Notes under the pieces: generated by a model
Told to the model about the DNA's origin: nothing
Databases searched by the model: none
Seen by the model: only the letters and a program-made list of their open reading frames with translations
Origin: Monosiga brevicollis MX1
Lineage: Eukaryota > Opisthokonta > Choanoflagellata > Craspedida > Salpingoecidae
Reading direction: 5' to 3'
Assembly: GCF_000002865.3 (NCBI RefSeq)
Contig: NW_001865054.1
Span: 118,356 to 182,355, forward strand
DNA length: 64,000 bases
Shown here: piece by piece, positions 1 to 64,000 of the stretch
Position numbering within the stretch: position 1 is the stretch's first letter
Layout of the letters: each line of letters opens with the position of its first letter
Program-made: the position numbers and the translations under genes

Positions 1-2190
1 GCTGATATGGCAGCTCTCAACGTGAGTTTGACTGACCTGTGCTTCTCAGTCCAAAGCTGATTGCTTACAACTTTGTGATTGTTGTATAACCTTGCAGGTT
101 CGTCCACCCACCGTGCTGACGCGTGTGACCGAGTACGTCGAAGAGATTGTCACATTTATCGAGCAAATCATTAGCAACGGCTATGCCTATGCCTCCAATG
201 GCTCGGTCTACTTTGATTCTCCGCGCTACGCCGCCAGCGATGCCCATGACTACCCCAAATTGGTGCCCGAGGCCTCCCAAGACGTGGCCAGCCTGGCTGA
301 TGCCGAGGGTTCTCTGAGTAGCAGCGACAACGAGAAGCGCAGCCCCTATGACTTTGCTCTGTGGAAGGCCAGCAAGCCTGGCGAGCCAGCCTGGGATTCA
401 CCGTGGGGCAAGGTTGGTTGGCTGTCTGGTCTTTGCTCCTTTCAAAAGACACCCGAGGCACTCCCCTTGAAAAATGCGCAACAGGGCCAAAATGGTTCAG
501 CGAAAGGAGTGGCGCGGGTATCATGAGACCTGCATGCATCATCGATGTGTGATTTTCTCAATCATCGCTCACTTGCAATGCCATGGCAGGGTCGGCCGGG
601 TTGGCACATTGAATGCAGTGCCATGTGCCACGCGGCATTTGGTGACAAGATTGACATTCATTCCGGTGGCATCGACCTCTGCTTCCCGCATCACGACAAC
701 GAGATTGCCCAGTCTGAGGTGGGCTGTTTTCCTTGCTCCTTGAGCTAGACTTTGGCCATGATCCGCGAGTGCTGGCTTCTTGTGCTCTGGTTTTTACGAA
801 CGTTGTGTCGTCTCAGGCGTTTTACGACCAAGGCCAATGGTGCAATTATTTTTGCCACAGTGGCCACTTGACCATCGAGGGCTTGAAAATGTCCAAGTCA
901 CTCAAAAACTTTATCACCATCAAGGTGCGACACTTGTGCTCATCATCAAGAGCTCTTCAGAACCTCACTTTGTCAGAGGGGATACGCTTTTGTGACAACC
1001 GAAACTGATTGCCTTTTGCGCTTGTTTATGGGGTGTATAGGACGCCTTGAAAAAGCACAACGCGACTCAAATTCGCCTCACGTTTTTGACTCATGGTTGG
1101 AACTCTACCCTCGATTACAGTGAGGCTGGCATGGTCGAGGCCACCGTGCTCGAAAAGCAGTTCAAGGTGGGTCGTCTGCCCAGTTGCAACAAGTAATCGG
1201 GGGTTTCTCCTAGACACTCGTCTTGGCTGACTGGTCATTGGATTGATGATGTTTCAGGAATTCTTCTACACGGTCAATGCCTTGGTGCGCCGCGATGAGG
1301 GCCAGCCTTTCCGTGACATGACGGAGAATGACAAGGGCCTGTTGCAAACGTGAGCCGTTCATCCTTACTTGCTCAACTGCGTTCACGATGGCAAATTGAA
1401 TTGTCTGATCTGCTATTGTCCCTGGCGCGCAGGTTTGGCGTTCATCGTCAGCGGTTGCATGAAGCCCTCTGTGATAACTTTGATACGGTCCGTGCCATTG
1501 CAGTGTGTCTGCAGAGCTAGTTTGCAACATCCAGTTCTCTCAACCTCATTTCGGGATTTAATGTTGCCTGTTTATCTCCTTCCCGCCCTTCGGCGCAATA
1601 GGCGACCGCCATTGCTGCTATGCGCTCACTTATGACCGAGGCCAACAAGTATGTCAGCACTGAAGAGGCGGAGAAGCGCCAACCACATACCCAGCTCTTG
1701 CGCCAGGTACAAACGTCAGCGACCTAGTGCCCTTGGTCCTTTCCTTTTGGCGGGATGATGGGGTGTGCACCTCTTCATTGCTTGAACTTGTTACTGGTTG
1801 ATGACAGCTCATCGCAGCGCATCTTGAATGTTCCATTGTTGACTGTACACTCGCCAGGTTGGCCTCTATTTGACGAAGATTCTGAAGGTCTTCGGCGTCA
1901 TCGGGGCCAACGGTGCGGAGGAAATTGGTTTTCCAACGCAAACAGCCCTCGATGACTCGCAAGCCCAGGCGCAAAAGGCTCAGTTGAAGGAGGTGCGTTT
2001 CATTTGTTTCCGCTCAGCCTGTTGCCATGCTTGAGAAACGTGAGTAGCTCACACCCCACCACCTTTCGTACAGATTGTGGACAATTTTGGTGAACAAGTC
2101 AAGGCCATGGCCGCCCAGAGTGAGAACGAGGAGCTTCAGAAGAAGTATGCCGAGATTCTCGAGCAAGCCAACGCTATTGCCTGGGGTTGA
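1..2190 (+). CDS. CARS1: cysteinyl-tRNA synthetase, 3' part (5' end outside window)
   Basis: Charges tRNA-Cys with cysteine in the cytosol. The window opens inside an exon (1-21) followed by a GTGAGT donor. About nine further exons can be joined in frame at GT-AG borders, for example the acceptor before 100 and the exons near 591-718, 817-924, 1042-1166 and 1257-1350. Seen motifs are WHIECSAM with a zinc-ligand cysteine, [15 protein letters not shown] with the family His/Glu zinc ligands, and the ATP-binding KMSKS in [11 protein letters not shown] at about 885-915. A charged helical C-terminal part ends in AIAWG and a TGA at 2188. The N-terminal HIGH motif should lie upstream of the window. 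The motifs leave little doubt about the family; the eukaryotic cytosolic type is inferred from the introns and the long C-terminus. Confidence 0.95.
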
Positions 2191-2373
2191 GATAAGCTTT
2201 TTGCAGTTCCGCGGAAAGCTCTGCTGGGGCTAGTTCAAGTTTGATATCAATTCACACAATGTACGGCGATCGCTCATAATTGAGCTGAAAAATGAGAAGC
2301 CTTTGAAGGCATGCAAGAGCTACAACGTGCAGTTACTTGTGGGCGACAAACATCAATCACATGGCTTAAGAAA

Positions 2374-3432
2374 TCAAACCGTATTCTGTTGTTGCAGCAA
2401 CTCCTTCACCATGTTCCCCAAGCGGTCATGGAGAGGTTGTGAGAACTCCTTCCGCTCCTCAAACATGGCTTTGCCATCTTTCCAGACCATGCTTTCGATT
2501 GGGCAGACGGCATCGGAGAAGGAGGAGCTGCCGCCTTGGTTCAAGGCCGTTATGATGGGCAGCTCAACACCGTGAACCTTAAAAGGGATGTCGATACCAT
2601 TGGTGTCAAAGTTTTTAGTCGTCGTAAAAAGGTGCAATGAAGTGTCTTTGCACAGCTCACTGATGATGTGGGCAGCGTAATACACTGTACCATAACTCTG
2701 CAGCTGGTCGACCAAAACGACGTGGTCAAACCCACTCAAAAAGGCTTCCATCGACTCGCTGCTTTCCACTTGCTTCTCAAGTTCGCATCTCCACTTTTCG
2801 ATCACTGGAGACATCACACGCTCATCAAAATTCTTTTTGTACTCGTTCCGTCGAGCTTCCTGGGCCTGTGAGTAAAAGTCGACCTTGTTGGAACTGAACT
2901 TGCTTTGACCAGAGAAAGGCAGGTAAATGGTCTGGAGAGTGCCTGAGCAGAGTTGGCATGTTTTGGAAAGCCAATAAGGGCTAGATCCCGTCGAAATGAG
3001 CAACACAGAGCCGTTTGGCAGGCTTTCAAGCAAGCTGTTGGCTCCAGATTGGAAGTGTTTCGCAGCACCTTCGAGCTTCAATCTATTGGCTTCACAGTCG
3101 CGTTTCCATGTCTGAACCAAATCGGGCAGTTGTTTCAAGTGCTTCAATAAATCTTCGCGATCATACTGATTCAATTTGCTCAAATCAGCTTGTGGCACGA
3201 GCCTCATAGCAGTTGCCAGCTTCTCAAGCAGTGCTGGCCAGGCAGTGGGCGTTGACGTCTCGTCCCGCCAGCCCTCAAGCTGGAGTTGCCGAAAACCATA
3301 GCGCACGCCCTGCACTGCTTGACAGGCCGTGCTGAAATGGACGAGTTCAAGCAAGTCTCTCGGCAGTTGCTCGAGTAAATCGGTCACCTGCGTTGCGATC
3401 TGATTGACATTGCTTTGGTCGTTGTCCGCCAT
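2374..3432 (-). CDS. single-exon orphan protein, 352 aa, weak phosphoribosyltransferase-like pattern
   Basis: I do not recognise this protein. It is an intronless 352-residue frame. The first ATG is at 3432; the frame runs about 40 codons further upstream without an ATG. Residues 1-140 are helical and charged. Around residues 141-151 there is a strand and loop GSVLLISTGSS, and around 236-249 DHVVLVDQLQSYGT followed by a small-residue helix. The second segment resembles the hydrophobic strand plus PRPP loop (VVLVDD..TGGT) of type I phosphoribosyltransferases, but the second acidic residue is absent, so a catalytic role is doubtful. It converges with the cysteinyl-tRNA synthetase gene, only 183 bp away. 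Most other genes here have several introns, so a retrocopy or a lineage-specific gene is possible. No signal peptide or membrane segment is seen. Confidence 0.75.
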   Translation of the reverse strand: MADNDQSNVNQIATQVTDLLEQLPRDLLELVHFSTACQAVQGVRYGFRQLQLEGWRDETSTPTAWPALLEKLATAMRLVPQADLSKLNQYDREDLLKHLKQLPDLVQTWKRDCEANRLKLEGAAKHFQSGANSLLESLPNGSVLLISTGSSPYWLSKTCQLCSGTLQTIYLPFSGQSKFSSNKVDFYSQAQEARRNEYKKNFDERVMSPVIEKWRCELEKQVESSESMEAFLSGFDHVVLVDQLQSYGTVYYAAHIISELCKDTSLHLFTTTKNFDTNGIDIPFKVHGVELPIITALNQGGSSSFSDAVCPIESMVWKDGKAMFEERKEFSQPLHDRLGNMVKELLQQQNTV

Positions 3433-3721
3433 TTTGACGAAGTGATGAAAAATGCGCTTGCTTGAGTGAATGTTTGGAGGAATAGAGTTCGAGATTTCAC
3501 GCAGCACCAAACTAGGTTTTGGTGAAGTTTGAGATTGTTTTGTATCGCTCACAGAGTTCGTGTGTTCTTGACCGTTTTCTTCTTTTCGATGCTCAAAACC
3601 CAGCTCTTCAAAGTCGTAGGGTGTTTTTGGCTTGTTTGCGCGAGAGACCGCTGTTAATAGGAATTATGACTGCACATGATGATATCACGTCAACATGTTC
3701 CTCTATTCCTGTCACTCGGAC

Positions 3722-6640
3722 TTAAACCAAATCTACGCGCGAGCGGGGGCTGGCACTAGGCGTTTCTCGCAAGACTGGTGTGCGAGCATTTCTGACGTGG
3801 CGGGCCACTTCCTCTACACCGTGATCGTTGCTCATGGCACTATCGCGTCTGCCACGCTGCGAGACGTGGTCGCCTGGATGCTCGTCCGCCGATTCGGTCA
3901 CGACAGCACTGTCTGTCATGCGCGCTCCGTCCGGGGCTGAATTGAGCATGGACGAGTTCTCCCGGGCGCCAGGCGGGATGTTGAGCTGCTCGCGACTGGC
4001 TCCTAGCTCCCGTTCGCCTGGCATGGCCAAAAGGCTCAGGTTTGAGGAGGCGGGTCGCAAACGAAAGTCATCATCAACCCGACTTCTGGCGTCCTCGTGC
4101 GCTGCTCCAGTCAACGAATGACCGTCGTGCGCACGGCTGGGTGTCGTGCCCCCTTCAGCGGAGGTTGCGACAGGCTTTGGTGGACTGGGCGATGCGCCAG
4201 ACCGGCTGTTGTCGATGGGAGGGTCGTGGGAGGCGGGTGGGGCGGTGGCGCTCGCTACGGGTGGGGGTGCCACGGCTTGTGCAGCGGCTGGTGGCGCCAA
4301 GGTCCGGGTCTGATGGATTCGGCAAAACAAAAGCAGGGTGAGTGGGACACAAGGCACGCACGACCTGTACTGCGGGAGCAGCAAGACATACCGTCACAGT
4401 CTGGGCTGCTTTGCTCTTAAATTCTTGGAAGTAGGCGTGTACTTGATATTCACAGCTGGAAGCCGGTTCACGCCAGCGCACGAGGGTCGGCTTTCGCGGG
4501 CCCAGCAACGCCACTAAAAAAGCAGCAAGCGAAGAAGCGTCAAACATGGATCAAATCAATGGCAAGAGAGTTATCGATGTCTTCGTTTGAAAGTGCTGCG
4601 GCGTTCCAATTCCAGTTGGCCCCAATCGCCTTGCGGCCAAGTACAACTGCGCGTACATACTTAGATTTCGCTGCAGCCAGCTGCCCCGCGCATAGGGACT
4701 GGTGTCATTCAGATCAAATTTGAATGTCTCATTGGTAGACATGCCAATGCTGATGAGAAACTCTGGATACAACGGGCATGTATCAGGTTAGATTGCCAGC
4801 AAGGTCAAAGTCCCAGCCGACACGGGCTCAGGCACAAGGTGGGGCAAGCGTGGTGGGGGCCGTGCGTACCATGAAAGCCAACCATGCCACCCAGCGAGAG
4901 CATGAGCAGGAACATCAGAACAATAATGATGGCCAAATAGGGCTGAGCACGAAGTGCGCTTCCAAACGTATCTGCGATTCAATATCCAAAAAGTCATCAA
5001 GTGCGGCTATCACTGCGGCGACGGCGAGCTTTTCGATCCCGAGAATCTATCCGGGGCCGAGCTTGCCACGTTGAAGCGGTTGCCTTGGTCTGCCCGGAAA
5101 CACGGCTTACCTTTCTCATCAATCAGGGCCACAAGGTGACAGATGGAGCAGACAAAAATATAGACAATGCTGGCAAATGCCGAGAGAAGAAAAGAAAAGA
5201 AGAAGCGATAGTTGCGCTCTCTAGTAAAGGCCGTGCGGCATGTGGCGGGACAGATTGAGACAGCGGAAAGCTCTCGACGAAGCCGTTCCCGCAGGCCAAA
5301 AACACATACCCAATTGTTTGGCTGGTCCATGGGCAGTAGTGATCAAAAACCACTGTGCGCATCAAGGGCAGCATTGAGACATCAAGGGCACGTTGAAGCA
5401 GCCAGGCGAGCAGAGGGGCGGTATGACATACAAACGCAGTTGTTGGTTTGACTGCAATGATTGGATCGAGGCTGCTTGACAGTATGGCAGGTAAAGCAGT
5501 GGTTGAGCTCCACTTGCTGCAGCAAAGCGTGGAAAGCAGAGGCAGAACCGATCAGGACAGGCTCGGGCAGTAACAGACACATCAAGCTGGTGTAGTGGGC
5601 GTTGCGCCGAGTTGGCCTCGATGTTCGCCACATTCGCGAGCAGGCGCACAAGTCCAAGAGGCCGTCAAAACTTGGCCAAAGATGGATGGAATCTGAAAAT
5701 TCTCACCTGTCCCTGAACTGTGATGGATTGGGTGCGGGGTGCACTCATATTGCCGCGGTGACGCGCTTCGTCAAAATGGAAAGTCGCCAAATGACCACGA
5801 TTCCGACATTTGAGAGCACGTTCAAGCTGCATGATAATTCAGAGAGCAGAGCAAGCAAGCATTGAGTCATTGGAGCACACATACCAGCATGCAGCGCTTC
5901 ATCTTCATCGCGAGTGGCGCGGGGAATGATCCCTGGCGGCAGGAAGGTGACAGAGGTGAGTTGGATTTTAAAGTCGGCAGCTGCTGCTGTGAGTGCCATG
6001 CCAAGTCAAGAAGATGGCGGCGCATATAAAAAACAAAGAAGGAAACGGACAAGAAGAAATTCCCGAAAAAAGGCCAAGCACAGCATGGCTGCTTACCTGG
6101 ATCCGTCAGGTAAACCCACAGCAGATTGGAAACAGTGAGATACTGTAGGTAAATGAGAACGAGAATAACGGCAGGCGAAACCTCATTCCAAAAGTATGGT
6201 CCACTATCGGTGACGCCGAGGGACAAAACGAGCGAACGAGGCAAGTCGTGAGGGCGTGCGATGGGGCTTGCTAGTGCTGTGCTGGCGATAAACCCTGGCA
6301 AGATGCAGTGATCAGCACTCGGGCATTTAGGTTGAGCAGACAACGCTACCTGAAGCCATAGAAGAGGGCGGGTGGTCCTAAAATCAAGAAGAAAACAAAG
6401 GCAATGACACCGTGGTTAACGCCGGAAATGCAGCGTCCATCACACCAAATTTTGCTTTTGCCAGTGTACAGCTGTGTGTCACAGGGGGTGTGGCGAAGGT
6501 CCGTGAGCGCATTCAGGGGAAAAAAGAAAGCCATCGAGTGCGTGCAGGCGTACCTCCCACACTTTTTTGGCACCAGCTTGCGTGTGTGCAGAGTCCTGCT
6601 CAAGTGACACGGCAGTCTGAGGCAGCTGGCTCGGCGCCAT
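3722..6640 (-). CDS. palmitoyltransferase, Erf2/ZDHHC9-14-18 type, DHYC variant
   Basis: Multi-pass membrane enzyme that transfers palmitate to protein cysteines, probably at Golgi or ER. Exon 1 starts at 6640 (MAPSQLPQ) and reads KVWE before a GTACGC donor. The next exon begins LYTGKSKIWCDGRC, the typical Erf2/ZDHHC9 start of the first membrane segment. A second hydrophobic segment precedes LWVYLTDPGK (the DPG motif). The cysteine-rich domain reads CFTCHTVKQPRSNHCS.TNNCV (about 5430-5510) and then VFDHYCPW (about 5325-5345), so the catalytic motif is DHYC and the usual GNCVG that follows is replaced by SQTIG. PYARGSWLQRN (about 4680-4710) matches the post-membrane NPY.G motif of this subfamily. 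The last exon (3722-4340) is a Pro/Ser-rich tail ending in TAA. It is divergent from the next gene. Confidence 0.85.
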
Positions 6641-7222
6641 CATAGCTTGGGAATGAGGTCCGATATTGATTGAAAATGCTCCGCCCTTCCCAGCAACTCA
6701 GCTAGGGTGAGGGCCAGATGCAGATGGCGTCACGCCTCCTCAACCAGGACGGAAAAAGAGCCCTCAGTTGGGCTTTGGGGCTTTTTGCTCAAGAATTCCG
6801 GTCAGGCCTCTGGCTGTCAAGATGGGGCCAGTTTCGTTTCAGCTTTCTTGAGATCTTATGGCTCTGGCTTGGCTCTGGCTTGTGCACATCCGGTGGCACG
6901 ACTGTTGGCCTGTGTGTAAAATCACGCACGCTGCTCAACTGCAGGATCACGAGAATGCCACCGAGTCCAGGGAAACGACAAAGCCACGCACGACTCTTCC
7001 AACTTCAACAGCCAAGCCGATGCCTATCGCTGTCGCCTCGAGTCCAGCCCGATCAAGTCGAACAACGTCCCGCTGCCACCACCACCAGCCTCAACCACAA
7101 CCAGCAGCAACAGCAGCAGCAGCAGCAGCACATGCGTCTCGAAGAAAGAGAGAGAGAGAGGGAGAGAATAAAAAAGTATGACAACGATGTAAGAAAAGCG
7201 TGACATTTGCGCTCGAACCGAG
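6641..7222. promoter_or_regulatory. divergent intergenic region, candidate shared promoter
   Basis: A 582-bp gap separates two outward-facing genes, so it must hold both promoters and 5' leaders. It contains a CAG/CAA run at 7102-7130 and a GA-rich tract at 7145-7165 just upstream of the + strand start. No TATA box is convincing. Open frames here have no recognisable content and were not called. Confidence 0.4.
7102..7130. repeat. CAG/CAA trinucleotide run
   Basis: About nine CAG or CAA units in the probable 5' leader of the gene starting at 7223. I see no coding evidence. Confidence 0.9.
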
Positions 7223-8113
7223 ATGGGGGCGTTGTATCTGGTGACCGTGGTTCAGGTGGACAAGGTGCAGGGGGTGGCGCGTATGCGGGTGGTTCAGATT
7301 CATCCAGATGCCGGGCGGGCGCCGCTGGGCCGAATCTTTGCCTTTTGTCTTTTGATGGATCCGATCATCGGGTGGGAGTACTCGGACAAGCTGCAAAACT
7401 TTCCATTGGCGGGCGAGTGCGGTGTAGATGACTATCTCAATGATGATTGGCTGGAGGCCAACGTGGCGGGGTTTGTCGATCGCGTCGAGGTGTTGAGGGC
7501 TGACGAGGAGGCGTCTGATGCTGAATGGGAGCAAGGACGGCGTCCCGAAGTCCATCTGGACATTTACACCACCCACCCGGCTTGGGTGGCTCACCTCGAG
7601 CCCGACATGAAGTTTGACACGGCGGCATACCAGCATGGCGATGCGCAAGCATGGGTGCAGCCGACCCGACGCCCGGGTGATCGGCGCAAGGAGCTGCAAG
7701 GACCCTTGTCGGGCGTCTACACCATGGCGGCAGACGATGAAAAACTGGCTGACCGCCTGCCTGCTCAGCCGTTGCCCGAGTACCTGATTCCAGAGTATGG
7801 CGCCAAGCACTACGTTGTGCCCGAGCCCATCGATGTGACCTCGCCCAACTTGTACGCGACCCTGAAAGGTCTCATTGGTCAGGCGGTCTATGCGCACGAC
7901 CCCGAGGCCTTTTTTGGCGCGGAGCCCCAAGTTGGCTGCTTGCTAGACGTACAGCGACAAGGCAATGCCGATGAGGCTGATATCATCCTCACACTCTTTG
8001 CGGCACCCAAAGGCGCATGCTCGTATGGAACCCGAGGCATGACTGTAAAACCTAGCTGCATCATCGGACGGGCCCGACATGTGCTCAGCGTTCCCACCGA
8101 GCCAATGAGTTAG
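7223..8113 (+). CDS. single-exon orphan protein, 296 aa, acidic
   Basis: Uninterrupted 296-codon frame from ATG at 7223 to TAG at 8111. I do not recognise a family. The N-terminus has alternating hydrophobic strands (MGALYLVTVVQV, ARMRVVQIHP, GRIFAFCLLMDPIIGW). The middle is rich in Asp and Glu, and near residue 180 there is a proline-containing stretch (LPEYLIPEYGAKHYVVPEP). No transmembrane segment, cysteine pattern or repeat is visible. Codon usage looks like the neighbours, with GC-rich third positions, and the frame is long for this composition, so it is probably real. It shares a divergent promoter region with the palmitoyltransferase gene. The function cannot be assigned from sequence. 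Confidence 0.75.
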   Translation: MGALYLVTVVQVDKVQGVARMRVVQIHPDAGRAPLGRIFAFCLLMDPIIGWEYSDKLQNFPLAGECGVDDYLNDDWLEANVAGFVDRVEVLRADEEASDAEWEQGRRPEVHLDIYTTHPAWVAHLEPDMKFDTAAYQHGDAQAWVQPTRRPGDRRKELQGPLSGVYTMAADDEKLADRLPAQPLPEYLIPEYGAKHYVVPEPIDVTSPNLYATLKGLIGQAVYAHDPEAFFGAEPQVGCLLDVQRQGNADEADIILTLFAAPKGACSYGTRGMTVKPSCIIGRARHVLSVPTEPMS

Positions 8114-8375
8114 TCAAAGGAGGCCTGGCAATGTGCCTGCCAACCCCGCCCCCACCGATCCCCAATCGTAGTAATCAATAGGTCATTGTGTTGGCCACTG
8201 CTTCTGGCGAGTATGTGTGCTTCTTGGTTGTGAGTTGACAGTTGATAACGAAGCACGATCAGTTAAGTCAGCACTTTCGAGAACAGCACGTTCAGAAGCA
8301 CCCCACCCCACAAGCATACTGGCCGCCCAAAACACCTGACCGCCGACGGGTCAATTCGAACCAGGCCGCCAGAAC

Positions 8376-8422
<47 letters not shown>

Positions 8423-8535
8423 CTCTGAATGTCAGAAAAAGTTGGTCATTCGTGAATTTGCTAGCGGCGCTTTCTCGCGTCGTCGACGTCAGCTGTACTT
8501 GTGTGCCACCAGCAGGTACGAGGGGACAACTTGAC
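8114..8535. other. intergenic gap with CA microsatellite
   Basis: A 422-bp gap between two co-directional + strand genes. It holds the 3' end of the orphan gene, a CA repeat at 8377-8421, and the presumed promoter and leader of the DCAF8-like gene. The frame upstream of the ATG at 8536 is open but reads through the CA repeat and looks non-coding. Confidence 0.6.
8377..8421. repeat. (AC)n microsatellite
   Basis: About 22 uninterrupted AC units, roughly 115 bp upstream of the DCAF8-like start codon. Confidence 0.98.
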
Positions 8536-11820
<3,285 letters not shown>

Positions 11821-12394
11821 TGGAATATTACCCCCTTCCCGCGAAATACGGCCTGCTTGTGTGACCATACCAAGACTTTGCCTTGATGTTCTGGCATCTC
11901 GTTGATTCCATAGGCGTGAGGCCGGGTGCTTGCAGCAGTAACCACGGCCGTCAACTCACGCTTTCCCTTTTCGATCATGCAAGAAATCAAGGCGATTGAA
12001 TCGCTACTGTTCAGTTGTGTGTGTGTGCAGCCTTTCGTTTGACGATGATATCTTTGCATGGTGATCTTTTCTTTTCACTTCACACTTGTTGAGAAGCAAC
12101 CAACACCTTTTTACCTCTGACGAGTGAGTAGAACATTAAAGTGTGGTATGTGTGTGCGTGTGAAGCAGAGTTGCACAAGCAACCCCAACAGCCAACAGCC
12201 AACAGCCAACAGCAGAGGCAAAAAGCAATTGCCCCCCTTTCCATCCAAACCCATGCTTCTCAATAATATTCTGTCGTGTCCCATGGCTTACACGTGACAC
12301 GAAGCCTCTGACCCACAAAAGTTTGTCATGTATCATGTCATATCGAGCTGTACATTAACCCCTGTCAATTCCCTTCTTGCCCCTACATTTTTTT
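11821..12394. other. intergenic region with heptamer tandem repeat
   Basis: A 574-bp gap between two + strand genes. It holds four copies of the heptamer CCAACAG at 12184-12213 and short TG-rich patches at 12017-12028 and 12143-12162. No coding frame or clear promoter element is seen. Confidence 0.6.
12184..12213. repeat. four tandem CCAACAG heptamers
   Basis: Exact heptamer repeats in the gap upstream of the pseudokinase gene. Confidence 0.9.
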
Positions 12395-13333
12395 ATGGAA
12401 TTGCAGCACATCGTTTCTCAACACGCGGTCCCACCCAACCTGCGTGCCCCTCCCTCCTTGCGCGCCATCGCCATGCCCCTTGAGCCTGAAAAGCAAGTGC
12501 CAACCCTTTGTTCATTTTCACTTTTATGCGTTTTCTTTGCAACACCGACCCAAGTGGATTGGCGATCACAAGACCCCCGCGTTGCATCGCTGGCAACAAA
12601 AATTGCTGTACTTCCGGGCCGGGTTGTCATTTTCCCCCGGGGCTTTTGGTCAGCACTCGTGTGTTGGCATGCTGGGCCACGACACGGTGACGACGGTATG
12701 GACACAGGATGGCAGCGATCTCTCTTGGATTTTGTACACCCGTATGCCGAGCAGCGATATTTTTCCCGTGACGCGCGGCGCTGGATGCGACAGCTGGTGC
12801 GCTGCATGCAATTGCTTCACCGTGACGGACACGATCTTCAAGGGCGACTGACACCAACAAATCTGTTCATCGATGATGATCGTCAGCTGCATCTTAGTCC
12901 CCGAGCTGGGCTAGGGGCCAATCTCGTCTATGCGTCACCAGAAGCCCTCCATGCCGTGGCCAGTGATCAACATCTCAGTCGGGAAGTGGCCCAAGCTGCC
13001 GATGTTTGGACGGTGGGCATGGTGTGGTACTCTGTCCTCTTTACAGATCTCCCTTGGTGTTGCGCTGAGATGTCTGACCCCGATTTTGCCCGCTACATGC
13101 ATTCAAACCAGCTAGTTGCACCTCATGGTCTAATCCAGCAGCTCAATCCTCGACTCTCCCGCTTATTGCATGCTATGCTCAATCCGGATTGGCAAGCGCG
13201 TGCCCAGTTGAATGACGCTTGGGCTGTGCTTCGGCGCAAAGAAGAGCTGTGGGTCATCGATGAGGCGCTCGTGGGCAGTATTGAATGCTTAGCGCCTATT
13301 GAAGAGGGTAACAGCGAGTTCTCCACCCCTTGA
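12395..13333 (+). CDS. protein-kinase-like protein, predicted pseudokinase
   Basis: A 312-codon frame from ATG 12395 to TGA 13331 with a kinase C-lobe pattern. SLLDFVHPYAEQRYFSRDAR and a helix ending MQLLHRDGH occupy the alphaD-alphaE position. The catalytic loop reads HDLQGRLTPTNLFID where an active kinase has HRDLKPEN, so the catalytic Asp is missing. The DFG position reads LSPRAG. YASPEAL replaces APE, and AADVWTVGMVWYSVLFTDLPW matches the alphaF helix of CAMK/SNF1-like kinases. The N-lobe is poorly recognisable in this frame. The overlapping frame at 12444-12851 contains a hinge-like VTTVWTQDGSDLS, so an unmodelled short intron or a one-base assembly error near 12500-12720 is possible. 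The role is unknown; scaffold or allosteric function is inferred. Confidence 0.65.
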   Translation: MELQHIVSQHAVPPNLRAPPSLRAIAMPLEPEKQVPTLCSFSLLCVFFATPTQVDWRSQDPRVASLATKIAVLPGRVVIFPRGFWSALVCWHAGPRHGDDGMDTGWQRSLLDFVHPYAEQRYFSRDARRWMRQLVRCMQLLHRDGHDLQGRLTPTNLFIDDDRQLHLSPRAGLGANLVYASPEALHAVASDQHLSREVAQAADVWTVGMVWYSVLFTDLPWCCAEMSDPDFARYMHSNQLVAPHGLIQQLNPRLSRLLHAMLNPDWQARAQLNDAWAVLRRKEELWVIDEALVGSIECLAPIEEGNSEFSTP

Positions 13334-13666
13334 TTCACCCTTTAATGATTTTACAACCGATATTAATATTATTATACATGCACGAGCTTGGAAAGAATGT
13401 TTTGCATATCACTTTCGATATTGGCAGACGCGTCTGCAATTGACGTCCCAAAATTATTCGTGCATGCAGCAACCTCAAAACGTATCTTCTTCTCCGGCCT
13501 GCTTTTATTTTCCTTGTTTTCCTTGCCATAAAAACGGAGTGCGTCGAGTATCATGAAAGGATGCAGGCACCAAGAAAATCATGATGGGATGCAGGCACGA
13601 AGAAAATGGGAAAAACAAGGGCCATGTGGCCTAGTACTGAAACGATTGTGTTTGGCCACCAGTGAA
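13334..13666. other. convergent intergenic region with direct repeat
   Basis: A 333-bp gap between convergent genes, so it contains both 3' ends. It is AT-rich at 13350-13380. An imperfect direct repeat lies at 13559-13607 (GATGCAGGCAC[C/G]AAGAAAAT twice). No gene is seen. Confidence 0.6.
13559..13607. repeat. two direct copies of a 20-bp motif
   Basis: GATGCAGGCACCAAGAAAAT and GATGCAGGCACGAAGAAAAT lie about 10 bp apart in the convergent gap and differ at one base. Their role is unknown. Confidence 0.85.
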
Positions 13667-14965
13667 TCACATGGGGTCGTTCAGCTCGGGTTGGCTGAGC
13701 ATCGTGGCATCCCAGAGGGCAGCTTCAGCCGTAAGGACCAATTGGCTGGCGTCCATTGGCTTGAAATACTGGAGACGGTGACTGCTTGCAGCACCAGAAA
13801 AAACACAACGGAAGGGTGGTACGTGAGAGCCAAGAGGTTCACCTGACGAGAATTCATCTGAAAGAGCCTTTTGGAATGGGTAATAAACGTACAAGTTTGG
13901 CTCTGCTTCACCTCCAGTAGCAGGGTATAAGGCCTAGTTTGAGTGTGCCACCCAAAGCGAGGTCAGCTCATGGCTGATCAAGGTTCATGCTTTCATGTAT
14001 GGTGAGGCAGCCATTGCTTAGCGCTCCTACCTTGTAGCAGCGCTGATCACCGGATCCATTGATGGCATATGCGTTCATCTGAAGCCACGGTTAAGGTGTA
14101 CAGAGATGAGCGCTACACTCAACACGTTGTGTATCTTTGGAGAAATGTCGGAGCGAGGCGCTGCTGCACACCGAAAAGCCATTGTACGCTGCCACACTTA
14201 CTGCGAACAGCCCGGGTGGAAGCAGAACCGTGGGAATTCGAGCAACGCCGCGCCACCGTGCTTGAATGGTTTCATGGAAAACAAGAAAAAGGCCGAGATA
14301 AGATGGGCAGCAGGCGAGGCCTAGACTTAGGCCTGTTTTGAGCAATAATCGGGACTTCTTGCTGGCGGTGCATACCGAAGGCCGTGTCGATGGTGGACAC
14401 GAAATCGAGCTGAATTCCTGAAGTGACACAATGCCGCTCGCCGTGCAGGGCCAATGCTAGATAATGCCCATGGGGCCCGACCTCAACTTCAAGATATCGT
14501 TCACCTTGGCCAAGAAAAAAAGCCTCGACAACCTATCCGAGCAGATTGAGCTGAGGCCAGGGGCAAAGCGCGACACGGTTGGTCCGATGCGGTACCTCGT
14601 AGTCCCACAGCTGCGGTGTGCTTCCGGGTGGATGTTGAGGCATTGGTGGATCATTGTAAAGTGGCGCCTCAACCGACAGCCTAAGATTGGTAACCAGACG
14701 AATCCCTCCCCAAGAGGTGAGTTCAACACCATTTCGCCTTGAGCCTGGGTGGGTGTTGATTGAGGTCTTTCCACCTACAAAAGGTCTTGACCATCAGCAG
14801 AAGCTTCTAATTGCACCGCCACCTAAACCCCCAAAAAGGGGGGGGTTGGAGGGTGGGGGCATGAGAACATCATGACCTTGAACGACAACAACACGATCGT
14901 GCTCTCACTTGATCGGCCGGTTGCAACGGTGCATTGTTCCAGGTTCGATTGATAGTCTGGGGCAT
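13667..14965 (-). CDS. UPF0462 family protein (C4orf33 homologue)
   Basis: Uncharacterised conserved eukaryotic family; no biochemical role can be stated. The gene is recovered only by splicing. The ATG at 14965 gives MPQTINRTWNNAPLQPADQ. An exon around 14600-14720 reads IRLVTNLRLSVEAPLYNDPP and LWDYE before GTACCG. The next exon reads VVEAFFLGQGERYLEVEVG with PHGHYLAL (14370-14550). A short exon then gives RWRGVARIPTVLLPPGLFA before GTAAGT, followed by MNAYAINGSGDQRCYK, ALYPATGGEAEPN and HRLQYFKPMDASQL. Each block matches the family order WDYEVVEAFFL, YLEVE.CPHG, HGSGDQR.YEALYP and FHRLEYFKP. The stop is TGA at 13667. The exact acceptor of the second exon is uncertain. Length, about 190 residues, is normal for the family. 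Confidence 0.85.
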
Positions 14966-15002
14966 GTTGCACACAAAGCGTAATGGTGAGGGCTCAAAGT
15001 CG

Positions 15003-15026
15003 TTTTTTTTTTTTTTTTTTTTTTTT
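15003..15026. repeat. poly(T) run
   Basis: Twenty-four consecutive T residues just upstream of the UPF0462 start codon, which lies on the opposite strand. Confidence 0.98.
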
Positions 15027-15412
15027 GAAGCGTCAAGAGCAAGGGGTCCACCTACCAAAGAGTGGAGGCGGGCCATGGTCACCACTGTGGTGCAACTTGC
15101 TGCGCGCACCCGGCGGGAGGCCTGCCGCAACACCGCCGACCAAGTGCGCCAAGCGAGCATCGGCGCGCGCGTATGCAATGCCAGACCAATTCTGCGCCAA
15201 CAGCAATCACAAGTGAGATCCACCAAGCAAGACAGATCTCAGCCCCACCACCGATTGCCCATGGCCATTCATCAAAAACGGCATGAGGCTACACTCGCTG
15301 CCATTGCCTCACCGCTGCCGTCACATCAAAATCAAAGAGTCGATGATTTGGCTGTTTGTGTTGTGAGGCAGAAAAATGATGACAATGGATCGGAATGCAG
15401 AGAGAGAGAAAG

Positions 15413-15518
<106 letters not shown>

Positions 15519-15696
15519 TTTCGTGCACCAAGAGGTCGTTTTGAATTGGCAGTGGGGGGCGTGGGGGCGGTGAATCGGCATCCGAGTGGAGTGTGAGTGT
15601 TGGGTAGGGCGGGGTTGAACGCGCCTTCCTCGCCTGCAGCTGCTTCTGTTGAGTGACAGAATAGCTCCTTTCCTGCGTCGGCCAAACAACGTCAAG

Positions 15697-18600
15697 ATGG
15701 AGGAGCTGGCCACCTTGCTTGAGGCCGACTTGCCTGACAAGGCAGCCGTGGCCAGGTACCACCACCCCCCAAACTCAAGCCTCACTCGATCAGAATTTCT
15801 TCACTTCCCTGACTACACATCTTGGCGTGCCTCGTGGTCTTGGTGTAGTGCGACGCGTGATCTACCTGGGGCCATACCTGAGGAGATGCGCCCTGCTGCC
15901 TGGTTGGCACTGCTAGACGTGAGCGGCAAGCCAGACCACGTTGGGGAGCGGCAGCCCCAGCAGGAGATTGACGGAGATCTGCGTGCCGCTGCAGGAATTC
16001 AAGCTGGTTTGTGTCTTTCCCACCGCCTGAGAATCGCTCCTTGGCTTGCGGCAGTGGCGCAGGTTTAACCATACATCCACGGTGCCTGGCAGAGCGATTC
16101 GCGCAGGGTGATGTCAGTGCCGCCACAGCGGCAAGTATCCAGCTCTTGGGCTTGTACCATGAAGCTCGCGGCATCAAGTATAACGCAGTTGACGGGCTAC
16201 CTGGTACGCCGAAATGCATCTGATGTTGGCAGAACCTACTGGGGAGGTGTCACAAGAACGCTTCGTTTGAGCTTGACCACTGGCCCTGACGCGTCTTCGT
16301 ATTCTCTTTCTGCTTTGCAGAGCTGATGGCCCCTCTTTTTGGACTTGAGTTATCTCCTGGAGATCGCTATAATCTGTTCTACGCCATTGTGGCTCGGTTC
16401 GGACTCAAAGCCATGGGCGACGATGCGTAAGCCCCATTCTTCGCTTGACTTGACCGGGAGTACCAGACCCTGATTCTCCTCCACTGCACATTCCCTTCTC
16501 ACATACTGGGCGGGTGCTCGGTGAACGGCTGTGCATGGCGGTTGTGTAGACCTGCCTTTGATGTCTTTCGACTTTTGCTGATGTACCACGACCCAGAGTT
16601 GTGCTCGTTGATGGACTCCAAACGCGTGGCGCTCCACTCTTTCCTCCGACTTTGGGTACGCGCATCCGGCACACGCTCGTGGATTTGAACTGAGCGAGGT
16701 GCTGCTGAGACACGCATCGCAGACCAGGCCCTATGTTGATGCGTATTCACCCAAATGTACTTGCACGCATAGTTGCGGAGTTTGTTTGCAGCCACGTGCG
16801 AGGCAGATGTTTTGTTGCCTCTATGGGACCAAATTTTCGCCCATGAAGATCCCTTCCTTGTGTTCTTTGTGGCGTTGGTATTTGTGATCAATGCCCGTGA
16901 TACTCTGCAAACTATGGGCGACGATGCAAAAGGCATCACAGGCTTTTTGGTAGCCATGCCTGCGGTCCGTATTCCAAAAAATGGTCATATTATCTGTATT
17001 TCTAGTCAGACACAGAGTTGGCGCCCCATGTCGTTTGCCGCCTGGTCGGCCTCAATGTTCCACCTGCCTGGCTCATTGGTCCACGATGTATTATTCTTGA
17101 CGCAGCACGTGTCCACGGAAGATGTTGGAGACCTCGTCCAGCTTGCCATTCACTACTCAAGTATCACGCCAGAGTCGATTCGTAGCCAATATACAAACCC
17201 GCTCTTTGGATCGGGGCGCCTGCGCGATGAGCAGAGCCCAGCCCGTGCTCTTTGCTTTGACATGTCACCTAGTGCTGTCGTGAACAGGTATTTGCATCCC
17301 CACCCTCTTTGCTGTCTGTCTTTGCGACAGTTTGAGTCGCTTGCTTGCCTCGGCGACTGACTTGCCCTGATTCCCTGGGTCTCAGGTCTAGTAGCAAGTC
17401 AGCCCCTTTGTTCCTTGTGGATGTGCGGCCCATTGACCGTTATGATGACGGTCATTTCATCAACACACAATGGCACCTCGATTCCAAGTTGATGATGGAT
17501 GATCCTGCCGCGTTTGAGACCGAGCTGAGCAAGATGGAGGAGGCGCTTACGGCATCAGACAAGCACATTTGCCTCATGGGCCAAACTGCCCACGATGGCT
17601 TGGTGGACATGCTGGTTGCACGACTGTTGCAGCGCCATTTCAAATACGTCAGCCTGGTCCGCGGTGGCTACGTGGGTGCGTCAATTTTGCTATTGCAGTA
17701 TTTGATAAAAGGTTCTCACCACCAAAGGAACGATCTCATCTCAGTTCTACGTCCCCGCTGGCTCAGCATTGTACGAGTACATCGAGTCTCAACAGGCCCT
17801 GGACACCATGCTCGATGGCTTGGATCTTGCAGCCTCTATTCGAGAAGGTGTTGATCCGTTGCAAGCTGATCCTGCGGTGAGAGCCCTGTCTATCGTTGTT
17901 TTTTTTTTTTTTGTCCGGCGCCCGGTTGGCACATGAAACTCTTGCTCCAAGGACGCAGCGATCGCAGTAACAATAGCTGCTGCCATGCACACATAGGTGG
18001 TCGTGACACAGCGATCATTGACGCAGCGTTTGGCCGGGCTGCTCAAGCGCGGCCCAAAATTGCAAGGCGAACATGTTGGAGAGGAAGAGAAGACGGCCGC
18101 TGCCGGCGATTCAAGCCCGCCTTCTGTTGCCATTGCCGACAGTGCGCCAACAGCACAAGCTGCTAAGCCCAAACAGTCTGCCACTGACGAGGAGCGCCCG
18201 GCCTCGAGCTGGTGGACTGAGAAACGTCAACAATACGCCGCCCGGGCAAACACGTGGGGCTCGCGGTTCAAAGAGAAGTCGAGTCAATATGCGTCTGCCT
18301 TGTCTGAAAAGAGCAAGGTTTGTTCCGTGTTGGCAATGAACTGGCGGATTTGCCATGGAATTTGAAGTCACTCGCTGGCCTGGCTTGATCTATCGCTTGT
18401 AGGTCATCAAAGCAAATTTGGTTAAAAACCTCAAGTCGGGTGGCGGTGACATGTATCGGGGCGGTGATGTAAGTTTGTACCCCATGCTTATTGCTCTGTA
18501 CTGGCTGCAGGGTTGCGCTCGTTGAAAACAGAGGTCTGGCCAGGCGAATTCGGATGAGATTAAGAAACAGTGCGATCAAGCTCAGGTCATGCCTTTTTCC

Positions 18601-19651
18601 TTTTGGGGGGGCTTAGATTCATACCAACTTCAGCATTGATGATGAAGACGAAGACGAGGATCACAGTGGCCAAGCCCGCACTGCAGACGCCGCATCTGAC
18701 CCTACTGCTGATGACCACAGCATGGAGGCTGATGTCAAGCATGCTCTCTTGCGTCGCACAGCCAGCGGTATGATTGTCGACCCAGCTTTTTGGACTTTTA
18801 ATTTGCTGAGCACCCCCTTGTGCATTGACCTGCACAAGGAGGTGCAGAGTCAATGCGTGGTTCAAGTCATTGAAAAGCTGAACAACGGGCATTTTGGATT
18901 GCAGGTCAGCTGATTGTGGACGTCAGCAAGCTGGAGGCGGCTGCTCCTCAGCACACCATTTTTCAGTGCAACGAGGTCGTGGGCGATCTCATCTACCCTT
19001 CATGGTTGATCCTTACTGAGTTTCACATTCTCAAGGTGGGGGACTCTCTTGTGGTTTGAAGGCCTCTGTGGAAATGATATCGAGCTAACAGGCGCTCCTT
19101 GGTTTCTTTTTGGGTGCCAGCTGCGGGCCATTCAGTCTAGCAACTCTGTCATTCGAGCTGCCATCATGTGGCGGCGAGCACTGACATCCATCGTGCGCAT
19201 CACGGCAAAGAAGAAGTATCCAACTTTACTCAGTTTTGTCTATCAGGAATCATTTGACGTGAGCAATCCCGACAATACTGAATTGCGGGAGCGCTACCTG
19301 GTTCCGCAGGCCGCCGAGGCCAAATCGGCACTTCGGGACGCCATTGCTCGCTCGCAACAAATCAAAACTGCAGCTCTGATGCCGTCCTCTCCACCACCTG
19401 ACGAGGCGCCCGAACGCGTGGATACCACAGCCGAGGCCCCACTCGTTGATCTTGATGGCAACTCTACTGCTGCTGCCGAATCGGCCCCCGCAAACAAATT
19501 GGCTTCAAGTGCGAACGAAGCCGCGGGGAGTGACGATCTGGATGAAATCGAGCAAGAGCTGCTTCGTGAAATTGCAGCTGAAGAATCAGCACAAAAACAA
19601 GCAGCGGCACCGCCAGCCGCAACAAATGATCTTGATGATCTCTTTGAGTAA
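15697..19651 (+). CDS. TBC1D23: TBC1D23 homologue (TBC plus rhodanese domains)
   Basis: In animals TBC1D23 tethers endosome-derived vesicles to golgins at the trans-Golgi, and its TBC domain lacks GAP activity. Here the ATG at 15697 opens MEELATLLEADLPDK. TBC-domain pieces follow: RDLPGAIPEEMRPAAWLALL, ARGIKYNAVDG (15900-16210), a segment with YHDPELCSL (16580-16615), DPFLVFFVALVFVINAR and an adjacent helix (16850-16910). The rhodanese-like domain reads FLVDVRPIDRYDDGHFINTQ with WHLDSKLMMDDP (17412-17505); its active-site position lacks cysteine, as in TBC1D23. The C-terminal domain includes ALTSIVRITAKKKYPTLLSF and ERYLVPQAAEAK (19170-19330), which is the diagnostic part. A low-complexity Ala/Glu tail ends at TAA 19649. 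Some middle exons were placed only approximately. Confidence 0.9.
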
Positions 19652-19958
19652 CCTGGCACACCAACCATTTTTAATCTTCCCCTCTGCTCTGTCCAATTCA
19701 GAATCTTTCTAGTCTGTTTGGCTTCATAAGTGATTGTGCAACGACCCAAAAAGCATGCAAAAGACACATGCAGCCAAAAAACGGATACCGCACAGGAAAA
19801 AGTTGGCATGAACAGAAAGAGAAGCTTGATATGGACATCGGTGCTGGAATTTGAGGAGGGTAGGCTCGTTCAATTGACATGGCATTGTGAATATGCTGGA
19901 GTGCTGGCCGTGCAGTTTGGCACAAGCGCTAGCTAGTGCGTGCAGCAAATCAACAAGC
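19652..19958. other. convergent intergenic region
   Basis: A 307-bp gap between the ends of TBC1D23 (+) and DNAJC2 (-). Nothing recognisable apart from presumed 3' ends. Confidence 0.6.
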
Positions 19959-22900
19959 TTAGTTGGCGTCATCATCCAAATGGGCCAGCAGATCAGCGCG
20001 CGTATCCTTGAGGGTGGGGTCATTCATGTGCTCCACGCGGGCACGGTTGCGAGTGGGGTTCTTCAGATTGGTCTGAGTTAAGCACGGTTGCCAAATGAGT
20101 ATGAAGCAAAGAGCGAGTAAAAAAACCCGATCATCCAATGCCCTCAAGACGAATATGTCAACACTTGCACGAACAACGGACGCATATGGAGGGGAAACAT
20201 ATGTGTCTAGCATGTCTTGCAAAGAGCAGATGCAAGCTCTGATTCGGGCCCCGCAGCCCACAAGCATACCTTCTGGAAGTGAGCAAAATCATCACGAGTT
20301 GCTTGCTTGGCCTTGAGCCCACCCAGGACGTTCTTCATGGAGTTCACCTTGGCAATGACATCCTGAGCCCCAAATTTGAAAAGCATATCATTGGTCAGAA
20401 CATATGAGTGCAGCAAAAAATACGCCATCTTTGGCGACGAAAAACACGAGTGGCAAAAGCCTTGCCCGAAGGCTTGGCACGCACCTTGTTACTACGCAAC
20501 CAAGGGGTGCGCGCATGTGCCTTGACGTATTGCGCGATCATGCCCCAACGATCACCCTGGGTGCCTGGAGGATGCACGCGGCTGGCAGCCTTCTTGGCAA
20601 CAACCTCTTCCTCTTCGAGCCATTCAGCAGGCGCCTGCGCCCACAAAGCATAACGAGGGACAGCAGATGAGTTGAGGTAAAAAAAAAAGCTCAATAGATG
20701 ACTTGCGACAAACTGCCGTGCCTCACCTTGAAAGCTTGCTTCTGTGCCTGCTCACGACATTGCTTGATGCGAAGCAGCACCTCCTTGGGTTTGCGGCCGG
20801 GCACACGCTTAGCAATCTATATCGTAAAATGATGGCACAAGTGGAAAAACAAATCAAGAGGCACACATGGCCATGTGAATGCTGTGCATCTTTCCGTCAA
20901 CGACGAGGTGGTGGCTGATGAAGACTTCTACCTGAATCCAGCGGTCGCTAGCAGTGGCCTTGACTTCGATGATGGCTTGCTCCAGCAAGGCCTGCTCTTC
21001 TTTCGTCCAAGGGCGCTAGAGGTTTCAACGATCAGAGCAAGAATGTTGAATGTTGAGTGCGTTTCAGAACGAGGCGATATTGTGCCCAGCGACCGCAGCA
21101 GAAGCAGTTCCGGCGCAGAGTTCAAACATACCTCACTTCCAGCGGTCTTGTCGGAATCCGACGACCCCTTCTGACGCAAAGCACTCAAGAGCTTGCGGAA
21201 AGTTTTGAGCATCTGCTCCTTATTGGTAATCTCTGCAAGCTTGATGAGATCTTTGGCAGGCAAAGTTTTAATGTCCTCCATGTCCTTCAGGCTGAGAACA
21301 CCATCGCGCTCGGCCTTCTCTGTGGTGGCAGGGTTCTATTGGCATAACACTCATCAGAATAGAAGTCGGAGGGGCGCGGGCAGGGCCAGAGAGCATGACG
21401 GCGCGACAGGTAGGACTGTGGTCCGCCTTGATAACACACCTCAGTGTCGTACAAGCCCAAGTCACGGCACGCCTTGGTCAAGTTGCGGCGCGCCTTCTTG
21501 TGTTCCTCGTTCTTGCGCTTCTCTTCCTCGCGGGCAGCTTGTTCGGCCGCTTCCTTGGCTTCACGGGCCTCGCGTTCGACGCGTTCCCGCTCCTCTGCCT
21601 GCTTGCGACGGGCTTCGGCCTGCGCGTTCTTGCGCGCAAGCTTTTCCTTTTTTGCTTGTTCACGTCGCCTGTTGCGCCAATGCGTGAAATGAGATGCACA
21701 TGAGAAGAGGGAAGTCGTTGAAGTGGGATATGAAAAAGCAAGCATGTATTGACCGACGTACGCGCGGATGCGAGGGTCCGAGCTGTAGGCGTGGTCCACC
21801 AGCTTCAGCATGCGGGCGTTTTCCTCTTTCTTGCGTTTCTTGCGGCGCGCGCGAAGCTGTTTCTCCATCCAACGTCGCTCCTCACGACTGTCAGCCTTGC
21901 TGGGATCTTCGTCCTATCCACGATGCTCCTTGTGAGGCGAGGCACGCGAGCGTGCCACGGTTAGTTCAAAGCCGAGGTCAGCATGTTGAGCGTACGTCAT
22001 CGTATCCAAACTCTCGCCAGGTCTTTTGGTGATACCAAAAGTGGTAAAAGTGCTCCACGTCCTCAAACTTGGTATCCGGGGAGCCAAGTTGGGGCACGGG
22101 CTGCGTCGCAAACCACCTGGAAAGAAGAAGAAAGAGAAGAAAAAAAAAAGCGCCACCCCAGGTGATGAATTGAGAATGAAGCCGCAGAAGGGGTATGGGA
22201 CCCCAATCAAAAATTGAAGGCAAGATGTGATGCAAGAAGGAACATTGCTAGGATGTCATGTCAAATCGTACCGCGCGTTGCGTTCAAAGGCCGGACCAAA
22301 GGTCTCATAGAAGCGAGCTTCATCCGTGCACGGAGCCGGCACGCTGTCATCAACGTCGTCGACGGAGTCGTACATGCGACGCTGCTTTTCGTTGGACAGC
22401 AGGTCATAGGCTAAGAGGATGGTGTCACACGTGCATCAGCCCGGAAAAGTACAAGGAAGAAAAATGGTTGAGAAGAGAAGGCAAAAACCAAACAGAACAG
22501 GAGGCACGGTCATCACACCACAGCGCTCGACAAGAGCACAACAGCCGGGTCTTTCACAAAACTGTGGGAGCATAGATATCCATTGCTGCGCTTACCGCGT
22601 TGGATGCGGTCAAAGTATTCATCGGCCGCCTTGGCCTCGGCACCGCTGAGGTCACCCTTTTTGTCGGGATGGTGCTTCAGAACCATTTTCTTGTCTGTCA
22701 ACAGGACACGGTCATGTGAGAACACCCTGCCTCATGCGTGCCACAAGCGCCTCCAAAGCAGACCCTGGAGAGATAACATACAAGCCTTCTTGATATCATT
22801 GGCCGTGGCACGCCAGCGCGTTTGCTCCAAGCCCAGAAGAGCGTAGTGATCTTGATCCTACGTGCAGCCGTTGCGAGATTGGACTCTGATCAAAGGCACA

Positions 22901-23460
22901 ATCCAGGCCAAGGAAGTAGCGCAGAAGCGAAATTGATGGAGCGAACTAACCTTCCATTCACCGGCAATGTTAACCAGATCATCGTCGTTGTCATCTGCAT
23001 ACACCGTACCGTGGGGAAAGAGCGAGCGGGGGATCGGTGGTGAGGGGTTGAAGGCTCGGGTGCGGTGTGTGGGCGAGCGGGACAATCCTCCTGATGCTCA
23101 CGCCGTACCTCCACCTTGACTTGCACGGCCCTTGCCATCATCCACATCGTCATCGTCGTCGTCATCGTCGTCGTCGTCGCCATCATCATCCTCCATCACG
23201 GGAAGGTTCAGACGAATGATGCGAGCATGCTCCTCAAACCAACGCCCAGCCGCCTCCAGCTCAACCTCGACCGTCTCTGTGTGTCAGCCACAACCCAGCG
23301 GATTAGCCATGCACGATCAAGCATAAGGATGAGGACACCAGAGTTTCTTTCCTCCTCTGACTACCCAGGCCAACTACCAACCGGCAAGGGCAGCAAAGAT
23401 GGCAGACGACTCGTCACCATCGGCCACGGGCAGGGCCCACTCTTCCAATTCGGCAGCCAT
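19959..23460 (-). CDS. DNAJC2: DNAJC2/zuotin-type ribosome-associated J protein with SANT domains
   Basis: J-domain partner of ribosome-bound Hsp70 that helps fold nascent chains; in animals also chromatin-associated through SANT domains. The ATG at 23460 reads MAAELEEWALPVADGDE, followed by an Asp-rich stretch. The J domain is present (HYALLGLEQTRW around 22850, then KMVLKHHPDKKGDLSG with the HPD motif near 22660-22690). The zuotin-homology region includes PVPQLGSPDTKFEDVEHFY and FKTWREFGYDD. A long charged helix rich in Ala, Glu, Arg and Lys follows (21430-21680). Two SANT domains come last: PWTKEEQALLEQ..RWIQ joined to IAKRVPGRKPKEVLLRIKQC, then EWLEEEEVVAKKA..GDRWGMIAQYVK joined to DVIAKVNSMKNVL. 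Their order appears reversed relative to animal DNAJC2. It ends HLDDDAN, TAA at 19959. Confidence 0.9.
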
Positions 23461-23541
23461 GCTGTCAGTGCTGTTGGCCAACGTGACCAACGTCAAGTAA
23501 AGTGCGATTCTCGTCACACTTGTTCCACACGATCGCTTCTT

Positions 23542-23578
<37 letters not shown>

Positions 23579-23848
23579 GCAAAAGAAGAAATACTACGTC
23601 ATGTATACGGTGAAAAGCTCAATTGCACAAACAGCTGGCAGATCTGGGCCGATTGGCTCTGGGAGCGGGTATAAGAAAAGTAAACGCTACGGCGACTGGG
23701 ACAGATGCTCGTGGGCGTTTCTCATTTCGAGAACACAAGAAACAATCAGCCCAGGCAAGACAAGCAGCTACAGAACAAAGGGTCCAGATCAAGAGTTCAA
23801 GCTGCATCGTTTGAGCAACGATGAGGCGTCGAAAGGAGCTCACGCTAT
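23461..23848. other. intergenic gap with TG microsatellite
   Basis: A 388-bp gap between two - strand genes. It holds the DNAJC2 promoter region and the 3' end of the mannosidase. A (GT)16 array lies at 23545-23576. No gene is seen. Confidence 0.6.
23545..23576. repeat. (GT)16 microsatellite
   Basis: Uninterrupted GT array about 85 bp upstream of the DNAJC2 start codon. Confidence 0.98.
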
Positions 23849-26800
23849 CTAGGCAATAACCACCTTGAACGTGCGAATGTCCATGGGGCGAAGCTCAACG
23901 GTCAAAGATGCATCCTTCTCGTCGAAGGGACGCATGCCGGGCACAAGCGATGCGCCACTGGACGGCATGGCCTCCGTCTCGCCAGCCACCTTCCACTTGT
24001 AGCGGCGCGCCTCGAGCTCTTGCGGCGTCATATTGCCTGTCAGCGACACCTCGGTCGCGGAAGTAATCTGATGGTACGTACACGCACAAAAGCACGAGAG
24101 CCGCATGAGTGGCCAAGCCAATGAAGCGACGCAGGCGAAAGGTTGCGGTTGGCACACAGTTCAACGGCACGCATGCGATACCTTCAGGCCAGCCTTGGCA
24201 AAAACGTGGGTAAGGGACACGTTGACGTTCTGGCTCAGCGTTGGGTGCTCGTTGGCCTGGAAGATGTGGCTCAAGCGAAGGAACACCTCATCGTTGTACT
24301 GGGGAGAGACGACACCAAAGGTCATGAGCTTGACATTGTCAGGGAGGGCCGCAGAGAGGCCGGTGAAGGTGGGCTTGGTGGGCTTGGACTCGGAGAACGC
24401 AACAATGGGACCAAAGTTGAGGTCTTCGAAGCCAGCGCGGCGGGCAGCGTTGGTGTTGGGAATCGTGTCCAGATACAACCAGTTGGTGCCCTAGGGTTCA
24501 GCATATGCAACGCAGATGGAGCAAGCAAGGAATTGTGGGTGAATCGATTCGGACAGTCCGGACGGCACGACAGCCCTTTGCCCTTCACCTCGAATGATGA
24601 ACCGTGGGGTGTATCTCGCCAATTTCTTTCGCTCCTTTCTTCGTGTGCTCCCAAAGTTTTCTGCACTGTTTGCTTTTCTTCTCCCTCCCTTCCTCCCTCC
24701 CTCTTTCTAATCATGTTGCTATGAGGTCGTTTCCAACGACTCACCTTGATGGTAAGACCAGCACAGCCGCATTGGCCAATGTTGTTGGGGTCCTGGTCGC
24801 GGCAGCCGCACATGGTCTCATTCATGGGTTGGCCGACACCACGCGAGTCATCGTCTTGCGTACGACGGTGCACCATCAACTCCATGCTGCCATCGGCCAG
24901 CGAAGCGCCGCCCATGGAGCGATCCATGGCGATGGAGAGCCCAATGTTGGCAGCCTTGTCCTCAAGGGCCAGAAGGGCGTTGACGGGATAATAGTTACCA
25001 GCAACGGGTTCCGAGATCTGGTAAGGAGAGGGGTAGGTGGGACCACGCAGGTTGTACTTGCGCTCAATCATCTCGCGTGCGTTCGAGTCATGGTAGAGGG
25101 TGCCGTTCGTGTGAAGGGAAGAGTTGTAGCGGAGGACAATCTCCTTGCCCTGCAGGTAGGGAGAGCCACCCTCAAAGCTTTCCTGGGGGATGGGGCCCAC
25201 AGTGTAGTCGACTTCCACACGAGCCTCGCCCTTGACAAGACGCAGCACCAGCGTCGCCCAGCTGGCGTACGTCACGTAAATCTCAGATACGAGCTCGCCC
25301 GTCTAGCACGCGGTGTTGAGAGAGGGTGAGATTGAGCCATGAAACAGAAAAAAGGAAGCAAGGCAAAGAGAGGGGCATGTCCACGAGAAGATAAAGTCAG
25401 CGGTCGAGAAAAGGTTGGCCGGCTGGCCATCGTACCGAAGAGGTGAAGGTAGGCGCGCGGTTGCAATCACCCTCGGTGCAGGCTGCAGGCCACACGTTGG
25501 TTGTGTTGGGGCGGAAGATGTAGGCACCAGACTTTTGGCCATCACAGGCAAACGAGTCGTCCTCGAGGTCCACGGGCTCTTCCATACCATCCTCAAACTC
25601 CTCACGACGGTCGCGGTTCAAGGGGTTCTTGGGAGCCTTGCCAAGCTTCTCGTTGAGCTCCCAGGTGCCAACTCCGGCGGTGCAGCCACCCACGGAGCTG
25701 TTGTAAAAGCCAATGTCAATGCCAATGGTTGACTTGACGCCCGACTTGAGGTTGGTCACCTACCGACCATGGGTGCAATTCAGAAAAAGGGCTACACAAA
25801 GCCAGAACACGGCCCAATATGGAGATGGGCGAAAACGCCGAGGCACAGGACGAAAGGACCTACCTCGGCCACGAGTGCATCTGTGGAGCCAACGGAGACG
25901 GAATAGAGGTCGTTGCTGATGGTGATGGGCTCATTGACACGGCGGTTGTAGGAGGTCGTATGCGAAGAGGCATCTGAACCGCCAACCTTCACCTGGTACG
26001 TATTCCAACCCATGATGGGCAAGTCAGCAACAAAGGTGACAACGTGGGTGGCATTGTTTGTCAACTCGCCCACGCGAGAGGTGTCGTTCATCTCGTTAAA
26101 CTGCAGATAAAGCTTGGAGAGCTCCCGCTCACGGGCATCGATGGCGATGACTTGTGACTCCACAGTTTGACCTTCGGGGCCCGTCACGCTAGCGGTGCTG
26201 CCCTTGATGGGCACACGCAGCACCTACCACCAATCGAAAAATTGACATCATGAAGTCGGAACAGTACGCCAAGATGTTGGTGAACAGTCTCCGCGTTCCA
26301 TGACGCCCACCAAATCAATCAACAAACAAATCCATAAAAAATGAAGGGAGAGAAGGGAAAAAAAAAAAAGGCGTTCCAACTCCAAACTGACCTGAGAGGC
26401 AGGGCGACCCTGAGGGTTGTACGCAAACACGGTGAAGGCATCGCGATCGGCAGTAAAGGCACAGAAGGAGATGTTAAGCGCCGGGGTGCCGTAGCAAAAT
26501 TCAGGCTTGTCCAGACCCACGGCCTTTTCCAAGACCTGGGCCATCATTTTGCGCGTCTCCGTCTCGCCAATGGACATGCGCAAAGCATAGTCATCGGCGA
26601 CTGCTTGCTTTTCCGTACCAGACAGACCATCGCTGGAATAGGCAGGCGTATTGGGTGAGACCAAGGGCAAGTGAGGCGCGGCGCACGCTCAAGCGCGAGA
26701 AAAGGTGTAACAAGGGCCAAAAGTTCAGAAGCAATACGACGCACTGGTGGGTGGTGACGGCCAGGGCGGCTTCAAGGTTGTCAGTGCAGACGGTTTGCGA

Positions 26801-29004
26801 GTAGGAGGTCGAGGTGCAGGTATCTGTCTCTGTCAGCATGGCCAGCTGACGAGCCGCGTTGAGCACGTTGGTGAGGACACGCAGATACTTTTTCAGGCTC
26901 TGACGTGAAGTGAAATAGCCAGTCCAATAGTGGTGGGCATTATCGGCCAAGGGCATGATATCGTCGTAGCGCGCCTCCCAGGTCTCGTTTGCATCGAACT
27001 TGGCCTGGGTGTAGATGCTGGGAGTGGAGTAGAAGGCGTTGACCGTTCCGTTCTTGTTGACGTGGTGAATCAACTTGTCCATGTTGTTGTACCAGAGCAG
27101 GGCGTTGACGTAGTTGAAATCGCTACCCATGGCTGCAGACAAGTCAAGACAAGCAAATCAGACATGTAGATCCAAGCAAGCAGGGGTGAGGAAGCATCCG
27201 TTGGGACTGAGGTGATGCATATGCGGAAAAAAAGGGCGTACCATAAAGAACGTGGTTGGTGCGCATGTGCTGGGCCTGGTCCACGGCATCGGCGATAAAC
27301 TCCTCGACAAATTGGTCGATATTGTAATCCATGAGGCGAGGATCGTCCTGAACCTGGGTGTTGTCGGTGCTGTCAAAGCCCATGTTGTTGGGGGCACCGT
27401 AGCCGCCGCCACCACCACCGTAGAGCTCGCCAGTGAAGGTCTGGTACTGAGATCCAAAAGTGTCGGCACCTTGCCAAACCCATTCGAGGGAGCGGGGGAC
27501 GCCCTCGGCAGCCATGGTCGTCAAATTCTTACGCATGGCAAAGTCTTGGTAGTCCATGCGGCCAAAGTCTACACCAGGCACAGATGTGTGAGGCGTGTGG
27601 GCGATGAAACGGGGCAGGCGATAAGGCGTGCAAGTAGCTTCAATGATGACGCACAAAGGAACTGGAAGCCAGAATATTGGCCCATGAGCCAGCCTTGGGT
27701 GTTAGTGTGGCCGAAGGGGTCAATCTGCCAGGTGCCCTTGGGGGCAATGTTAAAGTACTTTTTGAGAAAGAGATGACCACGACCGGTGTTCTCAGTCATT
27801 TCCACGTAAGTTGGCGAGGCTTCGTCGTGCATGCACTATACATGAGGGAATGCAGTGCAAAAAGGTCACATACACAACGTCAGGTAATTGTGGCGAGGCA
27901 GACAATGACGCAAAGGGCGGGAGGGGGTGGTTTTTGTCTGCTAGTTGATGAGAGACACATGGTACGATTGAGACGTACCCAGCCTGATTGATCATGTTGT
28001 GTAGCCACAGCGCCATGAGTATACGTCGGCGAGGGAGAACAAGCAACCAGTCGATCAAGATTGGACCAAGGCCACAGACGAAAGATGAGGCAACAACCAT
28101 TCCGCCCTTGGAGCATGCGGCGGCGGCGACACTTGGTTGGACTGCGGGTGCAGCCTACATACCACCGTTGATAAACTCGAGTTGACCGTTTTGCACCAGG
28201 CGGTTGAAGCGAGCTTGAGTGGCATTGTCCTGCTCGACCCACCAGCGCTCGAAAAAGCCAGTTTCGACATCTAAGCGAAGCGATCCACAGAGAACAGGCG
28301 TTTCGGGGTGCATGAGCGCTAGCCATAATGACCAAGCGGCACGAGCGAGGCTTAACGGCAGAACATACAGATGAACTTGCGATCCGGGTTGGCCTCGAGG
28401 CTAAAACATTTGGGCAAGTATGGGTCAAGTTCTTCGGTGAAAAAAGCGAGCAGTTTTATCGCTATGATTCATGGCTCAAAACCACTGAGATGCCGCACTC
28501 ACTTGACCATGACAGTGGAGATGATGTAGCTCACACGCTGGTAAAAGTACTGATCCACGGTAATGAGCCAACCGGTATCATCTACAAGCAACTCGATCAG
28601 TGCAGTCCGCAAGAGATCGACTGTAGCAGAAGCAAACCCAGCAAGAAGAGCACAAGGCCATTCTACAACGGCCGATGGTTGTCGCACTCACCGTGGGTGT
28701 GGGGCACAAGATGAACGTTGATCTTGCCCTCCACAGGACCGGAAGAGGTCTTGTACTCACCCCAGTAAGGGGAAAAGGTGTTCTAGCGATGAGAATGAGA
28801 GTGAGAATAGGAATCAAGGCGCGCAGCCGGCAAGCACGCCGCACGCTTCTGGTGACGTAAACTCTTAGTGGCAACGGCAGCCATCCAAATGACAGCAAAA
28901 CCTAGCTCATCCCATGTCAGATGTAACAAAGCCATCCAAGAAGCCCCCACCTTGGCCGAGGCCGAGGCCAACAGCAACAAGACACCCGCGACAACAGCAC
29001 GCAT
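23849..29004 (-). CDS. MAN2B1: lysosomal-type alpha-mannosidase, GH38
   Basis: Glycoside hydrolase family 38 enzyme that removes alpha-linked mannose from N-glycans, in the lysosome or secretory path. The ATG at 29004 gives a signal peptide, MRAVVAGVLLLLASASA, then a GTGGGG donor. Exon 2 reads NTFSPYWGEYKTSSG then KINVHLVPHTH. The next exon adds DDTGWLITVDQYFYQRV, giving the zinc-site HTHDD. The nucleophile motif is GTWQIDPFGHTNTQGW (about 27690-27750). Later, LAVTTHQ joins to SDGLSGTEKQAVADDYALRM, which stands for the HHDA(V/I)SGT motif with changed residues. Beta-sandwich domains run from 26220 to 24160. The C-terminus LTVELRPMDIRTFKV matches the family end (LHPMEIRTFL), TAG at 23849. About 13 exons, no truncation. 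It is divergent from the F-box/JmjC gene. Confidence 0.93.
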
Positions 29005-29091
29005 GGCGACGGGTCCCTGCACCAAGTCCAAAGAGGTGCAAGAGGTGCAAGAGGTGCCAAGGCGATGGCGGCGAAAAAAAACTCAACACCT

Positions 29092-29107
29092 CTCTCTCTT
29101 TTTTTTT

Positions 29108-29138
<31 letters not shown>

Positions 29139-29172
29139 GTCTCTCTCTCTCTCTCTCTCACTCTGTCTCTCT
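29092..29172. repeat. imperfect (CT)n tract
   Basis: CT dinucleotides with a T-run and occasional TG interruptions in the divergent promoter region. Confidence 0.9.
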
Positions 29173-29297
29173 GTCTCTGATCGCAAGGCAAACAAACCGC
29201 TCAAACAAAAACATCAAACACAACGATAACCTGATAATGATCATATAGTTTTAAACAAGTTATCGTGTTGTCAGATACAATAACCCTATAAGAAGCG

Positions 29298-29305
29298 TAT
29301 ATAAG
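29298..29305 (+). promoter_or_regulatory. TATA-like element
   Basis: TATATAAG preceded by CTATAAGAAGCG. It lies 336 bp upstream of the F-box/JmjC ATG and about 300 bp from the mannosidase ATG. Direction and use are unproven. Confidence 0.3.
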
Positions 29306-29640
29306 TCAGTGTACCCGTGCCACGATCAAGGAACCGTAAACACGCGAGTGGAGATATCATCAAACATCAACACAAAACAAAAGTTATGAACAGCTGTACA
29401 AAACAGTCGTCCTCAAGTCCCATCTGTTTACAACAGCTATTCCATTTGTTGTGCTGACAATTGTGTGGAGCGACGGCTTTGTCAGCATCGCCGCCGCCAC
29501 TGCCCCACGCGGCGCGCGGAGAGGAGAGGAGAGGAGAGGCGGAGGGGCCGGAGGCACGGAACACGAGCCGGTCAGGACCAGGCCGGAGGACACCGTTGAG
29601 GGGAAAGAATACAAAGCAGGGGGAGCAAGGCGGTGTTTTG

Positions 29641-31160
29641 ATGGACAACAGTGTCATGGCAGGCCATCCCTATGGCGTTCAGCCAGAGGGGAATTTGCTC
29701 ACGACCATCGACCGCAAGGCGATTGGACAGGCACAAGCTGGGTTGGGCCTCTTGGCCCTGCTTCCTCACGAGCTCCTGCTTGACATCCTCAGTCGCTTGG
29801 ATCCACGCAGTCTGGCCTGCGTCGCACAGACCAGCCGCTCTCTTTATGCGTTTGCCCATGCCCCTGACCTGTGGAAGGCCTTTGTCATCCGAGCTTGCCC
29901 CCACGGTTTCCAGTTCCGAGGCTCGTGGAAAGAAACCTACACCCACAACGTCCTTGGTCTAGCCATTCGCCATATCCCCTTGCTCTGCCCGCACGTCTAC
30001 TCAGACGCGCTATACGCCACAGCATCTGCACGTAGTGCTGCCACACTTGCTCAAAATCTTGGTGGCGGCCGCCGTAATAACATGACCATCATCCAGGCCG
30101 ATGCGGTTACGCCTGAGCAATTTCGGGCCACTTACGAACATGCCTCCCGGCCATGCTTGATTCGTGGCGCTGCTCCTTGGGTACACGCCAAAGAAGGTCC
30201 CTGGAGCTCTCTCCATGCGCTGACGCAAGCCTGTGGCTCTGTGCGCCTGGACGCCTTTGATGAATTCCAAGGTAGCGTTCAGCTCACCCTGCAAGAGTAC
30301 CTTCAATACGCTCGCCAAACTGCCTGCCTTGACCGAGTCTTGGTCACCCCCGACCCTGTTTGACCAAGACCTCATGGCAGTCCTGGGTGAAACCTTACGG
30401 CCAGATTACCGGTACGTTTGCCTCCGCTGCAATACGGCCCCCAACACTCCTCGCTATGCCCTTATCCCCCTCCCCGGACCACCATTTCGCCCTTTTCAGG
30501 TGGCTTTTAGTTGGACCTCCTGGATCAGGCACCAACTTTCATGTGGACCCAAATTACACCGCAGCTTGGAACACCGTAGTCATTGGTCGCAAACTTTGGC
30601 TCTTGTTCCCCCCGGACATTCTCCCACCCGGTGTTGCCATAAGTGAGGACGGCTGCCGTGTTCTTCAGGCTGACAACGTGACTGCCTGGTTTGAAGAATA
30701 CTACGAGCAACTGCATGAAGATAGCGATCTGAGCATGCATGCCGTTGAGACCATTTGCCAACCTGGCGAAACTGTGTTCATCCCCGCCGGCTGGTGGCAC
30801 CTCGTCCTCAACCTTGAGGTCACGGTGGCGGTCACTCAAAACTATGTTAGCGAGGCCAATCTGCCGGCCTCGCTGGACTTCCTTGCTTCTGGCATTCCAG
30901 CCTACATGAACCACGCTGGGCCTCCAGATCTTCACACCCGTTTTCGCACGGCTTTACAGCAACAGCAGCCCCACATTCTGACACAGTGCCCGAAACGCGC
31001 AAAGACATCACTTTGGTCTCAGTGGAACGCTCCGTTGCCCAATGTCAATAATTCCCCCGAAATCGGGAGTACAGCCTCACATGCTCCCCAAAAGGACTGT
31101 GACTCCACAAAGGACACGCCAACTCCACAAGGAACTTTCTCCTTCTCTTTTGCTTCCTAA
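29641..31160 (+). CDS. F-box and JmjC-domain protein (JMJD6-like), with apparent frameshift
   Basis: Fe(II)/2-oxoglutarate oxygenase domain joined to an F-box, which would link it to an SCF ubiquitin ligase. The ATG at 29641 reads MDNSVMAGHPYG. The F-box is LLALLPHELLLDILSRL then SLACVAQTSRSLY (29750-29860). The JmjC part begins RPCLIRGAAPW. After the intron at 30413-30499, RWLLVGPPGSGTNFHVDPN carries the metal ligands His (30540-30542) and Asp (30546-30548). The distal ligand is His in FIPAGWWHLVLNL (about 30780-30815). Up to about 30333 the frame reads ARQTACLD and then hits a stop at 30361. The continuation SPPTLFDQDLMAVLGETLRP lies in the next frame with no good intron between them. TAA is at 31158. 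Confidence 0.82.
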
Positions 31161-31555
31161 GATTCTTTATTGGTTTTATTCTTTTTTGAAGCTTTCACGT
31201 TGAAATTGAAAAATCGGTCATGTGCCATGCTGGAACCCCTTGAATGTCTTGCTTGTGAAAGTCAATTTGGATAGGAATGAATATTAACATGAAGAAAAGG
31301 GTATCGTTCAAGAACAAAAGAGGGGAGATATATGGCACGACACGAAAGCGAAAAAAACGCCCAAGTCAAATCAGCACTCTTTGTGCAGTCGTGTGCGTCG
31401 TCTTGGCCCACATCAGGCCACGCGCATTCAGCAAACAGGCACGTGTGACAATGAAATGGTTCTCACTTCCTCCAAAACTCCAGGCCGGCTACTCAGCGTC
31501 GGTACAATGGTATTGACATGTGAATCTCGGATGCGCAACCAAGCAGCACATGCCA
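31161..31555. other. convergent intergenic region
   Basis: A 395-bp gap between the ends of the F-box/JmjC gene and the SH2 receptor gene. It is A-rich in 31276-31360. No gene or repeat is seen. Confidence 0.6.
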
Positions 31556-34500
31556 CTAAGCGTCAGTGTCTGCTGCGATAAAGTTGGATATGGGTGCTGG
31601 CATGAGATGACCCGCTCGGGTGCGCAGCTGCATGATCAAGGAACCTAGCTCGGTGCAGGCAGGCTCATATTTGATCTCATTGACAAGCCAGAAGCCAGAG
31701 CCGTCCTTCTTCAAAAGATGGTGCGAAATGGCACGATTGAAAATCATACTTAAAGCGTATGAATCCTGGGCACGGTCCCGAACCAGGTAAGTGCCGTCAG
31801 AATCCACAAATTGCGACAAAAGCGCTTCGGCCTCCTGTCGAGATAAGCCCTCATGAAGCCATGGAAACTTCTGTGCGGGGGCGAGTGACGCTGCGGTCGC
31901 CGATGTGATGGTCAGGCCAGCCGGGGCGGGCGCACCGGCATGCGCTGCCACTCGATCAGCTGACACAGCCCGATCTTTACCAAAGGTAGTTGGGCGACGC
32001 GTGTCACCAGGCCCATCTAACCCCACGGCATTGGGCTGATCATACACACCTTGATCCTGGGCTGTCAAGGCATCCTTGGCCGCAATGGCATCGTCTAAAT
32101 CCTCATACATGGAAGTCAATTGATTCGTTGGAGGCGCCCTTTGACTCTGTTGATCTGTGGCGTTGGGCTGATCATACAAGTCGTGCGAGACGGCATTCGG
32201 TTGGTCATAAACTTGTTGTGAATGCTGCACACCCAGGGTGTCGGTGGCATTTGGCTGATCGTATACGTCCTGAGAAGTCGCATTTGGTTGGTCGTCCGCG
32301 TCTTGTGGCACGAACGTAGAGGGGGCATCGACATCGGCATACTCGCTCAACCCGTTGTTGGCTGTCGTACGCCGGTTCGGAAGCGTGTCATACGTGCTAG
32401 CGTCCACGTCTGCATACTCGCTTTGAAGCATCTCAACTTGGGTGACGGAAGAGCGGGCGTCAGAGTCATCGCCCAGCGTCTCGTAGAGCATGCCATTGGC
32501 CACTGAAGGGATGATCGAAGACGCTGTAGTGCCGCGTCCCGACCCCTTCTTATTGGGCACGGCATACAAGTCGAGCACGGCCTGAGGCGTTTCAGTGATG
32601 TTCTCGTCATCAAAATGTGGGAGGGGCTCGTCGGCCGCCGAATACTGCGAAAAGCGCGAGCTCTTGCCGCTACTTTTGTTATTCAATGAGCCCACTTTGC
32701 CGCGACGCACATCCACGTCAACCATGGCGTACGTGCTGTCTTCGGGGGCCGTCTTTGTGGCTTGGTGGCCTTTTCGGCGCCGCACAACCACGATGACAAG
32801 CACTATCAGGAGCACGGCGCCACCTCCTGCCGCAGCTGCAATCACAACGAGCGAATTACTCTCGCTCGAAGATGCATCAGCGGCCACCGCGCTCTGTACC
32901 GAGGAACCCAATGCCAAGCCAAGCTCGGACATCATCTCTGGGGTCAGGCGAGCCAGCACATCATCCGCATCAATCCAGTCAAAATTCGAGTTGTTTCGGC
33001 GTACCCCAAAACCAAATGTCGACGTCAGGGCCCGGCGGCGACCCAAGCTTGATGGCTCAAAAGGCACCGGATAGTCGTCACCAAATGCACCACTTGAGCT
33101 CATTTGCGCTGCAATGACGCGCGCATCAAAATCAATGGAGAGGGTCAGCGTAAGCCGGACAACATAAGCATCTTCAGGGAGCGTATTGGCTGCGACGACA
33201 ATGTCTCGCGTTTGAGACTGTGTGTTGTGGGACGCGTCGGTGGCTTGATAAACTCGGACGTAGCTTCCAGGCACAAACACGTTCACGACACCGCTAAGAT
33301 TAACAGCCACGTGGGAAGCCGAGTTGTCCATAACGGTGTAACCTGGTTCTCGGTAGGCAGTGGCAAATGGCACCGTTACGCGGGCACCGCCTTGAAGGAA
33401 CAACGTAGGGGGCGTTGTGTCCTGAACCTGAACAACGACTGTGGTTTGACCTTCATTGCCAGCTGTATCATTGACTCGGAACGTGATTGTATAATTACCC
33501 AGAATGTCTACCGAGTTGCATGAGGGCAGGTAAATTACAGCAGAGGCAAGCGCGTGAGTGCGACGACCTAGAACAAAAGGTTCCCTCCCACACACCTCAC
33601 CAGGGTCCCGGCCAGACGATCGGCTGACAAGAACAAATGATTGGAAAGGAAATAAAAGGACAAAACAAATCCCTCTTCAGGAAAGAATATGCATCAAGCT
33701 TGGTGCGAAACGAGACATACCCAGGGTAACGTTGCTAGCCAATGGAACAACAACAGTATCTTGCTGAATCACATCGAAGTTGTCATCCACTGATTCGACG
33801 CTGGGCAACTCGTAGGCCGAGTTAGGCGAGAGCTCTTGAACGTCCAGATACTCCAAATATGTGTCGTTTTTTATCAAAGACAGCCGCGAGCGATTGGACA
33901 GATAGATATGAGGCGCAATTGAATCTAAAGACAAAGGTTGATGCACGAGCAGGGCCGGTAAGGGATGCGCTGGGAGAAAGCTGTCTACGGATAACGGGAC
34001 AAGATGTGTTCGTGGGACCCACTGACCCAAGCAGCGACTGCGATTAGCATTGGGCGCGAGGCCCACAGGGCAAGCTACACACTCGCTCATGCTTGACGCG
34101 TCTCGATAGTCGGCTCCTGTACACGGCACACACGACGCTTGATTTCCTGACGGCTCCGTGCCATCCGCACATACGACACATGCGCTCATTCCAGCCGAGC
34201 GATAGCTACCAGCCGCACACGTGTCACAGCCACTGCGCTCCGAGTTGGGGTCTGACCCCAAGGGGCAGGCCGCACACTCGTTCATGCTCGACGCATCGCG
34301 ATATTCGGCTCCTGTACACGACACGCACGACGCTTGGTCACCTGACGGCTCGGTGCCGTCCGCGCACACGGCACACTCGTTCATTCCAGCCGAGCGATAG
34401 CTACCAGCAGCGCAAGTGTCACAGCCACTGCGCTCGGCGTTAAGCTCCGACCCCTCAGGACACTGATCACAATCGGCGCCTGTGTCACAGCCTAGTACGA

Positions 34501-35128
34501 CAAGATCGCCAAACAGAAAGTACTCATCTCGATGCGTTGTACCATAGTCATAATCCACCCTCATAAACTCGGTGTCGGCATGAAGCGGAAAGGTACTCGT
34601 CAAATTGAGCACATTCGAGTTCCGGTCCACCCCCAGCTCCAAGCCGTTGATAGGCGTCTGCATAGTAATAATGCCACCAGAAGGTGCTCCAGTGACATAC
34701 AGGACATCACTAGTTTCCAAATTCTGCTGCTCACCGCCCAGAAATACAAGGGTGACACGAAAATAATCAGGCTGATCATATCCTGATCCGGGTGCGGCGA
34801 ACTTGATAGAGACTGTGATGGCAGATACGTTGCCTTCCAGGGCCACGCCGCGCACGTCGCTCAGAGACAATATGGGTGATGACCAAGTCGAGTCTCCAAT
34901 GTTGCCTGCTTGTTGCAGATAGTTGTCATAATCAAAAAACGCATTGTAGTTGGCGTAGTATTGGTTCGTGATGCTAGGTGCCAAGGACGCGTTGTATCCT
35001 GCGAGATGAATGCGAACCCCACCATAAACTTCAGGAGATTCGCAGTACATGGTCGGGCTACCACCTGCAATCCATTGCGCCTTTATGGCCCGGCAAGTGA
35101 GGAGTAGGGCGAGCACAAGGGCGCGCAT
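31556..35128 (-). CDS. single-pass receptor with GCC-type repeats, Ig-like fold, YDQPNA motifs and cytoplasmic SH2 domain; no kinase
   Basis: The ATG at 35128 gives signal peptide MRALVLALLLTCRAIKA. A domain of about 200 residues beginning QWIAGGSPTMYC follows and is shared with the receptor kinase at 41182-48396. Next come several GCC2/GCC3-type cysteine repeats (34490-34040; CAAGSYRSAGM, CADGTEPSG). After one intron (GTATGT donor at 33719) there is an HYR/DUF5011-like stretch, TTPPTLFLQGGARVTV..YVRVYQATDAS. The membrane helix is near 32770-32870 (AVLLIVLVIVVVRRRKG). The cytoplasmic tail has YADVDA twice, MYEDLDD, four YDQPNA motifs and one DDQPNA in which Tyr is lost. It ends in an SH2 domain (31580-31870): WLHEGLSRQEAEALL, GTYLVRDRAQDSYALSM with the phosphate-binding Arg, HHLLKKDGSGFWL. 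TAG at 31556. It is probably a phosphotyrosine-regulated surface adaptor. Confidence 0.88.
31580..31870 (-). other. SH2 domain of the kinase-less receptor
   Basis: Core WLHEGLSRQEAEALL, then YLVRD (FLVRES equivalent with Arg betaB5), ALSM, HHLLKKDGSGFW and a C-terminal helix LGSLIMQLRTRAG. All expected SH2 elements are present, so binding to phosphotyrosine is likely. Confidence 0.85.
32030..32303 (-). repeat. coding repeat: YDQPNA phosphotyrosine-like motifs
   Basis: Four YDQPNA copies and one DDQPNA copy, unevenly spaced in the receptor tail. pY-D-x-P is a known preference of Crk/Nck-type SH2 domains; whether these tyrosines are phosphorylated is inferred. Confidence 0.85.
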
Positions 35129-35704
35129 TACGTCGTCTCCCAGATTCGGGGCCTTCACAGGCAAAAAAGACTTCTGCGGAATCGCAGACTTGGGGATTGA
35201 CACGGGTTCAGAGCGAATGAGCTGCGAACGGGCGCATGACAAGGGGCCGCTCGTCAACACTGTTCGAGGCCCAGCCTGCAAAAAAAGGGGGCGGAGAAAA
35301 TGGCTGTCAATACAAAAGGCAGCCAGATCCACAAGTGCAGCCGGTGGCGGACAACAAGCGCCACAGAGCTCAGCAGGATATGCAGGTCGAGACACAAGTC
35401 GCCAAGGCAGGACCCGGTGGTGGAGGCAAGGCAAGCAGCGGGGGGACCTCGGCGCGCACCACTCCACACACACACAATCAAGATGTCAAAAATAAACCAT
35501 TCGATGAACTGTAACCGCGCAACCCTTCTTCCTTCCCCCCTTTGATGGGCTACACAAGCTTTTGCTTTATGCCTTTTGCCTTATGCCTTATGCCTTCAAT
35601 TGTTTCAAGCAAGAAGAAGAAGAAGAAGTGTGAATGACGACGCGCAAAGCTGATGATGCGCGTTATTTTCTCTTCTCATTGTTGGGAATGTCAGACAAAT
35701 TTAT

Positions 35705-35740
<36 letters not shown>

Positions 35741-35880
35741 TTCAAACGAGGATTTGGCAGGCGTTGCGGGTCTCAGAATACGATGTGCAATATTGACATG
35801 ACGCGCCATGCATTTATCAATTTCATAGACTTTGCTCTGCAAAACTCCATGTACGCGCTGACGATATCTTTGCTTCGCGT
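35129..35880. other. intergenic region with poly(A) run
   Basis: A 752-bp gap upstream of the SH2 receptor and downstream of EXOC2. It includes CCTTATG-type short repeats (35570-35600), AGA repeats (35611-35627) and an A30 run at 35709-35738. The frame upstream of the SH2-receptor ATG stays open but has no recognisable content. Confidence 0.6.
35709..35738. repeat. poly(A) run, about 30 bp
   Basis: An uninterrupted A tract about 140 bp downstream of the EXOC2 stop codon. No flanking target-site duplication was noticed. Confidence 0.97.
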
Positions 35881-38800
35881 CTACACTTCCACGTCGGATG
35901 AATCGACGTCTTCTGGAATTCGTGCGTCCTCAAAACACAGCAACATCAAGGCGTTTTCTGCCCGGAAGGTTGTCAACGCTTCAGCCACCGCCCTGCAGAA
36001 TGAGAAGGAGATATGTCACCAGGTTGTAATGAGAAAATCAGCAACAGTGGCTTGGGGCCAAGGTGGGGCGTAATGAGGCGAGCGAATGAAATACTTACGG
36101 TGGTGGCTGCTGCCAGTCCAGTGCTTTGCCACGGCCTGCGCTCGAGCCAGGGACAGATGGCATGCGGCGGCGAGTTTGCATGCCTGGCTGGGGCAGAGCG
36201 CGTCGTCCACTCGATCCCGTGCTCGAGCTGGAGCCCGGCGCAGCACGCGGGGCGGCGTTGGCGCAGCGTGCTTGCAGGCGGTTGAAGCAAGGAATCCACA
36301 CGGATGGTTCCCGATCATACGGCGACAAGACATCCTTGAAAACAAGCAGCTCAAGCAATACCTGTTCGCCCACTCGCCCTGCGGTAAGCTCTGCGTGGTC
36401 GAGCGCCACCAGTACTTGGCGAGCTAGCGCCTGTGTCAGCGCAGCAAGCAACCGGTCGACAAATCTATAAACAGATCGGAAGGAGGAATAAATAAAAAAA
36501 AAAAAAATAAAAAAAAGAGAAGAAAATTGATATCCGAAACAGAGCAGTCGAAAAAACCATGAGACCGTATCAGAAATTGTCGCTGCACAAAAACGCATGT
36601 GACCATGTGTTTTGCACTTTTTGCAATCACCGAGCCATGAGCCATGGTGGCCAACGCAGTGTGCTGTACTCACGTGCGGGCTGTTTCAAAGATAATGCCA
36701 TGCCAGCAAACCAGTTCAAACAGGATGAGATTCACGTAGCTGCGTGGGCGATAGGCGTTGGGCAGCAGTAGCTGTTGCAATCCATCTTCTAGCGCTGCCG
36801 AGACGCTCTGTGTCACTTGCTCCACAAAAGCCTCTTGAACTTGGCTTTGCAGCTCGCTGAACCGCCCCATGGTCGCCTATTAGATCATTGGGTGCAAGAC
36901 AGCTTCAAGCATGAGCTTGCTCCGCTCATTCGACCGCCGTAGTACGAAAACATGAGAGCACGCGAAAGATTAAAGCACGCACATCATAAATGGCCGTTAG
37001 ATCCAGCTTGAGTGTGTCATATTGTTCCATGAGCACACGCGCCACGGAATCACGTGTATACGCCGCGTTGGCCAAGACACAGAGCAGCCGATGGCGAATG
37101 GAACGGGCGGCGCTATCGGTGGGCAGTCCGCGTACGGACTCGCCTGCAACCTCGGTATCAAGATCATCGATCTTGAGCAATGCATCTGCAAAAACCAATC
37201 CTTCCAGACAGGCGTGAAACTTGAGCAAACAGGAACACATGAGGTGCTCGATGTCTGCAGCCAGCTCGCCCAATGTCACGGCGTTTTGCCCCGAGCCGTA
37301 GAGTTGCAGAGTTTGGAGAGTTCCGCCCATAATCTTGGCAAACCGCTCCGGCAAGGCTGTATGGTCGCACGTGGGCATAGGGACCCAGGTTTCTTGTAGA
37401 CCCAGCGAAGCAATGTCTGCCGCCACAGACCATGTGAGCACTAGCTTAAAATCAAGGCAAGTTTTGCAAACCCACCCACAACCAAACATCACGACAATAG
37501 CAATTTTTCTCAAAAAAAGGGGGGGAAAAAAAGGTTCCTACCTTCTTCGGCCACCTGAAATGACACCCCAATGGCCCAGAGGTACACCTTGGTCACAGAC
37601 TTCTCCAATTGACGTAGCGAAACTCGAGGCAGGGCCAATGCAGAAGCAACACGATAGCACCCGCTATGGCAGTCCATAAACTACGTTTGAGACCATAGAC
37701 ACATAAACGGTGTTTTCTTGCAAGAGTCTGCATGCCCACTGACCTGAGTGTGTTAATCATGGTGGGTAGCGAGGCACGTGCTTGTGCAGCATCAAAGCGG
37801 GAGGAAGTACAGGCCTCGATAAATCGCGTGTCCAAGAGCTCACAGAACTTTGTTACATCTTCTGTCACAAACTTGATGAGCTCAAGACGGTGATGTTGGT
37901 TGCGAACCTCCTCCTCGGAACGATCTTCATCATTGGAAACATCACTGAACATGGTTGAGCGCCGACTAGGCGGTTGACACGACCATCCAAGTGACCACGC
38001 CGAGCCCAAGAAGGAAAGGGTGAGCTGAAAAAAGAAAAAGAGCAATGAGCACAGGTTACCATCAACATACCGTGAGCGGCGACGGCGCATGCCAGAGGGG
38101 GTCGAATTGGCCGGCTCTCGCGAAGCAAAGCCCGTGGCGCTGCTGTCGGGATAGTAACGATTGCTCAGGTTCCACAATGCAGGTAACTGTTCAATGAACA
38201 CGCGACAGATGTTCTCCACAAATTCAATCTGAGCAGGCTGCGTTGGGGCCTAACAAAGCCAAGATGAGGGGAAGAGGAAGCCGTCGACAAGTTTAAAAGT
38301 AGCGTGTGGAAAAGTGGAGTAACGGGACACCACACGCTGAACATAAGGCCAGGACGCATTTGTGACAACGCCACGCATTCATTCAACTGTGCAATACTAC
38401 CTTCTCGTCTTCCGGGGCGAAGGCAGAGTCAGTGACGGACTGCCGCATCGATGTTACAGAGGTGCGCCAGGAAGATACGCTTGAATACCGCGAGGATCGC
38501 TTCGAGGAGGAATTGCTGCCATTCATCGAGGTCCTGATCGTTGGTGTGATGCAAGCGCCTGTCAGAGTCAAACAAAAAAAGGTTCCCAATAGTCAAAAAT
38601 AAAAGAACGTACTTCCATAATAGGAAATCTGTGCCGCTTGCACGACGGCGGGAGCCAACTGAAACGGCTGCTTTAAGTTGAGACCAACGGCGTTTGACGT
38701 TAGTGTGTCTCTCGGACTGTCAAAGATCAAGTTGGGAGACAGGAAATGAGCAAAGAGAAATAGCTTGTGGTCACATTTTTTGAAGAAAGAGAGGCGTTTG

Positions 38801-39123
38801 AACAGGACGCGGCCAGTCACCTCGTCTAAAACGGCTTCAAGGCGTGTCGAGTGATGGTCGAGGAGATGTTGCAAATGTTCGTGCAGCTTTTCCACGCAGT
38901 ACCAGGCCGGTTCGCTCTCTGGACGCAACACTTTGATGTACTCAACCAACAGTTCCTTACTAGCCAGCGAGGTCTGAGGGTCTCCCAACTGTGCATAGAG
39001 TCGCGCCTCGACGTCTTGCATAATCTCTTCAACATGGGCCATGATCTGCGGTATCGCCCAAAAAGTCGATGATTTGGCGCAATCCATCCCATACATAAGT
39101 CGTGTTCACATACGGATACCAAA

Positions 39124-39181
<58 letters not shown>

Positions 39182-40885
39182 TACCTTCTTGAAAATGGAA
39201 AAGGACGACGTTCCGAAAAGCTGACGCGCTTTGCGATAGTCCTGAATGACCGAAGACCAATTCTCGTTCTCGATGCCATTGCGCACGCTTGCGGGCAGAT
39301 TGAAGAGGAAGCGACTGGTGGCAATCATGTTGAGGGCGTGACGATTACTAGCAGCCGCATCTTGTCGCTCCAGCAGGGGGTCAAAGAGCTCGTGAGTCGT
39401 CTGCTCAAGATCGATCAAGACCTTGTCCACGTTGTCGGTGATTTTCGTGACATTGTAGCGGCGTTTGTGACTGGCAATGGCTTCATGCACGTCGGATAAA
39501 GCCTGCACACCATCATTCAGAGGTGGCACAAATGGCAAGAATGAGAAACTGCAATGTGAGCATGAGGCGCAGAACAGCCGGCGCACCACGCACAGAAAAG
39601 ACGCCCACAAAGACGGGGGCGTTCACGTGAAGAAGTTTGTGATAGGCGGCATCGGAGCGGTCCTCCTGCTGACGAAGATGATTGAGCCCTGCGAGCACAG
39701 CAGAACACCCATCAGTGACCATGGTGTGGCCAGCAGCCACCGAGGTCTGGTTGTTTTGACGTACCAACTTCCAGCTCATTGATGCCCAGGTTGCTGTAGG
39801 TCGAGGCAAAAAGCAGAGCAGGCTCAAACTTGGCCTCGGACATGACGCTTGACTTGTTCTTGTACTCGTGTTGCAACCCCTTGATAATCTGTGATAAAGA
39901 TGTGAGGGCCACGGGGGTGAGGGACACACAATAAAATTTGAGCACTTGCAGAGGTTGACAGAGACAAAGATGAGCGTGAACAACAAATATTGGAGGGATG
40001 TTGCATCAATGTACTGATTGCTAAGCATGTGTCAAAAGAAGGCTGATCTGACCCTGTTTTGGCGCCGCCTCTCGGTGTCGTCCACAACGGCGGACCCAAG
40101 GACGCCCAGTGGATCGCGATCCACATGTGCAGCAGGGTTGTTGGCACGGTCTCCCTGGTCCATCGGTAGTTCTTCCTTCCAGGTCGAGCATTCTTCAAAA
40201 AAGCCTGCAGACGAAGAGAGAGCGTGAATGTTGAGCGCTGAAAAAAGGGCTCAAATCATTGCACCAACATGCATGGCGTGTTCATCAGGTTGGCGCCAGC
40301 CAAGAACGAACCAACGGTGTGGTCATGGTCATCCTCAGGAGTTTCGACAATGTCAAAGGTGAAGCTAATGGGGCAAATGCCTTGGCCCCCTGATGTGGTG
40401 GTTATGATGATGGGCCCAGAGATACGACACGGAGGTGTGGTAATGCGAATCTTCGACGAGCTCTCATACTGCAGTGAGTCGCGCACAGATATGCCGCTCA
40501 CCGTCACATCTGCAAGGAATTTGGCAAAGCGTCAGGTTTGAGCAGAGCAACACGGGCAGGTTCTTGGCATCAAAAAAAAAAAAGAGAAAGAGAGAGGGAG
40601 AGGGAGAGAGAGAGAAGGAGCTACCCCGTCATTGACAAACCGATGATGTCGTCAAGACTCTCGCCCAGCTCGGTACCACGCACTGTGACAACGGTGCCGC
40701 CCGTCTAGTGGTCGCATGACAGAGGAGATGAGGAGATCTGCTGACTTGTCCAGTGGTGCAAGCCCTGTGCGCTTCAAACTTGATTCCGTGTCAATGAAAC
40801 CCCTCAAATGGGCATGTGATACACTTGCACATCATACCGATGGTCCAAACGAGGGCCGCAGACCCGAGATCTCCGGTGCCGCCAT
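35881..40885 (-). CDS. EXOC2: exocyst complex component 2 (Sec5)
   Basis: Exocyst subunit that tethers secretory vesicles to the plasma membrane; the animal protein binds Ral through its N-terminal IPT/TIG domain. The ATG at 40885 reads MAAPEISGLRPSFGPS, joined to TGGTVVTVRGTELGESLDDI and then VTVSGISVRDSLQYESSSKI, IIITTTSGGQGICPISFTF: the TIG domain. Downstream exons encode ALSDVHEAIASHKRRYNV, NMIATSRFLFNLPASVRNGI and SSVIQDYRKARQLFG (39200-39500), then ARLYAQLGDPQTSLASKELL and PAWYCVEKLHEHLQ. These match Sec5 (RFKFLFNLPLNIERNIQKG, DYEKAKSLFG, DPAWQCIG). The last exon reads AVAEALTTFRAENALMLLCF and ends in TAG at 35881. A CA repeat sits in an intron at 39125-39179. The gene separates the two paralogous receptors. 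Confidence 0.9.
39125..39179. repeat. (CA)n microsatellite in EXOC2 intron
   Basis: About 27 uninterrupted CA units directly following an exon ending SIFKK. Confidence 0.98.
40583..40619. repeat. GA-rich tract in EXOC2 intron
   Basis: Purine tract of GAGA and GGGAGA units in the intron between the two halves of the TIG domain. Confidence 0.85.
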
Positions 40886-41181
40886 CACAGGCGATGATGC
40901 ATGGATAACATGAAAAAAAAAAATCCAAAAAAGCTTTGGTTTTCAATCTTCTGACATTTGTGTTTGTGGAGGTTGGTGGTTTTGGCAGAGAAGAACATTC
41001 GCATGGTGTGTGCTTTTCACAACATCAACTATGACTGTGACTCTTGACTGGAGATGTTATGGTGCGATGATGATGATCAGAAAACATGCAATGCCTGCAC
41101 TGCATTGGATGTATGACTAGGAACCCTACTGAAAAACTAAAAGGCCGCCTCTTGGGGCTGGCAGCTGTCCGAAATCGTGTC

Positions 41182-43175
41182 CTAAATGTCAAGGTCATCA
41201 TGGATGTGGTCATACACGGTGCCGTCATCTTGCAAGAGCAACGACGGTGCAGCTCGCTCTGTATCGCGAGACACTGGGTGGTCGTAGATGGTGGCGCGGC
41301 GGTCTTGGGTGCCCGCACGAGAGCTAAAAAACCCAAAACGAGCCATGCTTCCGGATCGGCTGCGTATGATCTTGGTCGTGCCTGAGTCAGCAGCGCAAGA
41401 TTCATCCTCCTCATTGACTATGCCAGTGTCCATCTTAGGCCCCTAAAAAAGGGAATGATTCGGTACATCCATCAACACAATTGCGCGCAGGGGATGAAGT
41501 CATTCGCTTTGCTATCCCAGGTCCGAAGCAAAAGTCAAACACGAGCGCAAGCACGAACCTCGGCCATCGTTTGACCATTGCTGTCTTGGTTGTCGTACAT
41601 GTCCTCAATACATGTAATTGGAGACTCGCGGGTGGCATCAGGCATCTGCGCCTCAGTCATTGTTTGACCGTTGCTGTCCTGATTGTCGTAAAAGCTTTCC
41701 CGGATCTGAGACTCGTTGGCACTTGTCCTGGCGCCAAGCATTTGATTGCTGCCACTAGCACTTGGCCCCTGCGATATTTCAAATCCAGAACAAAGTGAAC
41801 TTTCGGAGACACCTCAGCCTCGAAAGTCAGGCGTAGCTACGCACCTCGTTTAGAACTTGGCCATTGCTGTCCTGGTTATCGTAAATGACGCTTGGGACCT
41901 GCGTCTCATCTTTGATGTCAAGAATGTCTTCGTAGATTTGGGATTCGTTGGCCTGCGCTTCCTGGCTTCTTCCCTGCTGGGTCACGGGCATTCAAATGAA
42001 TAAAAAACCAGGCACAGCCCCTAAGCTCGCGCAGACTAGGATTCCGAGTGCCAACCTGAAGCACCACTTGCTGGTTGTTATTCGGCAGATCATCAATGTC
42101 TGCATAAAGCTGAGATTCATCATCATCCACGTGCGTGCCAAGGACTGAGCTTCTCTCGTTTCCCATCCCCGTCTGCAAACACAGCAATGGGTCAGCACCC
42201 GATGAGGTGATGCATGTAAAAGCACGAGAATATGACGGCAAGGGTGGTCGCGTACCTCAACTGCTGCCGAGCTGAGGACGACTTCTTTGCCGTACACTTG
42301 GTATGATTCGTATCCCACGGCATTTGCTTCGGCACAGAAAAGTTTGTTTTCAGCTGCCAGCACCTATAAATTCCCTCATAATCCATGAGATCGCTTGATA
42401 CCATCAATAGCACAGACTGCGGTGTCTGATTCTTCCGGAGGAGGCGCTCAAGGCATTGTAGTAGATTGGAAGCATGGACACACCTGGCCATCATCGTTAG
42501 CGTCCTCAAAGTCGTCATAGATGAGTTGCGTTGCACTAGCACAAAAAGGGGTTTTCTCCATGCGCTGTCCCTATACGTCCAGATCCGATACACACACGCG
42601 CAGGAAAAAAAATGCCAGTTGTGAACCTCCCAAGAAAGAAACAGACAAGGCTGTCACAATGACATGAATGTGCCACAATCGCACGAACTGAGCCCAGCGA
42701 GCAAGTGAGAGCCCCAAACTCTGTCTGCGTATATACCTCAGGCGCCGCTGAGCCCAGATTGCCCGCGTCGCCGTACACGTCCTCATACAACTGAGGCTTC
42801 TGTGCGCCTTCATTTGCGCGAAACATCCTGTTTTCGGCCCACAGCCCCTATCATTGTGACACTACGTGTGAGACTGGCAACCCATCAATCTCCACACTTC
42901 AAACAGCTCCACATTTGTTTGAATCACCCCAAGCAAGAGATGGTGACACAATAGCAGGCAAACAAGACACGCAATACACACTTCGAGCATCTGGCCATCG
43001 ACTTGGTTATCGTAGGTGTTGTCTCCGGTAAGTTGTGTCTCGTACACGCTCTGGTCCAGCCACACTTCAACGCTGCTGGTGCCTTGTACGGGCGCACGGA
43101 TGCCCGAGCTCTCACTAGCGTCTGAGGCGTCCGCAATCGCCTCGTACGTCACTTCTCCGCCTGAGTCGCGTACCA
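41182..43175 (-). repeat. array of phase-0 exons encoding phosphotyrosine-like motifs
   Basis: Successive exons start with GLWAEN, GQRMEK, VLAAEN, TGMGNE, GRSQEA, GPSASG and GPKMDT. The preceding exons end in complete codons followed by GT (LE|GT, PE|GT, GQ|GT, VE|GT, LQ|GT, NE|GT, AE|GT). Each exon carries at least one acidic Tyr motif. The common phase and similar openings suggest exon duplication. Confidence 0.8.
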
Positions 43176-46100
43176 TGGATGACATATTCTTGTCAGAGCT
43201 TAGGCTTGTCAAGGCGCTCACGAGCGCACTAAAGGTTGGTCGCTCTTCAGCGTGTATTGACCAGCACTGGCGCATAATCTCGTCGGCCTTTAAAGGCGCT
43301 TGGCTTGGCATGGGTAGCCGATGGCCAGACTCCAATAAGCCCAAAATCTGGGCATTTTGATACGCCTGATACGGGGTTCCTCCCATTGAAAAAACCTCCC
43401 ACATGGTCACGCCAAAGGCCCAAACTGCAGGCATGTTAAGAATGTTAGGCTATGAAACACCTGGGGCGCAGCCAAGAAGTGGGTGCTTTGAACATACCGT
43501 CGGATTTGATTGAATAAATGCTCCTTGCGAGGCTTTCTGGGGCCATCCACTTGATCGGAAACCTGTCAAGTGTCGTTTCGTACTGTTCCCCATCGAGCGC
43601 CCGAGCCAGCCCAAAATCGCTAATCTTGCACGACAGTTGCTGGCCCACCAGCACCTAAATGACAATGCACCAGCGCCAGTGAGTTGCTGGTACAAACAAA
43701 GCCCAGCCATCAGCCGCACACAAACAGCAGGACTGAAGCCACGTTGCTTGAAACATGGCCACAGATGGCACGATCAGGATTTGGCAAGGCAGTGCAACCA
43801 TACGTTCCGAGCGGCGAGATCGCGGTGAACAATTTTTTTCTGCTCCAAAAACGCCATGCCATTGGCAATCTGACAACAAAAGTCGAGCAACTGGGCTGCA
43901 GAGAGCGGCTGCGGCCCACTGTCAGGCGCGCGGCACTCGCGCAAGTAGTCACGGAGGTTTCCCAGCTCAGCCAGCTCAACCAGCAATATGGGCGGCTCGT
44001 CATGAAGACAGTGCCCAACAATGCCAATAACATTGGGATGTTCGCCCATATCCTTCATCACAGTCATCTCCGATAAAAAGGCTTGGCGTTCTGTCGATGA
44101 TGCTTGTACCCTGAGCTGTTTGGCGGCACAGCTTTGCTCCCCGTAGCTGTGGCGGTTGCGAAGCCAGGCCTGAAAGACTTCGGCAGACGCACTGTTGCCC
44201 AACTTTTCGCCCAATCGCACGCGCTGCCGCTCCACCTCCCAAACTTCAGTGCCGTGTAGCTGCAGCAAGTCGTACGGATTCTCCAAAACCAAAGGAACTG
44301 CTGCTGTCTTGCGCTTGCGGCGACGTACGATGACAAGTGCGAGCAGGAGGAGCAAGACGATGCCACCCACCCCAGCGCCGATAACAACCGGCGAGGAAGC
44401 GTCATACGCCGGCTGTGCCTGACTTGCACTCATGGCCGCATCGTTGACTTCGCAATCCTGGCCGGAGAACCCTCTGTCGCACTGACACACATAGGATGAT
44501 GTTCGAGGGTTCAAATCGGGACTTGCAGCACCAGGCGTACAGGTACCGCGACCGTTGCAGCGCCCATTACATGCCTCGGGCAAAATTGCACAATTGTTGC
44601 CTTTCAATCCGGCCGGGCATTTACAGCGCGCACCGCGCCGCGAGACTTCGCACTCGCTACCAAAGCGACATGGGTTGGGATCACAAAAACTCTGGCAGCC
44701 CACGCTGTCTGGTCCCGTTTGCGCATCGCCCGAGTAGCCCGTGCTACACATACAGCTCACAATGCTATCACTTGGACCAGACACGGTGCAGTTGGAGTTG
44801 GGTGCCACACACGGCCGAAAGCTGGCTAAACCGAGGTTGTCGGGGGTGACGATCTCAGGCTCATACACCGCATGCTCAATATTACACACATATGTGTCCG
44901 ACACACAGGCACCATGACTGTTAATAAAATATCGGATGCCCAGTGCAGCAATGTTGGACGGGGTGACACATGCGCTGGGGTTCACGCATGCGTGAAGGAT
45001 TGCATTGTATTGCAGTGAAGCATCGTTGCATTCACAAGCAAACCCGCCTTCAGCATTGACACAGGTACTGTCATCTGAACAACCGGGCCCTGCAGCCAGA
45101 CACTCATCAATGTCTTGGCATCCGCTTCGCAAGCTGACACGATTTGCGCGTGTAACTAGGCTTTTGTTGTAGGTGAAGCCCACGCCACAGTCCTTGATGC
45201 TTTGAACGCAGAAATACTCGGACGTTAGTTCTGTGCCAGGGGCACACGTCTCGGGAATGAAGCAGCCGCGATTGGGGACATACACTTCGTTTTGAAGGGG
45301 ACAGACCACGGGCCAGGCGCACGCAAGGGCGTCATTGACAAGCGTGGTAATGGCATCGTCTGGACAGCGCACACTGCCTTCCTCGCTCACGCACACGCCG
45401 TTTGAAACAGCAAAGCCATCAGGACATGCCATGTCCGAGATGATACACAGGCTGCCTTTCAAGGAGGAGCCGGCGGGGCACATGGCACCACACAAGGCTG
45501 TATCGCAGCCAGAACGATCAAAAAAGGTGGTGTTGATGTTGTCCCACCCTCGAACCCCGAGCTGATCTGGTAGGCCGCCGAAGGAAACCGATTGCAAAGC
45601 ACAGCAGGTGGACTTCTGATGAGCTTTGGTTACGGCCATTGTGAAGGACGCCACTGAAGTATTGGGTGTTTGCCCATGAGACGATGTCATGTGTACACGG
45701 TCTATCACGAGACCCGAGACTGCTGTCGAAAGGGCCGCCTCGAGGGCGTCTTCCAGGTCGCCAGCCAGCTCGTGCGTCGCCACTGCTGCAGACACTGAGA
45801 ACGTGTATGACACACCAATGGTGACAAGAGGACACGAGGTGACATTGCCAATGCCTGCCTTGGCGTGTCCAAATGGACATGCCGTACAGATGCCCTCTGA
45901 GATAAAGTAGTCAGCCTTGCACGCACACGCACTGCTGCCTTCCGAAGCCGTACCCATGTGTGCTGCGCAAGGCTGGCAGGTAGCATCCGTGTGGTTGCCC
46001 TGAATTTGTGCCGTGTTGACGGGACAGGGTACGCAGACGGGTGGTTCTGCATTAAATGTCCCAGACACCATGCAGGTCAAGATGGCGGGACCATCCAAGT

Positions 46101-48396
46101 ACGTGCCTGCTGGACACGAAAAAGCAAGAGTATCGCCATAGGCAGCTGCCGTGTCATTGCTCTGCGCATTTGTGGCTGGGAGATAATTGCAAGAGCCGCA
46201 ACCGCTGCGCTCGGCATTGGGCCCCTGCCCTGCCGGGCAAGTCATACATTGATTCATGCTCGATGCTTGCCGATACTCTGCGCCTGCGCACGGGGCGCAC
46301 GATGCCCGATCACGTGCCGACTCGGTGCCGTCTGCGCACACGACACATGCGTCCATCACAGCCGTGCGATATGTCCCGAGATCGCAAGAACCACAGTCAC
46401 TGCGCTCAGTGTTGGGCTCTGATCCCACAGGGCAGGTCGCACACTGGTCCATGCTCGATGCATCGCGATACCCGGCTCCTGAACACGGCACGCACGACGC
46501 TTGGTTTCCTGACGGCTCGGTGCCGTCCGCGCACACGGCACACTCGTTCATTCCAGCCGAGCGATAGCTACCAGCAGCACACGTGTCACAGCCACTGCGC
46601 TCCGAGTTGGGTTCTGAGCCCACAGGGCATGCCGCACACTGGTTCATGCTCGATGCGTCGCGATATTCGGATCCCCTGCACGGTACACACGACGCTTGGT
46701 TCCCTGCTGGCTCCGTGCCATCAGCGCACACGGCACACGCGCTCATTCCATTTGAGCGATAGCTACCAGCAGCGCAAGTGTCACAACTATTGTGATTCGG
46801 GTTCGGCTCTGAGCCCACAGGGCATGCCGCACACTGGTGCATGCTCGACGCATCGCGATACTCGACTCCTGTACACGGCACGCACGACGTGCGATCGCCT
46901 GACGGCTCGGTACCGTCCGCGCACACGGCACACGCACTCATCCAAGCCGCACGATAGCTGCCGGCATCACAGGTGTCACAGCCACTGCGCCCGGCGTTGG
47001 GCTCCGAGCCCACTGGACACGCCGCACAGGCATTCATTGCGCTTGACCGGTAGGTTCCTAAATTGCAAGTGTCACAGCTACTGCGCTCAGCGTTGGGCTC
47101 TGATCCCACAGGGCATGTCGCACACTGGTTCATGCTCGATGCATCGCGATACTTGACTCCTGTACACGGCACGCATGACGTGCGATCGCCTGACGGCTCG
47201 GTACCGTCCGCGCACGCTGCACACGCCCCCATTCCAGCCGAGCGATAGGTTCCAGGATTGCAAATGTAACAGCCACTATGATCAGCCTTGGGCGTCGTGC
47301 CTACAGGGCACGCCGCACACTGGTCCATGCTCGATGCATCTCGATACCCCAGCCCAGTACACGCCACACAGGAGGCTCGGTTGCCTGTAGATTCGGTACC
47401 GCTCGCGCATGCGGCACAGAAGCTCATGGCACTGGACCGATACTTGCCAAGATCGCAAGTGTCGCAACCACTGCGCTCAGCATTGGGCAGTGTGCCCACG
47501 GGGCACGCTGCGCAAGTCTGCATGTTAAACGCATTGCGATACTCCAGCCCTGTGCAAGCCACGCACGAAGCTCGGTCATTCGACGACTCTGCGCCGTCAG
47601 CGCAAGCAACACAGGTGCCCATGGTACTTGAACTGTACGTGCCATCAGCGCAAGGCTGGCACTGCGTACGAGCAGCGTTGGGCTCCTTGCCTGCTGGACA
47701 GAACTCACAACCAGCACCGGCGGTGCAGCCCAAGACTACCAGATCGCCAAAGAGGTAGTGCTCATGCTGATGGGTCGTCAAAAATGAGTATTTTATTTGC
47801 AAATACTTGGTGCCCGAAGGAACGGAGAAGGTATTCTCAAAGCTGATCACGCTCGGATTCTTCGCCTCGCCCAGCTCCAAGTTTGCAATGGGGATCAACA
47901 TCAAAATGCGCCCGTCTCTGATTCCTTCCACGTACATGACATCCTGGACTCCAAGCGAGCTTCGAGCGCCATTCATGAAGGTAATTGTGACCCGGAAGGT
48001 GTCGGGTGGATTGCCGTTAAACGACAAATCGTACTCCTTTCCTGGCGCCGCAAACTTGCCAAAAACAGTCACAGTCTCCACGCTACCCTCTAGTGCGACA
48101 CCGCGGACGTCGTCCACGGATAGTACAGGCGATGACCACGATGAAGACCCGATCTTTCCCGCTTGCTGAAGGTAGTTGTCAAAATCGAAAAAGGCATCGT
48201 AGTTCTTGTAGTACTTATTCGAGATGGTGGCATCTCGTGCTGCATCATAGCCTGCGAGGTGATATTCCACCCCGTCCTTCATAGCTGGCTGCCGGCAATA
48301 CAACGTTGGGCTGCCACCTGCAATCCACTGGGCGGCACTGGGAGTCACCGCCAGGACCAAAGCAGCAAGCAGTGGCCAACCCATTTCTGCTGGCAT
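41182..48396 (-). CDS. receptor tyrosine kinase with GCC-type repeats, Sushi, EGF domains and multi-tyrosine tail
   Basis: Single-pass receptor kinase. The ATG at 48396 (or 48384) gives signal peptide MGWPLLAALVLAVTPSAA, then the shared domain starting QWIAGGSPTLYC. About a dozen GCC2/GCC3-type repeats follow (47720-46200), a Sushi domain (46195-46025), further Cys-rich sequence, a calcium-binding EGF (DIDECLAAGPGCSDD, about 45100) and two more EGFs (44700-44450). The membrane helix (GAGVGGIVLLLLLALVIV) is near 44333-44396. Kinase: glycine loop GEKLGNSASAEVF is degenerate; CAAKQL holds the lysine; IVHRDLAARN, SDFGLARAL, WMAPESL and WAFGVTMWEVFSMG are intact, so activity is likely. From 43170 down to 41182 the tail has tyrosine motifs on separate phase-0 exons: TYDNQVDGQ, YEDVYGD, IYDDFED, YESYQVYGK, YADIDD, three YDNQDSNGQ, YDHP and YDHIHDD. 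TAG at 41182. Confidence 0.92.
43170..44262 (-). other. tyrosine kinase domain of the receptor
   Basis: Split over three exons. The glycine-rich loop is degenerate (G-N-S-A-S-A), while the VAIK lysine, HRDLAARN, DFG, APE and alphaF motifs are kept. YETTLDRFPIKWMAPESL gives one Tyr in the activation loop. Confidence 0.9.
46200..47720 (-). repeat. coding tandem repeats: GCC2/GCC3-type cysteine modules
   Basis: Repeated modules with consensus CADGTEPSGDRTSCVPCTG, YRDASSMNQCAACPVGSEPN, C.TC..GSYRSAGM.AC. Neighbouring units are also similar in DNA. The longest near-identical block recurs in the SH2 receptor at 34320-34440. Confidence 0.9.
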
Positions 48397-49538
48397 GGGC
48401 ACACGCCATGACAAAAGTGAATGAGTGGTGCGTTTTGGAGCGTTGGCGTCGAGGCAAAGCATTGGCACCTGCGACAGGTACATACCCAGTCGTTCTGACC
48501 GGCTCGATGCGAAAAGTTCCACTTGCTGTCATGTGGTCATAAATCTCAACCTCGGCAGGCTAGGATTGGCCGATACTGTGCGTTGTTGAGGGAAGCAGCA
48601 CACAACGTGCCGCAACCTTCTCGGCAAGAGCACGAAGGAAAGTACATGTGAAAAAAAAAAAAAATGCCGGTGCAAAAGCAGCAGTCTTCAATCCAGACAC
48701 AACCCAGTCCGAACTCGTGTGCGCAAGTCCTGGATGGTAGGCCCTCAAGGCGGACCACGAACCCTTCACATGCAATCCACGTGATGCATACCAACGCCTT
48801 GCAGCAGCTACGCTGCAAAGTGTGATTTTTGACATAAGTACCTTGACCGGATTCACAAAGTGTCATGGATATTCTTTTCCTCCTGTGCCTGATGACCTTT
48901 TTTTTGACTTTTGTCTCTGACTCACTCTCACTCTCTCTCTGTCACTCTGTCTCTCTCTTTAATCTCACCAATTCGTGTGTGTGTGTCTGTGTGTGTCTGT
49001 GTGTGTGTGTGTCTGTGTGTGTGTGTCTGTGTCTGTGTGTGTCTGTGTGTGTGTGTGTGGTGTGTGTCAATTCAATCGTCCCTACTGAATTTTGTTTGGG
49101 TTCGTGTAAACAACCAGCAGTCCTGCTACTGGCTAGTTGATGCATACAATTTATCATAACAGTTTCACTCAGAACCCCGGATGCCAGACACTCACTGGGC
49201 ATAACTCTGAGGCTCAGTCTATCCCACAAGCAACCTGACCCATGACGAGACTGTTGTGCCCTGCAAACTGATTGATTTTAAAAACGCACAACACAACAAG
49301 TGCAGCTCCAACAATTTTGCAGTTGTCAATCAAGAGCTTGCTTTTCGTGATTCTCGCCTTGAGTTGTCTCCGAAGAAATGAAGATGTGCATGCCAGCTGT
49401 CCTCTCGGCATGACAGCAATGGTCAACAAGCGGTTGAGACCAAAAAATGTCTGATATAAATTAGTCGTATGATAAGGATGGATGTAGAAATTTCGTGATA
49501 ATAATATTATTATGCTCTAGGAAAGGGATGGTGCGCGA
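48397..49538. other. intergenic region with TG/CT microsatellites
   Basis: A 1.1-kb gap. It includes the receptor kinase upstream region, an A-run at 48650-48664, CT-rich sequence at 48925-48960 and TG repeats with C interruptions at 48976-49068. The 3' end of the FAAP24-like gene lies at the far side. No gene was identified. Confidence 0.6.
48976..49068. repeat. interrupted (TG)n microsatellite
   Basis: TG units broken by regular TC steps (TGTGTCTGTGTG), followed by perfect TG. Confidence 0.95.
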
Positions 49539-50490
49539 TCAGCAGGGCGAACTGGGGCCAGAGGCAGAGGCTGCTTGAGCCAGCTTTGTGTGCAAAAGCT
49601 TGTAGAGGCGCGTGCCCAAATCTTGGCCCAGGTGGTGTTGCAGCTCGGTGCGGGAGGCAGCAGCCAACTTGGGCAGGGCAGGAAAGCTGGAAAGGAGGCG
49701 CACGGCCTTGACCTGACCTATTCTGCCTCGAAGAAGCCGAACGACGCAGCGTCGTGAAAGGCACAATGTCAGAACGTATGACAGCGTGGCATCGATCAGA
49801 AGGCAATGGGAGAAGAAAAGAGCACATGCAATCAAGTGTGAACATACCCGTGCAATAATTTGACTGCACCAATAACGGCCCGATCATGTTGCCGAGGTCT
49901 GTCTTGGGGGGCGCAAAAGGCCTTTTGAGCGCACCACTGGCGGATATACTCGGCCACCTCGGCCACGTCACTACAATCAAGATTGGAAAGGAATGACGCA
50001 AACGAGAACCCTTGAGCAAGAGCATCGGAACAACACGCTCCGCCCCAATGACACCAAACAAGCAAACGTGTGTTCAAGTCGCACTTGAAGCGCAAAATGG
50101 CGACCGCCGGCTCACGGCACAGAAGGTCGGTTCGGAATTTAGTGGCTTGTGCACGGCACACTGGGGTGGACAGGTCCAGAATAAGGCGCCGGTGGTATAC
50201 ATCGAGCCGCGCGAGCAAGCCTGGTGGGATGGCATGACGTTTTGTGCAAATGAGCAGGGATGGGAGGTGGGGGGGACGTGAACGCTGAGTGCGTGGTCTG
50301 GAGTTGGCGATCCTTTGGGGGGATGCGGAGCTGCACGGGCTTTGAGCAAACCTGACAAGTGAGCATCTCCTTCACAGAGATCAGCGTCAGTGAGGAGAAT
50401 GGCGGCACCTCGCTTGGCTGGAAGCAGCAAGTGAGCGGCCAGGTTGTCCTTGAGCACCATCTTGCAGTCAACTAACAGTAAAGCCACCAA
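49539..50490 (-). CDS. FAAP24-like XPF-family protein (N-terminus unresolved)
   Basis: Probable homologue of FAAP24, the Fanconi anaemia core partner of FANCM that binds branched DNA; nuclease-like fold without activity, plus a tandem helix-hairpin-helix. An exon near 50480-50345 reads KMVLKDNLAAHLLLPAKRG and ILLTDADLCEGDAHLSG. The next (about 50225-50085) reads LLARLDVYHRRLILDLSTP..REPAVAILRF, joined to DVAEVAEYIRQW (49975-49850). The final exon reads GQVKAVRLLSSFPALPKLAA then SRTELQHHLGQDLGTRLYKL, similar to the FAAP24 C-terminus GKVKAPLLLQKFPSIQQLSN..GQAVAQQIHAFF. Stop TGA at 49539. ERCC1 is the main alternative because the helix-hairpin-helix regions are related. The first exon lies upstream of 50490, possibly near 50570, and was not identified. 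Confidence 0.55.
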
Positions 50491-52066
50491 CAACCATCCT
50501 GCATCAGCACATTGGACATCATGTGCAACCGATGCAGAACATAATTTTCGCACCGTACCATGGCGGAGAGCCGGAAGAAGATCGTGGTTGCGCAAAGCTG
50601 TATGCACTTGGAGCAGACTGCTGCTTCGACCCTCCGATCGAGGCGCCGTTGCCCGGCGTGCCATGGCAAGGAAAAAGAAGAGAAAAAAAAAAGAGTTTCA
50701 CAGCCAGCTGTCAGCCATTTGCACAAACCCCCTCCCCATTCACAAGAATGGAGCAGCTAGACATTGGAGCAGCTAGACACTGGAGCAGCTCGACACCATC
50801 GACACCATCGTCGCCATCCATCCGCGATGCAACAGTCGGAACGGTCGGGCAACAGATATAGAAAGCAGTGACTTTCAACGGTCGAAAGCCGTCGGCGCTG
50901 GAAAAGTGTGACCAAGTGTTACATCTTTTGCCCGCTCGTGCTGGACATTCCAGAGATGACAGACGTCAACGGCATGTGTGAGATCTGTTACACTATTAAA
51001 AGGGGCGGATAGTGCAACGCTGGGTGGGGGGGCGGTGGGTGGGAGCCGCCTGCCTGGGGCAGAAATGGCAGCGGCTCATGATAAATTTCCTCGAGATGAT
51101 CGGGAGGGACAGGAGGCTCAGAAGCAAAAAGGCAGAGCACGGAAGGTTAGCCATCTGTCCACCGTCAGAAGGGCCAGATAGTACCGGACCCTCTTCACGG
51201 CATGGCATGTCCATAGACATCTACATCGACATGTACATGTAGTAGCAACAACAATGCATACACACACATACACCTACAAACGCGACTCTCTGAACTCTCT
51301 CAAACTCTCTCTAAGTCTCTCTCAAACTCTCTCAAACTTCTCAAACTCTCTCAAACCGACCAAACCAATTTATCTAACCCTCTCAAACTCTCTCAAACTC
51401 TCTCAAACTCTCTCAAACTCTCTCAAACTCTCTCTCAAACTCTCAAACTCTCTCTCTCTCTCTCAAACTCTCTCTCTCTCTCTCAAACTCTCTCTCTCTC
51501 TCAAACTCTCTCTCTCTCTCATCTTGGACTGGACCGGACCTGGGACCGGACCGTCGCGCACACTCGAGCGGCAGTTGTTTCTTGATGCAGGGCGGCGGGT
51601 TTGCTTTTGGGTTCTTTCGTCCTCTGCCTGAACTGGCCGAGACCTGTGCAACAGGCAAGTCCCCCCTTTTTGGCAGTGCGATCAAGGCAAGGGATAGCAG
51701 TGAGGTTGGAGCAATGCCAGAAAGATCGGAAAAGGCGGGAACGTCATGCTTGTACCACCACGGGCAGCCGTTTCGGCACATGCCTTGGTCAACCAATGGC
51801 CTCGTCCTTGTCTACCCTAGCCAATGTTCATTCCTTCTCCTCACCTTCCTCTCTGCTTGTAGTTTGAGCCGTGGTCGGTGCGGGTGCCCTTGTGAGGCAC
51901 TGCTCGTTGTCCACTTGGTCCAGCAAACCAAGCGATCACCTTAAAACACACACCCACACAAGCCTTTCCCGTCATCCCTCGTGGTCGGCAGCTCCGTGCT
52001 GCCCGTCTTTTTCTTCTCTGTCCAGGCGAAACCCCCCTTGCGCCATCCACCCTTATGTTACCAGCC
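50491..52066. other. intergenic region and undefined 5' ends, with CTCTCAAA repeats
   Basis: About 1.6 kb between divergent genes. It includes the unassigned 5' part of the FAAP24-like gene, short GGAGCAGCTAGACA repeats at 50750-50790, and a long CTCTCAAA/CT repeat at 51284-51520. A weak frame (51582-51944) has no recognisable content. Confidence 0.5.
51284..51520. repeat. CTCTCAAA-type tandem repeat grading into (CT)n
   Basis: Many copies of CTCTCAAA of variable length, mixing with CTCTCTCT blocks, about 550 bp upstream of the ankyrin/kinase/CH gene. Confidence 0.95.
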
Positions 52067-55000
52067 ATGAGCAAAAGCAAGCAGGACCGCAAGCTTTGTA
52101 CGTGCCGCACAGCCTGTTTGTTGCGCCAAGTCAGCACGCTATGGAAAGCTGTACACACCGGCCAGACACTCACCACCGCTCGTCCATTCACCTAATCAGA
52201 CGATGCTGTCAAACGCGGCAATCGAGGCCAGGTCGAAAAGCTGCTCGATGCTGGTGCCGACCCTGCTGCTCCGGTTGGCAAACACGGTAGGCCCATCTCA
52301 CGCGTCAAGCACCAATCAATCACCAATCAATCCCATTCTTTGCCAAGCATGCCAAAGTTTTCTAGCATGACAAGCCTCGTGGGTGCTCAAACACGCTTTT
52401 GGTCCCTGATCGCCGCCTCCTGAATGATCACAGGCCGCACAGCCATGATGAGAGCCACCGAAAAGAACTACGCCGAAATTGAGTTTTTGCTTGCCCGCCG
52501 TAGCAGCTCAGCCACCCCTTCGCGTGTCGACAGCACCAACAGCACCCAATCTGGCCTCAACAGTACGTCTCGAGCATCTTCCAGGGCATCACCAATCCCC
52601 CGCCCAATGGTTGCGCCAGGTCCTGCTGGGCCTCAGGCACTTACTCTCACGCACAACCGCCGCATTTAGCCATCAAACCATCCTCCTCAACCAAGCAGGA
52701 GAAGAAGACGCGCGAATCAAAGCGCTCGCAGCGCAACTCAGAGTCGGACGTTGAAGCCCTCGGTGTCTATACAGAGATTGGTAATCAGACCGCAACACTG
52801 CGCAAGCCCCTTGACGATGGCGAGGTGTGTGCCCCTTCCTCGCCTTTGACGCAACTCACTTTCGCTCTTTGCCATGCGTACGAGGCATACGAGGATCTAT
52901 CATGCCATCGACGCGGCCTGCTAGCCCATTTTCTGTCAGCACACACCACTAACTTGCTCAACTTAATTGCCACGGCATAGAGCTACCTTGATGTGGAACA
53001 AACCAGAAAGGTTGATGAGGATGGCGATGACACACCGCTGTATGCCAACGATGAAGTGGATGCGCCATCCCCGGAGGCCGTTCAGCGATCCCAATCCACG
53101 AACAGCATGGGACTGCCCCCGCCCGTGGCCAAGCGCGAATCCATTTGTGAGTTTTTCCACGTCTTCCCATTGTGCTGACGTCATCGGCTAGCCCTCACCC
53201 CAACTCGCAAAGTAGTAGGCATGCCTGCCGCCACGGCCACCGGTCAGCTCGAGCTCAACAAAAAATGGGAACTTGATCGATCCAAGATTGTACTCGTACG
53301 TGGCGCGTTTGTTTGTTTGTTTGTTTTTTTCGTTCGACGTGACTTGCCATGGGACCAGCGTCAGCCCATCTCATGTTTTCATCGCTGCGCGTGACTTTGA
53401 GTAGAAACAAAAGCTTGGTGAAGGCCACTTTGGCGTCGTTTATGCTGGTGAGGCAAAGAAAATCATGCCGGACCAAGCCGTGACGCCCGTGGCTATCAAA
53501 ATGCTGCAAGACTCCAGCTCCGAGGCCACCAACGATTTTATGAAGGAAGTCAAGATCATGCAGACCATTGATGGCGACCAAAAAATTGTCCGACTCTTGG
53601 GTATTTGCACTCGCGAAACACCGTTCCTGATGGTGTTGGAGCTGATGGCCAAGGGTGACTTGAAGACCTTGCTTCGCAACTCCCGCCCCAAAACCTCAAA
53701 GCCGTCAGCACTCTCCCCTCGCCGCCTGGCCCTCATCGCTGCGGACGTGGCCGATGGCATGGCTTACATTGCCGGTCTGCGCATTGTGCACCGTGATCTT
53801 GCCGCTCGCAACTGCCTCGTGAAAGACAACTGGGAAACTCGCATCGGTGATTTTGGCCTTGGTCGTGACACTTATACCAGCGAGTACTACAAGATGCAAG
53901 GCTCCAACCCCCTACCCGTCCGCTGGATGTCCCCGGAGGCCATTGAAGATGGCGTCTACACCACACAATCTGATGTCTGGTCATATGGCATTGTCATTTA
54001 CGAGCTCGTGACTTTTGCCAAGATGCCCTACGCTGGATTGAGTAACATGGAGGTCGTTGAACGCATTACCGATGGATACCGCATGCCCCAGCCCAAGGGT
54101 ATGTCGCCGCGATGTTTTGTCAGACCTTTCAACACGTGGGCCCAACCTCACCGCAGCACCTCGTCTCACACTCTCTTCGACTTTATGCCTCGAATTCCGT
54201 CCTTGACGCAGAATGCTCGGACGAATTCTACGCGCTCATGACCCGCTGCTGGGATGAACCCGAGGATCGCATCAGCTTCAAGGAACTGCATGAAAAGGTA
54301 CATGGCATGGGATGCCACCAGTCTTGTTTCGTGGTGGTTTCATCATGACGTATTGGCACACATGTTGCTCATCAGACACTTCTTCCTCACCGTTTTTGTC
54401 GCACGACCCAGTTTACTGCGCTAGCGGCGACGCTTTCTGATGAACCCATTCGCAAGCAAAAGCGCAACGGCAGTCGCGAGCCCACTTCACCGGGTGTTGA
54501 CGATGTGGATGCCGAACCTGAGGCAGCGGCATCGAGCCCTGCTCCACCTGCAACTGCAATTGCAGGCAGCAGCGATTATGAGCCACCTCAAGATGCTTCA
54601 CGTACTGGTGCTGGCATGCCGGCCCAAGCAGGGGGTGGGGATAGCGATGACGAAGACACGGTTCCTTCTGCCTATGGCGTGCATTATCAGACACAGTCAA
54701 GCGCACAGGACTCTGCCGCCAATTCAGCCATGTACACGGACACGAGGCTCCAGGGACTCTCGAATATGCAAGCAGCCATTGCCAAGGCTCAGGAAGAATC
54801 GGAGGTGCAAGATATTGTCCGAACGAGTGGATCAACCTCAACTCTACGCTCACGTCAAGCCCAAGAGGAGCTGGCCCTGCAGGTCGACACCAATTCCAAC
54901 GTCAAGCCCCGTGACCATCGTCCGTCCTTTGGTGCCGCCGCTGCTATGCGCAGCCAATGGGTAGGTTTGGTTTGTTTTTTGTTTTGTTTTGTTTTTTTGT

Positions 55001-56355
55001 TTCTTGTTTTTTTTTTTTTTTTTCTTTGTTGAAAAAAATGAGAGTGGAGGGTTTGAAGCAGAGGCATGCACACTTGCTGTTTTGTCTCTTGGTGCAAGGG
55101 TGGTAGGAAGGAAGAAGAGGTTGGCTCTGGTCTTGTTTCACGAACTTCTCCCCATCATGTCTATAGGAAACCATGGCAAAGGTAGAAGAGGAGAAGGCTA
55201 ATGACCCAGCCACGGTAGCTGCGCGAAAGCAGAAAGAAAAGGCCGACAAGGACGCTGCAAAGTTGGCCCGCAAGAAGAGCCGCCGCCGTAGTAAGGGTGT
55301 CGACGCTTCTCAGAACAAGGATGCCGTGGCCATGGCTCAAGAAGAGGCCGCTGCCAAGGCTGCGACAGGCCCCACCCCAGCAGCAGAGGGTGCGCCAGAA
55401 CTGGTGCGCAGTAGCGAAGGAGTATTGGACTCGCTAGCAGCTGTCAGTCGGGCCACAGGCACGTCCTACGATGCCGGAGGCACTGAAGTCGTGCCCTCGC
55501 GCAACCACTTGGCCAACGACAATTCGCGCACGGCTGCGCAATCAGCCATGCATCGCGAGAACATGCGGCGTCAAGCTTTGAAGGACATGCAAGCTTGGAT
55601 CGACGCCGTAATCGGCGATTACACTGAGGGTGAAACCCTTTATGAGGTACGTGTGGCCATGGGGAGCGAGGAGGAGGTGGGCACACGACGCAGGTCTCAA
55701 ATGATGCGCAAAGAACAAAAATGTTTCTCGCCCTGACACATCTTCGATGCCATCCGTTTGAACCTGCAGATTCTCAAAAGCGGTGAAGTGTTGTGTACCA
55801 TCATGAACAAGATTCAACCCGGTGCCATCCAAAATGTTCACACCAACCCCCGCTTGGCCTACTACATGGTTCGTGCATCTTGTTGCTGATATTGGCGCCG
55901 CCCCCCGCCCCCCCTCCCCTTCCTCTTTTTCCTTGCCGTTACACTCACGTTGTCTTCCTCCACTTTTACCCGTGACTTCTGTTTAAGATGGAGAACATTC
56001 AATCCTTCCTGGCAGCCGCTAAGGCTTACGGTACGAGGCTTTTTCGTCGCAGGCCGCCTCGACCTTCTCGTGCCTGCCTAAAGCGCCACCGCACAGCATC
56101 CCGGCTCTTCTAAGTTTTCTTTCGTGTTTTTGCCGGGACCGTCTGCAGGGCTACGTGATTCGGAGCTTTTCATCACAGTGGATTTGTTCAATCAAGGCGA
56201 TATGCAGATGGTGGGTTCTGACCCGCGACAAAGCCTCCATCCCTTTGCTTGTGCCATGCTGTGATGTCTCACGTAGTCTCGTCGCGTACTCTTAGGTCGT
56301 CAATTGTCTCAGTGCACTGAAACTAATGGCGGAAGCCCGCGGCTTTAAGGTCTAA
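52067..56355 (+). CDS. cytoplasmic tyrosine kinase with ankyrin sequence and C-terminal CH domain
   Basis: Non-receptor tyrosine kinase; no signal peptide or membrane helix. The ATG at 52067 (MSKSKQDRKL) is followed by a GTACGT donor. Ankyrin-like sequence: DAVKRGNRGQVEKLLDAGAD and GRTAMMRATEKNYAEIEFLL (52200-52500). A Ser-rich linker includes VYTEIGN and LYANDEVD tyrosines. Kinase (53405-54300): KLGEGHFGVVYAG, VAIKML, IVHRDLAARNCL, GDFGLGRDTYTSEYYKM with an insulin-receptor-like YxxxYY, PVRWMSPEAI, SDVWSYGIVIYEL and RCWDEPEDRISF. All catalytic residues are present. After an acidic and Lys-rich coil, a calponin-homology domain (55580-56350) reads MQAWIDAVIGDYTEGETLYE, ILKSGEVLCTIMNKIQPG, then ENIQSFLAAAKAYG and VDLFNQGDMQMVVNCLSAL. 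The CH domain suggests coupling to actin. TAA at 56353. Confidence 0.9.
55580..56350 (+). other. calponin-homology domain, transgelin-like
   Basis: Spread over four or five short exons. The order W-I-D..Y-E, LKSGEVLCTIMN, P..Y, ENI..FL.AA..YG, F.TVDLF..GDM..V..CL matches single CH domains of the transgelin/calponin type. Confidence 0.85.
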
Positions 56356-57238
56356 AGGCTGGACCCGATATCTGGCTTTTTCAGGCCCTTTCTCCGGAGC
56401 CGTTTCGTGGGGGAGGTCTCTCCTTTCGTTTGTTGTTTTTCCATTTGAGGTCGCTGCATTTTCTTCCGCAGAGCCCTTGTTGACTTTCCTGTGCGCTGTC
56501 ATTTTGAAACTATGGTGCATGCTGATTGATTGGCCGCTTCTTTGGAGGGATCCTCTTCTCTTTTTCTTTTTCTTTTCTTTTTTTCTTTTTTCTTTTTCCT
56601 TCCTCTTTTTTCAGCCTGCGGTTCGCGCTCTAGCGACTAGCTTCAGGCACTTCAGGCGCGACATGTGATCGTTGAGTGCCACGTGCTTGTTGCGTGTGTG
56701 CCTGTTGTGTTCTGCTTCTGCATTGCACCCTTTTAAACAGCACGGGTCTGCTTTTCGCAGTCAGCCCTCTTGGCGTGATTGCTTGGCAAGTCGTGTGGCT
56801 GTGGCCAGTCACAGCTCTTTCTTCCTGCTATCTGATCCCTGCCTGTCTTCTACTCACCACTCGTGTGAGCTCTTGCTTCATAATTGTGTTGTATCGTCCT
56901 GCTAATTGCCTCGCCGTTTTTTTTTGACCGTTCAATTTTATTGATCAAATTTCAGCTGAAAATATCGGATGTAAAATACTTCTTCTTGGTCGCCGCATGT
57001 GTTTGTGACAAAGGAAAAAAAAAGGTCCGTGTTTGAAGTTGATGCAGAAAAGATTCAAGATAATGAAGTAAACGCCTCTTTGGTTCAAGAACCATGTGAA
57101 TGGCTGATAGCAGTACATGCAGAAGAAAGTTGTATAAAAGTAGTGCTGAAATTCAATTTCGACTCTGCTTCTGCTTCTTCTTCTTCTGCTGCATTGGGGA
57201 TTTCCAACGACTGCCAGCTCGGTCGAGGACCTGCCGCC
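56356..57238. other. intergenic region
   Basis: An 883-bp gap between two + strand genes. It contains a polypyrimidine T/C tract at 56545-56613 and an AT-rich patch near 56930-56980. Several open frames have no recognisable content. Confidence 0.6.
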
Positions 57239-60200
57239 ATGGCTGAGGCACGGAACCCGGACGTACGTAGCTCACTTTGTTTGCTTCCCGCTGGGATTGG
57301 TTGGTTCGAACTGGGCTGATGCCCTTGGTTGGCGAGTTGGATGGTGCCATGCTGAGGTTGAAGGGACAGGCAGACCTGTGCGCTGCACTGGACTTGAACT
57401 CACGAATTTCGCCCTGTGCGTTGGCAGGAATCCGTCTTCTCGCGGACAGTGCTTCAGGGCCACACGTCCTTGTATGTGCTGTGCAGATAGCTACGGATTG
57501 TTCTCACCCTTGCCCCACCTTGTCCTTGCCCCACCTTGTCCTTGCCCTGCTTCCAGCTTTACACTTTTTTTAATATACTCACTGGTCCCTGGTCCGTTGC
57601 GATTCCGTCTCGTCCTGTCACATGTGGAACGACCAGCAATCTGCCGGCCATGCCCTCACCTGTTGAGCGCCGTGGAGTACGTGCGCCTGGCATGCTCGCT
57701 TCAAAAGCCGTTACTGCCATAATGCACGATCAGGCCGAAGCTAGGCTCATTGACTCATGTACTGCCCTGGGTTCGCCAGGAGTTTACAACAAATTATTTC
57801 CGCCGCAGTTCAGCCCAGGACGTCGCCAGTGAAGCCAACTCGCCCGGTGCGCCTGCACGCCCTGGTTTGCTTCTTTTCTGTTTTGGGGTGTTGTTGGGCT
57901 TTTTATTTGTTGTTGTTGTTTTTGGTTTTTTTGCGGGCAGCGTATGGTGCTGCTTGCCCGCTTGACGGGTCTTGTCTTTGCTAATGTTGTGCTGCTTGAA
58001 ACTTCATCTAGCGAGCATGCCGGGCACGCCAAGTTCCATGCGACGCGGTGCGCTTATCTCGCGCGCTCGCAAGGCCATGTCCAGCCTTCAGACCATGTCT
58101 GCCTCCCCATCCGACGGTGCGTGCTAAAGGTCTTGAATGATTGATGTTTTTGCGTACCCCACTGTTCCTGTACTTGGCATGAGCCTCGGATGCCAATGCT
58201 CACACCCCTCGCGGGTTGACGTGCGATTGTAGGCCTTGATGCAAGCTTTCACACTCCCACGGGAACACCGGTGCCTGGCTCCTTTGCCACATCACGCACC
58301 CCAGCCCAAAACGATGAGGATGACGAACAGTCTGTAACGGTGGCGACGCCCTTTGTTGCACCATCGCTTGTTCCCGACAGCAACCTCGAGCGCAGCTTGC
58401 AGCGCCTCAACCGTCCAGCGCCACTGCAAATGCAACGCAAGCCTCTGGACGATGGGTTGGCCACCTCCATGCTGGGTCTCCCGCCAGGCAGTATCGCCAT
58501 TGCTCGCCAACAAAAGCAGCAAGGCAACCTATCGCAAACCTTTGACCAAAGTCAGTCAACTCTCTGCCCTGACTGACCGACTTTGTCTCAACTCACTCCA
58601 TCCCCGTGTTGCTTGAACTTTAGATGTCAGCAAACTAGACATGACGTCAAGTCTCATGATGTCCCAAACCCTGAGCTCGCGACGCTTTGAGACCACCACT
58701 GGTGCAGGGGCTAATAATGCAGGCCATACAGCTCTGTGGACCGACCTTGCACGCAACTTTGCTCGCCCTTATCACTTTAGCACCGTGGCTCGCGACGTTG
58801 AGGGTCTGAAGCCCTGCGCGGTCTTTCTGCAGGTCGGGACTCGGGCGGGCGGCTGCGCAACAGCCTTTTGGGCTCTAAACATATGGAGCACACACACATG
58901 GCTTGCTGTATGCTCAGCTTTCGTCTCTACACCTGCCGCTCGACAATAGGCTCTTGAAGAGGTCATGGCGGCCCTGGCCAAGAAGGCCGGTACCCTTGAG
59001 GGTTCGGATGCTGACGTGCAACTGGCCATTCTTCGTGAAGAACGCAATTCGTGGCTGCTCGTGGATCAAGTCGTGCGCCTTCACATCGACGGAATTCCGG
59101 TACAACACGTCTTTTTGGCCAAATCATGATGCCATCCGATATGAACCCATCCGTTGCTCACCTCATCTTTGGTGCTCAATGGCACTGATTATAGAGTGTG
59201 GCACCACCGACCATGCAGCCTCAACTCTTGTCGCAACGTGACTATATTCGGCATGCCATCAACACCGATGAGGCCTTGCAAATCACCTTCGCCTTGGTGG
59301 AATGGCTGCAAGGCATTGCTGCCCGTGACCTTCAGGCTTTCACCGGTAACGCTTGGCGATGCTGTGGTGCTCAAAATAACAGTGCGCGTACCAATGCTGT
59401 GCTCACTGCAAATGGGTTTGATGGGGTACGGGGGCTGCAGCGGACATCATGTACGAAGCCAATGATATTGGACCCACGGCCACGCTGGGTACCCTCCGAA
59501 CGGTCTGTCATCTCGGCATCGTTGGCAGTCGGGGCTGTCGGGCTCATTTTTAATTTCTAATGCTTGCATCTGGTGCTCTGCGGTGACTTGAACGGTAGGG
59601 CAAGTCAAGCTTGCCGAACGGCAAACCTCTCGCAACCTCGCTGGATCCCGATGCAGCTTTTCGCACCGACCAGAACTTGCATCCTGAGGATCAGGAACTT
59701 TTGAACATTTTGCATCAGAAGGTGCGGCTCTTGGGGTCCTTGGCCTCTTGGAAGCCCTGCTCAGTTGAATGGTCAGGTTTCATCACACCCCTTGGTGCCA
59801 TGGCCTTAATCGTGATGTTTGTAGGTTTTTGCACTCGTACGTACGGGCAAAGTGGACAAGGCTCTCGAATTCTGCCGAACCTGCAACCAGCCGCTGTTGG
59901 CTTCCTGCATGCTTGGTACGTGTGCTCAATTCACCATGCATGGCTGATATGCGGCTGGACGGCTTCTAAGCGTCCATCCGTTTCTGATGTGCCGCCATCA
60001 AACCTGAGTTTGATTGCATTATTGTTGCTGCCTATTCTGTCACGTTCAACCTATTGAGTATCTGCTTTTGATTGGCTTTCCTCCTTTTTCGCACCCTGAC
60101 CCCAGGTGCACAGCTGGTCCACGATGAGAACGCATACACCAGCACCATCCAGGCTGACGTGACCGGCAATCCCCAACGCGAGTTGTTCTTGGTGGGTCGC

Positions 60201-61122
60201 ATCGTTGTTGGCGTTGCTCGGTGCAAGGCCGGTTTACAACGCATTCCTCGTTCTCTCACCCCCATTTGTCAAACCCAAACCTCCTTAGCGCATGTGCCGA
60301 GAGATGTGTCGCGATGAGAGCTGCCCACCTTTCCTACGAGCCATTGTTGCATCCCTGTGTGGTGCCACTGAACCGTTGCTCGCGTATGTGTAACTTTGGC
60401 CGTCTATTCACTTGTTGCACATGTTAACTCGCCGCTGCTGTGTTGAGGACGACAGTCTTCACCGTGTCTGATATCTGCGCCCACTTCGATTTGTCTACAG
60501 GGTTTCACAATCTTGGCACGATTCCCTGTGGGCTTATGCAACAGCGCGACAACACCAGATGCAGCAAAAGGTAGGACGTTGGACCATTGTTCATCCCGTC
60601 GTATCTCGTTTGCGTTTCTGATGTGCCAACTCTATCGACGGACTTATTCCAACTGCACTGCAACTTTTACATCGTTGGCTCAGGCTTTGCATAGCCGTGA
60701 CGTTCAACTTCCTACGCTCCGCCAAAGTAAGCTGCAGCAAGCTCTGTTCATGTCGTTGGCAGACGCCATGGCTTGATCTCTCTGCATTCGTTGACGCCAC
60801 GAAATGTGAACATGGCGCAGCCACCGGTGCCAGCGATCAACGAGCCCTGTTGAATGAGGCAAACTCGGAAGTTCAGTCCCTCTCGGTACGTCATTTCTGT
60901 GCACGAGCTGCCCAGCGGTGCTGAAGATACTAACCCTGTATGACGAACTGTCACTCGATTTAACCAGGATATTTTTGAGCAGCTTGCCGCCATGGAGGAT
61001 GCCAATGATTTTCATCATCGGGTTCAAACGTTACTCATTCTGAACGACATGGCGGTGTGTGCTCAGTGTTTGGTTTCATTTTTGGTTTTTGGTTTCCCGT
61101 GTTGTTTCGTCGTCTTCCTTCC

Positions 61123-61180
<58 letters not shown>

Positions 61181-63346
61181 TCACATCGGGAAAATGCGCA
61201 ACGAAATGGCAGGGCTTGGTTCGAGTGATGCAGCACGATATCACAGCACAATTCGTGACTCGCGAAGAAATTGTTCAAGCCGATGATCTTTTGGCTTTGG
61301 CGGAGGAAGTCGTTGCCGACCGCGGCGACCCCGAACTCTTTGCGCAATTGCGCTTCATGGCAAGCCTAGTGGTGCTCTTGCGCCGTGCCGAGGCAACCAG
61401 TTCCCGTCTTGCAGCCATCGACCAAGGTGTAGATACGCAGGAAGTCCGCGATGCAGCCAACGACATCTTGGCTGCCTATGCGCTCTATCTCATGGCTCAG
61501 GTGCGTTGATGATGTTGAAATGACGTTGCGCTATGAAAGAAGTGCTTGGTGAAGCTGATGAATAGTGTTGCTTTGATTGCAGCGAGAAGTGGAGCCCCTT
61601 CATACGTACTTATCTGAAGTCTACGACGAGGAATTGCAAATTCTGATGCTTGCGGGCTATTGGATGGTACGCCTCGGACCACTTTGACATTGACACATTT
61701 GTCTTTCATCCCCCCAACACACACACGCACACACACTGTTCTTTCTTCGTTTTTTTTTTTAACTCTTCATGCTGTTGCGGCTGCTGCTGTTGTTGTGATT
61801 GTTGTTGTTCTAGCACGTATCCGACCATCAGAGCCAGCTTCGTTGCCTGCATGTGGGCCAGGAGTTTGGCTTGCCTGTGGCATCAGCGGCACGAAGAGTG
61901 GTGACTGTCTTGCAAGAACGAGACGCTGGCGCCGATTTGCCACAGCCTGAAGGCGATGAGTTTGTAAACGACTTGCACGACACCGAAGTTGCAGTGTTTG
62001 CGGGCTTGCAGTGGCTACTGGCAGAGCCTGCCTTGTACCCAGATGCACTGCGCGAGGTCAATGCTGTCTTGCGCCGTCTCATTGGTATGTGAATTGTATG
62101 CATATGGCATGTACCCGTCGGAGCAAAGGAAGATGTGATTTGACCTCATGCTGTACCTGACCAACGTCTTCAACTGTGCAGCTCGACGAAAGATTGCAGG
62201 TGCCGAGACCCTACTGCAATCTGTGCCCCCGGCGCTTTTGGAAGCCCTTGCGGTGCGTGTTGGCTCGTCACTTGCAGGCTCTAGCTGATCTCGGCTGGCA
62301 CACCACACTAAACAAAATGTTTTCATTTTCTCAGGATGAAAGCACGCCTCAGCTTGCAAACTTGCGGAAGGAGCATTTTGCACTCAGGTCAGCGTGACAG
62401 CCGTAGGCCAACGTTTGAGGTTGCGTTTGTGGTTTGTTTTGTTTTGTTTTTCTTCTGTTGTTTCACTACGGCTTCTCACGATTTCCCATCCGCTGTTGTG
62501 CTTGCCAGTGTCTATGTGCGCGCCCTTGCGTCTTTTCTGGAATGGAGTGAGGTTGTGTTGCGTGGTGCCCCCCAGGCCCCCCAGGCCCTGGATACCAATG
62601 CCAGCTATTTGATGCGGCTAAACCACGACACGATGCAGCACCATTATCAGCAAGAGCTCACACGATGGGAACAGGCCTTTGATAGCACCACCGAAGTACG
62701 TGATTTCTGAACAGAAATCATGGAACCATGGAACACATCATGACCGCACAGTGCTTGTCCAGATTGAACAACGCCTGATCTTTTCCGCACCCATGCATCT
62801 TATTTCGCATTTGCTTAGCGTACGGCTTCACTCTTGATGAACGTCCTTGACTTTCCTGGCTGTTGGCTCGTCGATTTATTCCCGGTTGGTTTTTGAAGCC
62901 GGGTCAAAGCCTCCTGTCCCTCCCGTTCAGTTTGCCGAAAGTCAGGATGACTCACAAGCAACACGTGCCTACTTGAACAGACGGCAGATGAAGATCAGCG
63001 GGCCGAGCAAATGAGGCGCTTGCAGGTGGTTTGCCTCCCCGAAGTGTGCGTCATGCTGCAGCGCGTACTAAAAGAGGCTCGGCGCTTCCGCGAGGTGAGA
63101 CCCATGTGCTTGCGTTTTAAACCCCAGCCCTGGCCCGTGGCTGTGACTCATGCGAGACATGGTACTGTGGCGCTCCTTGACATTTAGTGCTACGACTTGG
63201 CCAATATGGTGGCCTTGAATTCGAACAACCTCTATGCTGCCTTTGCTGCCAACAAGAATCGTTTGCTTGAATTTTTGGCCAACATGCGCCAAGTAGGCGT
63301 CGCTGTCCTGGAAGACAGTGTCGCCAACGATCCCCTCGCTTGCTAG
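57239..63346 (+). CDS. NUP107: nucleoporin NUP107
   Basis: Scaffold nucleoporin of the Y (Nup107-160) complex in the nuclear pore. The ATG at 57239 reads MAEARNPD before GTACGT. A Ser/Thr/Pro-rich N-terminal part follows over several exons (SMPGTPSSMRRG near 58020; TPFVAPSLVPDSNLER near 58350). Alpha-solenoid exons include LREERNSWLLVDQVVRLHID (59030-59090) and TFALVEWLQGIAARDLQAF. The region SLDPDAAFRTDQNLHPEDQE joins V.R.TGKVDKALEFCRTCNQP (59640-59920) and matches the human DPDAPIRQK..LD..DE and AQRLCKRCGQAW. The later exon with WHDSLWAYATARQ fits the WEDTVWAYF motif. The C-terminus CYDLANMVALNSNNLYAAF then NRLLEFLANMRQVGVAVLED, TAG at 63344, matches CYRLADVVSSERHKLY..F. About 20 exons; CT repeats occur in one intron. 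Confidence 0.9.
61129..61182. repeat. (TC)n microsatellite in NUP107 intron
   Basis: About 25 TC units in the intron after LILNDMA. Confidence 0.97.
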
Positions 63347-63610
63347 ATCTGAGTTCCGCCGTTGGATGAGTTTGGTTCCAATCTTGAGGCATCTCCCCTT
63401 CCCCTCTCATCCACTGTTTCTGCTGAGCGTCCTTGGCAAGCTTGCCTGCACCAACCAATCTACGTGAAGAAACAGTCGGGTTAATTACCGACAAAAGTTG
63501 TCTCGTTCCACAGTCCCTCATACCCTCCTAACTGTGAAATTTGTTACACTTCCACATAGCGCTGCCACACACATGCTTGACGTTCGCGCCAATGGTCACT
63601 TTTCTCTCTC

Positions 63611-63673
<63 letters not shown>

Positions 63674-63757
63674 CTTCCTTCTACAACGTGCCGGTGAGCC
63701 AGCGAGTCTTGGATTGCGCGGTGTTCTCCGTCCCATCGTCTGCAGGACACTGTCAAG
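63347..63757. other. intergenic region with CT repeat
   Basis: A 411-bp gap between NUP107 and FCF1, both on the + strand. A CT microsatellite at 63603-63670 lies about 90 bp upstream of the FCF1 ATG. Confidence 0.6.
63603..63670. repeat. (TC)n microsatellite
   Basis: About 33 CT units with minor interruptions, in the presumed FCF1 promoter or leader. Confidence 0.97.
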
Positions 63758-64000
63758 ATGACCAAGGTCAAGCGCACGAAAAAGTTTGCGCTGGTCAAGC
63801 GCATGCAGTCTGCCAAGGACCCGCAATTGTATGTAGGCCTGCGCGCTTGCTCCCGTCTCGCGCCAGGCTCGTCAAGCGACTTAACACCGGTCAGACCTCA
63901 CTTTAACGGGCTTGCATGACAGGATGAAAAACAAGAAGAAGCAGGCTGAAGACGCCAAAAAGGAAAAGAAGAAGACCGTGCGGGCGAGGAGATCCGTCAT
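63758..64000 (+). CDS. FCF1: FCF1/UTP24 small-subunit processome protein, 5' part
   Basis: PIN-domain endonuclease family member that acts in 18S rRNA maturation in the nucleolus. Only the N-terminus is in the window. The ATG at 63758 gives MTKVKRTKKFALVKRMQSAK then DPQ before GTATGT. The acceptor ..CATGACAG leads to LMKNKKKQAEDAKKEKKKTV. This fits the FCF1 start (MGKQKKTRKYATMKRMLSLRDQRL followed by a Lys-rich stretch, quoted from memory). The catalytic PIN domain would lie beyond 64000. The assignment rests on about 50 residues, many of them Lys. Confidence 0.7.

What the first reader, a model, noticed from the sequence alone, without database searches (positions are those of the whole stretch)
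31556..48396. Two paralogous receptors, one with a tyrosine kinase and one with an SH2 domain
Both proteins begin with the same domain (QWIAGGSPT[L/M]YC..) and GCC-type repeats, but inside the cell one has a kinase and multi-tyrosine tail (41182-48396) and the other has tyrosine motifs and a C-terminal SH2 domain with no kinase (31556-35128). They are on the same strand, 6 kb apart, with only EXOC2 between. A shared ectodomain joined to complementary writer and reader modules suggests the pair co-assembles, with the kinase phosphorylating motifs that the SH2 member reads.
Basis: partly seen in the sequence, partly recalled or inferred. Interest (0 to 1): 0.82.

Follow-up and report, generated by a model that had tools for sequence, protein, structure and literature searches.

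The report
Kinase and SH2 receptors sharing ectodomains
In a single-celled relative of animals, the same outer receptor part is found on one surface protein that can write phosphotyrosine marks and on another that can read them, which suggests a paired-receptor arrangement that has arisen by repeated copying of the outer part.

Summary
On the minus strand, 48396-41182 encodes a receptor tyrosine kinase (RTKB-like) and 35128-31556 a kinase-less transmembrane receptor ending in an SH2 domain. Their first ~207 residues are 56% identical (no Pfam family found); EXOC2/Sec5 lies between. The genome is Monosiga brevicollis (exact match of a published primer).

The neighbour is not the SH2 receptor's closest partner. 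An RTK on contig C46, with an intact glycine loop, shares its first 1.1 kb at 93% DNA identity (N-domain dS 0.036). A second pair exists: an RTK on C38 and a tandem-SH2 receptor on C55 share 7,044 bp at 95.6% identity, ending about 24 residues before the membrane helix. The window receptor is one of at least nine kinase-less TM-SH2 receptors here; eight have TM and SH2 in one open frame.

The motif YDxPNA occurs 25 times genome-wide: 17 in the tails of four SH2 receptors, none at the six close RTKs. The SH2 therefore probably reads its own class's tails, not the RTK tail (inference). Co-assembly is plausible but untested. TM-SH2 proteins are in print (cadherin type). I found no report of ectodomain sharing with RTKs, but two key 2008 papers were not held.

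The parts
33721..35128 (-). SH2 receptor exon 1: signal peptide, shared N-domain (~35077-34455), GCC/ELAPOR/ephrin-receptor-like repeats, start of first Ig/HYR-like repeat (by eye)
33568..33720 (-). inferred 153-bp GT-AG intron (GTATGT...TTCTAG) of the SH2 receptor
   Evidence: frame and splice consensus only; no transcript
31556..33567 (-). SH2 receptor exon 2, one open frame: Ig/HYR-like domain, membrane-proximal region, TM helix, tyrosine tail with four YDQPNA motifs, C-terminal SH2 with FLVR arginine, stop
34032..35127 (-). block 93.3% identical at DNA level to the RTK gene on contig C46, from the start codon to the end of the GCC array
36926..39622 (-). EXOC2/Sec5 gene between the two receptors (Pfam Sec5 in 3 of 4 stretches scanned: 36926-37537, 38593-39105, 39029-39622; 40256-40531 gave none; full gene extent not modelled)
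43804..48396 (-). RTK exon 1: signal peptide, shared N-domain (~48330-47704), many GCC repeats, SCR-like (by eye) and EGF modules, TM helix, kinase N-lobe to HRDLAARN; glycine loop GNSASAEV
43498..43654 (-). RTK exon 2 (DFG, activation loop, WMAPES)
41182..43424 (-). RTK exon 3 (C-lobe, RM2-like GEVTYEAIAD) and further small tail exons with YDNQ, YEDx and YDHP tyrosine motifs; exact tail introns not resolved

Best explanation
The pair is one visible part of a larger M. brevicollis receptor set in which related extracellular parts (N-domain and/or Cys-rich plus HYR/Ig-like repeats) are attached either to an RTKB-type kinase (writer) or to a kinase-less tail with repeated tyrosine motifs and one or two SH2 domains (reader/scaffold). 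Shown: the architectures; near-identical ectodomain stretches in two RTK/SH2-receptor pairs with unrelated tails; and co-occurrence of YDxPNA repeats with SH2 domains in the same polypeptides. Inferred: a shared ligand or homotypic ectodomain contact brings an RTK (for the window gene, most likely the C46 RTK) together with the SH2 receptor; the kinase phosphorylates the YDQPNA repeats of the SH2 receptor; its SH2 binds those marks in neighbouring SH2 receptors (or in cis), giving a phosphorylation-dependent cluster or a gate that competes with cytosolic SH2 proteins.
For: N-domain homology 56%, E=5.8e-68. SH2 receptor against C46 RTK: 93.3% over 1,096 ungapped bp; about 98% over the first ~780 bp; chance identity upstream of the ATG. 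Second pair, C38 RTK against C55 tandem-SH2 receptor: 7,044 aligned bp at 95.6% (38 gaps), ending about 24 residues before the TM; dS 0.062, dN/dS 0.24 over 681 codons. TM and SH2 in one open frame in eight genes. YDxPNA: 25 places against 5 for the reversed pattern; 17 of 25 in four SH2 receptors (C12 2, C38 6, C41 4, C47 5), none at the six close RTK genes. The SH2 has the FLVR arginine, and its best solved relative is the ZAP-70 C-terminal SH2. Published precedent: an RTKB2 tail domain is phosphorylated by RTKB2 in vitro and, phosphorylated, binds the MbSrc1 SH2 domain (PMC3584944, passages).
Against: No ligand, expression, localisation, interaction or phosphorylation data. In pair 1 only the membrane-distal part is shared: the SH2 receptor then has HYR repeats that the C46 RTK lacks. 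Three of the SH2 receptors searched (C38:404k, C47:764k, C21) have no near-identical RTK twin. YDxPNA is not universal: C21 lacks it, and C47:764k and C55 have variants only; the motif was chosen after seeing it in these receptors, so its enrichment is descriptive. The SH2 tree does not resolve the receptor SH2s as one clade. The adjacent RTK may be catalytically weak. In the RTKB2 work no complex of the RTKB2 tail with MbSrc1 was detected by co-immunoprecipitation in cells (PMC3584944, passage).
Confidence: 0.42

Rival explanations
1. Ordinary modular shuffling and segmental duplication: ectodomains are copied onto whatever tail lies downstream; RTKs and SH2 receptors then work independently, perhaps sensing the same ligand but not assembling with one another.
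For: Extracellular regions of the nine RTKB members are described as diverse (PMC3584944, passage). Pair 2 is a 7-kb genomic block that begins in an upstream gene, as plain segmental duplication would give. C15 and C20 RTKs are 99.3% identical over the 3,174 bp compared, an RTK-RTK duplication.
Against: Both near-identical RTK/SH2-receptor blocks join a kinase to an SH2 partner, and the pair-2 ectodomain is under purifying selection (dN/dS 0.24); but two events are few, and no genome-wide count of RTK/other-tail sharing was made.
Confidence: 0.33
2. The SH2 receptor is an inhibitory partner or decoy: it binds the RTK ligand with the same ectodomain but cannot signal, or caps phosphotyrosines with its SH2.
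For: Near-identical ectodomain stretch without kinase; analogous to vertebrate paired receptors (recalled).
Against: A tyrosine-rich tail with repeated motifs (15 tyrosines after the TM in the window SH2 receptor, three of them inside the SH2) suggests an active scaffold rather than a passive decoy.
Confidence: 0.15
3. Gene-model artefact: the SH2 or kinase exon belongs to another gene, or the twin pairs are assembly chimeras.
For: No transcript data; C55 has a run of N between the TM and SH2 frames.
Against: TM and SH2 share one open frame in the window gene and seven others. Twin copies differ by 4-7%, so each is a distinct locus; swapping arms between them would still leave one RTK and one SH2 receptor.
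Confidence: 0.04

Closest known systems
M. brevicollis RTKB family (RTKB2; PMC3584944, passages read)
   Same: Kinase family with Cys-rich, SCR and EGF ectodomain modules, single TM, tyrosine-rich tail; window RTK has GEVTYEAIAD where an RM2 peptide of RTKB2 reads AEEVYEAIAD.
   Different: Window RTK carries the unclassified N-domain and a degenerate glycine loop; no kinase-less SH2 partner is described in the passages read.
Transmembrane cadherin-SH2 proteins: M. brevicollis gene model 11339 (PMC3082566, passage) and a cnidarian VWA/cadherin/Ig/EGF/TM/SH2 protein (PMC2362128, passage)
   Same: Membrane-spanning ectodomain protein with a cytoplasmic SH2; locus L032 (cadherin, TM, SH2) carries the FSNPMYA sequence quoted for model 11339.
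   Different: Ectodomain is cadherin, not N-domain/GCC/HYR; the passages do not mention sharing an ectodomain with an RTK.
Syk/ZAP-70
   Same: Best solved-structure match of the window SH2 is ZAP-70, at its C-terminal SH2 (7.3e-14); six relatives have two SH2 matches.
   Different: No kinase; membrane-spanning; single SH2 in the window gene; no ITAM-like spacing seen by eye.
Vertebrate paired activating/inhibitory receptors such as KIR and PILR (recalled, not checked here)
   Same: Near-identical ectodomains on functionally different tails, kept alike by recent copying.
   Different: Here the two tails are kinase and SH2 rather than ITAM-adaptor and ITIM; unrelated ectodomains; opposite signalling is not shown.

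Membership tests
Receptor tyrosine kinase, RTKB family (window 48396-41182) | Tyrosine kinase domain related to RTKB members | tested here: inconclusive
   PF07714 and one TM; a composite kinase probe finds this gene among 6 close and 4 more distant loci, near the nine RTKB members reported (PMC3584944). No RTKB sequence was available, so the family name is assigned by analogy.
Receptor tyrosine kinase, RTKB family (window 48396-41182) | RM2 tail domain | tested here: inconclusive
   GEVTYEAIAD resembles the RM2-6 peptide AEEVYEAIAD; the RM2 alignment figure is not held.
Active tyrosine kinase | Glycine loop, VAIK lysine, HRD, DFG | tested here: inconclusive
   AAK lysine, HRDLAARN, DFG and APE present; glycine loop GNSASAEV lacks two of three glycines.
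SH2 domain | Pfam SH2 above cut-off with the FLVR arginine | tested here: met
   PF00017 40.5 bits against cut-off 21; GTYLVRDR.
SH2 domain | Phosphotyrosine binding | not testable with these tools
   needs a peptide binding assay
Transmembrane SH2 receptor without kinase | Signal peptide, TM and C-terminal SH2 in one gene, no kinase | tested here: met
   TM and SH2 in one 706-codon frame; no kinase by Pfam. Signal peptide by eye, and its exon joined by an inferred intron.
Cadherin-SH2 (gene model 11339 type) | Cadherin repeats | tested here: not met
   Window gene has TNFR_ELAPOR1, Ephrin_rec_like and Bact_surface_Ig-like matches; only a sub-threshold Protocadherin hit.
Syk/ZAP-70 family | Tandem SH2 plus kinase | tested here: not met
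   one SH2, no kinase
Paired receptors | Near-identical ectodomain on different tails | tested here: inconclusive
   Met over the whole ectodomain compared for C55/C38 and over the membrane-distal 1.1 kb for window SH2 receptor/C46 RTK; the adjacent window pair is only 56% identical.
Paired receptors | Opposing or cooperating signals from one ligand | not testable with these tools
   no ligand or functional data

The most novel reading that the evidence does not exclude
M. brevicollis has a two-part receptor system that predates animals: matched ectodomains are repeatedly copied between RTKB kinases and kinase-less SH2 receptors, so that one ligand brings writer and reader together, and the readers polymerise on their own phosphorylated YDxPNA repeats. 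This would be a membrane-anchored equivalent of RTK plus SH2 adaptor, with paired-receptor-like turnover.
Probability: 0.25. Interest if true: 0.78.

Novelty: new variant of a known kind. Interest (0 to 1): 0.56.

Why it matters
How phosphotyrosine signalling was wired before animals is an open question. Twin receptors whose ectodomains are nearly identical but whose tails carry the kinase in one and the SH2 in the other give a direct, testable case of writer and reader being paired through the outside of the cell rather than through a cytosolic adaptor. The YDxPNA/SH2 co-occurrence gives a specific binding prediction.

Tried and rejected
Structure of the N-domain: AlphaFold on the two window sequences gave mean pLDDT 45, too poor for a fold search, so none was run.

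SH2 gene tree (22 SH2 domains): receptor SH2s not resolved; 3 of 19 inner branches starred; not used as evidence for a single origin.

Neighbour pair as recent duplicates: rejected; 56% aa identity in the N-domain, and the DNA matches above 72% between the two genes lie in the Cys-rich repeats.

SH2 exon belonging to another gene: rejected, because it shares an open frame with the TM helix.

C33:537785-542155 as a further TM-SH2 receptor: its C-terminus looks SH2-like to my eye, but Pfam does not support it, so it is not counted. It was, however, included in the summed gene length used.

Rows dropped from the TM-SH2 survey: hydrophobic stretches in L014, L025 and L062 did not look like type I membrane helices and were not counted. 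One search examined 35 loci, some of them overlapping (for example L009/L010); one, L031, gave no frame. With the seven receptor genes this is only part of the 114 SH2 matches, so nine is a lower bound. 'No kinase' for the relatives refers to the stretches scanned.

Not read because not held: the two 2008 PNAS papers asked for. Absence of a report of RTK/TM-SH2 ectodomain sharing rests on the ten searches of an open-licence library only, and on passages, not whole texts.
Full report
WHAT IS THERE. Both genes are on the minus strand. The SH2 receptor runs from ATG 35128 to the stop at 31556: exon 1 is 35128-33721, a 153-bp GT-AG intron is inferred, and exon 2 is 33567-31556. The protein has 1,139 residues: signal peptide (by eye), a ~207-residue N-domain without a Pfam match, Cys-rich repeats (TNFR_ELAPOR1, Ephrin_rec_like), an Ig/HYR-like domain (Bact_surface_Ig-like, 5e-14), one membrane helix, a cytoplasmic part with 15 tyrosines (12 before the SH2, four of them in YDQPNA), and a C-terminal SH2 (2.9e-10). 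The RTK runs from ATG 48396 to the stop at 41182: the same N-domain, many GCC repeats, EGF modules, a membrane helix, a tyrosine kinase interrupted by two short introns, and a tail of small exons with YEAIAD, YDNQ and YEDx motifs. EXOC2/Sec5 is between them. The organism is taken to be Monosiga brevicollis: 22 bases of a published RTKC8 primer match the genome exactly, at two places, with no match for the reversed control (primer from PMC10263333, passage).

THE SHARED DOMAIN IS RARE. Four copies of the N-domain were found in the 39.5-Mb genome: the window RTK, the window SH2 receptor, a gene on C46 and a gene on C37. The C46 gene is an RTK with canonical GNGAFGEV, HRDLAARN and DFG motifs. The C37 gene has the same kind of chassis (N-domain at 27-30% identity, Cys-rich, HYR, membrane helix) and a tyrosine-rich tail, but its long exon shows no kinase or SH2 by Pfam. 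So one chassis carries three kinds of tail.

THE TRUE TWIN. The SH2 receptor and the C46 RTK are 93.3% identical over 1,096 ungapped bp. Identity starts at the start codon, averages about 98% for the first ~780 bp, is 82-90% in the next four 60-bp bins of Cys-rich repeats, and is at chance level upstream and beyond. N-domain dS is 0.036 over 200 codons. Only this membrane-distal part is shared; the SH2 receptor continues with HYR-like repeats, the C46 RTK with more Cys-rich repeats and then its helix. The neighbouring RTK is 56-57% identical to both in this domain, and its kinase is 64.5% identical to that of C46. The direction of copying is unresolved for this pair.

A SECOND PAIR. The RTK on C38 and a receptor with two SH2 domains on C55 share 7,044 aligned bp at 95.6% identity (38 gaps). 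The block starts inside an upstream gene, covers the Cys-rich and HYR exons and ends about 24 residues before the membrane helix; beyond it 60-bp identity falls to 0.20-0.43. Over 681 ectodomain codons dS is 0.062 and dN/dS 0.24. A third RTK (C51) resembles the C38 RTK both in two HYR stretches (75% over 123 aa, 68% over 79 aa) and in the TM/kinase stretch (63% over 210 aa), although its membrane-near ectodomain is different. This makes it likely, not certain, that the ectodomain belonged to the kinase lineage and was copied to the SH2 receptor. A run of N separates the TM and SH2 frames in C55, so that link is inferred.

A FAMILY OF KINASE-LESS SH2 RECEPTORS. Eight genes carry a membrane helix and a Pfam-supported SH2 in one open frame: C41 (window), C38:404k, C12, C47:794k, C47:764k, C21, C30 (cadherin) and C54 (Cys-rich). 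C55 makes nine. Five of the eight have two SH2 matches, as does C55. Of 114 SH2 matches in the genome only part was examined, so this is a lower bound. Near-identical RTK twins were found for two of the seven HYR-type members (C41, C55). C38:404k, C47:764k and C21 were searched with 341-396 aa of ectodomain and have none. C12 and C47:794k were not used as queries.

THE MOTIF. YDxPNA (TAYGAYNNNCCNAAYGC) has 25 matches against 5 for the reversed pattern; 17 lie in four SH2-receptor genes and none at the six close RTK genes (a motif split by an intron would be missed). The other 8 are single hits, not far from the control level. Tandem copies are not independent; counted as loci, 4 of 12 fall in the SH2 receptors against 0.01 expected. 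The motif was defined after I had seen it in these tails, so the figure describes how confined it is and is not a test. It points to the SH2 receptors' own tails as the natural target of their SH2 domains; that is an inference.

MECHANISM. Best reading: a ligand or ectodomain contact common to the twins brings kinase and SH2 receptor together, the kinase marks the YDxPNA repeats, and SH2 domains cross-link the receptors. Shown: anatomy, identity, block ends, co-occurrence. Not shown: ligand, assembly, phosphorylation, binding. The published RTKB2 work (PMC3584944, passages) shows that such a tail domain is phosphorylated and binds an SH2 domain in vitro, but the authors could not detect the complex of tail and MbSrc1 by co-immunoprecipitation in cells. 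For the window pair itself, the degenerate glycine loop of the neighbour makes the C46 RTK the better candidate writer.

KNOWN OR NEW. RTKB kinases and TM-SH2 cadherins are in print (PMC3584944; PMC3082566 and PMC2362128, passages). Sharing of near-identical ectodomains between RTKs and TM-SH2 receptors did not appear in the listings of ten library searches or in the passages read, but the two 2008 papers on M. brevicollis phosphotyrosine signalling that I asked for were not held, so it may be reported there. I call it a new variant of a known kind.

Noticed in passing
window 53405-54238 (+): A further tyrosine-kinase-like domain (PF07714, 1.4e-77) about 5 kb from the RTK start, on the other strand.
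   Followed up: no
window 29458-31160 (+): F-box plus JmjC gene next to the SH2 receptor; a JmjC/cupin-like gene (by eye, not scanned) also lies upstream of the C38 and C55 receptors, and the duplicated block begins in it.
   Followed up: partly
L007 (C37:248.9k-253.2k): Receptor with the distant N-domain, HYR repeats and a tyrosine-rich tail, but neither kinase nor SH2 found: a possible pure substrate receptor.
   Followed up: partly
L041 and L042 (C15, C20): Two RTKB-like genes 99.3% identical over 3,174 bp on different contigs: recent duplication or uncollapsed copies.
   Followed up: no
L044 (C29) and L048 (C52): Short frames with a membrane helix and tyrosine-motif tails (GYLD, YDN, YMEP) and no kinase or SH2 seen in the frame (by eye).
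   Followed up: no
G000:C21:294549 and 304881: The RTKC8 primer matches twice, 10 kb apart, suggesting a tandem copy of RTKC8.
   Followed up: no
window 32280-32299 (-): One copy of the YDQPNA repeat in the SH2 receptor has an acidic residue in place of the tyrosine (DDQPNA).
   Followed up: no
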